From positions 62,001-126,000 of the forward strand of contig JACRKC010000080.1 in the NCBI GenBank assembly GCA_016235555.1: a stretch of DNA of 64,000 bases. The letters are read 5' to 3'. The notes under the pieces are model-generated. The model saw only the letters and a program-made list of their open reading frames with translations. It was not told the origin of the DNA and made no database searches. The DNA is from Verrucomicrobiota bacterium (GTDB lineage: Bacteria; Verrucomicrobiota; Verrucomicrobiia; Opitutales; Opitutaceae). The position numbers and the translations under genes were made by a program. Positions 1 through 64,000 of the stretch are shown here, one piece after another; positions within the stretch are counted from its first letter, which is position 1, and each line of letters opens with the position of its first letter.

Positions 1-646
1 CGACGCGGCCCTCGGTGACGAGCACTTCGACGGCAGCGGCGTCGAGGCGCACGCTGAACGCGGTGCCGACCGCGCGCACGTCGACGCCGCGGGCATTCAC
101 GATGAAGGGGCGCGATGGATTTTTCGCGACGGTGAAATAGGCCTCGCCGCTGACGAGGATGGCGCGGCGTTCGGTGGCGGTGAACGCGGTGGTGACGGCC
201 GCGCCGTGGTTGAGCTCGACCGAGGAACCGTCTTCGAGAATGCGGCGCTTGAGGTCGACGCCGGCGACGGGTGCGGGGGTTGGGGCGGCGGGCGTCGCCC
301 GCCACCACACGGCGGCGAGCGTGATGGCTGCGGCGGCGGCGAGCGTGGTCGGCACGAGCCAGTGGATTTTCCGCGGCGGCGGCGCGGACCGCGCCGGCGG
401 ACGGGCCAGGAGGTCGGGATTCGGTTCCGCGCTGTGCTCGGGGCGCCACGTGGCGAGCGCGGTGAAATCGGCGACCGTGCCGCGGTGCAGCGCGAGCCAT
501 TCGCCGTGGCGCGGATCGGCCGCGAGCCAGTCGAGAAACGCATCCTGCTCCGCCGGCGTGAGGCCGCGGTCGCGGCGCACGAGCCACTCGGCGGCGGCGG
601 CGGCGCGGTGGCGGGCCTCCGGAGAATCGGGTTCGGGGCGCTTCAT
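1..646 (-). CDS. FecR-family anti-sigma regulator (3' end outside window)
   Basis: Anti-sigma regulator of the FecR type, cut by the left window edge, with about 215 N-terminal residues visible. Such proteins sit in the inner membrane, hold an ECF sigma factor on the cytoplasmic side and receive a signal from an outer-membrane TonB receptor. Seen: an N-terminal DUF4880-like region (about residues 10-60, including 'AEWLVRRDRGLTPAEQ'), one membrane segment at about 96-116, then the start of the periplasmic FecR domain with 'GEAYFTVAKNPSRPF' and 'VRAVGTAFSVR'. The ATG at 646 lies 151 bases downstream of the stop of an ECF sigma gene on the same strand, the usual order. The matching receptor is expected beyond the left edge (inference). 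Confidence 0.9.
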   Translation of the reverse strand, partial: MKRPEPDSPEARHRAAAAAEWLVRRDRGLTPAEQDAFLDWLAADPRHGEWLALHRGTVADFTALATWRPEHSAEPNPDLLARPPARSAPPPRKIHWLVPTTLAAAAAITLAAVWWRATPAAPTPAPVAGVDLKRRILEDGSSVELNHGAAVTTAFTATERRAILVSGEAYFTVAKNPSRPFIVNARGVDVRAVGTAFSVRLDAAAVEVLVTEGRV

Positions 647-689
647 GGGTGGCGAGGCGGAGGGCAGGCGCGTGCTGGCCGGCAATTTC

Positions 690-745
690 GTGGCACGGGT
701 CTCCCGACCCGTGTTCGGCCCCACGGGTCAGGAGACCCGTGCCAC
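690..745. repeat. Paired palindrome, family A (copy 1)
   Basis: Two small palindromes in inverted orientation, each built on CACGGGT/ACCCGTG, starting GTGGCACGGGTCTCC and ending GGAGACCCGTGCCAC. It fills the gap between the sigma and FecR genes. Related copies are at 23860-23918 and, inside a gene, at 43245-43303. The architecture resembles a REPIN. Confidence 0.85.
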
Positions 746-797
746 TTCGGACCATCACTGCCCAGCAGGCTCGTGTGATTGGAAGGCTCGGGGCGTT

Positions 798-1364
798 TCA
801 TCGCGGGGAAGTCCGGCAGCCGGCGCGGCGTAGCATGAAATCCGTGCAGCGTTCGGTGCCGATGGCGAGTTGCGCGGCGACCGTGCGGTCGGAGATGCCG
901 AGCTTCTCGCCGATTTCGCGCTGTGTGAGGCTGTAGACGAGGCGGAGCGTCATCACCTGGCGGCAGCGGTCGGGCAGGGACTGAATGGCTTCGGTCAAGA
1001 GGGCGAGTTCCTGGTTGCGGGCGACGCTGTCGGGGATGCTGGCATGGTCATCCAAGACGTTTGAGAGGTCCGTTTCCACTAAGGCATCCGTGCGCGAGAC
1101 GGCGTGGCGGCGGAGCTGGTCGAGCGCGAGGTTGCGGGCGGTGGCGAAGAGAAACGCCTTCGGTGCCTGCAACTCGCCGGTGTCGCGGGCGCGCAGCACG
1201 CGCAGAAACGCCTCCTGCACCACATCGTCGATCGCGAGGCGGGGACCGAACCCGCGCGCCAGCCAGGCGCGCAACATCGCCTCGTGCGGCTGCACGTGTG
1301 CGGCGAACCATTCGGCGGGGCTCATGGCAGGCCAGCGGGAAGTGGCGGGGTCGGCCGGGGGCAC
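798..1364 (-). CDS. ECF RNA polymerase sigma factor (FecI-like)
   Basis: Extracytoplasmic-function sigma factor, about 188 residues, that should direct RNA polymerase to receptor genes when its FecR partner is released. Seen: sigma-2 with 'AIDDVVQEAFLRVLRA' and 'APKAFLFATARNLALDQLRR', and sigma-4 with 'SLPDRCRQVMTLRLVYSL' followed by the helix-turn-helix 'TQREIGEKLGISDRTVAAQ'. I chose the GTG at 1364 because the encoded start (VPPADPATSRW) matches that of the paralogue at 6466-7008, which also begins with GTG. An in-frame ATG at 1325 (175 residues) is the alternative. The following gene is the partial FecR. Confidence 0.88.
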   Translation of the reverse strand: MPPADPATSRWPAMSPAEWFAAHVQPHEAMLRAWLARGFGPRLAIDDVVQEAFLRVLRARDTGELQAPKAFLFATARNLALDQLRRHAVSRTDALVETDLSNVLDDHASIPDSVARNQELALLTEAIQSLPDRCRQVMTLRLVYSLTQREIGEKLGISDRTVAAQLAIGTERCTDFMLRRAGCRTSPR

Positions 1365-1517
1365 GACGCATGAGCTAGCGCCGCGGATTGAGAACGCAAG
1401 CGCGGCGAGCGGGGATGGCCGAGCGTGCTTCCATGGGACGTATCGGTGGATGGCGGGCGCGGGGAATCGGCGCCAAAAGGCCAAAGGCAAACTGCCCTTC
1501 GCGTGATACGCGCTTGG

Positions 1518-1578
1518 CAAAACGGGCGCCGGTCCCGGGCGCCCGCGAGAATCGATCGGGGCGTAAAGCCCCTCCCAC
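1518..1578. repeat. Palindromes in gap (family J)
   Basis: The 1365-1595 gap has no credible gene. It holds a palindrome at 1524-1544 (GGGCGCC arms) and the hairpin CGGGGCGTAAAGCCCCTCCC at about 1557-1577. The second hairpin recurs at 51401-51422, inside a larger repeat. Confidence 0.6.
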
Positions 1579-1595
1579 AATCAATCCGGCGTCGC

Positions 1596-4500
1596 TCAGA
1601 AGCTCACCGTCGTCGTGAAGGTGTAGCTGCGGGGGATGATGAAGGAGAACTGGCTCGGCGTCGCGATGCGCTGCGGATTGGTAATGTCACCGTTCGGCGC
1701 GCGCTGCGCGGTCGTGTAGTAGAGCAGCATGTTTTCGTTCAGAAGATTGCTCACGCGGAAGTCGAATTTGAGGCGGAGCTTTTCCAGCTTCATCGTGTAG
1801 CCGATGACGCCGGTCCAGAGTTGGTAGGGTTTGCGGTAGACGGGGTTGGTGGCGTCGACCGACGGATCGTCGGCGGTGGTGGTCGGGCCGGTGCGGATGG
1901 TGTCGCCGCCGCGGTAGCCGATGACTTCCTTGCCGCGGTAGTTGAGGCCGAGGCCGAGGCGGACGTTCTTCAACCGGCCTTCGCGAATCGTGTAGTCGCT
2001 GAAGAAATTGCCGGTGCCTTCGACGAGGCGGGCGACTTTCTGTTCGGCGGCGGTGAGGTTGCGCGCGATTTCGTTGATCTGATTGTAGGAGGAGATGGCG
2101 CCGGCGGCGTCGATCGAGTTGAGCGAGGTGGTGCCGGCGCGGAGGACGGCCTGGCCGGCGACGACATCGACGCCCGCATCGGCGAGGATGTTTTTGAAGA
2201 GCTGGTCGTTCTTGGCGATGTAGGCGCGGGTGTCGGCGTAGGCGTCGACTTCAAACGCATTTTGCAACGCGTAGTTGGCGGAGACGCGCCACTGCGGCGT
2301 GACGTTGGCGGTGAGTTCGAACTCGTAGCCCTTGGAGTTGCGGTTGGCGGTGTCGAAGTAGTTTCCGGGGACGGTCAACATGCCGCGGTTGTTGATGCCG
2401 GCGCCGGAGAGATCGCCGAGGACGTTGGTGTTGGCGAGGGAGTTGAAGAGGTTGCCGAGCGCGTTGGCGAGGCCGCCGTTGGTGCCGGTGCCGCGGCCGA
2501 TGTTGTCCTGCTTGCTGGCGTATTTGCCGGCGCTGAGGGAAATCTTGTCGCCGAGGAGCGAGAAGCGCACGCCGGCATCCCAGCCGGTGGAGACGGAGGG
2601 GACGAAGCGCTCACCGTTGATGCGGAGTTCGCCGGCGGGCGGGAGCCAGGTCTCGGCGTAGTTGCCGTAAACGCTGGCCCACTTCGTGAGGTGGAAGACG
2701 CCGCCAGTGGAGTAAGTGTCGACCGTGCCCTTGAGCACGGGGAGCGAGTAGTCGTCGCGGAAGCGGTCGCCGGCGTATTGGGGCTGCGGGACGTTGGCGG
2801 TGCGCGGGCGGGCGAGGGCCTCGGTGCGCGGGCCGGTGGGCTGGCCGGCGGCGTTTTTCGGGATGTAGCTGAGCGTGAAATAATCGGCGGGCGCGGGCGG
2901 GCGGAAGGTGACCTTGGTGCCGTTCCAGTCGTTGGGCCAGTCGCCGCGGAGGATGATCTGACTGGTGACACTCTCGTAGTCGTCGCGGCGGTAGGCGCCG
3001 AGGAGGTTGAGCTTGCCCTTGAAGAGTTTCGCGCCGACGGCGGCCTGCTGATAGGTGAAGAGATCGTCGACGGAGTTGGTGTCGTTGGGGCGGCCAACGT
3101 CGATCACGTAGTCGGCGCGGAGGTTGCGGCGGAGGCCGGTGACCGGGTTGACGATGTCGTAGTTGCCGGGGGTGATTTGATCGACGGGGCCGTTCCAATA
3201 GACGCGGAGGCGGGCGATCTGGTTGATCCAGTCGCGCGAGGCGAGGAGCGGGTCCTGCACCATCATGCGGAATTTGATGCGGGACGTGTTGGCGTCCGAG
3301 ATGCCGGTCTCGAGGTTGAGGCGGAAATCGCCGAAGCGGGTGTGGTCGAACACGAACGCGGCGTTGGCGCGGCCGTTGCGGGAGCGGCGGGTGACGTGGT
3401 CGAAGTCCTGCGTGGACTCGGAGTAGGGGTTGAGGAAGTTGGGGTTGGTGGTGCCGTCGGGCAGGAGGCGGTTGATGTCGACGAAGACGTTGTTGAGGCC
3501 GCGGGCGACGGTGAAGTGGGTGAGGACCTTGCTGAACGAGTAGTTGCCGGAGACGCCGAGGAAGACGTGCTGGCCGAACTGCTGGTCGAAGGCGACGTGA
3601 AGGTTTTCGTATTTCGTGGCCCACGAATCGCCGCCGAGCGACGTGGATTTGGTCCGGGGCGGGACGTAGAATTTCGGCGCGCCGCGGAGGACGTTTTGGA
3701 AGATGAAGCTGGGGACGTTGAGGGAACCGAGGAGCGGGGCGGCGTCGATGTTGGCGATGGGACCGACGACGAACCGGCCGCCGACGGGGACCGCGGCATT
3801 GGCGTTGCCGCCGAGCGTGTTGGCGTGGCCGTTCCAATCGACGATGGCGCCGCCCATGATGCCGGGAGAGAAGATGTAGTTGTTGACGCCGAAGAAGCCG
3901 ACGCCGCGGGCGTTGGCGTCGGTGGGCGCGGCCGTGATGCGGCCGGTGAAGGTGGTGGTGCCGTCCCAACCGGAGATCTTGTCGCCCATGCCGGAGAGGG
4001 AGGCGTTGCGGTGGTTGTGGCCTTTTTCGCCGGTGACGCGGAAGTTGGCGCCCTTCCACGGGCGGTAGGTGCCGGTGACAGTCACGGCCCGGCGGTTGTA
4101 GTATTCGACGTCGCGCCACGTGTTGGAGTTGTCGAAGAGGCCGTTGAAACGGACGGCGACCTTCGGGTTGATGGCCCAGTTGAGGTCCATCGTGTTGCGG
4201 AAGCTGTTCCACGAACTGATCGCGTTGGAAAACTCGCCGAAGGATCTGCCGGTCTGCGCGCGCTTGAAGAGGCCGTTGGCGGTGCCGCCCATGGAGCCGG
4301 AGCCGAACAGGATGGAGTTGGGACCGCGCGCGAAGTCGAAGCGTTCGAGGTTGTAGCTGTCGTAGTCGTAGTAGGCGGGGAAAAACTCGATCTGCTGCTG
4401 GTTGCTCTGGACGCCGCGGTAGGTGCGACGGATGCGCTCGCCGTCACCGAACTGATTCTGGCGGCCGTCGTCCTCGATTTCGTTGAAGCCGGTGGTCCAC

Positions 4501-5210
4501 TGCTGGGCCTGGGTGAGGAGCGTGATATTGAGCGCCTCGATGAAATCGCGCGTGAGCACCGAGTAGGCGGCGGGCGTGTCCTTGAGGTCGGTGGTCAACC
4601 GGCCGCCGGCGAGCGCGCTGGCGGCGACGAAGCCCTGGTCGCGGGAGGAGTTGACGGTGAAGGGCGAGAGGACTTCGACGCCGTCGTTCTCCTTGGGCGG
4701 GGTGGCGGGGGCGGTTTGGGCCGTGCCGACGATGGCGGGCGCGGTCAGGAGGGCGAGCCAGGCAGTGAGGCGGTTGAGGGGCGTGGGAGATTTCATGGGC
4801 GGGGAAGGTGGTGGGGTCGCGGCTGGCGCGGCGGCGTCGGCTGGGCGCGAGGCCGGTCGGGCGGTGATGGCGATGGCGCGGGCGTCGGCATCCCGGCGGG
4901 CGCGCAGCGGCGTGCGATGGAGCATCGCCTCGAGGGCGGTGAGAGGCGGCAGGTCGCCGCGGACGGCCTGGGTTTGCACGCCGCGCACATCGTCGGGCGA
5001 GTAGAGGAGCTGCTCGGTGGACTGGGCCGCGAAGGCCTTGAGCGTGACGGCGGCGTCGCCGGCGGGGATGTCGAAACTGCGGAGCGCGGCCTCGACCGCG
5101 CCTGCCGCGGGGAGCAACAACCCGACGCCGAGCACGGCGCGCAACGAGGCACGGGCGCGCGCAGAAATGCGGTCGCGAGAGACGCGGCGGTGGAACGGGG
5201 GTCGGGTCAT
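1596..5210 (-). CDS. TonB-dependent receptor with N-terminal STN signalling domain
   Basis: Outer-membrane receptor, 1204 residues from the ATG at 5210, importing an unknown ligand with TonB energy and signalling to FecR. Seen: a basic N-terminus and hydrophobic export segment (about 24-42), an STN domain (about 44-115, 'SFDIPAGDAAVTLKAFAAQS'), a proline/alanine-rich linker, then the plug beginning near residue 181 ('LSPFTV') and a long beta-barrel ending in aromatic 'TVSF'. It closes a sigma-FecR-receptor operon. Odd: the linker contains an internal Met at residue 139 (ATG at 4796) followed by what reads as a complete second signal peptide (139-168), ending just before the plug. The STN part therefore looks like a later addition to a receptor that once had its own start. 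Translation from 4796 is possible. Confidence 0.92.
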   Translation of the reverse strand: MTRPPFHRRVSRDRISARARASLRAVLGVGLLLPAAGAVEAALRSFDIPAGDAAVTLKAFAAQSTEQLLYSPDDVRGVQTQAVRGDLPPLTALEAMLHRTPLRARRDADARAIAITARPASRPADAAAPAATPPPSPPMKSPTPLNRLTAWLALLTAPAIVGTAQTAPATPPKENDGVEVLSPFTVNSSRDQGFVAASALAGGRLTTDLKDTPAAYSVLTRDFIEALNITLLTQAQQWTTGFNEIEDDGRQNQFGDGERIRRTYRGVQSNQQQIEFFPAYYDYDSYNLERFDFARGPNSILFGSGSMGGTANGLFKRAQTGRSFGEFSNAISSWNSFRNTMDLNWAINPKVAVRFNGLFDNSNTWRDVEYYNRRAVTVTGTYRPWKGANFRVTGEKGHNHRNASLSGMGDKISGWDGTTTFTGRITAAPTDANARGVGFFGVNNYIFSPGIMGGAIVDWNGHANTLGGNANAAVPVGGRFVVGPIANIDAAPLLGSLNVPSFIFQNVLRGAPKFYVPPRTKSTSLGGDSWATKYENLHVAFDQQFGQHVFLGVSGNYSFSKVLTHFTVARGLNNVFVDINRLLPDGTTNPNFLNPYSESTQDFDHVTRRSRNGRANAAFVFDHTRFGDFRLNLETGISDANTSRIKFRMMVQDPLLASRDWINQIARLRVYWNGPVDQITPGNYDIVNPVTGLRRNLRADYVIDVGRPNDTNSVDDLFTYQQAAVGAKLFKGKLNLLGAYRRDDYESVTSQIILRGDWPNDWNGTKVTFRPPAPADYFTLSYIPKNAAGQPTGPRTEALARPRTANVPQPQYAGDRFRDDYSLPVLKGTVDTYSTGGVFHLTKWASVYGNYAETWLPPAGELRINGERFVPSVSTGWDAGVRFSLLGDKISLSAGKYASKQDNIGRGTGTNGGLANALGNLFNSLANTNVLGDLSGAGINNRGMLTVPGNYFDTANRNSKGYEFELTANVTPQWRVSANYALQNAFEVDAYADTRAYIAKNDQLFKNILADAGVDVVAGQAVLRAGTTSLNSIDAAGAISSYNQINEIARNLTAAEQKVARLVEGTGNFFSDYTIREGRLKNVRLGLGLNYRGKEVIGYRGGDTIRTGPTTTADDPSVDATNPVYRKPYQLWTGVIGYTMKLEKLRLKFDFRVSNLLNENMLLYYTTAQRAPNGDITNPQRIATPSQFSFIIPRSYTFTTTVSF

Positions 5211-5386
5211 GCCAGCGGGAACGAAACGGGCCGATGGGTGCGGTCCCGATGAGCAGACGGCCGGCCCGGGTGAATCTACTAAAGATCCGCGGAAAAATTT
5301 CCGTCGGGCCGCAGGCGACCACAAAACCGCGCAGGCGAGAGCAAGAACGATGACCGTGAGAAGCACGGCGGCGGGGGCGCACGCGG

Positions 5387-6469
5387 TCAGCGACCGGGGC
5401 GCAGCAGGAGTTCGTCGCCCCGAGGCTCGACGGTCACGCCGAAATCGGTCTCGAGCAGCCGCACGAACGACCCGTAGCTGTCGGCGCGGAAGACGCCGCT
5501 GAAGCGCCGGGCCGCGAGCGCGGCGTCGGTGATCACGAGTTGCTGACGGTTGTAGCGGTTGAACTCGCCGGCGACCTCGGCGAGGGGCGCGGCGTCGAAT
5601 TCGAGGCGGCGTTCCTGCCAGGCGAGTGCGCGCTGCATGGCCGGCGCGGCGACGCGCTCGACGCGCGCCGGAATCAGCGGCGGGGCGGCGCGCGCGGCCG
5701 CGACGGGCACGGTGGCGCGCTCACCGGCGGAGATCAGGTTGTCAGGAGACAGGGGACGGGTGACAGAATGCAGGTCGGTCGCGGTGGCCGCGGTCTTTGT
5801 CTCCTGTCCCCCGTCGCCTGCACGCGCCAGCGTGACCCGGCCATCGGTCACGAGCACCTCGACGGCATCGGGGCGGTGGCGGACGTTGAAGGCCGTGCCC
5901 ACCGCGCGCACGACGACCGGGCCGGCGGCGACGAGGAAGGGACGGGCGGGATCCTTGGCCACGGCGAAAAACACTTCGCCGCGCACGACGCGCACCCGGC
6001 GCTCGCCGGCGGTGAAGGCGAACTCGAGCGCGGAGTCGGTGTTGAGCTGGGCGACGGAGCCGTCGGGCAAGTCGAGTTTACGAAATGCGCCGACCTCGGT
6101 CGCGACGGCTTGCCGGGGAGGGCGCAAACCGGTCGCGCCGAAATACGCGAGCGCAACCGCGGCCGCGGCGCCGAGCGCGACCCACCGACGCGCGAGGCGG
6201 CGGCGCGGGGGCGGGCGCGGTTCGAGCAGGTCGGCGTCGGGTGGCGACGAGGCGGAGGCGGGCGCGGGGAGGGCGGAGAGGCGGTCGAGGCTCCGCCACG
6301 TGCGGTCGAGTTCGGCGAACACCTCGGCGTGGCGCGGGTGTTGTTGCAGCCAGCGGAGGAAGGCCGCGGTCTCGTCGGGCGACATGCCGCGATCGCGCAG
6401 GCTGAGCCACGCGGCGGCGGCGGCCTCGACGAGCTCGGCCGGGGGCGGGCGATCGGCGGGGGGCGTCAT
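5387..6469 (-). CDS. FecR-family anti-sigma/sigma-regulator
   Basis: Inner-membrane regulator of the ECF sigma factor encoded just upstream, 360 residues. Seen: DUF4880-like N-terminus (about 15-60), one membrane segment near 95-115 ('WVALGAAAAVALAYFGA'), the FecR domain ('GEVFFAVAKDPARPF', 'VRAVGTAFNVRHRPDAVEV') and a C-terminal STN-like domain (about 280-355) expected to contact the receptor's STN domain. The ATG overlaps the sigma stop as ATGA, so the two are probably translationally coupled. Odd: about 27 residues between the FecR and C-terminal domains (from about residue 217) are encoded by an inverted-repeat element at 5741-5820 that keeps the frame open. Confidence 0.92.
   Translation of the reverse strand: MTPPADRPPPAELVEAAAAAWLSLRDRGMSPDETAAFLRWLQQHPRHAEVFAELDRTWRSLDRLSALPAPASASSPPDADLLEPRPPPRRRLARRWVALGAAAAVALAYFGATGLRPPRQAVATEVGAFRKLDLPDGSVAQLNTDSALEFAFTAGERRVRVVRGEVFFAVAKDPARPFLVAAGPVVVRAVGTAFNVRHRPDAVEVLVTDGRVTLARAGDGGQETKTAATATDLHSVTRPLSPDNLISAGERATVPVAAARAAPPLIPARVERVAAPAMQRALAWQERRLEFDAAPLAEVAGEFNRYNRQQLVITDAALAARRFSGVFRADSYGSFVRLLETDFGVTVEPRGDELLLRPGR
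5741..5820. repeat. Inverted repeat inside a FecR gene
   Basis: Imperfect inverted repeat wholly within the FecR coding sequence. The left part reads GTCAGGAGACAGGGGACGGG and the right part GTCTCCTGTCCCCCGTCGCC, with about 30 bases between. The frame stays open and encodes a low-complexity linker. It resembles the intergenic paired palindromes of this window, here tolerated inside a gene. Confidence 0.7.
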
Positions 6470-7008
6470 GGGCGGGGGCCGCCGAGCCCGCGGGCGCGCA
6501 GCCAGTCGCGCAGGCGCAGCACGCCGATGGCGACCTGGGCGTTGACGGTGTTTTCGGAGATGCCGAGCTGCGCGGCGATCTCGCGGTGGGACAGGCCGTG
6601 GAGTTTGCGGAGTGTCAGCACGCGGCGGCAGCGTTCGGGGAGGGCCTGGATGGCCTCGGCGAGCAATTGAAGTTCCTGGTCATGAGCGACGGCCTCGGCG
6701 ACACCGGGCCTATCTTCCAAGACGGGCAGGCGCTCGATTTCTGCTATGCCGTCGATCGCGACAATTTTGCGGCGGCGGAAAAAATCGAAGGCGGCATTGC
6801 GCGCGGTGGCGAACAGGTAGGCCTTGGGCGAGCGCAGCGCCGCGTGCTGTTCGCGAGCCTGCAGGAGGCGCGCGTAGGTTTCCTGCACGAGATCGTCGAG
6901 GTCGAGGTGCTCCGGGAAGTGCGCACGCAGATACGCGCGCAACTCGGATTCATGCGGCTGCACGTGCGCGGCAAACCAGCGGGAGGTCTCGGGGTCAGCG
7001 GGGGGCAC
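6466..7008 (-). CDS. ECF RNA polymerase sigma factor (FecI-like)
   Basis: ECF sigma factor of 180 residues, first gene of a complete sigma-FecR-TonB receptor operon (7008 down to 1596). Seen: sigma-2 with 'LDDLVQETYARLLQAR' and 'SPKAYLFATARNAAFDFFRRR' (core binding and -10 recognition), and sigma-4 with 'LPERCRRVLTLRKLHGL' plus the helix-turn-helix 'SHREIAAQLGISENTVNAQ' (-35 recognition). The start is a GTG at 7008. The stop overlaps the FecR start by four bases. It likely activates the receptor at 1596 (inference from order). Confidence 0.93.
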   Translation of the reverse strand: MPPADPETSRWFAAHVQPHESELRAYLRAHFPEHLDLDDLVQETYARLLQAREQHAALRSPKAYLFATARNAAFDFFRRRKIVAIDGIAEIERLPVLEDRPGVAEAVAHDQELQLLAEAIQALPERCRRVLTLRKLHGLSHREIAAQLGISENTVNAQVAIGVLRLRDWLRARGLGGPRP

Positions 7009-7149
7009 GGTGAGAAGTTCGCACCTGCGGCCGCAGCAGGCAAGCGGCGGGTGCTTTGGAACGCGAAAAACGACGTAGCCGCTGGGGTGTTGACCACGGA
7101 GCCCAGCGCGCGTTGACCAAGAAACTGGACGCAGGGCGACGGGGCGCGG

Positions 7150-10100
7150 TCAGAACTTGAGCGTGGTCGTAACCTTGATCTCGGGCGGGGTCATCCGGCG
7201 GAAGCCGTAGGGGATGAGCCGGTTGTTATAGACGAACATGCCGTTGATCATGGGGGCGTCGTAGCTGAGCACGTTGTCGGCGTTGAGCTGCACATCGAGC
7301 CGGTGCTGGTGCAGCTTGAACGGGTAGGCGAGCGAGGCGGAGACGAGGTAATAGGAACTCGCGTAGATGTAGTCGTAGGGGCGGTCGATCTGGTTGGCGA
7401 TGAGGCGGCGGCCGTAGCACTGCGCGCCGGCGCCGAGGCGGAGCCCCTTGAGCCGGCCGGTGCGGAGCGTGTAAACGCCGGTGAGGTTGAATCGCGTCTG
7501 GTAGGTGCCGTTCTGCTCCCGCTCATCCTGAAAGCCGTTCACGGTGTTCTGGATGGTGCGGAGGGAATTGGCGTCGCTGGTGCGGGTGGCGTTGGTGGGG
7601 TCGTTGGCCCACTGCTCCCATTGCGCGGTGTTGGCGGCGACGTAGGCGCGGAAGTCGGCGGCGGTGTCGAACTGGCGGGTCTGCGGCAGCGCGCCATTGG
7701 CGATCAGGCGGAAGGAGTTGCCGACGTTGATGGTGAGGTTGGCCTCGTAGCCTTTGCCGGCGAAGCTGCGGGTGCTCTGGATGGAATTGAGCGCGGCGGT
7801 GACGGTGGGCGAGGAGCTGAAGGTCTCGAGGTAGCGCTCGGGCATCCGGTGGTTCTGCCAGAGGGTGTTCACGGCGCCGACGTTGATGTTGATGGCGCTG
7901 TTCTCCTGCACGGCTTGATAATAGCCGACCGAGCCGACGATCGTGAACGTGTTGCCGCTCGCGAGGCGGAAGCGGAGGCCGACGGACTTGGAGGTGGAGG
8001 GGACGATGTTGGCGCCGGCGAAGGTGCCGTCCATCTTCGGATTGGCGTTGGTCTGGATGGTGAAGCCCTCGGAGTAGTCGGCGTAGGCGCCCACGCGTTC
8101 GAAGGGGAAATACACGAGGCCGAAGGTGCGCGTGTTGTTGAAGGCGACGCGGTTTTCCACGGTGTAGGTGCCGAAGGCACCGGTGGTGCGGTCGCGCGAG
8201 GCGGTGTCGCCGTTGCGCGTGGTGAGTTCGGAACGGTCGCGGCGGAAACCGGCGACGTAGGTGAGGCGGCCGCCAAGATAGTTGCCGGAGGCGGCGACTT
8301 CGTAGGCGTCGTTTTGGTTGGCGGTGTAGCCGTCGGCGGTGGGCACGGCGCGCAGCTCGTAGAGCTGGGAGAAATCGGGGAGACGGCTCGGGAGATTGTC
8401 CCAGTAGCGGTAGAGATTGATGCGGCGGGTGACGTTGTCGGTGATCGGGGTGGTGAGCCGCGGATCGGCGTTCTGCATGTCCCAATACACGATGCGGGAG
8501 TTGGATTTCTGGCGGTGGCCGAAGGCGCTGAGGTTGGTGGTGCCGCCGAAGCCCTTGAGCGGGTAGGCGGCGACGACGCGGAACGTCTGGGAGTCGCGGC
8601 CGGTGCCGTCGATTTTGCGGCCGAGGTAGGACGTGCTGTAGACCTTGCCGAAGTTCGGGTTGCGGAGGCCGCCGGGGAGATTGACGTTGGGATCGATGAC
8701 GGCGTTGGCGAACGGGTTGTTGCCGCCCTCGGCGCCGTAGCGGGCGGTCTGGGCGGCGAGTTGGAACGAGAAGCCGTTGCGGAAGCGGTGGTCGAGGGAG
8801 GCCTGCACGTCAGCGGTGGAGCCGCGGACCGAGACTTCCTCGGGGTTGACGTTGAAACTCTCCGCGGGCGAGGGGATGAGGGCGATGCCGGCCGGATAGG
8901 AACTGATCAGCGGAATGCCCGAGCCGGTGGTGGCCGGTGTGCTGCGGAGGTCGACCAGGCCGATGCCCTCGATGTAGGTGTTGAACCCGGCGGCGGCGCG
9001 GAGGGCGAGACCGGCGGCGGTGGCCTGCGCGGTGGTGAGGGGGCCGGTGACGGGCACGCGGTTCCAGTCGGCGGTCTGGTCGTTGAAACTCGACATGACA
9101 AAGCCGGGGCGCCGGGTGCGGGTGAAATCGGCGTCGAAGCCGAAACGGGTCGATTCAAACGGGTGCCAGGCGAGGCTGGCGGCGTGGCCGACGCTCTTGT
9201 TGACGAAGCGGTCGATGTAGCTCCGCTGGTCGAGGTAGCTGGTGTTGTAGCGGACGGCGAAGTTGCGGGTGAGCGGCTGGTTGAGGTCGAGCGAGGCGCC
9301 GCGGGTGCCGGCGGTATCGGCGCGAAGACGGAAACTGCCGAAACGGCGGTTCTCGGCCTGCTTGGTGATGTAGTTCACGCCGCCGCCGGGGCCGCCCTCG
9401 CCGTAGAGGATGGCGTTGGGGCCGCGGCCGGCCTCGACGCGCTGGACGTTGTATTCCATCGGCGTGGTGGCGCTGAGGAAGTAGTTGCGCGTGCTCGGCT
9501 GCGTGGCCATGCCGCGCAGGCTCACGTTGCTGCCGGAGTCGTGGAGGGCGAGGCTGGCGGGGTTGAGGCTGTTGCCGTTGATGCCGTTGGCTTCGAGCGG
9601 GTGGGAGGAGGTGAGCCACGCGGAGGCTTCGTCGATGTTGAAGACACCGAGGTCGTCGAGGAGGTCGCGGGTGAAGACCTCCATCGTGCCGGGCGTCATC
9701 AGGAGGTTGGTGCGGAGGCGGCCGGCGTTGAGGGTGTCGGCGGCGATGTAGCCGGTGTCCTGCTGGGTCGCGACGACGAAGGGGGAGAGCACGACGGCCT
9801 CGGCGTCCGCGGCGGTCGCGGCCGGGCGCGACACCGGAGCGGGGCCGGCGCTGGCGGTGGTGTCGGCCGCCATGCGCTGCACGGCGAGGGCCTGGGTCGT
9901 GTTGTCCTGCACGGCGACGAGGCGCGTGCCGGCGAGCATGCGATCAAGGGCGGCGCGAGGGGCGAGGTTGCCGCGGATGGCCTTGGTTTGCTCGCCCCGG
10001 ACGGTGTCGGCCATGAAGACGACTTCCTGACCGGACTGTTCGGAGAAGACCCGCAAGGTCGTCGCGGCATCGCCGGCCGGGACGTCGAAGGCCGGGCGGT

Positions 10101-10206
10101 CCGCGGCGCGGGCGGAAAGGCCGAGGAGGAGAAGCGCAGTGGTGAGGGCGCTGATCAACCGGTGGAAAGCCAGGTGTCGGAGGTGAGTCGGAGCTTGGTC
10201 GGTCAT
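7150..10206 (-). CDS. TonB-dependent receptor with STN domain
   Basis: Outer-membrane receptor of 1018 residues. Seen: signal peptide ('LISALTTALLLLGLSARA', about 17-34), STN domain (about 38-110, 'AFDVPAGDAATTLRVFSEQS'), plug preceded by 'AVVLSPFVVATQQDTGYIA' and a beta-barrel ending in 'TTTLKF'. The STN domain normally means the receptor signals through a FecR/FecI pair, but here the upstream sigma gene (10265-10693) is truncated and no FecR gene lies between. This receptor may therefore have lost its own regulation or depend on another module. Ligand unknown. Confidence 0.92.
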   Translation of the reverse strand: MTDQAPTHLRHLAFHRLISALTTALLLLGLSARAADRPAFDVPAGDAATTLRVFSEQSGQEVVFMADTVRGEQTKAIRGNLAPRAALDRMLAGTRLVAVQDNTTQALAVQRMAADTTASAGPAPVSRPAATAADAEAVVLSPFVVATQQDTGYIAADTLNAGRLRTNLLMTPGTMEVFTRDLLDDLGVFNIDEASAWLTSSHPLEANGINGNSLNPASLALHDSGSNVSLRGMATQPSTRNYFLSATTPMEYNVQRVEAGRGPNAILYGEGGPGGGVNYITKQAENRRFGSFRLRADTAGTRGASLDLNQPLTRNFAVRYNTSYLDQRSYIDRFVNKSVGHAASLAWHPFESTRFGFDADFTRTRRPGFVMSSFNDQTADWNRVPVTGPLTTAQATAAGLALRAAAGFNTYIEGIGLVDLRSTPATTGSGIPLISSYPAGIALIPSPAESFNVNPEEVSVRGSTADVQASLDHRFRNGFSFQLAAQTARYGAEGGNNPFANAVIDPNVNLPGGLRNPNFGKVYSTSYLGRKIDGTGRDSQTFRVVAAYPLKGFGGTTNLSAFGHRQKSNSRIVYWDMQNADPRLTTPITDNVTRRINLYRYWDNLPSRLPDFSQLYELRAVPTADGYTANQNDAYEVAASGNYLGGRLTYVAGFRRDRSELTTRNGDTASRDRTTGAFGTYTVENRVAFNNTRTFGLVYFPFERVGAYADYSEGFTIQTNANPKMDGTFAGANIVPSTSKSVGLRFRLASGNTFTIVGSVGYYQAVQENSAININVGAVNTLWQNHRMPERYLETFSSSPTVTAALNSIQSTRSFAGKGYEANLTINVGNSFRLIANGALPQTRQFDTAADFRAYVAANTAQWEQWANDPTNATRTSDANSLRTIQNTVNGFQDEREQNGTYQTRFNLTGVYTLRTGRLKGLRLGAGAQCYGRRLIANQIDRPYDYIYASSYYLVSASLAYPFKLHQHRLDVQLNADNVLSYDAPMINGMFVYNNRLIPYGFRRMTPPEIKVTTTLKF

Positions 10207-10247
10207 GTAAAAGATGTCGGGTGCGGAAAATGGACTGTGGCGATCGA

Positions 10248-10330
10248 GGTGGAGCGCGTTGCCCTCAACGCGCTTTCAGGATTTTCGCACGGTGCCCAAA
10301 CCAGCGCGTTGGGGGCAACGCGCTCCACCT
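10248..10330. repeat. Paired palindrome, family E (copy 1)
   Basis: Mirrored pair: GGTGGAGCGCGTTGCCCTCA on the left and GGGGGCAACGCGCTCCACC on the right. It occupies the place where the C-terminal half of the adjacent sigma gene should be. Other copies are at 27338-27416 and 51336-51454. Confidence 0.85.
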
Positions 10331-10693
10331 CGGCACGGCGCGGCTTTGAATGAGCGTGGGTTCGACTGCATGGTTCCGTTTAGAGACGGGAAGACGGCGA
10401 AAATGGGTTATCGCTTCCGTCGGATGGGCCGCGCGACGGCGGAAGAAATCGAGAGCGGTGTTGCGCGCGGTGGTGAAGAGCAAGGCCTTGGTGTAGCGCA
10501 CGGTGCCGTCGGCCTTGGCGCGCAGGGTGCGGGTGTAGGCTTCCTGCACGATGTCGTCGTGGTCCGAGAGCGAGGGAAACCGGGCCTGGAGGTAGGCGCG
10601 CAGGGCGGGTTTGTGTGGCTGCACTTCCGCGGCGAACCACCGGGTGAGGTTCGCGGGCGGCTCCGGAGACGAGTCGGACAACGCGGCAGGCAC
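10265..10693 (-). pseudogene. Truncated ECF sigma factor (sigma-2 only)
   Basis: Remnant of a FecI-like sigma factor (142 codons from a GTG at 10693). The N-terminus matches the other two sigma factors of the window ('TRWFAAEVQPHKPALRAYL'), and sigma-2 is present ('HDDIVQEAYTRTLRA', 'TTARNTALDFFRRR'). After about residue 90 the homology stops, and the last third is encoded by the family E palindrome. The whole sigma-4 region with its helix-turn-helix is missing, so it should not recognise a -35 element. It precedes the receptor at 7150-10206, where a full sigma-FecR pair would be expected. Loss by repeat insertion plus deletion is inferred. Confidence 0.8.
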
Positions 10694-10776
10694 CCACCGA
10701 GGGTCAGGCTGCGCGTCGGGCTGCTCAAGTGCGAACCGGACCGTCCGAGGGCGTCGCGCCTCGGGCCGTGGTGGAG

Positions 10777-12189
10777 TCAGCGCGGAGCGGCGGGCGCGGC
10801 GAGGTCGGACAGCATCCGCAGCGCGCTGGCGACGAGCAGCTCACCCGAGCCGGCGGCGACGCGGGCGCTCTCGACCTCGTAGTTGCCCTCGGCGTAGGCG
10901 GGTTGGTTCGGGATGTAGCCGATGGTGCCGTTGGCGAGTTCGACGTGGTAGACGTGCGCGAAGGGCGAGGCGGCTTTCACACTCAGGCCGAGTTCGACGA
11001 AGATTTCGCCGGGCCAGGCGACCCACGCGACATCGCGGCCAAGCGCGATCACCTGCATCTCGACCTCCTGCGGTTTCCCGTCGCGGCCGTAGGTGTCGAG
11101 GATGCGGTGCGCGCGGACGAGTTTCATGAAGCCGGCGCGGGAGTTGTCCTTCTGGGTGCGGGCGTCGAGGCGGGCGGCATCGAGCTCCGCCGGGGTGAAC
11201 GCGGGGAGCGGCAGCTGGACGATCTCGCTGCGCACGCGGAGCGCGCCGGGAGCGGGGAGCGGCGCGAGGTGCGTGCCGGCGGTAAGGACGGCGCCGGCGA
11301 GAATGGTGCCGATGCGCGCGGCTTCCGGCGGGCCTTTTTGCGGGTCGAGCCAACGGACGTTGACGTGGTTGATGTTTCCGCAGGTGCCGTTGGCGAAGAG
11401 CGTGAGCATGTCGGGGCCGCGGGAGAGCGCGAGGGCGCGGGCGAGGGCGCCGGGAAAATCCGCGGAGATTTTCGTGCCGCCCGTGGTGTCGGGGTGCATC
11501 GCGTAGTTCACGAACGTGAGCAAGGGCGCGCGCTTCGGGTCGGCGGTGGTGGCGTAGAACACGCCGACCTCGGGATCGATCGGGCCGGCGGGGCGGATGA
11601 TCTGCGGGTTCGACTTGCCGGGATTCCAGCCGACGGTGCCGTCGCGCATCCAGTAGCGGCGGTTTTGCGCGAGTTGCGGCTCCTGTTCCTTGCCGACCGC
11701 GAGGCGGGCGGGCTGGCGGCGGTCGTTGGCCTGGGCCACGGCGTCGGCGATCAGGCCGGGCAGCGAGCGGCTGTAGTTTTTGGCGACCGGTTTGCCGCCG
11801 CCGTCGGATTCGTCGCGGCTCCACTCGCGAAAGAGCACCGGCGCGGTGTGCGTGTGCGTGGCCGCAATCATGACGTTGGCGCCGGGAATGCCGGTGCGGG
11901 CTTCGACGAGCTGGCGGGCCTCGGTGACGATCCACTTCGGCATCGAGATGAGATCGCACACGACGATGGCGGCGCGCGTGGTGCCGTCGTCGAGCACGAC
12001 GGCCTTCGCGAAGAGATCGTCGAGCACGCCTTCGTGTCCGCGCTCGTGGTAATAGCCGGCGAGGCCGATGCCGAGGGGCGGGTTGATGGGGACGGCGGCG
12101 GTGCCGAGCTTGACCTCGGCGGCGGGGAGCGAGGCGGCGAGAACGAGGGTGCTCGCGACGAGGAACTGGGGCAGGCGGCGCAGTGACAT
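10777..12189 (-). CDS. Neutral ceramidase-like secreted hydrolase
   Basis: Exported protein of 470 residues resembling the N-terminal catalytic domain of neutral/alkaline non-lysosomal ceramidases (PF04734 type), which cleave amide-linked lipids using zinc. Seen: signal peptide (about 1-24, ending 'SLPAA'), 'GTAAVPINPPLGIGLAGYY' at the start of the domain, 'MIAATHTHTAP' with candidate metal-binding histidines, and 'FVNYAMHPDTTGG'. The true substrate in bacteria of this type is unknown. A truncated, nearly identical copy of the first ~130 residues lies upstream at 13003-13407 with a different signal sequence, and a lipoprotein gene lies between. Confidence 0.8.
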   Translation of the reverse strand: MSLRRLPQFLVASTLVLAASLPAAEVKLGTAAVPINPPLGIGLAGYYHERGHEGVLDDLFAKAVVLDDGTTRAAIVVCDLISMPKWIVTEARQLVEARTGIPGANVMIAATHTHTAPVLFREWSRDESDGGGKPVAKNYSRSLPGLIADAVAQANDRRQPARLAVGKEQEPQLAQNRRYWMRDGTVGWNPGKSNPQIIRPAGPIDPEVGVFYATTADPKRAPLLTFVNYAMHPDTTGGTKISADFPGALARALALSRGPDMLTLFANGTCGNINHVNVRWLDPQKGPPEAARIGTILAGAVLTAGTHLAPLPAPGALRVRSEIVQLPLPAFTPAELDAARLDARTQKDNSRAGFMKLVRAHRILDTYGRDGKPQEVEMQVIALGRDVAWVAWPGEIFVELGLSVKAASPFAHVYHVELANGTIGYIPNQPAYAEGNYEVESARVAAGSGELLVASALRMLSDLAAPAAPR

Positions 12190-12315
12190 AACGAATTGGG
12201 GCGGTTGGTTGGAAAGCTTGGACTGAAACTAAGACAAGTAACCAACCGGTAAGCCAACGTCGTTGTTGCAACCTACCGTCCCTCTTGCGCCAAAAGCCCT
12301 ATTCGTTGAATCGCG

Positions 12316-12846
12316 CTACTTTTGATACTTATCAACCAATGCGGCCCGCATCTTGGAATACTCTTCGGGCGAGACTTTTTTCTGCACCAGCAGATCATCA
12401 AGTTTGTTTAGTTCCTCGATAAACTCCTTGGTTTGCTGGTTGCTCTTGCTTCCACCGGCTGCGGCAACCACTGGACGCAGTCGAATATTAACCGTCTCAG
12501 GGTGGAGGTTGTATTGTGCCCCCGTCATAGCGTCGACGCCCCAACCGACCAAGCCCCCGGCGATGATATTTCCTGCAACAGCTCCCCCGATTGACTTGGT
12601 AACCGCAACGTTCTCCGTTTCATAACCCTCCTTCTCAAGGGTAACCATGTGATTTTGTTTTCGGCTTAAGACCGCCTTGGTTGGAGTAGTCCCAGCGGGA
12701 TTGCCGTCGACGCTTACACGGGCACCGGCCGGCTCAGAAGCAATCGGAATTTCTTGAGTGGTTCCTTTCACAATACTCGCACAGCCACTGGCCAACATGG
12801 AGGCGCCCACAAGGGCGGCGAACGCAATCGGGGTAATGATTTTCAT
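12316..12846 (-). CDS. PEGA/SHOCT-type lipoprotein
   Basis: Predicted lipoprotein of 176 residues. Seen: signal peptide with lipobox 'MLASGC' (Cys about residue 22), a PEGA-like domain (about 30-85, 'EPAGARVSVDGNPAGTTPTK'), a glycine-rich hydrophobic stretch ('GNIIAGGLVGWGVDAMTG'), and a C-terminal SHOCT-like motif ('DLLVQKKVSPEEYSKMRAAL'). The function is unknown; PEGA domains are often found in surface or cell-wall-associated proteins. Base composition is visibly less GC-rich than its neighbours, and it sits between a gene and a partial copy of that gene, both signs of acquisition. Confidence 0.85.
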   Translation of the reverse strand: MKIITPIAFAALVGASMLASGCASIVKGTTQEIPIASEPAGARVSVDGNPAGTTPTKAVLSRKQNHMVTLEKEGYETENVAVTKSIGGAVAGNIIAGGLVGWGVDAMTGAQYNLHPETVNIRLRPVVAAAGGSKSNQQTKEFIEELNKLDDLLVQKKVSPEEYSKMRAALVDKYQK

Positions 12847-13002
12847 GCACCGCCATCAAGGTGGACAAGATTGGGAACATAAACCGAATTATTCGGGAAA
12901 AACTCCCGATGCGCAAAGCGTCGGGGAAGATTCCTGCCGTGCTCAGGTAATACAAAGTGCGAGTCTGGTCCTTCGACTCTCGAATCCCAACAGCACCGCC
13001 CG

Positions 13003-13407
13003 TTAGCGAATGAATGTAGTTTGCCATTCGTCGCGGCTCCACTCGCGAAAGAGCACCGGCGCGGTGTGCGTGTGGGTGGCGGCGATCATGACGTGCGCGC
13101 CCGGGATGCCGGTGCGGGCTTCGACGAGCTGGCGCGCCTCGGTGACGATCCATTTCGGCATCGAGATGAGATCGCACACGACGATGGCGGCGCGCGTGGT
13201 GCCGTCGTCGAGCACGATGGCCTTCGCGAAGAGATCGTCGAGCACGCCTTCGTGTCCGCGCTCGTGATAGTAGCCGGCGAGACCGATGCCGAGGGGCGGG
13301 TTGATCGGGACGGCGGCGGTGCCGAGCTTGACCTCGGCGGCGGGGAGCGATGGAGCCGCGAAGGCGAGGGCGAGCGCCCAAGCGCGGAGGCGGAGTGAGG
13401 TGAGCAT
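13003..13407 (-). pseudogene. Truncated 5' copy of the ceramidase-like gene
   Basis: Signal peptide (from the ATG at 13407) and the first ~110 mature residues of the ceramidase-like protein, ending abruptly after 'LFREWSRDE' and followed by seven unrelated residues and a stop. Over about 320 bases it matches 11811-12140 at roughly 95% by eye, with most differences at third codon positions. The signal peptides of the two copies differ. The metal-site histidines in 'THTHTAP' are present but the rest of the enzyme is missing. It is a partial duplication or a displaced ancestral 5' end. Confidence 0.85.
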
Positions 13408-13415
13408 GGGGTGTG

Positions 13416-13497
13416 TCGTGGGCGAGGCGTCCCGCCTCGTTTCGGGGTGGAGCAATGGAGGAAAAAACCGACTGAGGCGAGACGCCTCAGCCACGAC
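13416..13497. repeat. Paired palindrome, family B (copy 1)
   Basis: GGCGAGGCGTCCCGCCTCG and CTGAGGCGAGACGCCTCAG separated by about 35 bases, between the ceramidase fragment and a receptor stop codon. Family B recurs as pairs at 44698-44790, 51113-51175 (degenerate) and 53421-53482, and as single units at 21188, 29401, 31674 and 46626. Confidence 0.85.
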
Positions 13498-13500
13498 CGC

Positions 13501-16482
13501 CTACCAGCGGGCGCGGACGCCGAGGGTCCAGACGGCGCCGAAGTTGTCCTTGTAGGCGATGGTGCCGGGGACGTTGAAGTAGGACTCGAGCGCCTGGTTG
13601 AAGACGTTGCGGCAACTGAGCGTGAGTTCGTAGGTGCGGTTGATTTTGTAGCCGCCGCTGAAGTCGAACATCAGGCGCTCGCGCTCCCACTGCGTGCGAG
13701 CGGCGGTGATGCCGGTGATGCGTGCGGCGGTCCAGGTGAAGCGCACCTGGGCGTTGAAGCGGTGGTTGCCGTAGCGCAGGCCGCCGTTGGCGGACTTGGA
13801 CATGATGTCGACGAGCTGAATGTCGGGCACCGTGCGCGAGACGGAGCCGAAGACGCTGAAGCCGCGCCAGACGCCGGGGAGAAACACGAGCTGCTGGCTG
13901 TATTCGAGATCGAGGCCCTGGAGGCGGCGCCGGCCGCTGGCGTTGGCGTTGCGGGCGAAGGTGTAGCCGTTGTATTCCGGATCGTCGGCGTAGCCGGCCT
14001 CGGCGGCGGAGACGAGTTCGGTGGAGATGCCCAGGTTTTTCACGAAGAGCCGGTAGGCGGAGAGCGTGAGCGTGCCGGCGGGCTCGAGGTAATACTGGGC
14101 GCTCACGAAATATTTGTCGGAGGTCTCGGGCTTGAGGTTCGGATTCGGCAGCGTGACGCGCTGGGTGGTGTCGTTGACGGCGATGACGCCGGCGAGGCTG
14201 TCGTAGTTGGGCCGGCCGATCGACTGGCTGGCGGCGACCTGGAAAACCAAGTTGCGGGTGAACGAATACTTCGCGCCGCCGCTGAAGAACAGGTTGTCGT
14301 AGCCGCCGTAGGTGGAGGGACGCGTGAAGTTGCGGTATTGGTAGGCGACGTAGGGGATCGTGCCGGCGGTGTAGCCGGCGGCGCGCACGGCGGCGGCGGG
14401 CAGGATGTCGTAGGTGCGGCCGATGGTGCGGGTGCGCTCGAAGCGGGCGCCGAGGTTGAAGCGCACCTGCCGCCAGCGCGAGTTGGCCTCGAGGTAGGCG
14501 GCGTCGATCTGCTCCTTCACGGAGCGCGGCGTGGTGGCGGCATTGGTGAAGTTGGTGACGGTGTTGGGCGTGAACTGCGTCGGGTTGGCGAAGAAGTAGG
14601 ACGCCATGGCGTTCGAGTCGGGCCACGGCAGGCCCTGCTGCGTGATGTTGCCGCCGCGCTTCGGGTCGTAGGGGTGCTGGGACTCGTCGATCATCACGGT
14701 GGCCGGATCGGTCTGCGAGCCGCGCGGGCCGACGAACGTCCAGTTCTGCGTGCCGCCCCACGTGATGTCGAAGGTGGTGAGGCGCGCCTTCAGGCCGGCG
14801 AGCAGTTGGACGGGGAGGCCGGCGACGGTGACGGAGGACTTCGCGTCGAGGTTGCCGACGAACACCTGGCTCTGGCCGCCGCGCGCGGTGCTGATCAGGT
14901 TGTTGGCATTGGCGTCGTCGCGGCCCCAGCTGGCGATGTCGCCCCACGGGCGGCCGGCGAGCTGCGTGACGGTCCACTCGGTGGAGTTGGTGCTGGCGCG
15001 CTCGGCCCTCCAGCTCAGGCGCGTGAGGCGGAGGTTGATGCTCTGGAAATAGCCTTGCCGCAAATCCTCGTAGTGCGTGCCGCTGCGCGAGTAGCCGCCG
15101 CTGGCCGTCAGCGTGAGATCGCCGCGGTGGTATTCGAGCTTGGGGACGTAGGTGACGGTGACGTTGCGCTTGTTGCGGTGGTTGCCCGTGGTCTCGAGGC
15201 GGGTGTTGGCGTTGGTCGTGGCGTTGGCGACGACGCGCGTGAGGGTGGAGGACGGGTCGATCTGCGCGATGTTGGCGGTGAAGGCGATGTTGCGGGCGAC
15301 AAACTCGTCGCTGAGGAAGGAGCCGGTGATGCGCAGCGAGGCGACGAGGCGCGGCGTGATTTTGTAGTCGAAGTTGGCGCCGAGGGAGGCGCGTTCGATG
15401 ATCTTGGGCGCGTCCTTGAACGTGAGGCCGGTGAGGCGCGGGCCGGTGGTCGCGTTGGTGAAATCGTAGGCGTGCGTGATCTGCTCCTGTTCGCCGTAGA
15501 TGGTGGAGGAGCCGAGGTTGAGCTGCACGCCGAACTTCCCGGCGAAGACCTCCGAGTAGCTGAGCGTGGCGCCGGGGAAGATGACGCGGCGCAGCGCGTT
15601 GGTGGGCGACGGCACGCGGGCGAGCGTCAGGCGGTATTCGTTGGCCGAGGCGGTGAACTGCGCGACGACTTCGCGGCCCTTGCGGTCGAAGGCGGAGCGG
15701 CTGCGGAGGTTGATCGCGCCGGCGGGCGAGTCGGCGTCCATGCGGGCGGTGAGCGTCTTGTTGAGCTCGATGGTCTCGACGCTGTTGATCGAGGATTGTT
15801 CGAATTCGAATTGCCGCGAGTCGGCGCCGAAGGCGGCGCCCTGGGCGCTCGCGAGGCGCATGCCGTCGACGCTCACGCCGACGTATTTGGGATCGAGGCC
15901 GCCGATGCGGACGGCGCGGGCGTCGGACTGGTTGTAGTCGATGACGACGCCGGGCATGTATTTGATGAATTCGCCGACGTTGCCGTTGGTGATGTCGCCA
16001 AAGTTGTCGGAGGCGATGACGTTCTTGATGTTGATCGCGGCGCGCTGGTCCATGATGGCCTTGGCGTTGCCCTCGCGTTCGGAGGAGACGACGAACTGCT
16101 GGAGTTTGACGACGCCGGAGGCGGAGCTGGCGGCCGCGGCGGAGGTGACGCCGGCTGGCGTCAGAGTGAAGTCGCGGGTGGCGATGAGGCCGGCGGTGAG
16201 GTTGAGCTGGGCGGTGGCGGTTTCGTAGCCTGTGTAGGCGACCCGCACGGTGACCGTGCCGGCGGGGACGTTGGAGAGGGAAAACGAGCCGTCGTCGGCG
16301 GTGAACGTGGAGAGGTCGGTGCCGGTGGCGGTGACTTCGGCGTTGCGGACGTATTCGCCGGTGGCGGGATTGAAGACGCGGCCGGAGACGGTGCCGGTGG
16401 CGGGCTGGGCGCGAAGTGCGAGTGGCACGAGGGACAATGCCAGCAGGAACAGCAGCGCGCTGGGGTCGGGGCGCGGGGTCAT
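13501..16482 (-). CDS. TonB-dependent receptor with carboxypeptidase-regulatory-like domain
   Basis: Outer-membrane receptor of 993 residues from the ATG at 16482. Seen: signal peptide (about 8-24), a CarboxypepD_reg-like beta-sandwich (about 28-110, 'GTVSGRVFNPATGEYVRNAE'), a plug beginning 'FVVSSEREGNAKAIMDQRAA', and a barrel ending 'RARW'. There is no STN domain and no linked sigma/FecR, so regulation must differ from the receptors at 1596 and 7150. It shares plan and motifs with the receptor at 39475-42612 ('SSEREGNAKA', 'FGDIT.GN.GEF.KY.PGV'), so the two form a subfamily. It is divergent from a membrane-protein gene across an 80-base gap. Uptake of an oligosaccharide is plausible but unproven. 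Confidence 0.93.
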   Translation of the reverse strand: MTPRPDPSALLFLLALSLVPLALRAQPATGTVSGRVFNPATGEYVRNAEVTATGTDLSTFTADDGSFSLSNVPAGTVTVRVAYTGYETATAQLNLTAGLIATRDFTLTPAGVTSAAAASSASGVVKLQQFVVSSEREGNAKAIMDQRAAINIKNVIASDNFGDITNGNVGEFIKYMPGVVIDYNQSDARAVRIGGLDPKYVGVSVDGMRLASAQGAAFGADSRQFEFEQSSINSVETIELNKTLTARMDADSPAGAINLRSRSAFDRKGREVVAQFTASANEYRLTLARVPSPTNALRRVIFPGATLSYSEVFAGKFGVQLNLGSSTIYGEQEQITHAYDFTNATTGPRLTGLTFKDAPKIIERASLGANFDYKITPRLVASLRITGSFLSDEFVARNIAFTANIAQIDPSSTLTRVVANATTNANTRLETTGNHRNKRNVTVTYVPKLEYHRGDLTLTASGGYSRSGTHYEDLRQGYFQSINLRLTRLSWRAERASTNSTEWTVTQLAGRPWGDIASWGRDDANANNLISTARGGQSQVFVGNLDAKSSVTVAGLPVQLLAGLKARLTTFDITWGGTQNWTFVGPRGSQTDPATVMIDESQHPYDPKRGGNITQQGLPWPDSNAMASYFFANPTQFTPNTVTNFTNAATTPRSVKEQIDAAYLEANSRWRQVRFNLGARFERTRTIGRTYDILPAAAVRAAGYTAGTIPYVAYQYRNFTRPSTYGGYDNLFFSGGAKYSFTRNLVFQVAASQSIGRPNYDSLAGVIAVNDTTQRVTLPNPNLKPETSDKYFVSAQYYLEPAGTLTLSAYRLFVKNLGISTELVSAAEAGYADDPEYNGYTFARNANASGRRRLQGLDLEYSQQLVFLPGVWRGFSVFGSVSRTVPDIQLVDIMSKSANGGLRYGNHRFNAQVRFTWTAARITGITAARTQWERERLMFDFSGGYKINRTYELTLSCRNVFNQALESYFNVPGTIAYKDNFGAVWTLGVRARW

Positions 16483-16562
16483 GCGCCGGAGGTTGGGGCA
16501 GGCCGGGCGCGACGTCACGTCTTGTGTTGAGCCGGGGCCGATCACGCGCCTTGTTCGCGGCC
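16483..16562. promoter_or_regulatory. Divergent promoter gap
   Basis: Eighty bases between a TonB receptor gene (minus) and a membrane-protein gene (plus). Both must be expressed from here or through each other's 5' ends. No convincing -35/-10 pair or operator could be picked out by eye. Confidence 0.4.
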
Positions 16563-17987
16563 GTGACCAATCACCCTGAGCCCGATCGAGCGCGAGCAGT
16601 GCGGTGGTGGCAGCCTGCGTTGCTGGCGTCGCTGGCCGGCGGCTTGGGCTGGGGCATCCGCGGACAATACGGCCACGAGACGGGCGCGATGATCGCGGGC
16701 GTGCTCGTGGGCGGCGTGCTCGTGTTTCTGTTCGGACGCGGCGCCGACAAGCTGACGGCGATGCGCGCCGCCGCGCTCGGGGCGATCGCGATCGGCATCG
16801 GCGGCTCGATGACCTACGGGCAAACCATCGGACTCACGCAGAACCAGCCGGTCGTCGGCAACTGGGAAGCGTGGCGCTGGGGCATGCTCGGGCTGGGGAT
16901 CAAGGGCGCGGTGTGGATCGGGTTGGCGGGTTTGTTTTTTGGCATGGGGCTCGGTGGGGTGCGCTACACGTGGCGGCAGATGTTCGGGCTGATGGCGGCG
17001 ATGGGCGCGCTCTACGTGGGGGGAGCGTGGCTGCTCAACTCGCCCTTCGATCCGGCGAACAAAGTGCTGCCGCGGATCTATTTCTCCGCGTCGTGGCACT
17101 GGCAGCCAGACGCGGGGCCGGAACTGAAACCGCGACGCGAAGTGTGGGGCGGGTTGTTGTGCGCGCTGCTCGGCGCGTGGGCGTGGGCTGGCTGGGTGCG
17201 ACGCGATGCGCTCGCGCGGCGCCTCGCGCTGTGGGGCATGCTCGGTGGCGTCGGATTTCCACTCGGGCAGTGCCTGCAATCGTGGCACGCGTGGCAGCCG
17301 GAGGTTTTCCGCGGCGGCGGGTGGGCGACCCTCGCGCCGCACATGAACTGGTGGAACTGGATGGAGACGACGTTCGGCGCCGTGATGGGCGCGTGCCTCG
17401 GGCTCGGCCTGTGGCTGAATCGCGATTTGATCCGGCTGCATCGCGACGAGACGACGCCGATGCTCTCGGCGCCGGTGGAATGGGCGCTCGTCGCCGGGCA
17501 TGTGACGCTGCTGCTGCTCGGCGAGTTTTCGCGGCTGCGGTGGGCCAATGCGCTCTACGATCCGGGGCTGGTGATCGCGTGCATCCCGCTCGTGGCGGTG
17601 GCGGGCGGGCGTTGGTGGCCGTATCTCGCGCTACTGCCGATCACGCTCGTGCCGATCGCGGGAAAGACGATCCGGCGGCTCGCTTATGAGACGCCGAAGA
17701 TCGGCGAGGCGGCCGGGTGGGCGCTGTATGGCATGCTGCCGCTCGCGGCGACGGTCGCGGTCGCGTGGTGGATCGCGCGGCGCGAGGAGTTCGACGGACG
17801 CGAGGCGGCGCGGTGGGCGCTGCTCGTGAACGCGTGGCTCTACTGCGGACTGAATTTTGCGTTCTTCGATTTTCCGTGGCCGTGGCTGGCGTGGACGGCG
17901 CGCACGCCGAACGCGATCGTTTACGCGGTCTGCGTGGTGGGGATCACGGTGGCGTGCGTTACGGACGCGCGGCGGAGACGGGGGTAG
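16563..17987 (+). CDS. Polytopic membrane protein of unknown function
   Basis: Not recognised with confidence. From the GTG at 16563 it encodes 474 residues with about 10-12 hydrophobic segments, including 'AMIAGVLVGGVLVFLFG', 'GLGIKGAVWIGLAGLFFGMG' and a C-terminal 'AIVYAVCVVGITVACVTDA'. It is rich in Trp, with a glycine-rich, charged motif near the N-terminus ('GLGWGIRGQYGHETGAMIAG') that could line a pore or active site. It is divergent from a TonB receptor, so a role in taking up or processing the same ligand is possible (inference). The stop codon lies inside a palindromic repeat. An upstream ATG-initiated version would overlap the receptor gene and lacks supporting features. Confidence 0.75.
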   Translation: MTNHPEPDRARAVRWWQPALLASLAGGLGWGIRGQYGHETGAMIAGVLVGGVLVFLFGRGADKLTAMRAAALGAIAIGIGGSMTYGQTIGLTQNQPVVGNWEAWRWGMLGLGIKGAVWIGLAGLFFGMGLGGVRYTWRQMFGLMAAMGALYVGGAWLLNSPFDPANKVLPRIYFSASWHWQPDAGPELKPRREVWGGLLCALLGAWAWAGWVRRDALARRLALWGMLGGVGFPLGQCLQSWHAWQPEVFRGGGWATLAPHMNWWNWMETTFGAVMGACLGLGLWLNRDLIRLHRDETTPMLSAPVEWALVAGHVTLLLLGEFSRLRWANALYDPGLVIACIPLVAVAGGRWWPYLALLPITLVPIAGKTIRRLAYETPKIGEAAGWALYGMLPLAATVAVAWWIARREEFDGREAARWALLVNAWLYCGLNFAFFDFPWPWLAWTARTPNAIVYAVCVVGITVACVTDARRRRG

Positions 17988-18138
17988 GTCGGGGTTTATC
18001 CCCGACATCCGCTGCAGACGGTCGAGGTGTCGGGCGTAAAGCCCGACCTACGGCAGGCGTCCAGATATCAACTGCCATTGGTTTTTTCGTTTTGTTCGAG
18101 TGGCGCGATCCTCCGACATTGACAGACAGCGGACGCGG
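17983..18138. repeat. Direct repeat D, copy 1, with internal hairpins
   Basis: Begins with mirrored hairpins (GTAGGTCGGGGTTTATCCCC ... GGGCGTAAAGCCCGACCTAC) and continues through a conserved tail (GTTCGAGTGGCGCGATCC, then GACATTGACAGACAGCGGAC). The same ~155-base unit recurs at 18277-18432. It overlaps the stop codon of the plus-strand membrane-protein gene. Confidence 0.85.
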
Positions 18139-18164
18139 CGCGGCCTGCTGCAACCACACGAATT

Positions 18165-18236
18165 GAACAGGAAGGCCGGGAAGATCGGAAAGAGCAGACA
18201 CTGAATTCTTCCCGTTCTTCGCGAACTTTCTGTTTA
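18165..18236. repeat. Imperfect inverted repeat between the two D copies
   Basis: AACAGGAAGGCCGGGAAGAT on the left faces CTTCCCGTTCTTCGCGAAC and CTGTT on the right, forming an imperfect long hairpin. It is more AT-rich than the surroundings. It lies in a gene-free 504-base stretch between two convergent genes and could act as a transcription terminator (inference). Confidence 0.55.
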
Positions 18237-18276
18237 TACCAACGTCACCTGAATTCTTGGATTTTACTGTTGCGAG

Positions 18277-18432
18277 GGTAGGTCGGGGTTTATCCCCGAC
18301 ATCCGGGGCAGACGGACGAGTGTCGGGCGTGAAGCCCGACCTATGGCTAACGTCCAAATATCAACAGCCATTGTTCTTTGGAGTTTGGTTCGAGTGGCGC
18401 GATCCGCTGACATTGACAGACAGCGGACGCGG
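18277..18432. repeat. Direct repeat D, copy 2
   Basis: Second copy of the D unit, same order and orientation as 17983-18138, with a few substitutions. A further short hairpin of the same type (GGGGTCGGGCGACCCCGACC) lies at about 18473-18494 and overlaps the stop codon of the phosphatase gene. Confidence 0.85.
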
Positions 18433-18491
18433 AGAAGGCAGGCGCGCTGCATCCTGAAGGTTGAGGCGCGGCGGGGTCGGGCGACCCCGAC

Positions 18492-21128
18492 CTACAGGGA
18501 GACGTCGAGCGTGGCGGATGGATCGGCCGTCGTGGTGGCGCGGAGGGTGGTCCAGCGGTCGCGGTCGGGGTCGCCGAGCTTGATCGTGTAGCTGCCGGGG
18601 GCGAAGACGTGGGGGCGCACGCTCGTGCCGCGGAGGCGGTAGGCGTAGATGAGTTCGCCGGATTTCTCCTCGAAGATTTGCAGCACGGGATCGGTGGCGC
18701 CGGCGAGGCGGAGCGTCGGAAGCCACGCGACGGGCGGACGGGCGTAGTTGTCGGCCTGGCGGACGGTGACGGGCCAGGTGTCCATCTGCGTGCCGGGCTT
18801 CGTCACATCGGCCGAGTAGGGCCAGCACTCGAAGGTGATTGTGCGCGTGGATTTCTTGAAGCGGGCGAGGCCGAGGCCGCTGGTCTTGGCGTTGACGGAT
18901 TCGAGCACGGGGCGCGGCGGATCGTAGGGGCCGTTTTTCACGGCGAGCACGGTGAGCGGGTTGCCGAAGTGGTCGAGGAAGTCACCGGTGAGGTTTGGGT
19001 TGCCGGTGGTTTTGTTGCGGCCGGTTTTCGTCGGCTCCCACCAGCGCGGGTAACCGACATTGACGGCGGGGCCGGCGAACGCGATCGGGCCGTCGCGGTG
19101 CGCGTCGAGTCCGTAGTGCACGACCGCGGGCAGGTGTTGGTCGCCGGCGAGATGGACGGCGAAGGCCTTGCGCAGTTCGCGCAGCGCGTTGCGGCGCGCA
19201 GTCTGCGGCCAGCCGCTGGCGTCGTAATCGGCCATCAGGATCTCGTGGTTGCCGCCGTGCGTGGTGGCCATCGCGGTGAAGATGGTCTGCGAGATCGCGG
19301 CTTTCATGTCGGCGCCGCGCCAGTCGAGCACCCAGTCGCGGAGAAACTGTTCCTGCTTGCCGCCGAGCAAATCGAGGCCGGGGAGGTCGGCGGTCTTGGG
19401 ATCGAAGTTGGGGTTGATCACATGATCGCCGCGGTTGCCGGTGGGCGGGACTTTGCCCTCGGGAGCGGACTTGAACTGGCGATCAGCGAGGATGGCGAAA
19501 CTGACGCGGCCGTAGGTGAGCGGGCCGTAGTAATTGAGTGTGCCGCGCTTCGCGGGCTGCGGGTCGTAGGGGTCGGGATGGTGCGCGGTCTGCGTGCGAT
19601 GGACGACGTTGACCCACGCGGCGGGGAGTTCGTAGCCGCCGGCTTCCTGCGTGGTCTTCTGGCCCTCGCCGCCCTCGCCCCAGAGGTTGCCCTGGTAAAC
19701 ATCGTGGTCGTCGGGGAGCGAAATGCTCGGGCGGTCGCGCATGAGGTCGCGCCACGTCCAGCCGTGGAAATACCATTTGCGCAGGTAATCGAGCACGGCG
19801 GGTTCGTGCGGGGCGCGCTGCGTGGCGAAGCCGCCGCAGTTTTCGTAGAACTGATCGCCGACGAACGCGAGCAGGTCGGGGTTGAGCTGCGCCATGGAGC
19901 GCACGTAGGGGACGTTCGGGAAGACCGAGTGGATGTTGCACGAGATGTCGGCGACGGAGAGTTCGTCGCGCTCGACGGGATCGTGGCGCACGGTGCCGGC
20001 CCAATAGTGCTCGGTCGTGCCGCCGCGGGTGTCGCGCAGCGTGCAGGCGACGCGGTAGGGCACGTCGCGGGTGGCGTCCCATTTTTCGACGCGAAAGACG
20101 GCGACGCGGGCGTCGTGGTGAATCTTCGATTCGGCGGCGGTGCGCCACGGGGCGCCGGGGGTGTCCTGAAACTGGAGACGCACGGTGTCGGCGTCCGAAG
20201 CGCTGAGCGGCGGCAGTTGCGCGGAGAGTTTGAGCACGCCGCGGCTGAGGGTGTATTGCGACCAGAGGATGGGGCCGAACGCGTGGTCGTCGTTGCCGGT
20301 GAGCTTGGAGCCGGCGACGCGCCAGTCGGCGAACCAGAACTGGCCGGTGCCGGTGGAGGCCGAGGGGTCCGCGGATTTGTTGGCGGCTTTCTTGGCTTTG
20401 CCCTTGCCGTTGGCGGCGGCGGCCGCCGCGGCGCCGAAGGTGAAATTGGTGGCGAGTGAGAGATTGCCGATGAGGGCGTCGGCCGAGATGCCGGTGTGTT
20501 TGGCGGTGGCGAGCGGGCGGCCGCTGGCGGGATCGAGCGCGGTGAGGGTGGCGGTGTAGCCGGCGTCGGCGGGGGCGATGGCGAGGTGGAGTTCGAGGGA
20601 GTCGCGGGCGAGGTCGAGCGCGATGGCGTCGGGTGCGGTGGGGCGGCCGATGAAAAGTTTGCCGTCGCCGGAAATACCGGCGGCGAGGCCGGCGTTGAGC
20701 TGGGCGGGCCAGAGGTTGTTGCGGTAGTCGTGCAGTTCCGGGTGGTCGCGCAGCGAACCGAGGATGCCGATCCGGAAGCCGGCCGAGCCGGCGCCAGCGA
20801 GCGAACCGCCGCCGAGGCGGCCGACGCGCACGCGCAGATCGACGGTGCCGGGGCGGTTGGCGAGCTGGCGGGTGAGGAGGTGGACGTTGCGGTCGACGGC
20901 GGCGCGGGTGCACTCGAGGCGGCCGGCGGCGATGCGCCAGTCCTGAAGCGGGTTGGCCCAGTATTCGGCGCCGAGCCAGATGCGGTCGGGCGCGCGATCC
21001 CACGCGCTGCGGAAGGCGGCGCCGGGCTCGCCGGCGGCGTGGAGGCGCGGTGAAAGCCGCGACGCGAGCAGCGAGGCGGCGGCGAACGTGGCGGAGTGGC
21101 GGAGGAAAGCGCGGCGGGTGGGGTTCAT
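18492..21128 (-). CDS. PhoD-like alkaline phosphatase/phosphodiesterase
   Basis: Tat-exported metallophosphoesterase of 878 residues, expected in the periplasm or outside the cell. Seen: Tat-type N-terminus 'TRRAFLRHSATFAAASLLAS', a long N-terminal beta-rich region (about 40-370), then the PhoD metal-binding segments 'LLAFVGDQFYENCG', 'SLPDDHDVYQGNLWGEGG' and 'HLAGDQHLP', and a C-terminal beta-sandwich. The N-terminal part contains an Ala/Lys-rich insert ('AAANGKGKAKKAANKS') that looks like a flexible linker. The family hydrolyses phosphate esters and diesters with Fe/Ca or Zn; its substrate here is not indicated. It is larger than typical PhoD (about 500-600 residues). No operon partner is obvious: 85 bases separate it from the upstream amidohydrolase-like gene. 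Confidence 0.85.
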   Translation of the reverse strand: MNPTRRAFLRHSATFAAASLLASRLSPRLHAAGEPGAAFRSAWDRAPDRIWLGAEYWANPLQDWRIAAGRLECTRAAVDRNVHLLTRQLANRPGTVDLRVRVGRLGGGSLAGAGSAGFRIGILGSLRDHPELHDYRNNLWPAQLNAGLAAGISGDGKLFIGRPTAPDAIALDLARDSLELHLAIAPADAGYTATLTALDPASGRPLATAKHTGISADALIGNLSLATNFTFGAAAAAAANGKGKAKKAANKSADPSASTGTGQFWFADWRVAGSKLTGNDDHAFGPILWSQYTLSRGVLKLSAQLPPLSASDADTVRLQFQDTPGAPWRTAAESKIHHDARVAVFRVEKWDATRDVPYRVACTLRDTRGGTTEHYWAGTVRHDPVERDELSVADISCNIHSVFPNVPYVRSMAQLNPDLLAFVGDQFYENCGGFATQRAPHEPAVLDYLRKWYFHGWTWRDLMRDRPSISLPDDHDVYQGNLWGEGGEGQKTTQEAGGYELPAAWVNVVHRTQTAHHPDPYDPQPAKRGTLNYYGPLTYGRVSFAILADRQFKSAPEGKVPPTGNRGDHVINPNFDPKTADLPGLDLLGGKQEQFLRDWVLDWRGADMKAAISQTIFTAMATTHGGNHEILMADYDASGWPQTARRNALRELRKAFAVHLAGDQHLPAVVHYGLDAHRDGPIAFAGPAVNVGYPRWWEPTKTGRNKTTGNPNLTGDFLDHFGNPLTVLAVKNGPYDPPRPVLESVNAKTSGLGLARFKKSTRTITFECWPYSADVTKPGTQMDTWPVTVRQADNYARPPVAWLPTLRLAGATDPVLQIFEEKSGELIYAYRLRGTSVRPHVFAPGSYTIKLGDPDRDRWTTLRATTTADPSATLDVSL

Positions 21129-21187
21129 GGGGCGGGAGAGCGGGAGCGGAAAAAGGGGATGGGAGATTGAAAATCAGAGAGCGAAAG

Positions 21188-21213
21188 TCTGAGGCGGGAC
21201 GCCTCAGGCACGA
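21188..21213. repeat. Single family B palindrome
   Basis: CTGAGGCGGGACGCCTCAGG followed by CACGAC, directly abutting the stop codon of the amidohydrolase-like gene at 21214. It could serve as a hairpin at the transcript end. Confidence 0.7.
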
Positions 21214-22221
21214 CTACAGCAGGCGGCGGGCGTTGGCGGAGCGGATGGCGGCGAGGTGGTCGGGGGCGAGGACGGACTCGCGCAGTTTCAGGATGGAGGA
21301 TTCGAAGTAGAACACGGGCGCGTAGGAGCCGAAGCAGAGGCGGTCGGGTGGCAGTTGTTTCAGCAAGGTAGCGAGGCCTTCGACGCTTTCGAGCGTGGCG
21401 AACTCGACGTGCACGCGCTGCGCGGCCAGCGCGAGCAAAGGCGCGCCGCGCACGGAGCGGAGGGCGTTGAGCAACTGCAGGCGCAGCGCGGGAATTTTTT
21501 TCGCGAGGTCCACCAGCGGGGTGGGATCGACGGTGGTGACGCGGCCGAGCGGGTGCATCATGCGCTCGTCCTCCATCGACACGGCGAGCTGCACGAGCAG
21601 GCCGAGTTCGGCAGCGAGGGCGAGCGCGCGTTCGACGGAGGGCTCGGTGAGCTTGTAGCCGTGGTAATTGGGGAAGAGGCGGAGCGCGGGCATCCGGTGG
21701 ACTTCGGCGCAGCGGCGAAGCTCGACCTCCCAGCCGGGGGCGGCGGGGTTGACGGTGCCGACGGGGATGAGCAGGCCGGCGCCGTGCCGCGCGCAATCGG
21801 CGACGAGGCGGGCGTTGGCGGAGGAAAGGTCTTTGTGGAGCAGGGCGTCGAGATGCGCGGCCCAGGCCTGCGTCACGCCGTGCTCGCGAAGTTTCGCGAC
21901 GAGGGCGGCGGGTTCGTCGAGCGGCAGACGCCGGTAGGGCCAGCGGCCGAGGTAGGCGTTGGTGTCGATGAGGCCGTCGGGGGCGGGCGCGGTCGCCGCG
22001 GCGAGAGGCGAGGGGGCGAAGGTGGTGGCGGCGGCGAGGGCGGTGGCGGTGGTGAGGAAGTCGCGGCGGGTGAGGGCGGCGGTCGATTCGGATTTCGCCC
22101 TTTCAGGGCTTTGATTCTTCCCGAAAGAAATCGCGGGGCGTTGCCCCGGGCTGTCGAATGGCGCCCCGTTGGGGCGCGTGGCCGGCCTCCTTACGTCGGC
22201 CGCTACGGGTTGGGGGTTCAT
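21214..22221 (-). CDS. Amidohydrolase-like TIM-barrel protein lacking metal ligands
   Basis: Tat-exported protein of 335 residues with the fold signature of amidohydrolase-2 family proteins but without their key residues. The usual N-terminal D-x-H-x-H is replaced by 'LIDTNAYLGRWPYRRLP', and the C-terminal catalytic Asp of 'GSDAP' is replaced by Tyr in 'FGSYAPVFYF'. The protein is probably non-catalytic or uses other chemistry. Its ATG overlaps the stop of the canonical amidohydrolase at 22218 (ATGA), so the two are co-translated and may form a complex. Odd: between the start and the Tat motif ('TRRDFLTTATALAAATTFA', RR at 52-53), residues 15-42 are encoded by palindromes at 22096-22177, which push the signal peptide inward. 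A later start may be used in the cell. Confidence 0.82.
   Translation of the reverse strand: MNPQPVAADVRRPATRPNGAPFDSPGQRPAISFGKNQSPERAKSESTAALTRRDFLTTATALAAATTFAPSPLAAATAPAPDGLIDTNAYLGRWPYRRLPLDEPAALVAKLREHGVTQAWAAHLDALLHKDLSSANARLVADCARHGAGLLIPVGTVNPAAPGWEVELRRCAEVHRMPALRLFPNYHGYKLTEPSVERALALAAELGLLVQLAVSMEDERMMHPLGRVTTVDPTPLVDLAKKIPALRLQLLNALRSVRGAPLLALAAQRVHVEFATLESVEGLATLLKQLPPDRLCFGSYAPVFYFESSILKLRESVLAPDHLAAIRSANARRLL
22096..22177. repeat. Palindromes inside the amidohydrolase-like gene
   Basis: Three small palindromes in a row: CGCCCTTTCAGGGCT, GCGGGGCGTTGCCCCGGG and GGCGCCCCGTTGGGGCGC. They lie within the 5' coding region between the overlapping start codon and the Tat signal, and keep the frame open. 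Confidence 0.75.
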
Positions 22222-23009
22222 ACCTTGATGCCTTTCGCGGTGAGGATGGGGGTGAGGAGGCGTTTGAGGTTTTCCGAGAGGATGAGTTGTTTCGCGGTGG
22301 CGGGGATCGCGGCGCCGTGGACCTTGGCGAGTTGCGAGGCGAAGCTGCGGCCGGGGGCGTCGCTGCCGTAGAGGACACGCTCGGCGCCGAGTTCGCGCAC
22401 GGCCATCTCGGTGAGGCCGGCGGTGGGATCGCCGCCGGCGAGATCGGCGTAGGTGTTTTTCAGATGCCGGATGGCGAGGATGCCGCGCTCCCAATCACCA
22501 CCGGTGTGGCCGCAGACGAGTGGCACGTCGGGGTGGCGCGAGGCGAGCTCGGCGAAATCCTCCGGGGTGGATTCGCCGGGCAGGTTGCCGGTGATCTTGA
22601 ACCACGTGTGCTGGAAGATGAGCGCCTTCAACTCGGCGGCGCGGCGCACGATGGGGTCGAGCTCGGCGGCGCTGCAGCGCTGCGCGACCCAGAGTTTGAC
22701 GCCGACCATGGGGCCGCGGGCGACGCAGCGTTCGAGTTCGGCCATCGAGGCGTCGAGGTGTTTGGGATTGAGATACACGAAACCGAATGCGCGGTCGGGA
22801 TATTTTTCGATGGCACGGAGCACGGCGTCGTTTTCCACGCGGATGCGCTCCGCCGGCGGCTCGTAGGCCCACGACATGCCCATGAAAACGCACACGCGCT
22901 CGATGCCCATGCGATCGGCGGCGGCGAGAAGGTGGGCGAGGCGGGCCTCGGGCGTGGTCTCGGTGAGGGGGGCGCCGGAGAGGTGGCAGTGGAGATCCCA
23001 GATTTTCAT
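22218..23009 (-). CDS. Amidohydrolase family protein (TIM barrel)
   Basis: Metal-dependent hydrolase of the amidohydrolase-2 type, 263 residues, without a signal peptide, so probably cytoplasmic. Seen: 'IWDLHCHLSG' with the HxH metal ligands at residues 7 and 9, 'LIFQHTWFK' and 'LVCGHTGGDWE' with further His ligands, and 'LYGSDAPGRSFASQL' with the catalytic Asp. The family includes hydrolases and decarboxylases acting on lactones, amides and ring acids; the substrate is not indicated. It is co-transcribed with a degenerate paralogue (four-base overlap) and follows a CBM9-like gene by 23 bases, so the three form one operon. Confidence 0.88.
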   Translation of the reverse strand: MKIWDLHCHLSGAPLTETTPEARLAHLLAAADRMGIERVCVFMGMSWAYEPPAERIRVENDAVLRAIEKYPDRAFGFVYLNPKHLDASMAELERCVARGPMVGVKLWVAQRCSAAELDPIVRRAAELKALIFQHTWFKITGNLPGESTPEDFAELASRHPDVPLVCGHTGGDWERGILAIRHLKNTYADLAGGDPTAGLTEMAVRELGAERVLYGSDAPGRSFASQLAKVHGAAIPATAKQLILSENLKRLLTPILTAKGIKV

Positions 23010-23032
23010 GACGAAGAGCGGAGAGAGGAAAA

Positions 23033-23812
23033 TCAGCGCGAGGTGCTGGCGGCCGCGAGGCGGTCGGACAGGATCAGGCGCCCGAAACGGGCGGGCGTGT
23101 GGAACGAGGGCTTGGGCGTGCCGCCGTGCGCCCACTGGCTGAACTGCGGGTTGGTTTTTCCGCCGCTGCGGTTGAGGTTGGCGCGCATCACGGTGCCGGC
23201 GCGGGGCGGGCAGGTTTTCATCTGCGCGGAGAAGTTGCGCCACGGGATCGCGACCTCGACCTGCCACGCGCGGTCGGTGTCGGAGTCGTCGTTGAGCGTG
23301 CCGGCGTAGGTGCCGGCGATCTTCACGCCCTCGGCGTCCCACTTCGGAGCGCGGGGCTGGTCGGGGCCGTTGGGGCGGAAGTTGTCGAGGATGCCGCCGA
23401 GGACGTTGAACTCGATGTTGAAGTAGACGAGTGGGTGGTCGGCATCGGGCGCGAGCATGAACTCGACACAGTCGTCTTCGGGGATCTTGCCGTCGCGCGC
23501 GGTGTGGCGCGCGGTGACGTGTGCATCGTCGCACTCGAACGTGAGGTAGAGATATTCGTCGTCCCAGAGCAATTTCGCCCGCGTCTGCTCTTTCGCGCCG
23601 GCCTTCCACCACGGAAAAACGAAATCGCCGACGGTCGGTGCGGTGCGCCACGCGGCCTCGTCGAACTTGCCGTCAATCGTCGGCGGCGTGGCAGCGCGGA
23701 GGACGGTGTATTCGGGCGGCCTGGCCGGCGGCGCTTCCGTTTGCCCAGGCGCGACTGCGGCGAGCATGAGCAACGGGAGAGGCAGGCGGGAGGCGCGGAG
23801 TAGGGACATCAT
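23033..23812 (-). CDS. Exported CBM9-like carbohydrate-binding protein
   Basis: Secreted protein of 259 residues (tandem ATGs at 23812 and 23809). Seen: signal peptide (about 2-22, 'LPLPLLMLAAVAPGQ') and a single CBM9/DOMON-like beta-sandwich covering the rest, starting 'TPPTIDGKFDEAAWRTAPT' and including 'WQVEVAIPWRNFS' and 'MRANLNRSGGK', the usual landmarks of CBM9-related domains in this phylum. It probably binds a sugar or an aromatic ligand in the periplasm. First gene of the operon with the two amidohydrolase-like genes, so it likely contacts the same substrate. Confidence 0.85.
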   Translation of the reverse strand: MMSLLRASRLPLPLLMLAAVAPGQTEAPPARPPEYTVLRAATPPTIDGKFDEAAWRTAPTVGDFVFPWWKAGAKEQTRAKLLWDDEYLYLTFECDDAHVTARHTARDGKIPEDDCVEFMLAPDADHPLVYFNIEFNVLGGILDNFRPNGPDQPRAPKWDAEGVKIAGTYAGTLNDDSDTDRAWQVEVAIPWRNFSAQMKTCPPRAGTVMRANLNRSGGKTNPQFSQWAHGGTPKPSFHTPARFGRLILSDRLAAASTSR

Positions 23813-23859
23813 TGGCGATGGGTTCGATACCCCGAAGCTTGCGGCGGCTTGCTGGGCAA

Positions 23860-23918
23860 GTGGCACGGGTCGCCGGACCCGTGGGTGAGAGGATCACGGG
23901 TCGGGAGACCCGTGCCAC
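23860..23918. repeat. Paired palindrome, family A (copy 2)
   Basis: GTGGCACGGGTCGCCGGACC and its mirrored partner ending GGGAGACCCGTGCCAC, in the gap between the CBM9-like gene and the upstream beta-propeller/cytochrome gene. Confidence 0.85.
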
Positions 23919-23961
23919 GAAGCCGATGAGAAATGACGCGGGGCATCTTGGCGAGGAGTGG

Positions 23962-26076
23962 TCAGCGCGGCTGCGGGGCGGGTTGAAACGTCGCGCGCAG
24001 ATACGCGAGCACGTCGCGGATCGACTGCGGCGGGAGCACATTGCCCCACGGCGGCATGGGCGTGACGGCGGGCGGCGTGGGCATCTTGCCGTTGGTGATC
24101 ACGGCGAGCAGTTCATCGTCGGTTTTCGCGAGCGGGCCACCGGGCTGCGTGTAGTCGGGTGTGCCGGCCTGTTGGGAGCCTTTGCCGTCGGCCTGGTGGC
24201 AGACCATGCAGTTGAGCCGAAACACCTCCGCGCCGCGGGTGATGTCGCCGGGTTGGAGCTGCGTCTGCGCGACGGCGGCGATCTTCGACGGCCAGGGAGT
24301 CGTGGCGCCGGAGAGCGTGCGGTTGAGCGTGTAGAAGGCGGTCGCGTTGAGCAGCGGCCGGCCGGCGCGGCTGGTGACGGTCTTCGCGACGTTGAGCTCG
24401 TAGACGTAGCCGGGCTGCACCTCGAGCAACTCGATCCTGGCGGAGCGACCGTCGGGGGCGAGGCGGGCGAGCGTCACGGGCACATCGGCGTCGTTGGTGC
24501 GGAGCGAGCCGTCGAGCGGGTGGTAGTTGTAGTGGAAGCGGCGGACCTGAAAACTCCGCGCGTCGCCGGCGGCGGCGGACATCGGTTCGGTGAATGTCAG
24601 CGCGAACCCCCGCGCGGTCAGCCGCAGCGTTTGGATCTCCGTGGGCGCTTTACCGTTCCACACCACGCGCTGGAGGCCCTCGTTGCCCTCGGTCGACATC
24701 CAGCCGCGCACGGTCTGACCGAGGTAGAGCGCGCCGTCGGGACCGAAGGCATTGTGCATGCCGCCGATGCGCAGGCCCTGGCCGCGCAGGAACGGGAACA
24801 CCGCGCCTTGGTAGGCGCCGGCGATTTTTTCGAGATCGATGCGGACGATCAGGCTGGAGACATCGCCCATGAAAACCTGGCCGCGAAACGGGCCGAACTT
24901 GCCACCGGTCACATCCCACACCGGCTGGCCGGGCGAGGTGCCGAGCGTGCCACGTGGCAGATACACACTCGGTGGACGACGCAGTTGTGCGAGCTGCTCG
25001 ATGGTCAGCTTCTTGTCCTTCAGCTCCGGGTGCCACTTGAGGCCGTCGGGGTGGCCGTAGAACGCGTCCCGCTCGACGTGCGTAAGCGTCGCCGTGGGCA
25101 CCCACGCACCGGGGCAGTCGCTGATGAACAACTCATCCTGCGGGCTCACCCCGACGCCGAGCGGCTGGCGGAAACCGGAGGCGAAAGGAATCAGCTTGCC
25201 CGCCGGCGTGACTTGGAACGCCCAGCCTTGATACTGCGCGACCGAGCGGTGGCCGTCCGGCACCGGTCCGGTGCCCGACCACGGCAGATACTGCTCGGTC
25301 CGCAACGGACCGCGCACCCAGTTGAGATCGGCGGCGGCGCGGAAGGAGCACATGCCGGAGCTCGCGTAGAGATTGCCGGCCGAGTCGCGCGCGAGGCCAT
25401 AGGAAAACTCGTGATAGCTGCCGGTGATGCCCCACTCGTCGGAGATCGTCTCGAACGCATCCGCCACGCCGTCGCCATCCGTGTCGCGCAGGCGCGTGAA
25501 CTCCGGACGCTGGATCACGATCACTTCGGATTCGCTGGGCGCGACGAGGCCGAAGCCCTCGTAGAGGCCGCGCGCAAAGCAGTGCCAGCGCTCGCTGGGG
25601 AACCCGCGCATCCACACTTCGCCCCGGCGCGTGGTGACGACGAGCGTGCCCTTCGGCGTGAACGCGACGCCCGACACTTCGCCGATCATCTGCTGCGGGA
25701 GCTTGATCGTCTCGACGCGATACGGGGAGCGTTGCAGCGGGCGCAGCTCGACATCGCGTTCGATGGTCGCACCGGCGGCGAGGTCGACGCGGAGCTTCAC
25801 ATCCTCGAAGTCCGGCGCGGTCACCCACAAATCGTAGCTGCCGGGCGGGACGTTGAACTGGAAGCGACCCGTCGATTTCAGTTTTTGAATGAGATTGGAG
25901 TTCTCGTAGCGCGCGAGCGTGGGGCCTTCGAGGCGCGCCTGGGCGGCCGGGACCGGGGCGTCGGAGCCGGCCTGATGCACGCGGCCGGAGATGCGGCCGG
26001 CGGGAGCGCTGGCGGCGAAGGCCGTAGCGGCGGCACCGAACAGCAACGCCGGGAACAACAGGTGGCGGAAAATCAT
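23962..26076 (-). CDS. Beta-propeller/cytochrome c protein (PVC-type heme-binding)
   Basis: Exported protein of 704 residues combining three parts: signal peptide (about 1-22), a carboxypeptidase-regulatory-like domain (about 27-112, 'GRISGRVHQAGSDAPVPAAQ'), a sugar-dehydrogenase-like beta-propeller (about 120-590, 'GEVSGVAFTPKGTLVVTTRR', 'RLRDTDGDGVADAFETIS'), and a C-terminal cytochrome c domain with the heme motif 'CMVCH' in 'FRLNCMVCHQADGKGS'. Such proteins are abundant in Planctomycetota and Verrucomicrobiota. They are thought to transfer electrons from an oxidised substrate in the periplasm, but few have been tested. The ATG overlaps the stop of the ThuA-like gene by four bases, so they form one operon. 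Confidence 0.87.
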   Translation of the reverse strand: MIFRHLLFPALLFGAAATAFAASAPAGRISGRVHQAGSDAPVPAAQARLEGPTLARYENSNLIQKLKSTGRFQFNVPPGSYDLWVTAPDFEDVKLRVDLAAGATIERDVELRPLQRSPYRVETIKLPQQMIGEVSGVAFTPKGTLVVTTRRGEVWMRGFPSERWHCFARGLYEGFGLVAPSESEVIVIQRPEFTRLRDTDGDGVADAFETISDEWGITGSYHEFSYGLARDSAGNLYASSGMCSFRAAADLNWVRGPLRTEQYLPWSGTGPVPDGHRSVAQYQGWAFQVTPAGKLIPFASGFRQPLGVGVSPQDELFISDCPGAWVPTATLTHVERDAFYGHPDGLKWHPELKDKKLTIEQLAQLRRPPSVYLPRGTLGTSPGQPVWDVTGGKFGPFRGQVFMGDVSSLIVRIDLEKIAGAYQGAVFPFLRGQGLRIGGMHNAFGPDGALYLGQTVRGWMSTEGNEGLQRVVWNGKAPTEIQTLRLTARGFALTFTEPMSAAAGDARSFQVRRFHYNYHPLDGSLRTNDADVPVTLARLAPDGRSARIELLEVQPGYVYELNVAKTVTSRAGRPLLNATAFYTLNRTLSGATTPWPSKIAAVAQTQLQPGDITRGAEVFRLNCMVCHQADGKGSQQAGTPDYTQPGGPLAKTDDELLAVITNGKMPTPPAVTPMPPWGNVLPPQSIRDVLAYLRATFQPAPQPR

Positions 26077-27521
26077 GGCTGGGCGGCGCCGGACTTGCGG
26101 CGGATTTCGATGGTGAATTCACCGGCGGCGGACGAGGCGAAGGTCGCGCGGTCGCCGTCGCGCACCAGGCCGGTCAGGGCGATATCTGCGCCCGTCTGCG
26201 GCTCGAAATCGATCCAGAGCGGCCCGCGTCCGGCGCCGACCCGGAATCGCCGGACGAGGCCGGCGCCACCGGCGGTCGCGGCGAGCGTCTCGAACACGTC
26301 GCGCCCTTCGATCTGGTAGTGAAACTCGGGGCCGGCCGCGGTGAGCCGGTAGCCGCGGAACTGAAACGCAGGCTCGCGGCCGGGCGCGCCGGCGCGGAGC
26401 GGCTGCCAGTTTTTTTCGCGATAAAAAACCGGACCGAAGATGCGCGCGGGTTCGCCCTGTTTCGTGAGCCAGCGCGGACGCAGATCGGCGAAGTCACCAT
26501 CCCAGACAAAATTGACGCCGCCGCGCACGGGATCGAAGCAGACGCCGGGTCCGCTGGGAAACGTGATGGCGAACGAGCCCGGATGGCTCTCCGGCATGAA
26601 CGTGCGCTGCACGATCGGTTGCGCGCCGGGGATCGGGCGGCGGGCGGTCCAGCGCACGGCGTTGGCGACGATCTGTAGATAGGCGGCATCGGCGAAGAGC
26701 GCGGCGCTCGCGGGGACGAGGTGGGCGATGCGGCTGGCGCCGCGGCGGCGCAGCCACGCGAGCGGCGTGGTGTCCTCGCCGACCGTGCCCTCCATGATGA
26801 GCTGTGCATCGGCGGCGAGTTTCTGCCACGCCGGCATGGGCTGCGGCGTCTCGAAGCGCACGACCCCCGCGAAGATCGGATGGGGAAACAGATTGATGAC
26901 GGACATCGGCGCGCCGTCGGCGAAGCGCCCGCCGGGCTCGGCGCCGAGGTAGTCGGCGAGGAAATCGGGCACGGCGTCCCAGGCGTCGCGCGCGGCGGCG
27001 AGCACGAGCACGCCGCGGCGGGCGGCGAGAAATTCGCGGAGCGTCGCCACGTCGGTCGGGCCGAGCTGCCCCGGCCCGCGGTGAAACACGGCGGCGTGCG
27101 CCTCGCGCAACGCGGCGAGGGAGAGGGTGCCGTCGGGGAGTTTCGGTGCGGCGGTGACGGTGGCGTCGGGTCCGAACGTGGTGGCGAGTGCGGCGCGAAA
27201 CGATTCGGCCTTCGCGTCGGCGGAGACGAGGCAGATGCGCAGCGGATCGGCGGGTTGGGTGGACGACGGTTGGGCGGGGGCGAGCGAGCCCAAGGCGGCG
27301 AGCACGAGGCTCACGGTGAGACGGAAGATGGCCGTCGGGGTGGAGCGCGCTGACCGCAACGCGCTCGGGCCACGGCGTGACTCCAAAAAGCGCGTTGGGG
27401 TCAACGCGCTCCACCCCGATCCACACGATTCGTCGGCGAAAGCAATTTCGATGGCACGAATGCTGCCGGGAATCCGCCCGTGGCGCGAGGCGAGGCGGGC
27501 GATGGGAGCGGGTGGGGGCAT
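26073..27521 (-). CDS. ThuA-like exported protein, 5' end altered by a repeat
   Basis: The core (about residues 85-290 of this reading) resembles the ThuA / class-I glutamine-amidotransferase-like fold ('PLRICLVSADAKAESFRAAL', 'VFHRGPGQLGPTDVATLREF', 'RGVLVLAAA'). A C-terminal beta domain follows, as often seen next to the cytochrome c proteins of this phylum; ThuA proteins are linked to disaccharide metabolism. The start is uncertain: the natural signal peptide ('FRLTVSLVLAALGSLAPAQ') has no ATG in front of it, because a family E palindrome (27338-27416) lies directly upstream. Candidates are the ATG at 27521, which adds a repeat-encoded tail, or a GTG at 27314 inside the signal peptide. Operon with 23962-26076 (ATGA overlap). 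Confidence 0.75.
   Translation of the reverse strand: MPPPAPIARLASRHGRIPGSIRAIEIAFADESCGSGWSALTPTRFLESRRGPSALRSARSTPTAIFRLTVSLVLAALGSLAPAQPSSTQPADPLRICLVSADAKAESFRAALATTFGPDATVTAAPKLPDGTLSLAALREAHAAVFHRGPGQLGPTDVATLREFLAARRGVLVLAAARDAWDAVPDFLADYLGAEPGGRFADGAPMSVINLFPHPIFAGVVRFETPQPMPAWQKLAADAQLIMEGTVGEDTTPLAWLRRRGASRIAHLVPASAALFADAAYLQIVANAVRWTARRPIPGAQPIVQRTFMPESHPGSFAITFPSGPGVCFDPVRGGVNFVWDGDFADLRPRWLTKQGEPARIFGPVFYREKNWQPLRAGAPGREPAFQFRGYRLTAAGPEFHYQIEGRDVFETLAATAGGAGLVRRFRVGAGRGPLWIDFEPQTGADIALTGLVRDGDRATFASSAAGEFTIEIRRKSGAAQP
27338..27416. repeat. Paired palindrome, family E (copy 2)
   Basis: GGTGGAGCGCGCTGACCGCA facing GGGGTCAACGCGCTCCACC. It sits exactly where the start codon of the ThuA-like gene would be expected. 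Confidence 0.85.
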
Positions 27522-27594
27522 GACGCGCAGCGGGATTCTTCGCACCGTCGGGAGCGATGCCGAGCTGAAATTGAATGAAGCGATGTGACCGGGG

Positions 27595-27734
27595 GTGTGA
27601 CTCAAATTGAGGCCAGCGATTTGTAGCGGCGGTCCATGACCGCCGTCGAAGCTCGGCTGGCGGTTTGTCGGCGGTCACAGACCGCCGCTACAGCCAAGGC
27701 CTTCGGAAACTGACCTCAGTTCGAGTTACACCCG
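27595..27734. mobile_element. MITE-like element, family C (copy 1)
   Basis: About 140 bases with terminal inverted repeats (GTGTGACTCAAATTGAGGCC at one end, GACCTCAGTTCGAGTTACAC at the other) and internal mirrored hairpins on TAGCGGCGGTC/GACCGCCGCTA. No coding capacity. Other copies are at 31531-31645, 46282-46422 and 52231-52370, with a diverged one at 27871-27980. It lies in the gene-free stretch 27522-27996. Confidence 0.85.
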
Positions 27735-27870
27735 ATGTGACCGGGCGCAGTGCGCAGCTCACTTTCTTGCACTGCGGAGGGGCGCTTTTCCAAGCGCCCA
27801 GTCCCGGCGGTTGAAAACCGCCGCTCCGTCGCGCTCGCCGCATTGCAAGAAACCGAGATGCGCCTGGCGT

Positions 27871-27980
27871 CACTCAAACTGGCGGCGGCGACTTGTGGCG
27901 GCAGTCTGCGACCGTTGTCGTTGCGCCAGGGGTTTTCGTTCGGCGGTCATGGACCGCCGCTCCAGCCGGGCGTTCGCGGG
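27871..27980. mobile_element. Diverged family C element (copy 2)
   Basis: Recognisable by GTCACTCAAACTGGCGGCGG at one side and the inner arm CGGCGGTCATGGACCGCCGC, but the right terminal repeat is eroded. It lies just downstream of the oxidoreductase gene ending at 27997. Confidence 0.65.
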
Positions 27981-27996
27981 CGGATCGCGGTTCGAA

Positions 27997-29358
27997 TCAC
28001 ACGCCCCAGCCGGGACGATACTCGTAGCCGGGGCCGATGAATTTCTGGGCGGACGGGAAATTAGCGATGCGGGCGGTCGTAGCGTCCCATTCGAGCCGGC
28101 CTTGCGCGCGGATGGCGGCGACGCCGAGGAGCGCGAGTTCGGCGAGCGGGGCGGCGTAGTCGAAATCGGACCCGCAACGCGTGCCGGCGCGGATGGCGTT
28201 GACCCACTCGACGTGCGGGCCGCCGGAGACGCGCGGGATCGTTTTGGGCGGAAGGGAGGCAGCGAGTTCCTTCATGCGCGATTCGGGCAGGAGGCGGGCG
28301 GTGTTGCTGTGCGAGGCGACCCACATGGCGCCTTTGTCGCCGTAAAAAATGCTGCCGCCCTCGGGGCGAAACGCGAAGCCCTCGACGGGTTGTGGCGGGA
28401 CCAGCCCGCCATCGAACCAACGCAGCGTAACGGGACCGCGGTCGCCGCGGGCGGGGAATTGGTAGGTGAGCGCCGTCGTCGCGGGGAATGTGCCGGGCTT
28501 CGGTTCGGTGGTCGCGGCTTCGACGGAAGTCGGTGCGCCGAGGTCGAGGGCGAAGTTGGCGGCGTCCATCTGGTGGCACGCCCAATCGCCAAGGCGTCCC
28601 GTGCCGTAGTCGGTGAAGCCGCGCCAGACGCCGTGGCTGCACACCTTGCGATACGGACGCTCGGGGGCGACGCCGAGCCAGAGGTCGTAATGAAGCGTGG
28701 CGGGCGGGGTTTCGGCCGGGCCGGGCGTAAGGTCGAGCGAGTAGGATTTGCTGGGCGTGTTGTTCCACGCGTGGACGGTGTGGACGCGACCGAGCAATCC
28801 TGCCTGCACCCACTCGCGGGCGAGGCGGATGCCCTCGGCGGCGCGGCCCTGGTTGCCCATTTGCGTGACGACGCCGGCTTGCGCCGCCGCGGCGCGGAGC
28901 GCGCGGACTTCGGTGATGCACCGGCACAGCGGCTTCTCGACGTAGAGGTGTTTGCGCAGGCGCACCGCGGCCATCCCGATGGCGTAGTGCATGTGATCGG
29001 GCACGCTCACGACCACGGCGTCGATCTGGTCGGCCATCTGTTCGAACATCACGCGATAGTCGTTGAACCACTTCGCGTCGGGAAAGCGCGCGAGCATCTT
29101 CCGGAAGTTGGGTGAGGCGGCGAGTTCTTCGCGGCCGCGGGCGAAGTCGACGTCGCAGAACGCGACGATCTGTTCGTTTTGCAGCGCGGAGAGCGCGGCC
29201 TTGCCGCGGCCGCCGACGCCGATGAGGGCGAGTTGGAGGCGGCGGTTGGCGGGAGTCGCGGTCGCGGCGGTCAGGCGCGGGCGGGCGAGCAACGCGGCGC
29301 CGGCGGCGAGGCCGGTGGAGTGGAGGAAGGCGCGGCGGGTGAGGTTCGGCGTGTGCAT
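27997..29358 (-). CDS. Tat-exported Gfo/Idh/MocA-family oxidoreductase
   Basis: NAD(P)-dependent oxidoreductase of 453 residues from the ATG at 29358. Seen: Tat motif 'TRRAFLHSTGLAAGAALLA', the dinucleotide fold 'LQLALIGVGGRGKAALSAL', the family's 'LYVEKPLCRCITEVRAL' (EKP motif), and a C-terminal sheet domain with 'GDWACHQMDAANFAL' and the metal/substrate-region His. Export by Tat with bound cofactor is typical for periplasmic members. Related enzymes oxidise or epimerise sugars, and some make 3-keto-glycosides. It shares its neighbourhood with a second member (29628), sulfatases, isomerases and a DUF1080 protein, so a role in sugar oxidation is likely (inference). Confidence 0.9.
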   Translation of the reverse strand: MHTPNLTRRAFLHSTGLAAGAALLARPRLTAATATPANRRLQLALIGVGGRGKAALSALQNEQIVAFCDVDFARGREELAASPNFRKMLARFPDAKWFNDYRVMFEQMADQIDAVVVSVPDHMHYAIGMAAVRLRKHLYVEKPLCRCITEVRALRAAAAQAGVVTQMGNQGRAAEGIRLAREWVQAGLLGRVHTVHAWNNTPSKSYSLDLTPGPAETPPATLHYDLWLGVAPERPYRKVCSHGVWRGFTDYGTGRLGDWACHQMDAANFALDLGAPTSVEAATTEPKPGTFPATTALTYQFPARGDRGPVTLRWFDGGLVPPQPVEGFAFRPEGGSIFYGDKGAMWVASHSNTARLLPESRMKELAASLPPKTIPRVSGGPHVEWVNAIRAGTRCGSDFDYAAPLAELALLGVAAIRAQGRLEWDATTARIANFPSAQKFIGPGYEYRPGWGV

Positions 29359-29400
29359 GAATGGCGTTGGGTGGGGCGGGGGGACACGCATGGCAGAAAG

Positions 29401-29428
29401 GCACGAGGCGGGACGCCCCGTCCACGAC
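29401..29428. repeat. Single family B palindrome
   Basis: GCACGAGGCGGGACGCCCCG followed by TCCACGAC, upstream of the oxidoreductase gene. Confidence 0.65.
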
Positions 29429-29452
29429 GGACTCAGCCGGAATCACTCAATT

Positions 29453-29609
29453 GAACCACGGATGGACACGAATGAACACGGATTTTCAGAGGTAGACGGA
29501 TGCATTCAGGCGCTCGGGCTGGTGGCACCAAACGGTGCGCCAGCGCCGCCGTCCACGCGCTGCATTTCTCCACTCGGTATCCGTGTCCATCAGTGTTCAT
29601 CCGTGGTTG
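29453..29609. repeat. Long inverted repeat, family G (copy 1)
   Basis: The left arm GAACCACGGATGGACACGAA continues with TGAACACGGATTTTC. The right arm carries ATCCGTGTCCATCAGTGTTC and ATCCGTGG. About 85 bases lie between the arms. A second copy is at 37781-37933. Similar dispersed repeats occur in many bacteria. Confidence 0.8.
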
Positions 29610-29627
29610 TTCTTCTGAATTGTTGAC

Positions 29628-31049
29628 TCAGCTCAGCTCCCAACCTTTGCGGTAGGGGCGGCGGACGATGGGGGCGGCTTCGGGGGCGTTTTTGGCGCGG
29701 AGATTTTTCCCGTCCCATTCGATGCGTTTGCCGACGCGCAGGGCGAGGTTGCCGAGCAGCACGACTTCGCTGAAGGGACCGGATTGAGTGAAGTTGGACA
29801 GCGCGGGCGTGCCGGTGCGGATGGCGTTGAGCCATTCGACGTAGGGGCCGCCGGTGTCCTCGCCCTTGCCGTCGCCAAGGCCGCCGGGCACGCGCGGGAG
29901 AGATTTGGGCGGCTGCGTGAAGTTGGTCGTGAGCGTCTCGGGTTTGAAGACCCAGTCCTGGCGCGAGCGGCCGAAGAAGAGCCGGCCTTTTTCGCCGACG
30001 ATGAGAAGATCGAAGCGGTTGAACACGTGGAGCGGCGTCGGAAAATCCGCCTTCCACAGTTCGGGCGGCGGGGTGTGTTGATAGACGCCTTCCTTCGAGG
30101 AGACGCCGTCATACCAGACGAACTTCACGGGTCCGCCGAGCACGCTCGTGGGGAAGCGATAGGTGACGGTGGACCACAGCGGCGCGGAGATCGCGGTGCC
30201 GCCTTCCTGCACGGCCTCGACCGAGTCAGGCGACGTGAGACCGAGCGCCCAATACGGCATGTCCATGATGTGGCAGCCCATGTCGCCGAGCGCGCCGGCG
30301 CCGAAATCCCAGAAGCCGCGCCAGTTGAACGGCGCGATCGCGGGGCTGTAGCCGTGGAATGGCGCGGGTCCGATCCACTGTTCCCAGTCGAGGCCTTGCG
30401 GGACGGGCACGGGGTCCGGCCACTTGGCGATGCCCTGCGGCCAGATCGGGCGGTTGGTCCATGCGTGCACCTCGGAGACGCGACCGAGCACGCCGGCGCG
30501 CAGCAACTCGACGCAGCGGCGGATGGGTTCGCCGGCGTGGGCCTGGTTGCCCATCTGCGTCTGCACCTTCGTCTCGGCGGCGACCTCGGCGAGGCGGCGC
30601 GCTTCCCAGACGGAGTGCGCGATGGGTTTCTGGGTGTAAACGTGTTTGCCCTTGCGCATCGCGAGCATCGACGCGTGGAAGTGATGGTGGTCGGGCGTGG
30701 AAACGGTGACGGCGTCGAGGCCGGGCACCGCGGTGAGCATCTCGCGATAATCGGTGAACAGCTTCGCACCGGGGAAGCGATCGAGGATGGTCTCTTCGCC
30801 GCCGTCTTTTTTCTTTTTATTTTTCCGCCGGCCGAGATCGGAGCGACGCGGGTCGGCGACATCGCAGAGCGCGATCACGGCGGCGCCGCCCTCGGCGACG
30901 GAGAGGGTGTCCTGCCGGCCCTTGCCATTGGTGCCGATGCAGCCGACCTGGATGCGGCTGTTGGCGCCGCGCGCGGAGGCGGGCAAAATGTAGAAGCCGA
31001 GCGTGGCGAGCGCGGAGGCGTGGAGGAAGTCGCGGCGGGTGGGGTTCAT
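29628..31049 (-). CDS. Tat-exported Gfo/Idh/MocA-family oxidoreductase
   Basis: Second oxidoreductase of this family, 473 residues. Seen: Tat motif 'TRRDFLHASALATLGFYIL', Rossmann segment 'RIQVGCIGTNGKGRQDTLSV', 'DAVTVSTPDHHHFHASMLAM', and 'VYTQKPIAHSVWEARRLAEV'. The last is QKP where the family usually has EKP, a variant often seen in exported members of this phylum. A lysine-rich insert ('RRKNKKKKDGG', about 75-85) lies after the second Rossmann strand. The C-terminal domain includes 'GDMGCHIMDMPYWALGL'. It probably oxidises a sugar or sugar derivative in the periplasm. It is not overlapping with the member at 27997 but on the same strand, 270 bases away. Confidence 0.9.
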   Translation of the reverse strand: MNPTRRDFLHASALATLGFYILPASARGANSRIQVGCIGTNGKGRQDTLSVAEGGAAVIALCDVADPRRSDLGRRKNKKKKDGGEETILDRFPGAKLFTDYREMLTAVPGLDAVTVSTPDHHHFHASMLAMRKGKHVYTQKPIAHSVWEARRLAEVAAETKVQTQMGNQAHAGEPIRRCVELLRAGVLGRVSEVHAWTNRPIWPQGIAKWPDPVPVPQGLDWEQWIGPAPFHGYSPAIAPFNWRGFWDFGAGALGDMGCHIMDMPYWALGLTSPDSVEAVQEGGTAISAPLWSTVTYRFPTSVLGGPVKFVWYDGVSSKEGVYQHTPPPELWKADFPTPLHVFNRFDLLIVGEKGRLFFGRSRQDWVFKPETLTTNFTQPPKSLPRVPGGLGDGKGEDTGGPYVEWLNAIRTGTPALSNFTQSGPFSEVVLLGNLALRVGKRIEWDGKNLRAKNAPEAAPIVRRPYRKGWELS

Positions 31050-31083
31050 CGGGGGTGGAAGATGGTGACTGGACTGGGCGGTC

Positions 31084-31158
31084 TTCCTGCCAGAGAAATT
31101 TTTCTGGCGCTCTTTCCGAACAGCAGGGGGCAGGAAGATTTTGCTGGCAGGAAAATTT
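31084..31158. repeat. Paired palindrome, family F (copy 1)
   Basis: TTCCTGCCAGAGAAATTTTT facing GGCAGGAAGATTTTGCTGGC. An AT-rich core within a GC-rich genome. Other copies are at 34632-34715, 35537-35619 and 52410-52487. Confidence 0.8.
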
Positions 31159-31258
31159 GTTGGAGCTGAGGAGACGAGACGAATCGCGGGACGCGGAGTT
31201 ACGACGGCGAAGAGCCGGCAGCGGGAACCGAGACTTGCGGCGCACGATCTGGCGAGCG

Positions 31259-31405
31259 GTTTTCGCAGCAGACGTGTTTGCGCCGTTTGATCGCGGCCAT
31301 GGCGGTAACGGCGTGCGCGTGGCCGGGCGTGGCGATCATCACGGCGTCGACGTCTTTCTTGGCGAGGAGTTCGCGGTAGCCGGCGTAGGTCCGGCAGCCG
31401 CGATA
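31259..31405 (-). pseudogene. Remnant of a third Gfo/Idh/MocA oxidoreductase
   Basis: About 49 codons preserve the Rossmann-fold middle of this family ('YAGYRELLAKKDVDAVMIAT', 'PGHAHAVTAMAAIKRRKHVC'). Homology ends at 'CCEN', where the EKP-like motif should be, and both the N-terminal nucleotide-binding start and the whole C-terminal domain are missing. The fragment lies in a 677-base stretch without intact genes, bracketed by a family F pair and a family C element. Confidence 0.75.
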
Positions 31406-31530
31406 GGAGCCGGTGCGCGGAGAACGCGGCGCGTGGGCCGGGGAACGCGAACGTTCGGCGAGGCCGTCATCGGGTTCGAGCACGAGGGCGGGCGACGAAC
31501 GGATGGGGTGCAACAGGAAGTGCGGTCGGC

Positions 31531-31645
31531 CAGCTGTAGCGGTGGTCTGTGACCGCCGTCGTGGCGGCAGGGTATGAGTTCGGCGGTCATAGACCGCCGC
31601 TACAGCCAAGGCCTTCGGAACTGACCTCAGTTTGAGTTACACCCC
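31531..31645. mobile_element. MITE-like element, family C (copy 3)
   Basis: Carries the inner mirrored arms CTGTAGCGGTGGTCTGTGAC / GGTCATAGACCGCCGCTACA and the right terminal repeat CTGACCTCAGTTTGAGTTAC. The left terminus is truncated. It adjoins the oxidoreductase remnant. Confidence 0.8.
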
Positions 31646-31673
31646 AACGGGATGGGGTGCATTTCAGTTTCTT

Positions 31674-31699
31674 GACTGAGGCGGGACGCCTCAGCCACG
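31674..31699. repeat. Single family B palindrome
   Basis: GACTGAGGCGGGACGCCTCA then GCCACG, 27 bases past the stop codon of the sulfatase gene at 31727 and thus a possible transcript-end hairpin. Confidence 0.65.
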
Positions 31700-31726
31700 T
31701 GGACTGCGATCCGCTCGAGTGCTGGG

Positions 31727-33199
31727 CTACGGCCGCGCGGCGCGCCAGCCGGCGGACATTTGTTTTTCGAGGTTGGCGATCGCGGCGGCGTATTCGGGGC
31801 GGGCGGCGACGTTCTGGTTTTCCGCGGCGTCGTTCGCGTGATCGTAGAGTTCGCGGTCGACCAAGCGCTCGCCTTTGCGCCATTCGACGTAGCGGTAGCG
31901 TTCGGTCTCCATCGCGGTGCCGAGGTTGCCGCCTTTCGGGTATTGGCTGAAGACGGCCTTTTTCCACGGGCGATCGGGATCAGCGAGCAGCGGGGCGAAG
32001 CTCGTGCCTTCAAGACCGGCGGCGTCGCGCGGGGCGGGCAGCCCGCAGAGGTCCGAGAGCGACGGATAGAGGTCGACGAACTCGACGAAGCCGCGGGAGT
32101 GGCGGCCGGCGGTCTTCTGGCCGGGCACGGCGATGAGGAGCGGGACGCGCGTGGCGCCGTGGTAGTTGTTGTGTTTGCCGCCCCACCACGAGTGTTCGCC
32201 CATGTAGTAGCCGTGGTCGCCCCAGAAGACGACGATGGTGTTTTTGGCGAGGCCGGTCTCCTCGAGCGCGGCGAGCAGGCGGCCGACCTGGGCGTCGACG
32301 TAGCTGATCGCGGCGAGATAGGCGTGGAGGCACTGGCGGCCGAAGTCGGCGGGGAGCGGCTTGGTCTGGGGCACACCGGCGTATTGGAGAAAGTCACTGC
32401 CGGTGGTGGCGGCGTAGGCGGGTGCGTCCTTGGGCGGGTAGTTGTTGGCGGGCAGGATGAGTTTCGCGGGGTCGTAGAGGTCGAAGTATTTTTTCGGGGC
32501 GACCCATGGGACGTGCGGGTTGGCGAAGCCGACGGCGAGGAAGAAGGGCTGCGCGGGATTCTTGGCAAACGCGCGGAGCTGCGCGATGGCTTCGCGGGCG
32601 CAGGCGCCGTCGAGCAGTTCGTCGTCGGCGCAGTCAACCGATTCGAAGGCCGGCGAGGCCATGCCGGCGGAGCCGGCGCCTTTGACGGGAAGGGTCTTGC
32701 CGGCCTGCTTGGCCGACTGAACGCGTTCCTGCTGGGCGGCGCGCCCGACGGGGCCGAGCCGCGGGGCGAGTTTGCCGGCGTGCCAGGCGGGCTCGGACCA
32801 CGAGGCGTCGTCGTCGATGCCGACGTGGTAGATCTTGCCCAGGCTGCGGGTGTAGTAGCCGTTGTTTTTGAAATGTTGCGGCAGCGTCGTGATGTCGGGC
32901 AGGTGCGTCCGCACGGTGAGCTGCGGATCGATGGTGTAGACTTTGGTCGTGGCGGGGCGGCGGCCGCTGAGGAGCGAGATGCGCGACGGCGAGCAGAGTG
33001 CCATCTGGCAAAACGCGCGGTCGAAGGCCAGGCCGCGCGCGGCGAGGCGGTCGAGGTTGGGCGACTTCACGACCTGGTCGCCATAGAGCCCGAGCTGCGG
33101 GCGCATGTCGTCGGAGGCGATGAAGAGCACGTTGAGGCGCGATTCGGCGGCGACCGCGGCGGTGCCAACGAGAAGGGCAAAGAAGGGGCGGAGTTTCAT
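31727..33199 (-). CDS. Secreted sulfatase, iduronate-2-sulfatase-like
   Basis: Type I sulfatase of 490 residues that should remove sulfate from a glycan or other ester in the periplasm. Seen: signal peptide (about 1-18), 'VLFIASDDMRPQLGLYG' with metal-binding Asp at 30-31, the formylglycine motif 'CSPSR' at residue 69 (Cys must be oxidised by a maturase), 'VFWGDHGYYMGEHSWWGGKH' with the C-terminal Asp/His metal ligands, and 'YRYVEWRKG' near the end. The motif context and 'GDHGYYMGEHSWW' resemble the iduronate-2-sulfatase branch. It is followed 19 bases upstream by a second sulfatase on the same strand, so the pair is probably one operon. Confidence 0.9.
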   Translation of the reverse strand: MKLRPFFALLVGTAAVAAESRLNVLFIASDDMRPQLGLYGDQVVKSPNLDRLAARGLAFDRAFCQMALCSPSRISLLSGRRPATTKVYTIDPQLTVRTHLPDITTLPQHFKNNGYYTRSLGKIYHVGIDDDASWSEPAWHAGKLAPRLGPVGRAAQQERVQSAKQAGKTLPVKGAGSAGMASPAFESVDCADDELLDGACAREAIAQLRAFAKNPAQPFFLAVGFANPHVPWVAPKKYFDLYDPAKLILPANNYPPKDAPAYAATTGSDFLQYAGVPQTKPLPADFGRQCLHAYLAAISYVDAQVGRLLAALEETGLAKNTIVVFWGDHGYYMGEHSWWGGKHNNYHGATRVPLLIAVPGQKTAGRHSRGFVEFVDLYPSLSDLCGLPAPRDAAGLEGTSFAPLLADPDRPWKKAVFSQYPKGGNLGTAMETERYRYVEWRKGERLVDRELYDHANDAAENQNVAARPEYAAAIANLEKQMSAGWRAARP

Positions 33200-33218
33200 G
33201 GGGTGAGCCGGAGGCGGG

Positions 33219-34619
33219 TTACTCGGATTTCCTGGTCTTTTGCTTCTGCTTGTTCGCGCCTTGATCGGCGTTGCGCTGGGCGGCGCGGCCGGTGAGCGGC
33301 CAGTTGGGATCGTCGACGTGGGCGGCCTTCATCAGGGCCTCGGCCTTGGCGACGAGGTCGGGGTGGGCGGTCGCGACGTTCTTCGTTTCGCCGACGTCGG
33401 TCGCGAGATCGTAGAGCTCGAGCGGGCGGTCATGCCGGGGGCGGACGGCCTTCCAGTCGCCAAAGCGCACGGCCTGGGTCGGCATCTGTTCGTGCAGTTC
33501 CCAGTAGAAATAGTCGCGCTTGGGCGCGGGGCCGCCGCGGAGGAACGAGACGAGCGAGAGGCCATCGGGCTTGAAGCCAGCGGGGAGCTTCGCGCCGGCG
33601 AGCTCGGCGGCGGTCGGGAGAAAATCCCAGAACGCCCACGGCTCGTCGCTCACGCGGCCGGCGGGCACGTTGCCGGGCCAGCGGGCGAGGGCGGCCTGGC
33701 GGAGGCCGCCCTCGTAGAGGGCCCGCTTGTAGCCCCGCAGGCCGTTGCCGGCCTGGTTGAAAAGCTGACCCATCGGGGAGGCCGGCTCGAAGGACGAACC
33801 GTTGTCGCCGGCGACGATGACGAGCGTGTTGTGATCGAGTTTGAGTTCGGCGAGGAGATCGAGCACCCGGCCGACATCGGAGTCGAGGCGCGTGACCTGG
33901 GCCGCATAGGCCTTTTGTTGCGCCGTCCACGGCTTGTCGGCGTAGATGCCGACGTGGTCGATCTCGTGGGTGCCGTGCGGGAGTGTGATGGCGTAGAAGA
34001 GAAAGAACGGCTGGTCTTTTTTCGCGCGGATCCAGGCGAGCACGTCGTCCTGGATCACGTTCTGCGCATAGATGGGGCCGACGCCCGCGCCGGTGTTGCC
34101 GGGCAGGTCGAAGCGGACGCCGTCGCGGTAGAGGAATTGCGGAAAATACGAGTGGGCGTGGCGCTGGCAGTTGTAGCCGATCTGGTGATCGAAGCCTTTC
34201 TTGAGCGGGCTGCCGGTGGTGTCGAACATGCCCATGCCCCACTTGCCGGCGACGGCGGTGGCGTAGCCGGCGGACTTGAGCACCTGGGCGACGGTGACGG
34301 TGCCGGCAGGCAGCGGGAGCTGGCCCTCGCCGGGGACTTCCCAGTTGCCGCGCACGGGGGCGTGACCGCTGTGGAGACCGGTCATGAGCGAGGTGCGCGA
34401 CGGGGCGCACACGGTGGTGCCGCAGTAGGCCTGCGTGTAGCGGGTGCCCTCGCGCGCCAGGCGATCGAGGCGCGGGGTTTGGATGAGCTTCTGGCCATAG
34501 ACGCCGACGTCGCCCTGCGCGAGATCATCGCTGAGGACGAAGATCAGATTGGGCGGGGCGGCGGTGGCGACGGACGCGAAGAGCGATGCGAGGAGGAGGC
34601 GGAGGAGGCGCGAGAGCAT
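33219..34619 (-). CDS. Secreted sulfatase (arylsulfatase-like)
   Basis: Type I sulfatase of 466 residues. Seen: signal peptide (about 1-20), '[18 protein letters not shown]', formylglycine motif 'CAPSR' at residue 71 in '[16 protein letters not shown]', 'VAGKWGMG' with the conserved Lys, '[13 protein letters not shown]' with Asp/Asn metal ligands, and a Lys/Gln-rich tail ('[12 protein letters not shown]'). It is first in order of transcription, 19 bases before the sulfatase at 31727-33199. The two fall in different sequence branches, suggesting they remove different sulfate positions from one substrate (inference). Confidence 0.9.
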
Positions 34620-34631
34620 GGGGTGGGGGGC

Positions 34632-34715
34632 TGGAAAATTTTCCTGCCAACAATATCTTCCTGCCCTTATGCAGCAGAATCATGGGCAGGAAGATTCTGT
34701 TGGCAGGAAGATTTC
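34632..34715. repeat. Paired palindrome, family F (copy 2)
   Basis: AAAATTTTCCTGCCAACAAT facing GGCAGGAAGATTCTGTTGGC. It touches the stop codon of the GxxExxY gene. With the copy at 35537-35619 it brackets that single gene. Confidence 0.8.
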
Positions 34716-35508
34716 AGAACTTCGTGCTGCGATCAATTGTGGTGAAGGTGAGATGGTGATGGGCGAGGTTGGCCCAGAGGAGGCGGGACAGAGGACTCGC
34801 GGAGAGGAGGCGTTCGAGATGGTCGCGATGGTTGCGGTCGACTCGCGGCAGTGAGGTGATCGCAAAGGCGGTGTCTGACGCAGCGAGGTGAAAGCGTTGA
34901 TTTCCGAGTTGGCTGGCGCCGCGCGTCATCGGGAGCAGACGGATGACTTCCGCTTCGCCGCCGAGGTGGTAAGTCAGGGCGCGGACGTAGAGAGGGGTTT
35001 CGAGGCCGGTGCCCCAGTCAAGGAGCAGTTCGTGCAAGAGCGAATAGAACGGATGAGGCTGGTCGGCGTGAACGGCGAAACGGCGCCGCTCGGCGGAGTC
35101 GAGTGGCGCGTTGACAAAGCGAGATTCGACAGAAGACGGGCGAAAGTTGATGAGCTTGCCGCGCGCGGCGTTGGCGAGGAACAGGTAGTTGAGCAGTTGG
35201 GCGTCGTGGGCGGGTGTAAAAGTGTCGTCGGCTTTCAGCTCGTAAAGCGCGCGATCCGCGACGACGAGGTCGGCATAGCAGGTGAACTCGAAGCCGCGGA
35301 AAGACGCCGTGAGCGGAAGCTCGCGGCAGATCGGGCCGAGACCAGCCGTCAAGAGACGGTCGGCGAGGTCGGCGTGATAGACAGTTTCGTCGCAGAGTCG
35401 CCCGAGATCGCGCTGGGCGGCGAACGCGTGCGCCATTACCTGATAGTCCAGCTCCTTGAACTCGCTGACGGTGAGACGAGGGAGTGGGATGGCTGAGTGG
35501 AGCGGCAT
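34714..35508 (-). CDS. GxxExxY-family protein (PD-(D/E)xK nuclease fold)
   Basis: Protein of 264 residues whose first ~135 match the GxxExxY family (PF13366 type). Seen: a degenerate signature 'GRLCDETVYHADLADRL' (E41, Y44) and the nuclease-like core 'CYADLVVADRALYELKADD', with D80, E90 and K92 in the PD-(D/E)xK arrangement, then 'AHDAQLLNYLFLANAARGKL'. The remaining ~130 residues form an extension not usual for the family. Function unproven; these genes are common in Verrucomicrobiota, often as isolated insertions. Here it stands alone between two family F repeats, without operon partners. No signal peptide. Confidence 0.82.
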   Translation of the reverse strand: MPLHSAIPLPRLTVSEFKELDYQVMAHAFAAQRDLGRLCDETVYHADLADRLLTAGLGPICRELPLTASFRGFEFTCYADLVVADRALYELKADDTFTPAHDAQLLNYLFLANAARGKLINFRPSSVESRFVNAPLDSAERRRFAVHADQPHPFYSLLHELLLDWGTGLETPLYVRALTYHLGGEAEVIRLLPMTRGASQLGNQRFHLAASDTAFAITSLPRVDRNHRDHLERLLSASPLSRLLWANLAHHHLTFTTIDRSTKF

Positions 35509-35536
35509 GCAGAGGATGATTGATTGCCGGGATATG

Positions 35537-35619
35537 GAAATCCTCCTGCCAGCAAAATTTTCCCGCCACTTTCTGAAGAGTATAGGGCAGGAAGATTTTG
35601 CTGGCAGGAAAATTTTCCG
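35537..35619. repeat. Paired palindrome, family F (copy 3)
   Basis: AAATCCTCCTGCCAGCAAAA facing GGCAGGAAGATTTTGCTGGC, upstream of the GxxExxY gene and downstream of the isomerase gene. Confidence 0.8.
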
Positions 35620-35683
35620 ACCAAGGCAGGGCGGAAAAACCCCGCGGCGAATAGCCGCGGCTTCGGAGACGGCGCGGGGGCGC

Positions 35684-36556
35684 TCAGAATTTCACCGACT
35701 CGAGGAATTTCAGGCTCTGCGGGACCTGGGTCTCGACGCTGGGGGACTCGTCCTCGATGAAATAGTATTTCACGCCGGCTTTCTTCGCGGCGGTGAGGAT
35801 CGAGTTCCATTTCATCTGGCCGGTGCCGAGCACGACGTCGTTGGACACGTCGGTCTTGCCGGCGAGACTGCCGGTGGCGACGCCCTTTTTGAGATCCTTC
35901 AAGTGAATCAGCTTCCAGCGATCCGGGTATTTGTTGAGCAGCGCGGCGGGATCGTGGCCGGGGAAGACGACCCACAGGATGTCCATCTGGAAATGCACGG
36001 TCTTCGGGTCGGTGTTCTTGATGATGTAATCCATCAACGTGCCGTCGCCGTGCGGTTGGAATTCGTAGCCGTGGCAGTGGTAGAAGAACTTCAAGCCGTG
36101 CTGGGCGAGGACGGCGCCGGCCTTGTTGAAGGTGTCGACGATGTCCTTGGCCTGCGCCTCGGTGAGCGGCGGCTTGTGGTCGGCCCAGGCGGTGCCGGCG
36201 TATTCAAGGCCGAGGGCCTTGGCCTCGGCGGCGACGGCGGCGGGGTTCTCCTTGAATTGTTTGTAAGGGAAATGGCCGGACACGGCCTTGATGCCGCGCT
36301 CGGCGAGGAGGGCCTTCAGCTGCTCGGGCTTCAGGTTGTAGGTGCCGGCGAGCTCGGCGTATTTGAGGCCCCAATCCTTCACCGTATTGAGGGTCTTCGG
36401 CACGCCGTTGGCGGTGAACTGGGCGCGCAGCGAGTAGAGCTGGAGGCCGACGGGGCCTTTGAACGAGGCACCGATGCCGGCATCGGCGGCCGCCGCGGTG
36501 CCGGTGGCGAACGCGAGCGGGGCGAGGAGCAGGAGGGGGCGGAGCAGTTTTTTCAT
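35684..36556 (-). CDS. Exported sugar phosphate isomerase/epimerase-like protein
   Basis: Xylose-isomerase-like TIM barrel of 290 residues with a signal peptide (about 1-24, 'LLLLAPLAFATGTAAAA'), so it acts in the periplasm. Seen: 'GPVGLQLYSLRAQFTANG', 'GIKAVSGHFPYKQFKENP', 'FFYHCHGYEFQPHGDGTLMD', 'VHFQMDILWVVFPGHDPAAL' and 'YYFIEDESPSVETQVPQSLK', which carry the His/Glu/Asp residues that bind a divalent metal in this family. It may interconvert or cleave oxidised sugars made by the neighbouring Gfo/Idh/MocA enzymes (inference). A 25-base perfect palindrome lies 225 bases upstream of its ATG and could be its operator. Confidence 0.88.
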   Translation of the reverse strand: MKKLLRPLLLLAPLAFATGTAAAADAGIGASFKGPVGLQLYSLRAQFTANGVPKTLNTVKDWGLKYAELAGTYNLKPEQLKALLAERGIKAVSGHFPYKQFKENPAAVAAEAKALGLEYAGTAWADHKPPLTEAQAKDIVDTFNKAGAVLAQHGLKFFYHCHGYEFQPHGDGTLMDYIIKNTDPKTVHFQMDILWVVFPGHDPAALLNKYPDRWKLIHLKDLKKGVATGSLAGKTDVSNDVVLGTGQMKWNSILTAAKKAGVKYYFIEDESPSVETQVPQSLKFLESVKF

Positions 36557-36780
36557 GGAGGAAGGCGCGCGGAGAATTCAGCGCGTGGCACCGTCGAGGA
36601 AGCCGAGACGATGGGGAAACGTCGAGTGCGTTTCGCGGGTCCCGACTGACCTGCACCGAGCGGCAAATCCGATTGCGCCTCATGGCACTCACCACCCGAT
36701 CCACACACGCCGGGAGGTCGCGTTGGTGTGGAGGAACGCGGGATTGCGGCAGGCGGTGCAGGCGGTTTTCCGCAAAGGGC

Positions 36781-36805
36781 GTTTGTAACGTATTACGTTA
36801 CAAAC
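36781..36805. promoter_or_regulatory. 25-base perfect palindrome, operator-like
   Basis: Arms GTTTGTAACGTA and TACGTTACAAAC flank a single T: 12 of 12 pairs match. AT-rich in a GC-rich region and not followed by a T-run on either strand, so it does not look like a terminator. It lies in the 285-base gap between the isomerase genes at 35684-36556 and 36842-37738. The shape suits a LacI- or GntR-family dimer. No regulator gene is in the window. Nothing else was seen in the gap. Confidence 0.6.
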
Positions 36806-36841
36806 CCGAGACAGGGAAGGCGGGGCAAGGGGGCGGGGCGG

Positions 36842-37738
36842 TCAGGCGGTGAGCAGGCCGCGGGCGCGCATCCACGCGAGGTAGGCGCGGGCCTTGGCGT
36901 CGAGATTCTCGGCGGCGCCGCCGCCGGCGACGGGCGAGCACATTTCGTAGACGGCGGGGCCGGTAAAGCCGCCTTCGCGCAGGCCGCGGAAGAATCCCTC
37001 GTAGTCGATGAAGCCGGTGCCGAACTCCACGGCGCGCACCCAGTCGGGCGACTGGCGCTCGTAGTTGACGAGGTCGGGACGGTAGCGCCAGCGGGGGACG
37101 CGCGTGTAGTCCGCGTTGGTCGTGAGGGCGGTGTGCGGGGCGGCTTTGCGGGCGGCGGCGTAGAGATCCTCGCCGCGGAGCGCCGGCGACCAGGCGTCGA
37201 AGCCGAGTTTGCAGTTGGGACGGTCGATCTCGGCGAGCAGGTCGAGGAGCGAATCGGTAGGCAGGCCGAGGTCGTGGTGGTTCTGGATCGCGAGGGTGGT
37301 GCCGAGCGGGGCGACCCGGTCGCACATTTCGCGCAGTGTGGTCACGACGCGCTGCCACGACACCTGCAGATCCTGGCCGGGCGTTTCGTAGGCGGTGAAC
37401 ACGCGCACGATCCCCGCGCCGAGCGTGACGCCGATCCGGGCAAGCGACTCGATGTAGGCGATCTGCATCTCGATCACGGGCACCTCGCCGGCGCTGGAAG
37501 GCGCGAGATGCGTGTAGCCGGCGACGACCTCGCAGCGCACGCCGGTGCGTTGCAGGGCGGCGCGGAGCGGGTCGAGTTGGGCGGCGGAGGCGTCGAGCGG
37601 CGAGAGGTGCGGACGCTTGCCCATGAGCATGACCGAGGAAAAGCCGAGACGCGCGGCGCGTTCGACGAAGGCGGGCACGGGGTCGACCGCCTGACCCCAG
37701 AGGCCGGCGTAGCTGACGGAGAAGAGGCAGGGATGCAT
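36842..37738 (-). CDS. Sugar phosphate isomerase/epimerase
   Basis: Xylose-isomerase-like TIM barrel of 298 residues from the ATG at 37738, without a signal peptide, therefore cytoplasmic. Seen: 'FSSVMLMGKRPHLSPLDASA', 'IVRVFTAYETPGQDLQVSWQ', 'TLAIQNHHDLGLPTDSLLDL' with metal-ligand His, 'KLGFDAWSPALRGEDLY' and 'PAVYEMCSPVAGGG' with a Glu at the last strand. It probably isomerises or epimerises a sugar or keto-sugar after import. It differs from the exported homologue next door, so the two may act on the same compound in different compartments (inference). Confidence 0.87.
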   Translation of the reverse strand: MHPCLFSVSYAGLWGQAVDPVPAFVERAARLGFSSVMLMGKRPHLSPLDASAAQLDPLRAALQRTGVRCEVVAGYTHLAPSSAGEVPVIEMQIAYIESLARIGVTLGAGIVRVFTAYETPGQDLQVSWQRVVTTLREMCDRVAPLGTTLAIQNHHDLGLPTDSLLDLLAEIDRPNCKLGFDAWSPALRGEDLYAAARKAAPHTALTTNADYTRVPRWRYRPDLVNYERQSPDWVRAVEFGTGFIDYEGFFRGLREGGFTGPAVYEMCSPVAGGGAAENLDAKARAYLAWMRARGLLTA

Positions 37739-37780
37739 GAGAAGCGGCGTGCGAACTGACTCAACGGGAACAAGCCGGTT

Positions 37781-37933
37781 GAACCACGGATGGACACAGA
37801 TGAACACGGATTTTCGGAGTGAGTTCTGGCGGACTTGCAGTCAGCCCAACCGCACCGACCGGTGCAGGTTGGTTGACCGGAAGGTGCTGATTTTTCCCTC
37901 TGAATCCGTGTCTATCCGTGTTCATCGGTGGTG
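37781..37933. repeat. Long inverted repeat, family G (copy 2)
   Basis: GAACCACGGATGGACACAGA at the left and AATCCGTGTCTATCCGTG plus TTCATCGGTGG at the right, with a different interior from the copy at 29453-29609. Confidence 0.8.
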
Positions 37934-37953
37934 TCCTATTGCATCGGTCTGGC

Positions 37954-38700
37954 TCAGCGGGCCGGGGTGATCTTGAGATTGGCGAAGTGCGCGACGGTCG
38001 AGCCTTCGAACCATAACGCGACGGCGCCCCGGCCCTTCGCGCCGGTCTTCACGTCGTTGACGATCAGGGCGGGCTGCTCGGCGTGGTTGACGAAGAGGCG
38101 GGCCTTGTCGCCGGCGACGACGATCTTCACGTGAATCCACTCGGCGGGCTGGAGGTCGACGTAGGACTCGTAGCGCGACGGCGTTTTTTCGCGGAGGGCG
38201 AACCACGTGTGCTCGGGGTGCGAGATGTATTGGGCGGTGTGGTTGCGGCGCTCCTGGTCGTCGGCGCGGCCGTTGGTGGGCCGGAGGTAGAAGCAGTCGT
38301 AGGTCTTGCGGTCGGGTTGCACGCGGAACGCGACGCCGACGAAGCCGCGCGCGCCGCCCGCGGCGCCGGCGCCCGGTTCGCCGGCGAGATCGACCTCGAT
38401 GGTGCCGGAGGAGAACTCGAGGCCGTCGACGATCGCGAGGTGGTCGGCGCGCCCGGCCTCGGCGGCGCCGCCGGCTTTCTTGCCGGGGCCTTTCTTTGCC
38501 GGGGCGTTCGTGGCGGCCGGGGCCGTGGCTGAGTCGGCGGTGAGTTTCAATGCGGGCCGGCCCTTGAACGACACCGGGACGGCCTGGGTGTGGTGCAGCG
38601 TGAGACCCGTGGTCGAGTCGAGCGGCAGCGCGCGATCTTGGGCGGGCAGCGAAAGGGCTGCAAAAGCGAGGAGGGCGGCGAGGGGGTGCTGGATTTTCAT
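37954..38700 (-). CDS. Exported LamG/DUF1080-like concanavalin-fold protein
   Basis: Secreted protein of 248 residues. Seen: signal peptide (about 1-20, 'LLAFAALSLPAQ'), an Ala/Lys-rich stretch ('PAKKGPGKKAGGAAEAG', about 68-84), then a concanavalin-like beta-sandwich ('SSGTIEVDLAGEP', 'GFVGVAFRVQPDRKTYDCFY', 'WIHVKIVVAGDKARLFVNH', 'GAVALWFEGSTVAHFANLKI'). This is the core layout of DUF1080/LamG-like sugar-binding or 3-keto-glycoside hydrolase domains. It is followed 30 bases upstream by a clear DUF1080 gene and next by a TonB receptor, all in the same direction and probably one operon. Confidence 0.82.
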   Translation of the reverse strand: MKIQHPLAALLAFAALSLPAQDRALPLDSTTGLTLHHTQAVPVSFKGRPALKLTADSATAPAATNAPAKKGPGKKAGGAAEAGRADHLAIVDGLEFSSGTIEVDLAGEPGAGAAGGARGFVGVAFRVQPDRKTYDCFYLRPTNGRADDQERRNHTAQYISHPEHTWFALREKTPSRYESYVDLQPAEWIHVKIVVAGDKARLFVNHAEQPALIVNDVKTGAKGRGAVALWFEGSTVAHFANLKITPAR

Positions 38701-38730
38701 GGGGAGGCGCGGGGACGATACGGGCCGGGC

Positions 38731-39444
38731 TCAATCGGCTTTTTCGCCGGGCTTGAGTTCGCGGAGCAGCACGTTTTTCCAGCGCACCTGGTAGGGGCCG
38801 GCGGTCTTCGGAATGCTGTGGACCTGGAGGCCGATGAAGCCGCTAGCGTCGAGCTTGTCGCGGAAATCGGCGCAGAGCACACCGTTGACCCACGAGCGGA
38901 TGCGGTCGCCCTGGGCGACGATGCGGTAGTGATTCCACTCGCCGTCCTTGAACGCGGCGGTGGCGCCGGGGCGCTTGGCGAGATCGTCGTGCCACTTGGT
39001 CCAGCGGCCTTCGTCCCAGAAATTGCCGGACACGCCTTTCGCGCCCTCGGCGATCTCGCACTGGTAGCCGTAAACCTCGCCGGACTCGCGCTGTTTTTTC
39101 GGCGCGGAGGCCTGGGGCGTGGCCTGCGCGTAGGTGTGGCTGCGGATCTGGATGCCGGAGTTGAGCTTCGGGTCGCACTTCACGTCGCACTCGAAGATGA
39201 AATCGGCATAGTCGCGCGTGGTGCAGAGGAAGGTGTTCTTGCTGCCGGAGACGGTGGTGCCGACGATCGTGCCGTCTTCGACGCGGTAGGTGGCGGTGCC
39301 GCCCTTGACGGTCCAGCCGTCGAGCGTCCGGCCGTTGAAGAGCGGTTGGAGCGCGGGGGATTTTTTGTCGGCGGCGGCGAGGTTCAGGGCGGCGCCAAGG
39401 GCGCAGCACGCGGCGAGGAGGAGGTGAGAGAGCGATGTTTTCAC
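38731..39444 (-). CDS. DUF1080 protein (3-keto-disaccharide hydrolase family)
   Basis: Exported protein of 237 residues starting at a GTG (39444). Seen: signal peptide (about 1-25) and a single PF06439 domain with 'LQPLFNGRTLDGWTVKGGTA', 'YADFIFECDVKCDPKLNSGI', 'GEVYGYQCEIAEGAKGVSG', 'GEWNHYRIVAQGDRIRSWVN' and 'GFIGLQVHSIPKTAGPYQVR'. The family is now named for hydrolysis of 3-keto-disaccharides, sugars first oxidised by Gfo/Idh/MocA enzymes such as those at 27997 and 29628. It lies between the LamG-like gene and a TonB receptor gene (30-base gaps on either side), consistent with import followed by cleavage. Confidence 0.88.
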   Translation of the reverse strand: MKTSLSHLLLAACCALGAALNLAAADKKSPALQPLFNGRTLDGWTVKGGTATYRVEDGTIVGTTVSGSKNTFLCTTRDYADFIFECDVKCDPKLNSGIQIRSHTYAQATPQASAPKKQRESGEVYGYQCEIAEGAKGVSGNFWDEGRWTKWHDDLAKRPGATAAFKDGEWNHYRIVAQGDRIRSWVNGVLCADFRDKLDASGFIGLQVHSIPKTAGPYQVRWKNVLLRELKPGEKAD

Positions 39445-39474
39445 GGTGAAGGAAACGTGGTGAAGGGGCGGGAC

Positions 39475-42400
39475 TCAGAAGGTGCCTTTGACGCCGAAGT
39501 TCCAGTTGGCGCCGTATTCCTGGTATTGGCGGAGGACCCGCTGCCGGAACTCGACGACGCCGGTCGGGGTGTCGAACCACTTCAGCGGCTGGCCCGTGAT
39601 GTTGCGGCCCTGGACGTAGAGCGTGGCGCGACGGTTGAGGCGCCAGTTGAGCGAGGTGTCGAACTGCGCGACGGCTTCGCGGAAGCGGCCGTAGACGCCG
39701 TCGGGGCGCTCGGCGGTGAAGACGCCGCCGAGCGAGCCGTTGAAGCGCTTGTAGGCGTAGCCGAGGCGACCGGAGATGCGGTGCGGGGCCATGCCGTTGC
39801 GGCGCTGGCTGGCGTAGGTGCGCGAATAGGAGAGGTTGACGCTGGTGCCGCGCAGGAGTTCGGGGAGGAAACCGAGGGTCTGGTTATACGAGAGTTCGAG
39901 GTTGCGGAAGCGGCGGGTCTCGGCGCTGTTGCGGGTGGTGCGGAACGAGTAGTTCTGGAGGTCGGGATCTTCCTCGCCGAACTCGGAGGCGGTGAAGTCG
40001 AAAGTCTCGCGCAGATTGCGGATGTCGTTTTGCGAGACCTGCAGCGTGAGCTGGCCGGGGGCGCGGTTGCCGAAGTAGTAGGCGAGGCGGGCCTGGTAGT
40101 TTTTCGAGTGCTCGGGCTCGAGGTCGGCGTTGGGGGCGTCGACGCGCTGGACGTCCTCGACGACGTTGTAGACGCCGGTGAGCGAATCGACCGGCGGGCG
40201 GGAGATGGCCTGGTTGAAGCCGGCCTGGAATTCGAGGTTCGGCGTGAACCGATACTTGGTGAGCACGGAGGGAAACGCGTTCACGTAGTCGCTCTCGCGG
40301 GCTTTGCGGGGCTGGCTGAAGAACTGATACTCAAGGCCCGGGATGGTCGTGGCTCGACCGGCGGCGTTGACCGGGAAGCCGGCGGCGAGGATCTCGCGGC
40401 GCAGGCGCGGATCGTATTCGAGGAAGCGGTTTTTTGTCTGCTCGACGCGGAGGCCGCCGCGCAGCGTCCAACGGGGCACCGGATTCACGTCGAGCTGGGC
40501 GTAGCCGGCGGTGACGGTCTGGCGGAAGTTGCGGCGGTTGCCGATGAAGGCGGTATAGTAGTTGTCGACGGTGGCGGCGCGGACGAAGTGCTGTGGCTGC
40601 GACTGGAAGAGTTCGCCGATGCGCTTGCGGTCGGCGCGCGGGAGGTTGGCGGTGACGCCGGCGGAGTTGGTGAACGTGAGGGCGTCGGTGGTGCCGGTCT
40701 CGAACGGGTGGATGGCGATGAAGCCGAGGTTGGCCCAGTTGCCGCTGGCGGTGATGTTGGGCAGGCCGGTGGTGGCGTTGTAGCCGGTGAGCACGTCGCC
40801 ACCGGGGCCGATGTAGCGCCAGAGGTTCCACGGGGCGTAGTTGTTGTTCTTGCGGTTCTCCTCGGTCCACTTGCCGCCGAATTTCAGCACGGTCGGGAGC
40901 GAGCGGAAGAATGGCACGGTCCACTTGGCGTTGGCGGAGGCGAGGTAGATTTCGGTGATCCAACGGCTGTTGGCGCTCTGCACGCGCGTGCCGCCGGTCC
41001 AGTTGCGGAGGTCGAACGGATCGGGGCCCGAGGTCTGGCGGATGCTCCATTCGTGCGAATCGGCGCGCGGGCGGGAGGCCGTCCAGTCGAGGGGGATCGA
41101 GAGGGTCTCGGATTGGGAGAAGCCGCGCTCGAGGGAGACGTAGGCGTTGACGGCGCGGGAATAGTTGAAGCCGCCGTCGACGAGGAGGGAGTCGAGCTTG
41201 TATTCAAACTTCGGTGAGACGGTGCGCGTGTAGTTTTCGAGCGCGGCGGTGCCGCCGCCGTTGTTGATGACCGGGACGGTGTTCTGGGCGGTGCGGCGGG
41301 TGGAGAGGGTGAGCAGACCGTCGCCGCCGACGGTGCCGCGGCCGTTGTTGACGTTGGCGTTGGAGTTGGCGGCGACGAAGGTGAAGTTGCGGTTCCAGAA
41401 CTCGCCCTCGACGTAGGTGTAGACGGCGTTGAGGGAGAGGACGAGGCGGGGCGTGGCCTTGTAGTCGGCGGCGAGGGAGACGGCGTCCTTCCAGATCATC
41501 TTGGGGCCGTCCTTGAAATCGAGCTGGCGGATGACGAGGTCGCGCTGGTCGGCGGCGGTGCGGGTGCGGTTGTAATCCTGGGTGAAGGAGTATTGCTCGG
41601 TGTAGGAATTGGCGCGGGAGGCGGTGAACATGAGGCCGAGGCGCTGACCGAGGAAGGCCTCGGAGTATTCGAGCTGGGCGTTGGGCCGCCACTTGTAGCG
41701 CAGGCGTTCGGCGGGGCCGAGGGTCTGGCGGAGGGTGAATTCCTCGGCATTGAAATTGAGGCTGACGTTGTAGCCGACTGTGCGCCCGCGGCGGTCGAAG
41801 GCGCGGCGCGTGCGCATGTTGATCGTGCCGGAGGGCGAGTCGGCGTCGGACTCGGCGCTGGTGGTGCGGCTGATCTCGATGGATTCGATGCCGGTGATGA
41901 GGATGCTCTCGAAGCTGGTGGCGCGGGAGGCATCGCCGCCGCCGCGGTTGGAGTCGGCGCTGGCGGTGCGCATGCCGTCGACGGTGACGCCGACATACTG
42001 GCCGTCCATGCCGCCGAGGCGGGGGCCGCGGGCCTCGGACTCGACGTAATCGATGTCGACGCCGGGGAGATATTTGAGGAACTCGCCCATGTTGCCGTCG
42101 GTGATGTCGCCGAAGATGTCGGACGAGACGGAGGTGGTGATGTCCATGTTGCGGCGCTGGGCCTGGACGGCCTTGGCGTTGCCCTCGCGTTCGGAAGAGA
42201 CGGTGAAGGCGGCGAGTTGGACCTTGCCGTCCTTGACCGAAGGCGCGGACGCGGCGGCACTGGTGAGGTTGATCTCGCGCACGGCGGTCTGGCCGGCGGA
42301 GACGGTGAACGACTCGATGGCGGGCGAATAGCCGGAGAACGTGACGGTGATCGAAGCGGGGCCGGCGGCGACCCCCGGAATCGAAAACGTGCCGTCGTTT

Positions 42401-42612
42401 TCGGTGAACACCACGCGGTCGGTGCCGCCGAGGCGGACTTCGGCGTTGCCCACGTATTCGCGCGAGACGGGGTTGAAGACGCGGCCCTGGATGGTGCCGG
42501 TGGCGGCGGTGGGTTGGGCCGGCAGCTGGAGCAGGCTGGCGAACAGCAGAAAGGCGGTGGAAGCGCGGCGAAGCCACGCGCAGGGAGTGGTGCGGATCAG
42601 GGGCGTGCGCAT
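39475..42612 (-). CDS. TonB-dependent receptor with carboxypeptidase-regulatory-like domain
   Basis: Outer-membrane receptor of 1045 residues from the ATG at 42612. Seen: signal peptide (about 12-33, 'STAFLLFASLLQLPAQ'), CarboxypepD_reg-like domain (about 38-120, 'GTIQGRVFNPVSREYVGNAE'), plug start 'FTVSSEREGNAKAVQAQRRN', and barrel ending in 'WNFGVKGTF'. It is the closest paralogue in the window of the receptor at 13501-16482. It precedes the DUF1080 and LamG-like genes in one probable operon, which suggests the ligand is a glycoside handled by them (inference). It is divergent from the TIR-TPR gene. Confidence 0.93.
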   Translation of the reverse strand: MRTPLIRTTPCAWLRRASTAFLLFASLLQLPAQPTAATGTIQGRVFNPVSREYVGNAEVRLGGTDRVVFTENDGTFSIPGVAAGPASITVTFSGYSPAIESFTVSAGQTAVREINLTSAAASAPSVKDGKVQLAAFTVSSEREGNAKAVQAQRRNMDITTSVSSDIFGDITDGNMGEFLKYLPGVDIDYVESEARGPRLGGMDGQYVGVTVDGMRTASADSNRGGGDASRATSFESILITGIESIEISRTTSAESDADSPSGTINMRTRRAFDRRGRTVGYNVSLNFNAEEFTLRQTLGPAERLRYKWRPNAQLEYSEAFLGQRLGLMFTASRANSYTEQYSFTQDYNRTRTAADQRDLVIRQLDFKDGPKMIWKDAVSLAADYKATPRLVLSLNAVYTYVEGEFWNRNFTFVAANSNANVNNGRGTVGGDGLLTLSTRRTAQNTVPVINNGGGTAALENYTRTVSPKFEYKLDSLLVDGGFNYSRAVNAYVSLERGFSQSETLSIPLDWTASRPRADSHEWSIRQTSGPDPFDLRNWTGGTRVQSANSRWITEIYLASANAKWTVPFFRSLPTVLKFGGKWTEENRKNNNYAPWNLWRYIGPGGDVLTGYNATTGLPNITASGNWANLGFIAIHPFETGTTDALTFTNSAGVTANLPRADRKRIGELFQSQPQHFVRAATVDNYYTAFIGNRRNFRQTVTAGYAQLDVNPVPRWTLRGGLRVEQTKNRFLEYDPRLRREILAAGFPVNAAGRATTIPGLEYQFFSQPRKARESDYVNAFPSVLTKYRFTPNLEFQAGFNQAISRPPVDSLTGVYNVVEDVQRVDAPNADLEPEHSKNYQARLAYYFGNRAPGQLTLQVSQNDIRNLRETFDFTASEFGEEDPDLQNYSFRTTRNSAETRRFRNLELSYNQTLGFLPELLRGTSVNLSYSRTYASQRRNGMAPHRISGRLGYAYKRFNGSLGGVFTAERPDGVYGRFREAVAQFDTSLNWRLNRRATLYVQGRNITGQPLKWFDTPTGVVEFRQRVLRQYQEYGANWNFGVKGTF

Positions 42613-42791
42613 GGGGTGGTGCGGCCCGGGCGTGGGTGCGGGGTCGCCCGGGAAAGCGGGCGGTAGCGTCGCGGCCGGAAAAAAGTGCGGCAACGAAAAT
42701 CTCCGCCGCATTGGGAGGCGCGGGCGGGCCGAAACTTGAGCATTGAGCCGGCGGCGGTGGCCGACGAAGGTTCGCCCGTCCGGCGTTCCCC
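42613..42791. promoter_or_regulatory. Divergent promoter gap
   Basis: A 179-base gap between a TonB receptor gene (minus) and the TIR-TPR gene (plus). It must hold at least one promoter for each. No operator-like palindrome was found by eye. Confidence 0.4.
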
Positions 42792-44672
42792 ATGTCCGCC
42801 CCCGCCATCTTCCTCAGCTATGCCCGCGATGATGCCGCCGCGGCGCGTCGCGTCGCCGAGGCGTTGCGCAGCTCCGGGGTGGAGGTGTGGTTCGACGAAA
42901 ACGAACTGCGCGGCGGCGACGAGTGGGACCGGAAAATCCGCAAACAGATCGACGAGTGCACGCTGTTTGTGCCGCTGATTTCGCGGCACACGGAGGCGCG
43001 GGCCAAGGGCTACTTCCGGCTCGAATGGAAACTCGCCGTCGATCAGATGCAGATGATGGCCGCGGGCGTGCCGTTCATCGCGCCGGTCGCGATCGACGAC
43101 ACGCGCGAGACGGGTGCGGTCGTGCCGCCGGAATTTCTGCGCGTGCAGTGGATGCGCCTGCCCGGTGCGCTGCCGACGCCGGAGTTCGTGGCGCAGATGA
43201 AGCGGCTGCTGGAGGCGCCGAAGGTGGCGCCGGTGGATCCCGGTGTGGCACGGGCTTTCCAGCCCGTGGGCTCGGAAAACACGGGCTGGAAAGCCCGTGC
43301 CACGAAAACCCGCATCCCCGCCGCCGTGTGGATCGGCGCGATTGCCGTCGTCGTGATCGGAGTCGCGGCGACGTTTCTTGCCACGCGGAAGGGCGAGCCG
43401 AATGCGGGCGCAGGGACGCGCCCGCCCACCACGGAGAAGTCCGCCACGCCCGCGCCGCCCTCCGAAGCGCGCCAGCTCGTCGCGAAGGCGCGGGCGCTTT
43501 ACGAGCCGTGGGACCTCGCGCGGCGCGAGGATTTTTCGCTCGCGGAGCAACTGCTCAAGAAGGCGGTGGAGCTCGACCCGACCGACGGCGAGGCGTGGGC
43601 GGCGTATGCGATTCTCTCCTGCGGCATGAGCGGCCTGCTTCACGACCCCTCGGCGGAGCGGATCTCAGCCGCGCGCACGCAGGCGGAAAACGCGCTCAAG
43701 TTTGCCCCCGACTCCGGCCAAGCCCGGTTCGCCCGCGCGTTCAGCCTGTGGCTCAATCCGGCCACTCGGGATGAGTCGATTCGGCTCCTGCGAGCCGAGG
43801 CAGGACGCCAGCCGACCAACCGTGTGGTCGTGCGCGTCACTGGGAACGCGCTACGCAGGAGCTCGCAACATGAACAGGCGCTCGTTTATCTGGACCGGGC
43901 CGTCGCGCTGCCCGGCAGCGACCCGGTATCCCAACATAATCGCGCCGAATCGCTGTTTTCGTTGGGGCGGTTCGACGAAGCGGAGGTGGCGTGGGATGAG
44001 GCGCTGGCCCTGGCCCCGCAGATCATCAATGCGCACCGGGGAAAACTGAATTTGCTCCTGGAGGTTCGGGGCGACCTCGCGCGAGCGCAGGCTCATTTGG
44101 CCAAGGTGCCGCCGGACTTCTTCCTCGATGCTCGAGGAGCATATCTGGCCTACACAGTAGCGCTCTATGCGAGGGATCACGGAAAATGTTTGGAATATCT
44201 GCGTCACGCCAATGACTACATTCCGGGCGTTGGCCCAAAGGCGGCCCTGACGGCGGTCGCTCATCGTTTGGCCGGCAACGCCGAGGCTGCCCGGACCGAC
44301 TTCCAAGCGGCTCTCCGGCTGGTGAACGACCGGCTCGCGGCCGAACCGAATAGCATCGCTCTGCTTGCTCACCGTGCGGCAATCCTCATCGAGCTCGGTG
44401 ACCGGGCGGTCGCGGAACCGCTGGTCCGGGAAATTCGTCAGCGGGTGAACGCCGGTGATTCGACCCTCGGCGCGCCCCGCCGAAGCGTCGCGCAGTTGCT
44501 CGCCGGCTTGGGGGATCACGAAGGCGCGCTCGCGACCTTGGAATCGGCGAGACCATCTGAGCTTTTCGCCGCGCAAGGTTCGACGTCCCTGCGCCACCAC
44601 CCCGTCTGGGAACCGCTGCGCGGGAACCCGCGGTTCGAGGCGCTGCTGAAGTCGGCGATGCCGAAGAAGTGA
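42792..44672 (+). CDS. TIR domain - membrane segment - TPR protein
   Basis: Protein of 626 residues, probably anchored in the inner membrane. Seen: N-terminal TIR domain (about 4-130) with 'AIFLSYARDDAAAARRVAEA', 'VEVWFDENELRGGDEWDRKI' and 'YFRLEWKLA', where E78 is at the position of the catalytic Glu of NAD-cleaving TIR domains. A linker (about 145-174), one membrane segment ('AVWIGAIAVVVIGVAATFL', about 178-196), and an extended TPR-type helical region (about 220-620) follow. Odd: linker residues 152-171 are encoded by a family A palindrome. TIR domains in bacteria act in defence or signalling; TPR repeats would bind a partner. No partner gene (cyclase, ThsA, Argonaute) lies nearby, so the role is open. 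Confidence 0.88.
   Translation: MSAPAIFLSYARDDAAAARRVAEALRSSGVEVWFDENELRGGDEWDRKIRKQIDECTLFVPLISRHTEARAKGYFRLEWKLAVDQMQMMAAGVPFIAPVAIDDTRETGAVVPPEFLRVQWMRLPGALPTPEFVAQMKRLLEAPKVAPVDPGVARAFQPVGSENTGWKARATKTRIPAAVWIGAIAVVVIGVAATFLATRKGEPNAGAGTRPPTTEKSATPAPPSEARQLVAKARALYEPWDLARREDFSLAEQLLKKAVELDPTDGEAWAAYAILSCGMSGLLHDPSAERISAARTQAENALKFAPDSGQARFARAFSLWLNPATRDESIRLLRAEAGRQPTNRVVVRVTGNALRRSSQHEQALVYLDRAVALPGSDPVSQHNRAESLFSLGRFDEAEVAWDEALALAPQIINAHRGKLNLLLEVRGDLARAQAHLAKVPPDFFLDARGAYLAYTVALYARDHGKCLEYLRHANDYIPGVGPKAALTAVAHRLAGNAEAARTDFQAALRLVNDRLAAEPNSIALLAHRAAILIELGDRAVAEPLVREIRQRVNAGDSTLGAPRRSVAQLLAGLGDHEGALATLESARPSELFAAQGSTSLRHHPVWEPLRGNPRFEALLKSAMPKK
43245..43303. repeat. Paired palindrome, family A, inside the TIR-TPR gene
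   Basis: GTGGCACGGGCTTTCCAGCC facing GGCTGGAAAGCCCGTGCCAC, near-perfect, wholly within coding sequence between the TIR domain and the membrane segment. It encodes 'VARAFQPVGSENTGWKARAT'. The same element type is intergenic at 690 and 23860. Confidence 0.9.
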
Positions 44673-44697
44673 GCCTGCTTCGCCCGGCGGGCCGGAG

Positions 44698-44790
44698 TCG
44701 TGGACGAGGCGTCCCGCCTCGTGGTTCGGGACGATCGGGTGGGAATTGAGAAACTAAGAAAAAGCACTGAGGCGAGACGCCTCAGCCACT
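44698..44790. repeat. Paired palindrome, family B (copy)
   Basis: TCGTGGACGAGGCGTCCCGC facing CTGAGGCGAGACGCCTCAGC, in the gap between the convergent TIR-TPR and sulfatase genes. A bidirectional terminator role is possible. Confidence 0.8.
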
Positions 44791-44801
44791 ACTCTACTCG
44801 A

Positions 44802-46205
44802 TCAATCCCTCGCCATCGCGTCGCGGTCGCGGGCGGAGGCGGCGGCGAGGTGGGCGCGCATCTGCGCGAGGATTTCGGGACGGGCGGGGGCGAGGTTGTT
44901 CGCCTCGGCGGGATCGGTGGCGAGGTGGAAGAGTTCCTCGGTGGCGGGGCGGGCGGCGGTCTGTTTCTTCGCATTGGCGGCGCTGGCGGCGGTGACGACG
45001 AGTTTCCAGTCGCCGCGGCGGACGGCCTGCGCGCGCCAGCCGGGGGCCACGCCGTAGAGCGTGCGCTCGGGCGGCGGCGTGTGCGCGGTGAGCAGCGCGC
45101 CGATGTCGGTGCCGTCCCACTTGAGGTCGCGCTCGGGCTTGTAGCCCGCGAGGGCGGCGAAGGTGGGCATCCAATCAGTGATGTGGACGGGGGCGTCGAC
45201 CTTGCCGGGCTTGGCGCGGCCGGGCCACGAGACGAGCGTGGGGACGCGCGTGCCGCCTTCGTAGAGGCTGCCTTTTTCGCCGCGCCACGGAGTGTTGCTG
45301 CCGGTGAGCTTGCCCGAGGGGCAGTCGTCGGAAGGGTAGGTGCGGTCGTTGTTCTCGACGGTGCTGCCGCCGTTGTCGCTGGTGAAGACGAGCAGCGTGT
45401 TGGCGCGTTTGCCGGTGCGCTCGAGCGCGGCGACGATGCGGCCGACGGCGTCGTCGAGGTGCATCACGCACGCGGCGTAGTGGCGCGGGACGTCACCCGT
45501 GATCGCAGCGGGCACGCGCGCGAGCCATTCGGCGGGCTCCTTAACCGGCAGGTGCACGGCGGTGAACGGCACGTAGAGGAAAAACGGCGACGCGCCGCGG
45601 CCCTCGATCCACTTTACGGCCTCGGCGGCGAGGAGGTCGGTCACGTGGCCCGGTTCGTCGAGGAGTTTTTCGTCGCGGTGCCAGGTGTCGACGAACGGTC
45701 CCTGCTTGTATTTGTGGCCGTAGGGGCTGACGCCGCCGGCGAGCGAGCCGTAGGAGTGGTCGAAACCGAAATGGTTCGGACCCTGCGACGGGAGCGAACC
45801 GAGGTGCCACTTGCCGGTGAGGCAGGTGTCGTAGCCGCGGGCCTTGAGCGCGCGCGGGAGCGTGACGGTGTCCCACGGGAGCGCGCGATCGTTCTGCGGG
45901 CTGGTGACGCCGACGCGGCTCCAGCAGCGGCCGGTCATCAGGCCGGTGCGCGTGGGGCTGCACACGGGTGCGACGTAATGCGCGCCGAGCTCGAGGCCCT
46001 CGCGCGCGAGCCGGTCGAGGTGCGGCGTGGGCGCGCGACCGCCGTGGAACGCGACATCGGCCCAGCCGAGATCGTCGGCGATGATGAAGACGATGTTCGG
46101 ATTCGGCGGGCTCACCGCAGGCAGGGGCGGAGGGGTGGCGCTGCGGGCGAGGCCGGCGATGCCGAGGGCGAGCGCGAGGAGGACGAACCGGGCGGGGAAG
46201 TGCAT
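44802..46205 (-). CDS. Secreted sulfatase, arylsulfatase A/B-like
   Basis: Type I sulfatase of 467 residues from the ATG at 46205 (an in-frame ATG at 46226 would add seven residues before the signal peptide). Seen: signal peptide (about 5-23), 'NIVFIIADDLGWADVAFHGG', formylglycine motif 'CSPTR' at residue 82 in 'VCSPTRTGLMTGRCWSRVG', 'LTGKWHLGSLPSQGPNHFGF', 'LLVFTSDNGGSTVENNDRTY' with Asp/Asn metal ligands, and 'TRVPTLVSWPGR'. This pattern is typical of arylsulfatase A/B-like exo-sulfatases. It stands alone, separated by repeats from the next gene. Confidence 0.9.
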   Translation of the reverse strand: MHFPARFVLLALALGIAGLARSATPPPLPAVSPPNPNIVFIIADDLGWADVAFHGGRAPTPHLDRLAREGLELGAHYVAPVCSPTRTGLMTGRCWSRVGVTSPQNDRALPWDTVTLPRALKARGYDTCLTGKWHLGSLPSQGPNHFGFDHSYGSLAGGVSPYGHKYKQGPFVDTWHRDEKLLDEPGHVTDLLAAEAVKWIEGRGASPFFLYVPFTAVHLPVKEPAEWLARVPAAITGDVPRHYAACVMHLDDAVGRIVAALERTGKRANTLLVFTSDNGGSTVENNDRTYPSDDCPSGKLTGSNTPWRGEKGSLYEGGTRVPTLVSWPGRAKPGKVDAPVHITDWMPTFAALAGYKPERDLKWDGTDIGALLTAHTPPPERTLYGVAPGWRAQAVRRGDWKLVVTAASAANAKKQTAARPATEELFHLATDPAEANNLAPARPEILAQMRAHLAAASARDRDAMARD

Positions 46206-46281
46206 GGGGCGGGCGGAGGCGGACATTCGGCGGGTTCGCAGGCGATGGCGAGCGCGATGCGCGGGGGACGGGAGCGAGGGG

Positions 46282-46422
46282 CGTGACTTAAACTGAGGTC
46301 AGCGATCTGTAGATGCGCGGCGGTCTATGACCGCCGGCGTTGCGCCAAGGGCATTCGTTCGGCGGTCATAGACCGCCGCTACAGCCGAGGCATTCGGAAA
46401 CGGACTCAGTTTGAGTTACGCC
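46282..46422. mobile_element. MITE-like element, family C (copy 4)
   Basis: Outer repeat GTGACTTAAACTGAGGTCAG at the left and GACTCAGTTTGAGTTACGCC at the right, with inner arms GCGGCGGTCTATGACCGCC / GGCGGTCATAGACCGCCGCT. First of three elements packed into the gene-free stretch 46206-46686. Confidence 0.85.
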
Positions 46423-46440
46423 CGGGAGCGAGGGGCACTT

Positions 46441-46621
46441 GCTGAGGCTCGCATAATTGGTGACGCGCGGTGGCTCGGGGAGCGCCCGCGTCCCGCGGGC
46501 TGGCCTCGGCGTCTCGTCGAGGACTTCGGAGGTGTCGGCGAGACGCTGACACCAGCACCCGAGACGGGTGCGCTCCCCGAGCCGCCGGACGCTTGGTCGC
46601 CCTATTGCGCGAGACTCAGTA
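46441..46621. mobile_element. MITE-like element, family H (copy 1)
   Basis: About 180 bases with ends CTGAGGCTCGC and GCGAGACTCAG as terminal inverted repeats. It has inner arms GGCTCGGGGAGCGCCCGCG and GGGTGCGCTCCCCGAGCC, and mirrored 'GGCGTCTCGTCGAGGACTTC' type hairpins. The copy at 60449-60632 is the reverse complement of this one. Confidence 0.8.
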
Positions 46622-46625
46622 AAAT

Positions 46626-46653
46626 CCACGAGGCGGGACGCCTCGTCCACGAC
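46626..46653. repeat. Single family B palindrome
   Basis: CCACGAGGCGGGACGCCTCG then TCCACGAC, 34 bases before the start of the YdcF-like gene. Confidence 0.65.
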
Positions 46654-46686
46654 GGGGCGAGACTCGACGGAAGGGGTTCGCCCCGC

Positions 46687-47346
46687 ATGCTCGGCGGCAT
46701 GACGCCCGAACAACGCACCGCCGCCGAGCTGCTGCTCGAGTGGCTGGCGCCGGCCGATGCGCTCGACGGCGGTCAGGACGCGGTGATTGGATTCGGGCAC
46801 TTCGATCTGCGCATCGCGGCGCGATGCGCGGAGCTGTGGGCGGCGGGCCAGGTGGCGCGGGTGATTTTCACCGGCGGTGTCGGTGCGGGCACGGCCGACC
46901 TCGGGCAGCCGGAGGCGGACGCGTTTCTCGCCCACGTGGGGCGGCTCCATCCCGGGCTGCCCCGCGAGCGGATCGTGGTGGAAAACCGCTCGACGAACAC
47001 GGGGGAGAACATCCGGTTCACGCTGGAACTGCTCGCGCGCGAGCCCGCCGGCCGGGAGTTGCGGCGCGTGGTGCTGGTCGCGAATCCCTCGCGACAACGG
47101 CGCGTGATGCAGACGTGGCGGCGGCTGGCGCCGGAGATCGTGGCGCAGGCGGCGCCGCCGGCGACGACGCTGGAGGAGGAGCGGCGGTTGTTTGCCGCGC
47201 ACGGGCAGGATTTGTTGGCGCAGCTCGCGGGCGAAGTGGAGCGGTTGCGGACCTATCCGGAGCGGGGCTGGATCGAGCCGATCGCGGTGCCGGACACCGT
47301 GCGGAGGGCGGCGGAGCTTTGTCGCGTGGCGGTGAGCGACAGGTGA
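46687..47346 (+). CDS. YdcF/DUF218-family protein
   Basis: Protein of 219 residues from the ATG at 46687 (a second in-frame ATG lies at 46699). Seen: the DUF218 core with 'VIGFGHFDLRIAARCAELWA', 'RVIFTGGVGAGTADLGQPEA', 'RIVVENRSTNTGENIRFTLE' and 'RVVLVANPSRQRRVMQTW'. This Rossmann-like fold resembles E. coli YdcF, which binds S-adenosylmethionine, and ElyC, linked to envelope integrity. No membrane segment is present, so it is cytoplasmic. Longer readings upstream would be encoded by repeats and are not credible. It is convergent with the PQQ dehydrogenase gene, nine bases apart. Confidence 0.87.
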   Translation: MLGGMTPEQRTAAELLLEWLAPADALDGGQDAVIGFGHFDLRIAARCAELWAAGQVARVIFTGGVGAGTADLGQPEADAFLAHVGRLHPGLPRERIVVENRSTNTGENIRFTLELLAREPAGRELRRVVLVANPSRQRRVMQTWRRLAPEIVAQAAPPATTLEEERRLFAAHGQDLLAQLAGEVERLRTYPERGWIEPIAVPDTVRRAAELCRVAVSDR

Positions 47347-47355
47347 TGGGCTGAA

Positions 47356-49518
47356 TCAGTCGGACAACGCAAAGGCGACGATGGCGCCCCCGCTGGGGCG
47401 GCCGGATTTGCCGCCGCCGGCGGAGATCACGACGTATTGTCGGCCGGCGACGACGTAGGTGCTGGGGGTGGCGTTGCCGGTGAAGGGCAGCGGCGCGGAC
47501 CAGAGGATCTGGCCGGTGGCTTGATCGAACGCGCGGATCGTTTCGTCGGCGCTTGCGGCGATGAAGAGCAGGCCGCCGGCGGTCGCGACGGGGCCGCCGT
47601 AATTTTCCGTGCCGGTGGGAGGGAGGCCGCGGGCGGTGAGCGCGGGGTATTCGCCGAGCGGGACTTTCCACTTGATCTCGCCGGTGTTGAGGTCGACGGC
47701 GTTGAGCGTGCCCCACGGTGGCGCGATGGCGGGGTAGCCCTCGTGGTCGGTCCAGCGGCGGAATCCGCCGAAGGCATACGGCGGCGTCGGCGCCTCGGGC
47801 GCGGCGGTGGCTTTGGCTTTGCCCTTTTTCGCCTTCGCGGCGGCGGGCGCGGCTTCGTCGGGCCGGCCGGCGGCGGAGTCTTCGCCGAGCACGTAGGCGA
47901 GGATGCCGTCGCGCTGTGCGTCGGTGAGTTGGGCGAACGCCGGCATGCGGCCGAAGCCGGTGCGCGTGAGCTTGAAAATCTCGTCGCGTGTGCGGCGCTG
48001 GCTCACGTCGAGCAACGAGGGGAAGCCGGCTTCGGGCAGGCCCTTGCGGTTGAGGCCGTGGCAGGCGGCGCAGTGGATGAGGTAGTCGCGCTCGCCGCGC
48101 GGGAGCGGCGTGCCGTCGGCGCGGCGCGTCTCGACCATCTGGAGAATCCACGGAATTTCGTTCACGTTGACGTAGTAGATGCCGTGGGGATCGACGGCGC
48201 CGCCACCCCATTCCATGCCGCCGTCGAAGCCGGGGAACATGATCGACTCGCGCAAGCCTGGCGCGGGAAACGGCCCGAAGTTGGGCGACAGGCGGATGCG
48301 ATCGAGCGAGAGTGCGCGGGCCTCGGGCGAGATGTTCGACACGTCGGCCTCGGTGTAGCGCTGGCGCATGAGCGGCGCGGGTTTGGTGGGAAACGGCTGC
48401 GTGGGCCACGCCTGCTCGCCGCGCAGTGTGGAGGCCGGCACGGGGCGCTCCTCGATGGGCCAGAGCGGTTCGCCGGTCACGCGGTTGAAGACGAAAAGAT
48501 TGCCGTGCTTCGTGCCCTGGGCGACGGCGTCGATCTTCTTTCCGCCGTGCGTGACGGTGAGCAGAATCGGCGCGCAGGGAAGGTCCTTGTCGAGGAGATC
48601 GTGATGGACGATCTGGAAATGCCAGAGGCGTTTCCCGGTGGCGGCGTCGAGGGCGACGAGGCAGTTGGCGAAGAGATTCTGGCCGTGGCGGAAGCCGCCG
48701 TAGAAATCGGGCTCGGCGGTCTTGGTGGCGACGTAGACGATGCCGCGGGCTTCGTCGAGTGACTGGCCGCACCACGGCATCGTGCCCGTCGCGGTCTTCC
48801 ACGCGTCGGCCGGCCAGGTGTCGTGGCCGAATTCGCCGGGCCGCGGGATGAGATGGAAAATCCACTTCCGCGCGCCGGTGCGCACATCGATTGCGCGGAT
48901 GGCGCCGGGGCCGCCGAAGCCGCCGAGGATGAGCGTGTCGCGGTAGATCACGCCGGGGGTGTTGAGGCCGGTGATGGCGTCGTCGTCGTTCACGGTGCCG
49001 GTGGTGAGCGGCAGCACGCCTTTCTCCCCGAAGCTCTCGATCAGGCGGCCGGTCGACGGATCGAGGGCGAAGAGGGCATTGCCGATGCCGGTGAAGAGGC
49101 GGCGCTCGCCGCCGGACTCGTTCTGCCAATACACCAGGCCGCGTTGGCGCCGGCCGCCGGGACCGGCGCGCACGGAGGCGGGGTCCCACTTCCAGAGCTC
49201 GCGGCCGGTGGCGGCGTCGAGGGCGATCACGCGGCGGCTCGCGGTCGCGGTGTAGAGCACGCCGCCGATCACGAGGTTGTTGCACTGGTATTCGCCCTTC
49301 TCACCGGTGTCGTAGGTCCAGGCGACTTTGAGGCGCGCGACGTTGCCGCGGTCGATCTGGCGGAGCGGGGAGTAGTTGGCGCGGCTTTTCCCGCCGAGGT
49401 AGGTGGGCCAGTCCGCCGGCGCTTGGGCGGGCAAGTCGGCGGCGCGGAGCGTGGGCGCGTTGGCCGCGAGCGTGGCGGCGATCAGCAGGGGAGCGAGGGA
49501 GGCGAGTCGGAGGGGCAC
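47356..49518 (-). CDS. PQQ-dependent dehydrogenase with fused cytochrome c
   Basis: Periplasmic quinoprotein of about 720 residues, similar to membrane-type glucose or alcohol dehydrogenases. The only plausible start in front of the signal peptide ('LAPLLIAATLAANAPTLRA') is a GTG at 49518. Seen: eight-blade propeller segments such as 'WPTYLGGKSRANYSPLRQID', 'VIALDAATGRELWKWDP', 'GVIYRDTLILGGFGGPGAIR' and 'EFGHDTWPADAWK', interrupted by a cytochrome c domain with 'CAACH' in 'LIHCAACHGLNRKGLPEAGF'. An Ala/Lys-rich linker follows ('AAAKAKKGKAKATAA'). It should oxidise a sugar or alcohol with PQQ and pass electrons to its own heme. No PQQ biosynthesis gene is in the window. Confidence 0.9.
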   Translation of the reverse strand: MPLRLASLAPLLIAATLAANAPTLRAADLPAQAPADWPTYLGGKSRANYSPLRQIDRGNVARLKVAWTYDTGEKGEYQCNNLVIGGVLYTATASRRVIALDAATGRELWKWDPASVRAGPGGRRQRGLVYWQNESGGERRLFTGIGNALFALDPSTGRLIESFGEKGVLPLTTGTVNDDDAITGLNTPGVIYRDTLILGGFGGPGAIRAIDVRTGARKWIFHLIPRPGEFGHDTWPADAWKTATGTMPWCGQSLDEARGIVYVATKTAEPDFYGGFRHGQNLFANCLVALDAATGKRLWHFQIVHHDLLDKDLPCAPILLTVTHGGKKIDAVAQGTKHGNLFVFNRVTGEPLWPIEERPVPASTLRGEQAWPTQPFPTKPAPLMRQRYTEADVSNISPEARALSLDRIRLSPNFGPFPAPGLRESIMFPGFDGGMEWGGGAVDPHGIYYVNVNEIPWILQMVETRRADGTPLPRGERDYLIHCAACHGLNRKGLPEAGFPSLLDVSQRRTRDEIFKLTRTGFGRMPAFAQLTDAQRDGILAYVLGEDSAAGRPDEAAPAAAKAKKGKAKATAAPEAPTPPYAFGGFRRWTDHEGYPAIAPPWGTLNAVDLNTGEIKWKVPLGEYPALTARGLPPTGTENYGGPVATAGGLLFIAASADETIRAFDQATGQILWSAPLPFTGNATPSTYVVAGRQYVVISAGGGKSGRPSGGAIVAFALSD

Positions 49519-49601
49519 GGGTGGTGGGCGGTGGAAAGGCAGGAGGTGGGGGCGGAGGCGCGGGCCGCCGGCGGATCGCGGCGGGCCGGCGCGGGCGCGA
49601 C

Positions 49602-51056
49602 TCACGATTTGCGTTTCTTGCGCGCGGGCGGAGCGGCGCCGTCGGCGGGCTGGCCGGTGAGGTCGCGGACGGTGCGTTTGGCCTGCACCCAACCGGCGGA
49701 GGCGCGGGCTTTCAACTCGTCGGCGAGAGCGCGATGGGCGGGCACGACGACCCCTCGACCTGGCTCGGGGTGAACGAGGTTGTTCTCTTCGCCGGGATCG
49801 GCGGCGAGGTCGTAGAGGTATTCGTCGCCGTTGGTGTAGAAGAAATATTTCCACTGCGCGGTGCGGATCATGCGGCCGGCGAAGTTGCCGCGGAAATTCT
49901 CCGAAAGTGCGATGCGATCGCGGCCGTCGGAGTCGCCGCGCAACACGGGCAGGAGGCTGCGGCCTTCGAGGCCGGCGGGCGTGGGCAGGCCGGCGAGTTC
50001 GCAGAGCGTGGGGAAGACGTCGAGGTTCATGGCCGGGGTGGCGACGACGCGGCCCGGTGGCAGCGCCTGCGGGAACGACCAGATGAACGGGATCGTCGCG
50101 GAGCCGTCGTAGAAACTGTTTTTATACCAGATGCCGCGATCGCCGAGCATCTCGCCGTGGTCGGCGGTGTAGACGATGATGGTGTTGTCGCGCAGTCCGA
50201 GTTCGTCGAGGCGGCGCAGGATGCGGCCGAACTCCTCGTCCACGTAAGTGACCATGCCGTAGTAGATGGCCTTGGTGCGGAGGATGTCGGCGTCGGTGGC
50301 CTTGGCGTGGCCGTATTTTTCGCGCTCCTGCTTCGAGATGGCGGGGAGCGTGGCGACGAGTTTCTCGCCCGTGCGCGGCGCCGGGACTTTGCCGGCGTAG
50401 AGGTCGTAGTATTTTTGCTGGATGGTGAAGGGGAAGTGCGGCTTCACGAACGACACGCCGAGGAAGAAACGGGCGTCCCGGTTTTTCGTGAGGAAATCGA
50501 GCGCGAGATCGGCGGTGGCGTGCTCGGGATTTTTCTCGATGGGCCACGGAGAGACGAACGAGTCCTGCGGGAGGCGGCTGGCGGTCTCGTCGTTGTCGGC
50601 GGCGGCATCGCGGCCGACGCGGCCCTGGCGGCCGTAGTCCTGGAAGCGCGGCTCGCCCCAGTGGGTTTTGCCGAACCACGCGGTGCGGTAGCCGGCGGTG
50701 TTGAAGACGTCGGCGAGCGTGGTGATGCCCGCGTAGGTCTGGTTGGTCGTGTTGCCGAAGGTCGCGAGGTTCGACGGCATGCGGCCGCTCACGAGCGAGA
50801 CGCGCGACGGCACGCAGATCGGATTCTGGCAATACGCGGCGCTGAAGCGCACGCCGCGGGCCGCGAGCGAGTCGAGCGTGGGGGTCTGCACCAGCGGATC
50901 GCCGGCGCAGCGGAGGACGCGCGGGTTGTGCTCGTCGGTCATGAGGAGAAGCACGTTGGGGCCGCGGGCGGCCGGCGTGGGGCCGGCGGCGGCGAGCCGG
51001 TTGGCGGCGAGCGCGGCGACCGAAACGAGCGCGCGAAAAAGGCGGCGAGTTTGCAT
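49602..51056 (-). CDS. Secreted sulfatase (heparan/choline-sulfatase-like)
   Basis: Type I sulfatase of 484 residues from the ATG at 51056. Seen: signal peptide (about 3-24), 'PNVLLLMTDEHNPRVLRCAG' with the first metal ligand as 'TDEH' rather than 'DD', formylglycine motif 'CVPSR' at residue 81, 'TAWFGKTHWGEPRF', 'IIVYTADHGEMLGDRGIWYK' with Asp/His metal ligands, and a basic C-terminal tail ('PARKKRKS'). The 'TDEH..' and 'ADHGEMLGDR' signatures resemble choline-sulfatase or N-sulfoglucosamine-sulfohydrolase-like branches. It lies 83 bases upstream of the PQQ dehydrogenase gene on the same strand, so shared transcription is possible. Confidence 0.89.
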   Translation of the reverse strand: MQTRRLFRALVSVAALAANRLAAAGPTPAARGPNVLLLMTDEHNPRVLRCAGDPLVQTPTLDSLAARGVRFSAAYCQNPICVPSRVSLVSGRMPSNLATFGNTTNQTYAGITTLADVFNTAGYRTAWFGKTHWGEPRFQDYGRQGRVGRDAAADNDETASRLPQDSFVSPWPIEKNPEHATADLALDFLTKNRDARFFLGVSFVKPHFPFTIQQKYYDLYAGKVPAPRTGEKLVATLPAISKQEREKYGHAKATDADILRTKAIYYGMVTYVDEEFGRILRRLDELGLRDNTIIVYTADHGEMLGDRGIWYKNSFYDGSATIPFIWSFPQALPPGRVVATPAMNLDVFPTLCELAGLPTPAGLEGRSLLPVLRGDSDGRDRIALSENFRGNFAGRMIRTAQWKYFFYTNGDEYLYDLAADPGEENNLVHPEPGRGVVVPAHRALADELKARASAGWVQAKRTVRDLTGQPADGAAPPARKKRKS

Positions 51057-51112
51057 GGGGCTGCACGCATCCACGCCGATCAGCGGACGCTCTGCAACAC
51101 CGGCGCGCCGAG

Positions 51113-51175
51113 CCGTGGACGAGACGGCCCGCGCATGAGTGGAACGGGGAAAACTGAGGCGGGATGTCTCATTCC
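51113..51175. repeat. Degenerate family B pair
   Basis: CCGTGGACGAGACGGCCCGC facing CTGAGGCGGGATGTCTCATT. Several substitutions relative to other copies, suggesting it is older. First of three repeats in the gene-free stretch 51057-51461. Confidence 0.65.
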
Positions 51176-51207
51176 AATTCGCTCTCAAGATGGGCCGACC
51201 GCGAATG

Positions 51208-51268
51208 GTAGGAGCCTGCTTGCAGGCGATGGGCAGCGAGCTGAATCGCCTGCAAGCAGGCTCCTACC
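51208..51268. repeat. Mirrored palindrome, family I
   Basis: GGTAGGAGCCTGCTTGCAGG facing CCTGCAAGCAGGCTCCTACC, near-perfect arms with about 20 bases between. The unit resembles REP sequences known from other bacteria such as pseudomonads. Confidence 0.85.
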
Positions 51269-51335
51269 TCCCGGCGGATTAGTCTCAACTTGATCGCAAC
51301 TTGGTATCAGCCACGACCCGGCGGATTCGGACTGC

Positions 51336-51454
51336 GGTGGAGCTCGTTGCCCTCAACGCGCTTGGATTGAAGGTGGAAGCGGGTTTACCTCGCGACTCGT
51401 CGGGGCGTAAAGCCCCTCCCACAAACCAGCGCGTTGGGGGCAACGCGCTCCACC
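51336..51454. repeat. Paired palindrome, family E, with a family J hairpin inside
   Basis: GGTGGAGCTCGTTGCCCTCA and GGGGGCAACGCGCTCCACC flank a longer interior that contains CGGGGCGTAAAGCCCCTCCC (51401-51420). A nested insertion of one repeat family into another. Confidence 0.8.
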
Positions 51455-51461
51455 GATGCAG

Positions 51462-52151
51462 CTATGGTAGTTCGGGCGTGACGCCCAGCACGAGATCCCA
51501 GCGGGCGGCGAGTTCGCCGGCCCGGGAGCCCGCGAGCGGTGCGAAATCGAGAGTGACGGAGTCACGCTGACGCTCGTCGCGGATGCCCTTCCAGATATTG
51601 TCCTTCGGGTTGCCCGCGTGGCCCTTGATGTAGCACTGGGTGATCAGGTCCTTTTTGCCGCGGATTTTCACGGCGGCGTGGATGTGCGGCGTGCGGCCGG
51701 GGTAAGGGACGGGCTTGATGGTGCGGAAGACGTATTCGCCGGTGGAGCCGGTGACGCAGCGGCCGAAGCCCTGGAAATTCCGGTCGCGCTGCGCGGCCTT
51801 CGGCTCGGCGTCGCGGGAGTGGAGGTAGACCCCGTGATGGTCGCACTGCCAGATTTCGATCGTGGCGTTGCGGATCGGGCTGCCGCTCGCGGTGAGCAGG
51901 CGGCCGGAGAGCCAGGTGATCTCGCCGACGGCCGGCGTGAGGCCGTCGTTGACGACGATGAGATCGTTGTCGGTGTCGAGCGGGAGCTTGTCGGGGTAGA
52001 ACGGACCCTCGGTTTGCTTGGGCGTGAGCATGAGCTGCTCGGCGAACAGGCCGGGGGTGGCAAACATCGCGGCGGCGGTGGCAAATTGCCGGAGAAAGCG
52101 CCGGCGCGGGACGTGGATGTGAAACGGGACGGGAGCGGGAACAGATTTCAT
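51462..52151 (-). CDS. Tat-exported intradiol ring-cleavage dioxygenase-like protein
   Basis: Protein of 229 residues with the fold of protocatechuate 3,4-dioxygenase/catechol 1,2-dioxygenase (non-heme Fe(III)). Seen: Tat motif 'PRRRFLRQFATAAAMFATPG', 'LTPKQTEGPFYPDKLPLDTD', 'IEIWQCDHHGVYLHSRD' with the first Tyr ligand, and 'KPVPYPGRTPHIHAAVKIRG' with the second Tyr and both His ligands in the usual spacing. All four iron ligands thus appear present. Export is unusual for classical ring cleavage in aromatic catabolism, but similar exported members are common in Verrucomicrobiota and may attack phenolic groups outside the cytoplasm. It stands alone between repeat blocks. Confidence 0.88.
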   Translation of the reverse strand: MKSVPAPVPFHIHVPRRRFLRQFATAAAMFATPGLFAEQLMLTPKQTEGPFYPDKLPLDTDNDLIVVNDGLTPAVGEITWLSGRLLTASGSPIRNATIEIWQCDHHGVYLHSRDAEPKAAQRDRNFQGFGRCVTGSTGEYVFRTIKPVPYPGRTPHIHAAVKIRGKKDLITQCYIKGHAGNPKDNIWKGIRDERQRDSVTLDFAPLAGSRAGELAARWDLVLGVTPELP

Positions 52152-52230
52152 GGGGCAGGGGGGGACGCGGGGAACGGCCCGAAGTTCGCACAGTCGTGTG
52201 GAAGAGGCAACCGCGCGATTGGCCGCGGGG

Positions 52231-52370
52231 GGTGTGATGCAAACTGAGGTCAGCGATTTGTAGCGGCGGTCTATGACCGCCGTCGTTGCACCAAGGGTAT
52301 TCGTTCGGCGGTCATAGACCGCCGCTACAACCGAGGCAGACGAGAACTGACCTCAGTTTGAGTCCAACCC
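52231..52370. mobile_element. MITE-like element, family C (copy 5)
   Basis: The best-preserved copy: GTGTGATGCAAACTGAGGTC at the left, CTGACCTCAGTTTGAGTCCA at the right, and inner arms TAGCGGCGGTCTATGACCGC / GGTCATAGACCGCCGCTACA. In the gene-free stretch 52152-52523. Confidence 0.87.
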
Positions 52371-52409
52371 TTGTCGCGGTGGGCAGCAGCAGACTGCTTG
52401 GATTTGAAG

Positions 52410-52487
52410 AATCTTCCTGCCAGAAAATTTTCCTGCCCAAGTTGGCTCGGGGCTGGAGGCAGGAGGACTTTTTTGGCGGGAAATTCC
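52410..52487. repeat. Paired palindrome, family F (copy 4)
   Basis: AATCTTCCTGCCAGAAAATT facing GGCAGGAGGACTTTTTTGGC, just upstream of the DUF3472 gene. Confidence 0.75.
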
Positions 52488-52523
52488 TTCAAACCAAGGC
52501 ACGACCTTCCTTACCATCCCGTC

Positions 52524-53420
52524 ATGAAATCACACCGATTGCTCGCGATTCTGTGGTTGATGGTCCCGGCGCTCATCGCGGCCGAGAGCATCGGCGGGAA
52601 GGGACCGCCGCGCGCGGCGCGCTCGGTGCACCTCCAGTGGGTGGCGCCGGAATGCGAGGCGTTCTACCTCGAGATGACGGTCGAGCAGTCGACGCCCGGC
52701 AGCTACTTCATGGCCTGTGGTTGGAGCGGTGGCTACTTCGGCATCCAGGAGCAGCGTGAGGGGAAGACGGTCGCGATTTTCTCGGTGTGGGACCCGACGA
52801 AGGGCGACGACCCGAAGGCCGTGCGCCCCGAGGACCGCGTGGAGCTGTTACACGAAGGCGCGGGCGTGCGTATCAAACGCTTCGGCGGCGAGGGCACGGG
52901 CGGACAGTGCATGACGGACTTTGCGTGGAAGACGGGCGAAACGCACCGCTTCCTCGTGCGCGCGGAGGCGCACGGAGCGAACGGCGAGAAGACGGCGTAT
53001 TCGGGCTGGCTGTTCGACCCGCGCGCGAAGGCGTGGCGGCAGCTCGTGACCTTCCGCACGCGCAACACCGGCAAGCTGCTGCGCGGGCTCTACTCGTTCG
53101 TGGAGGATTTCCGGCGCGACACGAAGAGCGTCGACGACGTGCGGCGCGCCGGCTTCGCGCACGGCTGGGTGCGGCTGCCCGGCGGCGAGTGGACGCCGCT
53201 GGAGACGGCGCGGTTCACGGCGTCGCGGGCAGAGTGGGAGGCGCGGGACAACATCGACGCGGGCGGCGGGGCGAATGGATTCTGGCTGGCGACCGGCGGC
53301 GCGACGGTGCGGAAGGCGGAACTCAGCGCGGCGCTGCCGAAGGTGGCGGCGACAGGAAAACCGCCGGCGGATTTGCCGGGGGAGGTGTGGGCGTCGAGTG
53401 CGGGTGCGACGCCGCGTTGA
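52524..53420 (+). CDS. Exported DUF3472-like protein
   Basis: Secreted protein of 298 residues from the ATG at 52524. Seen: signal peptide (about 1-20, 'LLAILWLMVPALIAA') and a beta-rich body with 'VAPECEAFYLEMTVEQSTPG', 'YFMACGWSGGYFGIQEQREG', 'VAIFSVWDPTKGDDPKAV', 'FGGEGTGGQCMTDFAWKTGE' and 'GLYSFVEDFRRDTKSVDDVR'. These features fit the DUF3472 family, found in secreted proteins of several phyla and probably carbohydrate-related, with no tested activity known to me. It has no operon partner and is bounded by repeats on both sides. Confidence 0.83.
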   Translation: MKSHRLLAILWLMVPALIAAESIGGKGPPRAARSVHLQWVAPECEAFYLEMTVEQSTPGSYFMACGWSGGYFGIQEQREGKTVAIFSVWDPTKGDDPKAVRPEDRVELLHEGAGVRIKRFGGEGTGGQCMTDFAWKTGETHRFLVRAEAHGANGEKTAYSGWLFDPRAKAWRQLVTFRTRNTGKLLRGLYSFVEDFRRDTKSVDDVRRAGFAHGWVRLPGGEWTPLETARFTASRAEWEARDNIDAGGGANGFWLATGGATVRKAELSAALPKVAATGKPPADLPGEVWASSAGATPR

Positions 53421-53482
53421 CGTGGACGAGGCGTCCCGCCTCGCGGATGGAAAAAACTGAGGCGAGACGCCTCAGCCACGAC
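53421..53482. repeat. Paired palindrome, family B (copy)
   Basis: CGTGGACGAGGCGTCCCGCC facing ACTGAGGCGAGACGCCTCAG, immediately after the DUF3472 stop codon. It could form its transcript-end hairpin. Confidence 0.85.
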
Positions 53483-53538
53483 GGAGGAGCGACGCGGGGA
53501 TTCAGACCGTGGATAATTTTTTATCCGGACGGAACAAT

Positions 53539-53628
53539 TCCCCGAGGCCTGCCTCGGGGATGGATGCCGCCCGCTGACCTCGGGGAGACACCCCTTTCTG
53601 TGATATCCCGGAGCTCGCTCCGGGGAGG
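53539..53628. repeat. Two-hairpin repeat, family K
   Basis: TCCCCGAGGCCTGCCTCGGG and CCCGGAGCTCGCTCCGGGGA, two different hairpins about 47 bases apart, abutting the stop codon of the small membrane protein gene at 53631. They lie between convergent genes and are terminator candidates. Confidence 0.7.
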
Positions 53629-53630
53629 GT

Positions 53631-53948
53631 TCATCGGGTCTTCGTTTTTCGAGTTAGAAACAGTGAGAGGAGGGCGAGGAGCGCGGGGACGCACAGAATA
53701 GGTAGCCAGAAGATGTCACCCGGAGCCCATGCACGAGACATAGACAACAGGAGAAATGCCGAGGCGGCCAAGGTTACGATCGATATCACCAAGGCCAGCC
53801 AGGCGTGCCAACGCCCCGCCTTTCGCCAGCGCTTTGGAAGCGCAATGCACAATGATGCGGTCGAAACGATGACCGAGACAAGAAGACTGCATGCGACAAA
53901 GTGCGCGAGTCCAAGGTCACCGAAATTGCTGGCGAAAATTACAGTCAT
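53631..53948 (-). CDS. Small membrane protein
   Basis: Not recognised. It encodes 105 residues with three predicted membrane segments: 'FVACSLLVSVIVSTASLCIA', 'AWLALVISIVTLAASAFLLL' and 'LPILCVPALLALLSLFL', and a short basic C-terminal tail ('TRKTKTR'). Codon use is less GC-rich than its neighbours, as in the lipoprotein at 12316. No homologue by eye and no operon partner. Confidence 0.65.
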   Translation of the reverse strand: MTVIFASNFGDLGLAHFVACSLLVSVIVSTASLCIALPKRWRKAGRWHAWLALVISIVTLAASAFLLLSMSRAWAPGDIFWLPILCVPALLALLSLFLTRKTKTR

Positions 53949-54059
53949 GGTCGTTTCCCAAGGTTGTTTGGTCTGCGACGACGAGCCTGGTTATCAAACA
54001 TCGGGTAGCACGCTGGCCGGTGTCGGCTCATGGCGACTCGTCAACACGCCTGAAATTCT

Positions 54060-54097
54060 GGCAGCAGCGTCAGCGTGATGGCGCGGAGGTGGCGGGC
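54060..54097 (-). pseudogene. Remnant resembling the 3' end of the sulfatase gene
   Basis: GGCAGCAGCGTCAGCGTGAT and the next six bases match the last codons of the sulfatase at 54804-54829 in 25 of 26 positions. Read on the minus strand it encodes 'LRAITLTLLP', compared with 'MRALTLTLLP' at the end of that sulfatase. The toxin-antitoxin pair lies between the two copies. It is short, so chance or convergent codon use cannot be excluded. Confidence 0.5.
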
Positions 54098-54109
54098 AAC
54101 GGCAACGCG

Positions 54110-54352
54110 TCAATTCAGTTTATCGTGGGGCTCCGGTGGACAGCTGGGAACCTTGGTGAGAACCTGCCGGAAGCGCTCGCGCGAACCTTTGGTGCCCTCG
54201 CGTTTCAAATACGCAGAGCCTTCCAGCATTACCGCCAATTTCTCGCTCGCGGCGGCCGCCACCAGCTGTTCGACAGAAGTGCCGTCGGCGGCTGCGACCT
54301 CGCGCAGCTTGCCGGCCACCGAGTCGGGCAATTGGACGGTGATGGTGCTCAT
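54110..54352 (-). CDS. Ribbon-helix-helix antitoxin
   Basis: Small protein of 80 residues. Seen: 'TITVQLPDSVAGKLREVAAA' and 'GTSVEQLVAAAASEKLAVML', a beta-strand plus two helices fitting an RHH DNA-binding domain, then a charged tail ('REGTKGSRERFRQVL') that would wrap the toxin. The ATG overlaps the stop of the PIN toxin gene by four bases, so the antitoxin is the second gene, the reverse of the common order. It likely represses the pair as a dimer. Confidence 0.8.
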   Translation of the reverse strand: MSTITVQLPDSVAGKLREVAAADGTSVEQLVAAAASEKLAVMLEGSAYLKREGTKGSRERFRQVLTKVPSCPPEPHDKLN

Positions 54353-54771
54353 GAATTGACGCCAGCTAGCCGCAAGAACGCCGCGGGCGCAAGTGCGCTC
54401 ACGCCAAAACTACCCGTCGCGGTAAAATGCCGGGTGTTGTGGGTGACGATGTGCGTTGCATTCGCCGCGACAGCGAGTTCCAGCAGCATGTCATCCTTCG
54501 GGTCGGCCAAAAAAGCCGGCCAGTGGAAGTGAATGTCCTGAGCATGAGCGATGGACGCGAGGAAACGGCAGGAATCAACAATGTCAGAGCGGGAGAGCGA
54601 CAAAGGCAAAAGACCCGGGCGGAGAAGCACGTCCTGGTATTCGAGATAAACGGGCACAGACAATACGAGCTGCCAGTTCGCGATGGGCAGTGCCGACACC
54701 AGCGCGAATGAAGCGCCTTGGGTCGAACGAAGCGCTGAGACGAGAACGTTCGTGTCGAGAACGAAGCGCAT
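54349..54771 (-). CDS. PIN-domain toxin (putative endoribonuclease)
   Basis: Toxin of 140 residues in a type II toxin-antitoxin pair. Seen: 'MRFVLDTNVLVSALRS' with the first catalytic Asp (D6), 'VPVYLEYQDVLLRP' with E44, 'LADPKDDMLLELAVAANATH' with D93/D94, and 'IVTHNTRHF', the usual last conserved segment. All acidic positions for Mg2+-dependent RNA cleavage appear present. It is the first gene of the pair. The pair sits just downstream of the sulfatase at 54800. Confidence 0.85.
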   Translation of the reverse strand: MRFVLDTNVLVSALRSTQGASFALVSALPIANWQLVLSVPVYLEYQDVLLRPGLLPLSLSRSDIVDSCRFLASIAHAQDIHFHWPAFLADPKDDMLLELAVAANATHIVTHNTRHFTATGSFGVSALAPAAFLRLAGVNS

Positions 54772-54799
54772 GGTGGCAACGCCGGGGGACAGGGCCAGT

Positions 54800-56671
54800 C
54801 TACGGCAGCAGCGTCAGCGTGAGGGCGCGCATATCCATGACGGATTTGCCGGGGATGTCGGTCGCGCGGAGCGTGAGCGGGCCGCGGCCGGCGGGGAGTT
54901 TCATCGTGCCGAGTTTCAACGCGTGGAAATCCTTCATCTTCGACTCGCCGGCGGGGCGCGGGATCGTGTCTTGATTCGTCCAGAGCGGTGGGTCCCAGCC
55001 GGGGGCGACTTTGCCGGCGAGTTTCGCCTCGTTGAGGGAAAGCTCGATGGTCGAGCCGGTGTCGGCGGCGGGGACAGTGTAGAGAATCTCGACGGCGTAG
55101 GTGCCGGCGGTGTGGACGTCGACGTTCCAGACGATGGAGTCGTCGCGGGAGCGCCAGTTCACGAAGTAGGAGCTGTTGGGTGCGCCGGAGCTGCGTTGGA
55201 CGGTGCTGCCGCGGGGTTCGGCGTCACGGGCGGGGAGCCACGTGGCAGGAAACTCGCGGTAGCCGACGGGAATCGGGCGCGGGTCGACGGCCTGGCCGCG
55301 ACCGACATTTTCGCCGGCGGTCTTGGCGGCTTTTTTCGCAGCCTGCTTCTCGGCCTTGGATTTCGTGGCGGCGGCGTTGTCGCCGAACATCTCCTTGCGC
55401 CAAGCGGCCGCGGCGGCGGTGAGTTCGGTGGCGGTGGTGGCGTTTTTCTCGTTCACGGTGGTGGTCTGGCCGGGATCGGCGACCAGGTCGAAGAGCTGGC
55501 CCTGCGCGTCGAGGCGGAAGCGCTGGGTGCGGACGGTGATGTTGCGCTGCCACGTCGAGAACAGGAGGCGTTCGGGGCCGGGTTCGGTGGCGCGACCGAG
55601 CAGGCGCGCAGAGAGATCGCGGCCGTCGAGCGGCTTGGTGCCGACCCGCGGCACGCCGGCGAGGGCGGTGAGCGTCGGGAGCAGGTCGATGGCGGCGGAG
55701 ATTTCGGGGAGCGTGCGACCGGCGGGAATTTTTCCGGGCCAGCGGATGAAGAATGGCGAGCGCAGGCTGCCTTCGTCGGTGCCGCCTTTCTTGCCCTTCA
55801 TGCCGCCAGTCCAGCGCCACGTGTTGGGGCCGTTGTCGGAGAAATAGAGGACGATGGTATTTTCGGTGAGGCCGAGCTGGTCGAGTTTGCGGAGGAGGCG
55901 GCCGATGTTGGCGTCCTGATTCTCGACCATCGCGTGGACGACGCGGGTCTCGTCGGCGGACTCTTGCGCGGGGTTGGTGGCGGTCTGGGTGATGGGTTTG
56001 CCCTTGTGGCGTTCCCAGTCGGCGGCGGGCACGCCCCACGGCGAGTGCGGCGTGTTGTAGGGGACGTAGCAGAAGAACGGGCGGGACTTGTTGCGGTCGA
56101 TGAAGTCGATCGCGGCGTCGGTGACGATGTCGACGATGTAGCCCTTGGCGCGCGTGTAGCGGCCATCGCCACGGTCGATGATGGGATCGAAATATTCGCC
56201 CCAGTGGCCGGAGGTGAAACCGACGTATTCGTCGAAACCGCGGGCGCGCGGGTGGTAGGGCCATTGCGAGCCGTTGTGCCATTTGCCGAAGGCGCCGGTG
56301 GCGTAGCCGGCGGCTTTGAAGGAATCGGCGATGGTTTTTTCCTCGAGGCTCATGCGCTCCTGGCCGGTGGACACGCCGGTGACGCCGCTGCGCGAGTGGT
56401 AACGGCCGGTGAGGAATTCGGCGCGCGTGGGGGCGCAGACGGAGCAAACGTAGAAGCGGTCGAGCGTGATGCCGCCGCGCGCGAGCGAGTCGATGTTCGG
56501 CGTGCGGAGCTGCTGGTTGCCGTTGGCGGAGTAGTCGCCCCAGCCGGCGTCGTCGGCGAGGAGGACGATGACGTTGGGGCGGGCGGGTGCGGTGGCGGCC
56601 GGAGCGTTCGCGGCGAGGACGGTGAGAGCGGCGACAATAAAAGTGCCGATGAACAAGCGGTGGCGTTTCAT
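54800..56671 (-). CDS. Secreted sulfatase with C-terminal carbohydrate-binding-like domain
   Basis: Type I sulfatase of 623 residues from the ATG at 56671. Seen: signal peptide (about 4-24), 'NVIVLLADDAGWGDYSANGN', formylglycine motif 'CAPTR' at residue 79 in 'CSVCAPTRAEFLTGRYHSRS', 'GAFGKWHNGSQWPYHPRARG', 'IVLYFSDNGPNTWRWTGGMK' with Asp/Asn metal ligands, and a Lys/Ala-rich linker ('KSKAEKQAAKKAAKTAG', about 463-479). A C-terminal beta-sandwich (about 500-620, 'DSIVWNVDVHTAGTYAVEIL', ending 'TLTLLP') resembles CBM6/35-type modules. The extra domain makes it longer than the other sulfatases here and suggests binding to polymeric substrate. Confidence 0.9.
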   Translation of the reverse strand: MKRHRLFIGTFIVAALTVLAANAPAATAPARPNVIVLLADDAGWGDYSANGNQQLRTPNIDSLARGGITLDRFYVCSVCAPTRAEFLTGRYHSRSGVTGVSTGQERMSLEEKTIADSFKAAGYATGAFGKWHNGSQWPYHPRARGFDEYVGFTSGHWGEYFDPIIDRGDGRYTRAKGYIVDIVTDAAIDFIDRNKSRPFFCYVPYNTPHSPWGVPAADWERHKGKPITQTATNPAQESADETRVVHAMVENQDANIGRLLRKLDQLGLTENTIVLYFSDNGPNTWRWTGGMKGKKGGTDEGSLRSPFFIRWPGKIPAGRTLPEISAAIDLLPTLTALAGVPRVGTKPLDGRDLSARLLGRATEPGPERLLFSTWQRNITVRTQRFRLDAQGQLFDLVADPGQTTTVNEKNATTATELTAAAAAWRKEMFGDNAAATKSKAEKQAAKKAAKTAGENVGRGQAVDPRPIPVGYREFPATWLPARDAEPRGSTVQRSSGAPNSSYFVNWRSRDDSIVWNVDVHTAGTYAVEILYTVPAADTGSTIELSLNEAKLAGKVAPGWDPPLWTNQDTIPRPAGESKMKDFHALKLGTMKLPAGRGPLTLRATDIPGKSVMDMRALTLTLLP

Positions 56672-56817
56672 GGGGTGAGACGAGTCAACAGCGCGAGGCA
56701 CGCACGGCAAAGCAAACTTGTGCCGCGGGCGGGCCTCCGGCCGTGCGCGGAGCGCCCGGCCCACCCACGGAGCGACGGCTTGCAGGAGTCCCGTCGTGCG
56801 CGGGAGGCCACTTCACG

Positions 56818-59800
56818 TTAGAACGAGAAGGTGCTGGAGAGGAGCCAGCGGGTTTCGTTCGGGATGCGGATGACGGCGAGGCTGCCGTCGGGGTTGGCGG
56901 TGACGGGGATGTCGTCCCTGTTGCCCCAGGCGTTGCGGACGTTGAGCTGCAGACGCCAGTCGACGTTCTTGAAGACTTTGCGCCGGTAGCCGACCCAGAA
57001 GTCGCCGGCGAGTTCTGTCCTGCCGTAGAACGGATGCGCGAGGTCGGGAATCTGCGTCTGCATCACGGGATCGTTGTCGGCGATCTTGCTGGCGTCGGTG
57101 TAAACTTTGTTAGTGGCGACGATCTTTTCCTTCAGAGCCTGGCCGGTGAGGAACGGCGAGCCGATGGCAATCTTGTCCTGCCAGCGCACGGAGGTGCCGA
57201 CGCTCAGGGCCTTGAGGATGGGGTTTTCGAAGCCGCGCAGATCGTAGGTGGAGGTGAAGTTGGCGCGCCACTTCCGTTGCTCGGGCGAGACGGCGCCGTC
57301 GCGGGCGAGGGTGGCGGCGAGGGCGTTGCCGACGTTGCTGGCGAAGCGGGTGGCGGCGGTCTGGCGCTCGGGGAGGGCGGGGCCTTGGTCGATGCCGAGC
57401 AGGTTGAATTTGACGAGATTGGCGTAGACGGCGTCGGCCACTTGCTTCGTGAGCTTGGCGGAGCCACTGACGATGGTCTCCTGTTTCGCGACGTTGAAGG
57501 AGACGCGCCAGCGCGGGGTGATATTGCCGACGAGTTCGGCCTCGAGGCCGCGGGCGTCGATGTCGCTGGTGTCGGTGAGGCCGGCAATGCCGTCGGAAAG
57601 GACGGCGGTGCCGGCGGCGTTGAGGCGCATGTTTTTCAGAGTGCGCGTGGGCTCGGGGAGCAGTTGCTGGAACGCGGCGTAGAGTTGTGAGTAGGACGTG
57701 TAGCCCGCGGCCGTGACGCCGGGGATGGTGTTGAACGCGATGCCCTGCGTCTGCGCGGTCACGTAGCGGTCCATCATGAAACTCGGATAATTGTAGATGC
57801 CGCCCGTCGCGCCCTGCGCACCATTGCTGCTGTTGGTCTGGAGCGTCTTGAACTGGTTGACGCGGAGCGACACGCGGCGATCGAGAAACTCGACGAGCAC
57901 GCCGTATTCCTCGGTGGTGCCGGCGGGCGCGGGAATGATCGCGCCGTTGAGATTGGTGCGGACGTTGACGGGGTTGAAGTTACCGGAGGCGTTATAGAAG
58001 CCGCCGAGCTCGATGCCGAGCGGGAGGCGCTTGGTGAGGGCGCGGGGCACGCGGCCGACGACGCTCCAGGTGAAGTTGTGGCTGCGTTCGTCGAGATTCG
58101 GCGTGGAGCTGAGTCGCAGGGCGGAGTTGTTGAGTGAATCGTCGGCATTGCGGGTGTTGCCGACGCTGGAGAAGGTCTGCAACGCGTCCCAGCGCCAGCC
58201 GACGACGCCGACGAGATGGTTCTGGAAAAAGTCGCTCTTCAAGCTGAGCGATTGTGAATCGATGAGCTGGCGGCTCCGGGAGTTGCCGTTGAGGAAGCGC
58301 GAGACGGAGAGCGGTTCGGTGACGAGGCGCTTGTTGGTGAAATCGAAGAAGGAGACGTTGTAGGTGTCGCCGTTCTGCGGCAGGTTGGCGGTGACGACGT
58401 TGGTGATACGCACGTCGTTGATGGAATTGGCGCTCAGCACGGACGGGCCGAGGTATTGCTGGATGATCGGAGTGGTGCGGAAGTTGCCGCTGTTGGTGGC
58501 TTGGAACACGTCGGTGTTCAGGTTGCGCGTGGCGCTGGCCCAGCCGGTCGCGTAGCTGAAACTGGAGGCATCGTTGCGGTTGTGCGTGTGGAGACCGGTG
58601 AAGGTGTGGTTGCCGAGGGGGACGCCGAAGAGCTTGCGGCCGCGCTCCTCGAGATTGAGGCGATAGAAGGCGGTGGCGCGGAAGGCCTCGCGCGTGCCGT
58701 GTTGCGTGCGGTCCGTGATGCCCTGCTGGTCGACGAACGGGCGGCCGACGTTGGGGTTGGGCTGGTCGTTCGGCAGGTATTGGGCGATGTCGATCGAGAT
58801 GGCGCTGGCGGGTGAGCCGCCGCCGTTGTCGCCGAAGGAAAACGGCAGAACGCGGGAGGAACGGGTTTTCTGCTGATCGTAGGCGAGTTCGAAGCCGCCG
58901 CGACCGTTGAAGAGCTCCTGCGTGAACGCGATGTTGCCGACCTGGAAGACCTGCTCGATGTGGTTGAGACCGCCGCTGAGAAGGCGCTTGCGGTAGTCGA
59001 AGATGCCGCGGTCCTGCAGGGTGTAGCCGACGAAGCCGGTGGGCACGGTGGTGCCGCTGTAAAACATGTCGGTGGCGTCGCGGCCGTTTGGATTCGGCGC
59101 CCAGCGGATGCGGCCCATGATGCCGGCGAGGTTGGCGAGCGCGGGATTGGACGAGCTGGCGTAGCCGGGACGCGTCTGGCCGGGCGTGTCGAACACGAGC
59201 GGAATCTGGATGAAGTAAGGAACGCCGATGCCCGGTGTGGCGGCGACGATGGCGGAGGAACTCTGGCGGTTGTCGACGGTGACCTTCGGTTTCCACGTGA
59301 AGCCGGCCGTGCCCGAAACGAGGCGCGGATCGAGGGCGGTGCCCGGGATGGAGGCGATGGCGGGGTTGGGCGCCTGGAAGAAATTCCTGATGTTGTTGAT
59401 CGGCGGGATGACGTTGACGGGGTTGGACTGGCTGTCGCCGACCTCGCCGGTGAAGCGCAGCGACGTCCTGCCGAGCCAGGTGGATTTCGCACCGTCGCGC
59501 AGGACGGTGGTGAGCGAGCCGAAGCCGCGGCGCTTGCGATCGAAGGCGGGCTTTTGCTGGTAGTTGTTTTGCTCACCGACGGTGGCGACGCGAAACGCGA
59601 CGCGACCGGGCACGAGCACGCGATTGAGGTCGAGGCTGCTGCGGTAGGAATTTTCCGAGCCGAAACGCCCGCTGATTTCCGAGCGGTTGCGCTGGAGCTG
59701 CGGATGGACGATCGAGCCTTCGATGACGCCGGCGGGATTGCCGATGCCGAAGAGGAGCGAATTGGGGCCGCGCGCGATGGTGACGCCGGAGGAATTGTAG

Positions 59801-60282
59801 GCGTCGAAGGGGATATCGGTGAGAAAATAGTCGCGGGTGGTCGTGGCCGCGCCGATGCCGCGGACGCGGTTGTTGGCTTGCGGATTTTCGCGCGCTTCCG
59901 ACTGGTCGGGGCGACCGGTGGCGACACCGCCGCCGGCGAAGTTGCCCGAGACGCCGCCGATTTCCGTGGCGGTGGTGAGCGAGAGGAGTTCGCCGAGGTT
60001 GGTTGCAGCGGTGTCGCGGAGGAACTCCGGCGTGACGATGCTGATGGCGGCGCCGACATCGCGGAGGGCGGTGTTGATGCGCGTGCCAGCGAGCGTGCTG
60101 GCGGCGGAGTAGCCCACGGCGTCATTTTCGGAGACGACGAAGGGATTGAGTTTCACGGCCTGGTCCGCGTCGGGTGCGCTGGGCGGCGTCGGGTTTTCCG
60201 CGGACTGCACGGCAGCGGCCAGCGACATCGTGATCAGGAGTGCGGTGACCGTCGGGACGGCAACGCGAGGGGCAGGGGGCAT
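56818..60282 (-). CDS. TonB-dependent receptor (no STN, no regulatory-like domain)
   Basis: Outer-membrane receptor of 1154 residues from the ATG at 60282. Seen: signal peptide (about 7-27, 'VTALLITMSLAAAVQSAE'), then directly the plug signature 'KLNPFVVSENDAVGYSAAST' and 'LLSLTTATEIGGVSGNFAGG', 'ITIARGP'-type plug end ('GVTIARGPNSLLFGIGNPAG'), a large barrel, and the terminal 'LLSSTFSF'. It lacks both N-terminal extensions seen in the other receptors of the window, a third architecture. Neighbours on both sides are sulfatases, so a sulfated oligosaccharide is a candidate ligand (inference). Confidence 0.93.
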   Translation of the reverse strand: MPPAPRVAVPTVTALLITMSLAAAVQSAENPTPPSAPDADQAVKLNPFVVSENDAVGYSAASTLAGTRINTALRDVGAAISIVTPEFLRDTAATNLGELLSLTTATEIGGVSGNFAGGGVATGRPDQSEARENPQANNRVRGIGAATTTRDYFLTDIPFDAYNSSGVTIARGPNSLLFGIGNPAGVIEGSIVHPQLQRNRSEISGRFGSENSYRSSLDLNRVLVPGRVAFRVATVGEQNNYQQKPAFDRKRRGFGSLTTVLRDGAKSTWLGRTSLRFTGEVGDSQSNPVNVIPPINNIRNFFQAPNPAIASIPGTALDPRLVSGTAGFTWKPKVTVDNRQSSSAIVAATPGIGVPYFIQIPLVFDTPGQTRPGYASSSNPALANLAGIMGRIRWAPNPNGRDATDMFYSGTTVPTGFVGYTLQDRGIFDYRKRLLSGGLNHIEQVFQVGNIAFTQELFNGRGGFELAYDQQKTRSSRVLPFSFGDNGGGSPASAISIDIAQYLPNDQPNPNVGRPFVDQQGITDRTQHGTREAFRATAFYRLNLEERGRKLFGVPLGNHTFTGLHTHNRNDASSFSYATGWASATRNLNTDVFQATNSGNFRTTPIIQQYLGPSVLSANSINDVRITNVVTANLPQNGDTYNVSFFDFTNKRLVTEPLSVSRFLNGNSRSRQLIDSQSLSLKSDFFQNHLVGVVGWRWDALQTFSSVGNTRNADDSLNNSALRLSSTPNLDERSHNFTWSVVGRVPRALTKRLPLGIELGGFYNASGNFNPVNVRTNLNGAIIPAPAGTTEEYGVLVEFLDRRVSLRVNQFKTLQTNSSNGAQGATGGIYNYPSFMMDRYVTAQTQGIAFNTIPGVTAAGYTSYSQLYAAFQQLLPEPTRTLKNMRLNAAGTAVLSDGIAGLTDTSDIDARGLEAELVGNITPRWRVSFNVAKQETIVSGSAKLTKQVADAVYANLVKFNLLGIDQGPALPERQTAATRFASNVGNALAATLARDGAVSPEQRKWRANFTSTYDLRGFENPILKALSVGTSVRWQDKIAIGSPFLTGQALKEKIVATNKVYTDASKIADNDPVMQTQIPDLAHPFYGRTELAGDFWVGYRRKVFKNVDWRLQLNVRNAWGNRDDIPVTANPDGSLAVIRIPNETRWLLSSTFSF

Positions 60283-60448
60283 GGGTGGGTGGGTCGAGTT
60301 GGGAGCGATCACGGCGCGAGTGCCTCTCTCTTCGAGAACGGACCGTGAGGGGGTTGGGGTGGGGCGACGAACGGGTGCGATCAAAAGCCCGGTCCGCCGC
60401 TGTGCAATGTCGTTTCGCTCACGTGATCGGGAGATCGATGCGGTGAAA

Positions 60449-60632
60449 CTTACGGTGGCTCGCGAAACAGGGTGGCAGAGAGTCCGGCGGTCTGGGGAGC
60501 GCACCCGTCCCGGGTGCTCGGGTCGGCGTCTCGCCGACACCTCCGAAGTCCTCGGCGGGACGCCGAGGACAGCCCGCGGGACGCGGGCGCTCCCCGAGCC
60601 ACCGCAGTCACTCAATCATGCGAACCTCAGTA
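60449..60632. mobile_element. MITE-like element, family H (copy 2, inverted)
   Basis: Reverse complement of the element at 46441-46621, with most of the ~180 bases alignable. Arms GGGGAGCGCACCCGTCCCGG and GGGACGCGGGCGCTCCCCGA. Its right end (CCTCAGTA) supplies the stop codon of the sulfatase remnant at 60627. It occupies most of the gene-free stretch 60283-60626. Confidence 0.8.
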
Positions 60633-60698
60633 GTTCTTGGTGGCGGCGATGGCTCCGGCGACGGACCTTTTGCCGAGGGACTGATACATGGTGAACGG
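60627..60698 (-). pseudogene. Remnant of a sulfatase 3' end
   Basis: On the minus strand these bases encode 'FTMYQSLGKRSVAGAIAAT', closely matching the C-terminus of the sulfatase at 61548-63167 ('FNMYQPIGKKSVAEAIAAT'); nucleotide identity is about 85-90% by eye over 65 bases. The toxin-antitoxin genes lie between the remnant and that sulfatase. Confidence 0.75.
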
Positions 60699-60714
60699 GC
60701 GCGAATGAAGGCAC

Positions 60715-61009
60715 TCAGCGATCCGACCCGGTGTCGGGATGACGCGACGTGTGGGCCACGCTCAAGAATTCCACCAGGTTCTCGTCGCGCCGGATGCGGT
60801 AGCGGATGATGAAGCGAAACCGGGGGAGAAGAAAACGCCGGACATCCGCGCGCCATGGTCGCCATCTGGCGGGCGCCTGCATGATGGTTTCGATGGCGGT
60901 TTCGGTCTCATCGAGAAACTGCCGGCCGTAGCGCGCTGCGCTGCTGCTCAAGGTAACGCGCCGCCTCGATCAGCTCGACCTCGAAGGCCGGGTGGAACCA
61001 CCGGTTCAC
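60715..61009 (-). pseudogene. ParE/RelE-type toxin with frameshift
   Basis: A GTG at 61009, overlapping the antitoxin stop as GTGA, starts 'NRWFHPAFEVELIEAARYLE', the usual N-terminus of a ParE-type toxin. After 'QQRSA' (near 60931) the frame runs into a stop, while the +1 frame continues with 'YGRQFLDETETAIETIMQAP' and 'FLLPRFRFIIRYRIRRDENL', the rest of the toxin. One base inserted near 60931 would explain this. An internal TTG at 60951 could give a 78-residue product lacking the first helix. It is probably an inactive toxin, or a sequencing error. Confidence 0.7.
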
Positions 61010-61206
61010 GGGAGCGCGGCACGCGCGTTGCGAAAGACCTCGGCCTGGGTCTTGGGCTGCACCGCTCCGCGGGCCAGCTCATCGGCCCGGACCAGCGCCA
61101 CGGCATCGGCGTTTTCTTCGTCCAGTTCGGTGAGCCGCCGCCGCACCTCGTCACGCTCGCCAGCGGAAAGCTTGGGCAACTCGGCGAGAATTTCAGCTTT
61201 GCTCAT
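61006..61206 (-). CDS. Antitoxin of a ParDE/RelBE-like pair
   Basis: Small acidic/basic protein of 66 residues from the ATG at 61206: 'MSKAEILAELPKLSAGERDE' then 'VRRRLTELDEENADAVALVR', a pattern common in short antitoxins encoded directly before ParE-type toxins. No clear DNA-binding fold is visible. Its stop overlaps the toxin's GTG start. Confidence 0.7.
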   Translation of the reverse strand: MSKAEILAELPKLSAGERDEVRRRLTELDEENADAVALVRADELARGAVQPKTQAEVFRNARAALP

Positions 61207-61547
61207 GCGCGAAACGCTAGCGCGAGTGTAGCGGCCTTCAAGTCCGGGTTTGATCGAACCCATTTTCGCCCGCGGCGGGAAACGCCGCGAGCGCAGCGGA
61301 GTTGGTTGCCTTGGGGACGGGAAGAAAGGGCTGAGGATGCAAGCATGGGGTTGCAGATTGCGGCGTCACTTGAGCGCGGCCTCGGGAGAGCGACGCGCGT
61401 CAGGGGAAACGCACGTCACCTTTGCCGGTGTGAGTCAGGATGCGCTCGGGCGGCGTTGCTGCGCAGACGACGTCCCCCGCGTGGGACGGCACGGAAGATT
61501 TTGGTAGAGGCGCTGGTGCTGCGTGCGAACGCGGACGCGACGCCGGG
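61207..61547. other. Gap without recognisable gene
   Basis: About 340 bases between the antitoxin start and the sulfatase stop. Short open frames exist on both strands but none has a credible protein or start. No palindromic family seen elsewhere in the window was recognised here. Confidence 0.5.
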
Positions 61548-63167
61548 CTATTTCTGCCCCGTCGCGGCGATGGCCTCGGCGACGGACTTCTTGCCGATGG
61601 GCTGATACATGTTGAACGGGCCGTCGGCGCTGTCCTTGGGCCACGTGGCGGAGTCGGCGTATTGGCCGTCGTCGCGGAATTCCTTCTGGAGGCGGGCGAG
61701 TTCGGTCTTCAATTCGGCGAACTTGGCGGCGATGGCGGGATTCTTCGCGGCGCCGTCGTTGAAGAGGAGGTTTTTCTGTTCGGTCGGATCTTTCACGAGG
61801 TCGAACAGCTCGTAGGCGTTTTTCTTCCAGTAATGGATCAGCTTGTGCGTGGCGGTGCGGACGCCGTAGTGCGCGGCGGTGTTGTGGTGACCGGGATCGT
61901 GGTAGTAGCGATAGTAGATCGTGCGGCGCCAGTCGGCGGGAGATTCGCCGCGGAGGAGTGGCGCGACCGAGCGGCCTTGCATCGAGGCGGGGATCGGGGC
62001 GCCGGCGAGGTCGAGGAAGGTGGGGGCCCAGTCGATGTTGGTGATGAATTGGGCGGGCGTGCTGCCGGGCTTGATGCCGGGGCCGCGGGCGATGAAGGGC
62101 ACCTTCAGGCCAGGCTCATACATGAAGCGTTTGTCGTAGAGGCCGAGGTCGCCGAGATACCAGCCGTTGTCGGCGGCGTAGATGACGACGGTGTTTTTCG
62201 CGAGGCCGGTGCGGTCGAGGTAGTCGAGCACCTGGCCGACGGAGTCGTCGACGCCCTGCACGCACGCGAGGTAGTCCTGCATGTAGCGCTGGTATTTCCA
62301 TTTCATGAGCGCATCGCCGGTGAGCTTTTCCTTGGTGCCGTCGGCGCGGGTGATTTCGAGCTCCATGGGCTTGGCGTTGAGCCATTGCTGGCGGGCCGGG
62401 CCGGTGAGATCGGCGGGGGGCGTGAGCTTGAGATCGTTGCGCGTGAGATCGCGGGCGACGGTCTGCTGGTTTTCCGGGAGCGCGGCGGGGCGCGTGGCGT
62501 AATCGTCGCGCAGCGTGTCGGGCTCGGGGATGACGGCGTCCTTGAACCGGGCCTTGTTGCGCTCGTCGGGCTGCCAGGCGCGGTGCGGCGCCTTCTGGTG
62601 GAGCATCAGGAAAAACGGTTTGTCCTTCGGGCGCGTCTCCAGCCATTCGAGACCGAGGGCGGTGGTGATGTCGGTGCAGTGGCCCTCGATGGTGACGCTC
62701 TTCGTGCCGGGCAGGAGGAAGGTCGGATTCCAGTAAACGCCCTGGCCGGGGAGCACCATCCAGCGGTCGAAACCGGTGGGGTCGGAGCCGAGGTGCCACT
62801 TGCCGATCATGCCGGTGTGGTAGCCGGCGGCCTGGAGGCGCCTGGCGACGTTGTCGCGCGAGCCGTCGAGGCGGTTGAAGACGGGCACGCCGTTGAGGTG
62901 CGAATACTGGCCGGTCAGCAGCGTGGCGCGGCTCGGCGTGCAGATGGAATTCGTGACGAAGGAATTTGTGAAGCGCGCGCCGGCGGCGGCGAGACGGTCG
63001 AGGTGCGGCGTCTGGTTGACCTTGGAGCCATAGGCCGAGATCGCGTGCTGCGCGTGATCGTCGGAGAAGATGAAGAGGATGTTCGGCCGCGTCGGCGTGG
63101 CGGCGGGTGAGACGGCAAGCGCGCACGCAGCGAGGATTCCGACGGTGAGGAGGCGGGTGGGGTTCAT
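61548..63167 (-). CDS. Secreted sulfatase (DUF4976-type, N-acetylglucosamine-6-sulfatase-like)
   Basis: Type I sulfatase of 539 residues from the ATG at 63167. Seen: signal peptide (about 3-23), 'NILFIFSDDHAQHAISAYGS', formylglycine motif 'CTPSR' at residue 76 in 'NSICTPSRATLLTGQYSHLN', 'TGMIGKWHLGSDPTGFDRWM', 'VVIYAADNGWYLGDLGLYDK' with Asp/Asn metal ligands, 'THKLIHYWKKNAYELFDLVK' and the tail 'MYQPIGKKSVAEAIAATGQK'. The overall pattern fits glucosamine-6-sulfatase or mucin-desulfating-like branches. It is followed 60 bases upstream by another sulfatase, so the two are likely co-transcribed. Confidence 0.91.
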   Translation of the reverse strand: MNPTRLLTVGILAACALAVSPAATPTRPNILFIFSDDHAQHAISAYGSKVNQTPHLDRLAAAGARFTNSFVTNSICTPSRATLLTGQYSHLNGVPVFNRLDGSRDNVARRLQAAGYHTGMIGKWHLGSDPTGFDRWMVLPGQGVYWNPTFLLPGTKSVTIEGHCTDITTALGLEWLETRPKDKPFFLMLHQKAPHRAWQPDERNKARFKDAVIPEPDTLRDDYATRPAALPENQQTVARDLTRNDLKLTPPADLTGPARQQWLNAKPMELEITRADGTKEKLTGDALMKWKYQRYMQDYLACVQGVDDSVGQVLDYLDRTGLAKNTVVIYAADNGWYLGDLGLYDKRFMYEPGLKVPFIARGPGIKPGSTPAQFITNIDWAPTFLDLAGAPIPASMQGRSVAPLLRGESPADWRRTIYYRYYHDPGHHNTAAHYGVRTATHKLIHYWKKNAYELFDLVKDPTEQKNLLFNDGAAKNPAIAAKFAELKTELARLQKEFRDDGQYADSATWPKDSADGPFNMYQPIGKKSVAEAIAATGQK

Positions 63168-63227
63168 AATTTGCAGGGCAGGTGCCTCGATTGGGCACAA
63201 CTATCCGCGCGTTGCCAAACGCGAAAC

Positions 63228-64000
63228 TCAGCGCCAGCGCGGCTCGATCTGGCGGGCATTCCACTGCTCCCAACGGCCGGCGAGGTCGGCCACGCGGGCG
63301 GATTCGGACGCCGCGAGGTTCTTGGTTTCGGAAATGTCGTGCGCGAGATCGTAGAGCTCCCAAGCGCCGCCGGCGTCGCGGATGATTTTCCAATCGCCGG
63401 CGCGTGAAGCGTTTTTCCTTCCGACGCGCCAGTGAAGTTCAGGGTGTGGCGCCGCTGCTGATTCGCCGCGCAGGAGCGGGAGCAGGGTCGTGCCGTCGAG
63501 CGACGCGCTGGTGGCGGGCGGTGTGACGCGGGCCGCGGCGAGCGCGGTGGCGGTGAGATCGAAGGCCATCACGGGTTGTGCAAGCGTGCGGTTGGCGGGG
63601 ATTCGTCCCTTCCAGGTGACGGTCATCGGAACGCGAATTCCGCCCTCGTAGAGCTGGCCTTTCGCGCCGCGGAGCGGGACGTTGCTGGAGGTGAGTTCGG
63701 CGGTGGGGCCGCCGTTGTCGCTGAGGAAAACGATCAGCGTGTTTTCCTCGAGACCGTGAGCGCGGAGCTGGGCGACGACGCGGCCGACGCTGTCGTCGAG
63801 GTGCGCGAGCATCGCGGCGAAGATGCGGCGGTGGATGTCCGGGATGTGGGCGAACTTGGCGAGCCAGGCGTCGGCGCCCTGCATGGGGCTGTGCACGGCG
63901 TTGTAGGCGAGGTAGAGGAAGAACGGTTGCGCGCGGTGGCGCGCGATGAAGTCGCAGGCTTCGCGCGTGAACGCATCGGTGAGGTTGGCGCGTTCGTCGA
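63228..64000 (-). CDS. Secreted sulfatase, C-terminal part (5' end outside window)
   Basis: Only the last ~257 residues are in the window; the N-terminal half with the formylglycine motif is beyond the right edge. Seen: 'RAQPFFLYLAYNAVHSPMQG', 'LIVFLSDNGGPTAELTSSNV' with the C-terminal Asp/Asn metal ligands, 'LRGAKGQLYEGGIRVPMTVT' and 'WKIIRDAGGAWELYDLAHDI'. This is the standard layout of arylsulfatase A-like enzymes. It precedes the sulfatase at 61548-63167 by 60 bases. Confidence 0.88.
   Translation of the reverse strand, partial: DERANLTDAFTREACDFIARHRAQPFFLYLAYNAVHSPMQGADAWLAKFAHIPDIHRRIFAAMLAHLDDSVGRVVAQLRAHGLEENTLIVFLSDNGGPTAELTSSNVPLRGAKGQLYEGGIRVPMTVTWKGRIPANRTLAQPVMAFDLTATALAAARVTPPATSASLDGTTLLPLLRGESAAAPHPELHWRVGRKNASRAGDWKIIRDAGGAWELYDLAHDISETKNLAASESARVADLAGRWEQWNARQIEPRWR

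Follow-up and report, generated by a model that had tools for sequence, protein, structure and literature searches.

At 43245-43303, within the coding sequence of a TIR-transmembrane-TPR protein from an Opitutaceae bacterium, we identified a REPIN formed by two GTGG-headed REP hairpins in inverted orientation. The window analysed is a 64,000-nucleotide stretch of one contig. We consider it likely (probability about 0.7) that the element occupies a flexible juxtamembrane linker and is one case of a recurrent colonisation of Opitutaceae TIR linkers by REPINs of several families. In this process, REPINs mobilised by RAYT-type (Y1 HUH) transposases would enter TIR-to-membrane linkers, and the survivors would be copies that lack an in-frame stop and have a frame-keeping length. 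The resulting peptides, of about 16 to 26 residues, would then be retained like any other flexible linker, with weak purifying selection acting on them. Linker REPINs would erode over time and other REPINs would then replace them. Linkers probably also pass between paralogues by recombination, with TIR and C-terminal modules only loosely coupled. Comparisons of sequence establish REPIN identity, enrichment behind TIR domains, a frame and stop filter, a purifying signature, age and incongruence with the TIR tree.

A REPIN encodes 20 linker residues behind the TIR domain

The host gene is an open reading frame of 626 codons (42792-44672, forward strand). It encodes a TIR domain (Pfam TIR_2, E 2e-19; residues 6-126, 42807-43169, forward strand), a membrane helix (residues 178-197, 43323-43382, forward strand) and a region matched by several TPR models over the cut-off. 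No defence model matches the protein beyond its TIR domain, and the 10 PADLOC matches reach residues 1-106 at most.

The left REP arm (43245-43268, forward strand) and the inverted right arm (43280-43303, reverse strand) are 24 nucleotides each and flank an 11-nucleotide loop (43269-43279, forward strand). The pair, called near-perfect in a preliminary description, is exact (100% complementary). The arm, GTGG-CACGGGCT-ttcc-AGCCCGTG, has the GTRG head and short hairpin of GTAG-superfamily REPs. Each arm forms a GTGG-headed hairpin on its own, so the block is a REP doublet, and as RNA the whole is predicted to fold as one hairpin (-55.8 kcal/mol, z -11.6). The arm pattern occurs six times in the window, against 0.01 copies expected by chance, in three pairs that begin at 690, 23860 and 43245. 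The first two (690-745, 56 nucleotides; 23860-23918, 59 nucleotides; no strand assigned) are intergenic, as previously described, and we found no coding frame across either.

The 59-nucleotide block fills 20 codons with one extra base (43304). In agreement with the preliminary description, they are in frame and lie in the linker: 43245-43304 (forward strand) encodes residues 152-171, VARAFQPVGSENTGWKARAT, after TIR_2 and before the helix. Read-through of the REPIN block is predicted to give a peptide spanning VARAFQPVGSENTG. Residues 144-221, around the helix, have pLDDT below 50 in a structure model (mean 73.6) that was built from five aligned sequences and also scores low in parts of the TIR domain.

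Other REP-like inverted pairs (heads GTAGGTCGGG, GTAGCGGCGGTC and GTAGGAGCCTGC) lie at 17984-18051, 18279-18343, 27622-27692, 31533-31606, 46317-46379, 51207-51268 and 52258-52330, which brings the number of REP families in the window to about four. Another REPIN family is likely represented by two long inverted repeats, 94 to 97% complementary, that contain GGTGGAGCGCG (10245-10332 and 27335-27419). Directly 3' of the TIR-TPR gene, at 44700-44790, is a GTGG-headed REP pair, with one arm matched by pattern and the other recognised by eye. In other TIR paralogues the GTGGCTGAGGCG family also follows the membrane helix, where it is read as the peptide LRRDASATT.

Family A is dispersed in the genome and flanks a candidate mover

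REPs occur as dispersed copies, and we identified 182 exact family A arms in the 8.03-Mb genome, compared with 0 matches to a control pattern. The CTTTCC arm subtype found in the window is rare, with 10 arms genome-wide at one mismatch or fewer.

A profile search gave ten Y1 transposase matches in the genome. The Y1_Tnp gene at locus L077 (contig C109) has family A REPINs on either side, the arrangement expected of a RAYT gene. Two other Y1 loci are flanked by REPs of families that also occupy linkers, L076 by family B and L075 by family H. Families A, B and H are thus each present both in TIR linkers and beside Y1 genes, which gives three linker families a candidate mover in this genome and suggests that RAYTs may move linker REPINs. 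No element of the CTTTCC subtype was seen beside a RAYT gene in the Y1 loci examined.

We surveyed coding status for 75 family A elements in fetched pieces, from places among the matches listed, using a codon score devised for this analysis. Neither TIR-linker location nor a coding call applied to 59 of the 75, in a test that recovers 4 of 8 known TIR cases. Eight in-frame elements were first called in other genes; a retest with a wider window keeps seven, adds one on contig C38 and drops one on C49. Because the test recovers just half of the known cases, the count in other genes (about eight) is a lower bound and the true number is probably higher. The TIR specificity of in-frame REPINs is therefore probably softer than the counts suggest. 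No clear target-site consensus emerged from the 8 nucleotides on each side of 31 non-TIR and six TIR pairs.

Palindromes are enriched behind TIR domains

The 8-Mb genome contains 50 TIR_2 matches, several of them clustered (contigs C84 and C21). Enrichment tests covered 34 of these; the others have open frames below 250 residues or lie at loci outside the test. Within 240 nucleotides behind the TIR domain, 17 of the 34 genes have a strong palindrome (score of at least 13), before the helix in 16 cases and behind it in one (C139). None of 161 windows further along these genes and none of 680 codon-shuffled linkers reached this threshold. Nor did any of 40 windows downstream of 14 kinase domains, where the highest score was 12 (15 of the 16 kinase matches were covered, one of them without a downstream window). 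A search of 480 nucleotides behind all 50 TIR matches gave 19 strong palindromes, one of these past a stop codon. Nine of the TIR matches left out of the tests score 8 or less (C38, C54, C99, C84:34295, C8 and fragments C60:23, C89, C90 and C138:46396).

A detector for GTRG-headed hairpins identified 26 of 34 TIR linkers, compared with 2 of 161 later windows and 21 of 680 shuffled linkers. Removal of four non-dispersed matches leaves 22 of 34; two of the four carry family K only (C84:42998 and C138:12571) and two carry hairpins of no dispersed family (C84:44961 and C53:72349), and the remaining 22 include one linker (C84:51694) caught by family G, which was not found dispersed. Among the 75 examined family A elements, eight lie in TIR linkers, compared with 0.14 expected under even placement.

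Kinase domains themselves contain a palindrome with a score of at least 13 in 4 of 15 cases, two of which are in-frame family A elements. These two Ser/Thr kinases (L168, C46:13080-13136; L183, C64:583-639) carry the REPIN at an apparently equal place in the kinase domain, and both read it in a frame that the TIR linkers do not use.

REP-free and REP-bearing TIR linkers are equally long (medians of 34 and 33 residues, p 0.77, n 19 and 22; the helix is weak or its end was not found in 35 of 76 rows). Paralogues with linkers of equal length but no REP imply that a REP is not required. At locus L129, two neighbouring TIR genes without a clear helix (C80:56807 and C80:58752) have a REPIN peptide that makes up approximately the whole linker to the next module. 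Near the end of the TIR domain in three genes (L115, C13:9299; L132, C55:19769; L145, C84:48404), the peptide LRQAQG or LRQTQG may be another dispersed repeat, read in frame.

Linker REPINs keep one frame, avoid a stop codon and show codon-level constraint

All 12 intact family A linker pairs are 59 nucleotides long and are read in one frame (VARV...). This length is found in 11 of 25 non-coding pairs (p 9e-4); length modulo 3 does not by itself separate the two groups (12 of 12 versus 19 of 25, p 0.15). Among seven clear in-frame family A cases in other genes, one uses the TIR-linker frame and six use another. Two further linker pairs, in relative G128, have a loop six bases longer and remain in frame. 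In relative G031, the linker copies on C99 and C102 follow a frameshift and are thus out of frame.

A common arm variant, TCTCCTGA, places an in-frame TGA stop in the linker frame when it occurs in the left arm. The TGA variant is found in 0 of 12 left linker arms (two of which belong to a subtype without the TGA site, so that 10 could carry it) and in 26 of 50 non-coding arms (p 7e-4). In the right linker arm, where TCTCCTGA is harmless, 8 of 12 have it.

We compared codon changes in 12 related linker-block pairs, which were hand-picked and are not independent, and counted 33.5 synonymous and 29.5 non-synonymous differences, a dN/dS-like ratio of 0.36 per site (P 3.6e-5). Inclusion of two pairs with G031, to make 14, raises it to 0.43 (P 2.2e-5), whereas an intergenic control of 97 non-coding pairs, translated in that frame, gives 1.03. 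The window block and its L193 orthologue differ by 5.5 synonymous and 1.5 non-synonymous changes; in L193, 5 of 24 positions no longer pair, yet 19 of 20 residues are kept. Other pairs are rich in amino-acid changes (synonymous to non-synonymous, 0 to 4 for C84 and 0 to 2 for C21 B). Those involving G031 (6 to 10 against the window, 8 to 10 against L193) weaken the codon signal. Taken together, the substitution pattern indicates that linker REPINs are under weak purifying selection.

The linker site is old and has been occupied by several REP families

The preliminary description proposed a recent insertion tolerated because it falls in a linker. Tolerance agrees with the position of the residues in the stretch of pLDDT below 50. 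Recency does not hold: orthologues in other genera have family A at the same site, which rules out a recent single insertion and indicates that the REPIN of the window is old. In G031, which belongs to another genus, the orthologue (L189, 79% identity) carries a family A REPIN of the other arm subtype. This copy has two arm mismatches, differs from the window's block at 16 of 60 bases and may represent a replacement within family A. The L193 orthologue shares the window's subtype, with a loop that differs by one base and five arm mismatches. The absence of the block from some orthologues, which the preliminary description proposed to look for, took an unexpected form: L190 and L191 (63% identity) have a REP pair of the unrelated GTAGCCGGG family at the linker site. 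At the level of strains, no unoccupied site was seen next to an occupied one.

By anatomy or peptide, TIR linkers contain up to nine REP families (A to I). Families A, B, D and H are proven dispersed repeats. Family C has few genome matches, family G has 0 in 212 kb, family I is defined by peptide likeness only, and families E and F are described from linkers. Two other sequences near the helix were considered. Family K (VGRRVPAAAW, at the helix start) is ruled out as a REP, with 5 of its 7 genome matches within TIR genes. We do not claim the motif NAGAGTRPP, behind the helix, as a REP; it occurs once in 212 kb, within the gene of the window.

To place these families we used 47 linkers, out of a larger number of matches, and five loci of relatives (a sixth locus lacks a TIR domain), all picked for likeness to the window protein. 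Together with the genome's own linkers, 45 of 76 rows have a REP-family label. We compared matches with TIR places in eight relatives; G145, G070 and G015 also have matches and lie outside the comparison. The share of family A matches that lie in TIR linkers is 3 of 11 in G031, 3 of 13 in G128, 1 of 25 in G085, 0 of 3 in G037 and 0 of 1 in G053. For family D it is 2 of 2 in G065, 2 of 4 in G125, 1 of 2 in G148, 1 of 25 in G037, 0 of 2 in G031 and 0 of 2 in G053, and for family C it is 2 of 3 in G053. One match per genome is expected by construction, since TIR linkers served to define families C and D, and G031, G128 and G085 entered the comparison through a known linker. Linker matches not previously seen are those on C99 and C102 of G031, C220 and C284 of G128, C122 of G065 and C18:62891 of G037. 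G031 and G065 have 20 TIR_2 matches each, and both family D matches in G065 (at two mismatches or fewer) lie in TIR linkers, with none elsewhere.

REP-family labels are distributed almost at random on the TIR tree. The 76 rows require at least 37 family changes, compared with a mean of 41.8 (range 36-45) for shuffled labels, on a weakly resolved tree (34 of 73 inner branches open) on which labels are slightly clustered. Rows from the genome itself require 14 changes, compared with a shuffled mean of 14.4. Rows labelled 'none' include one or more family D linkers that were missed (such as G125, C220:32653), and eroded peptides underlie a few of the 'A' labels.

Probable exchange of linkers and modules between paralogues

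We identified 61 family B arms genome-wide at two mismatches or fewer. One variant, with two paired changes from the reference arm, was found in four TIR linkers and nowhere else. At that position 27 of the arms carry a different variant, which is absent from the four linkers. The four TIR domains that precede the TIR-only variant are not one clade (p-AU 0.0019), in a test that presumes rows chosen before the tree; here the linkers determined the choice, at a point when a first tree had already been inspected. This scatter of one variant over a non-clade of TIR domains suggests that linkers probably moved between paralogues.

TIR identity and C-terminal identity are also uncoupled within C-terminal classes (Mantel r 0.12, p 0.25, n 10; r 0.16, p 0.12, n 14). 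TIR domains 86% identical in DNA are joined to different classes (one class name, AVLPF, is a motif label coined in this analysis), and the TIR tree rejects a single clade of TPR-class genes (p-AU 2.8e-5). The uncoupled identities and the scattered family B variant favour reshuffling of modules.

These observations raise the possibility that REPINs are kept as recombination joints, stop-free and near-identical repeats that allow in-frame swaps of TIR and sensor modules and are retained for it, like introns in exon shuffling. Such a role would fit the module exchange just described, the near-complete REPIN linkers of the two helix-free C80 genes and the finding that the REPIN is the most alike segment of the 12 intact linkers (mean identity of 84%, compared with 68% for the TIR domain, 57% for the 30 nucleotides before the REPIN and 61% for the 100 nucleotides after it). 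However, there is no sharp break at the REPIN. TIR identity correlates with identity of the next 100 nucleotides (r 0.54; 0.43 in the 12 intact linkers) and then fades (0.32, 0.16), over the helix and beyond. The near-zero correlation between REPIN and TIR identity (r -0.01) also fits insertion. REPINs are candidate crossover points, and we regard retention for this role as possible but doubtful.

Tolerance, common ancestry and RNA structure as alternatives

Plain neutral tolerance would hold that REPINs land anywhere and survive only in flexible linkers. The low-confidence linker is consistent with this, as are the in-frame elements in other genes, which are probably more numerous than those counted. 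As a full account it seems to us rather unlikely, because it does not predict the excess over even placement, the lack of strong palindromes behind kinase domains, the retention of family D in TIR linkers alone in G065 or dN/dS-like ratios of 0.36-0.43. Within the recurrent colonisation that we favour, we infer an order of insertion and loss in which tolerance may be the main cause of retention, and a functional role as linker or recombination joint may be added to it. The enrichment itself may stem from tolerance, from retention or from a part played in module exchange.

A single ancestral insertion, spread by gene duplication and later diverged, would explain why the 12 intact family A linkers have equal position, frame and length and why the loops of the window and L193 are near-identical. 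It is improbable given the several unrelated REP families at the linker site, the nearly random labels on the TIR tree and a REPIN identity that does not follow TIR identity. Common ancestry likely fits sub-lineages only, such as the window and L193 or the C80 pair, and fails for the family as a whole.

A selected RNA hairpin that pauses ribosomes between the TIR domain and the membrane helix, suggested in the preliminary description and in keeping with the very stable predicted fold and interdomain position, is not needed and improbable, as L193 erodes the pairing yet retains the peptide and 17 of 34 stretches lack a strong palindrome.

Relation to known REP systems and significance

Intragenic REPs of the GTAG superfamily have been published, and Opitutus terrae is the genome richest in the GTAG kind (PMC3733652). 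According to the main text of that report, over half of the intragenic REPs are dimers or groups that encode 20 to 30 residues, most O. terrae GTAG-20 elements are GTGG-headed, and flexible linkers are proposed as a possible reason for intragenic tolerance. The elements described here share the GTAG/GTGG heads, the doublets within open reading frames and a host of the same bacterial family. The main text of PMC3733652 places its stress on replication and repair genes, whereas we describe one gene family and one linker that hosts several REP families, and add evidence from frame, stops and codons. 'Toll' and 'TIR domain' are absent from that main text; the gene list sits in the supplement, outside this check.

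Rickettsia palindromic elements are described as protein-coding palindromes in unrelated genes (PMC10969869, PMC3733652). By these descriptions, the linker REPINs are similar in being palindromic mobile elements in frame within genes, here in a conserved gene, and differ in host. The REPIN/RAYT system, as set out in PMC3116915, comprises an inverted REP doublet that forms a hairpin and REPs beside a RAYT gene, and was defined in extragenic space. Our elements have the same doublet anatomy and RAYT-side REPs, but a share of them is coding. Among open-licence PMC papers retrieved on REPs with TIR domains, on REPINs with domain shuffling or gene fusion and on TIR domains in Opitutaceae, supplements aside, we found no report of this in-frame linker pattern. 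The recurrent use of one interdomain linker by several REP families appears to be new.

REPs were named and have mostly been studied as extragenic elements. Here they seem to act as a lasting supply of protein sequence at one defined position in an expanded TIR family, with a visible frame and stop filter. This makes it possible to test how bacterial interdomain linkers originate and whether selfish repeats aid recombination of modular receptors. More speculatively, Opitutaceae REPINs could be interchangeable in-frame joints that supply both linker and homology for the re-sorting of TIR, membrane and sensor modules among dozens of paralogues. If this is true, a selfish element would be a bacterial counterpart of exon shuffling.
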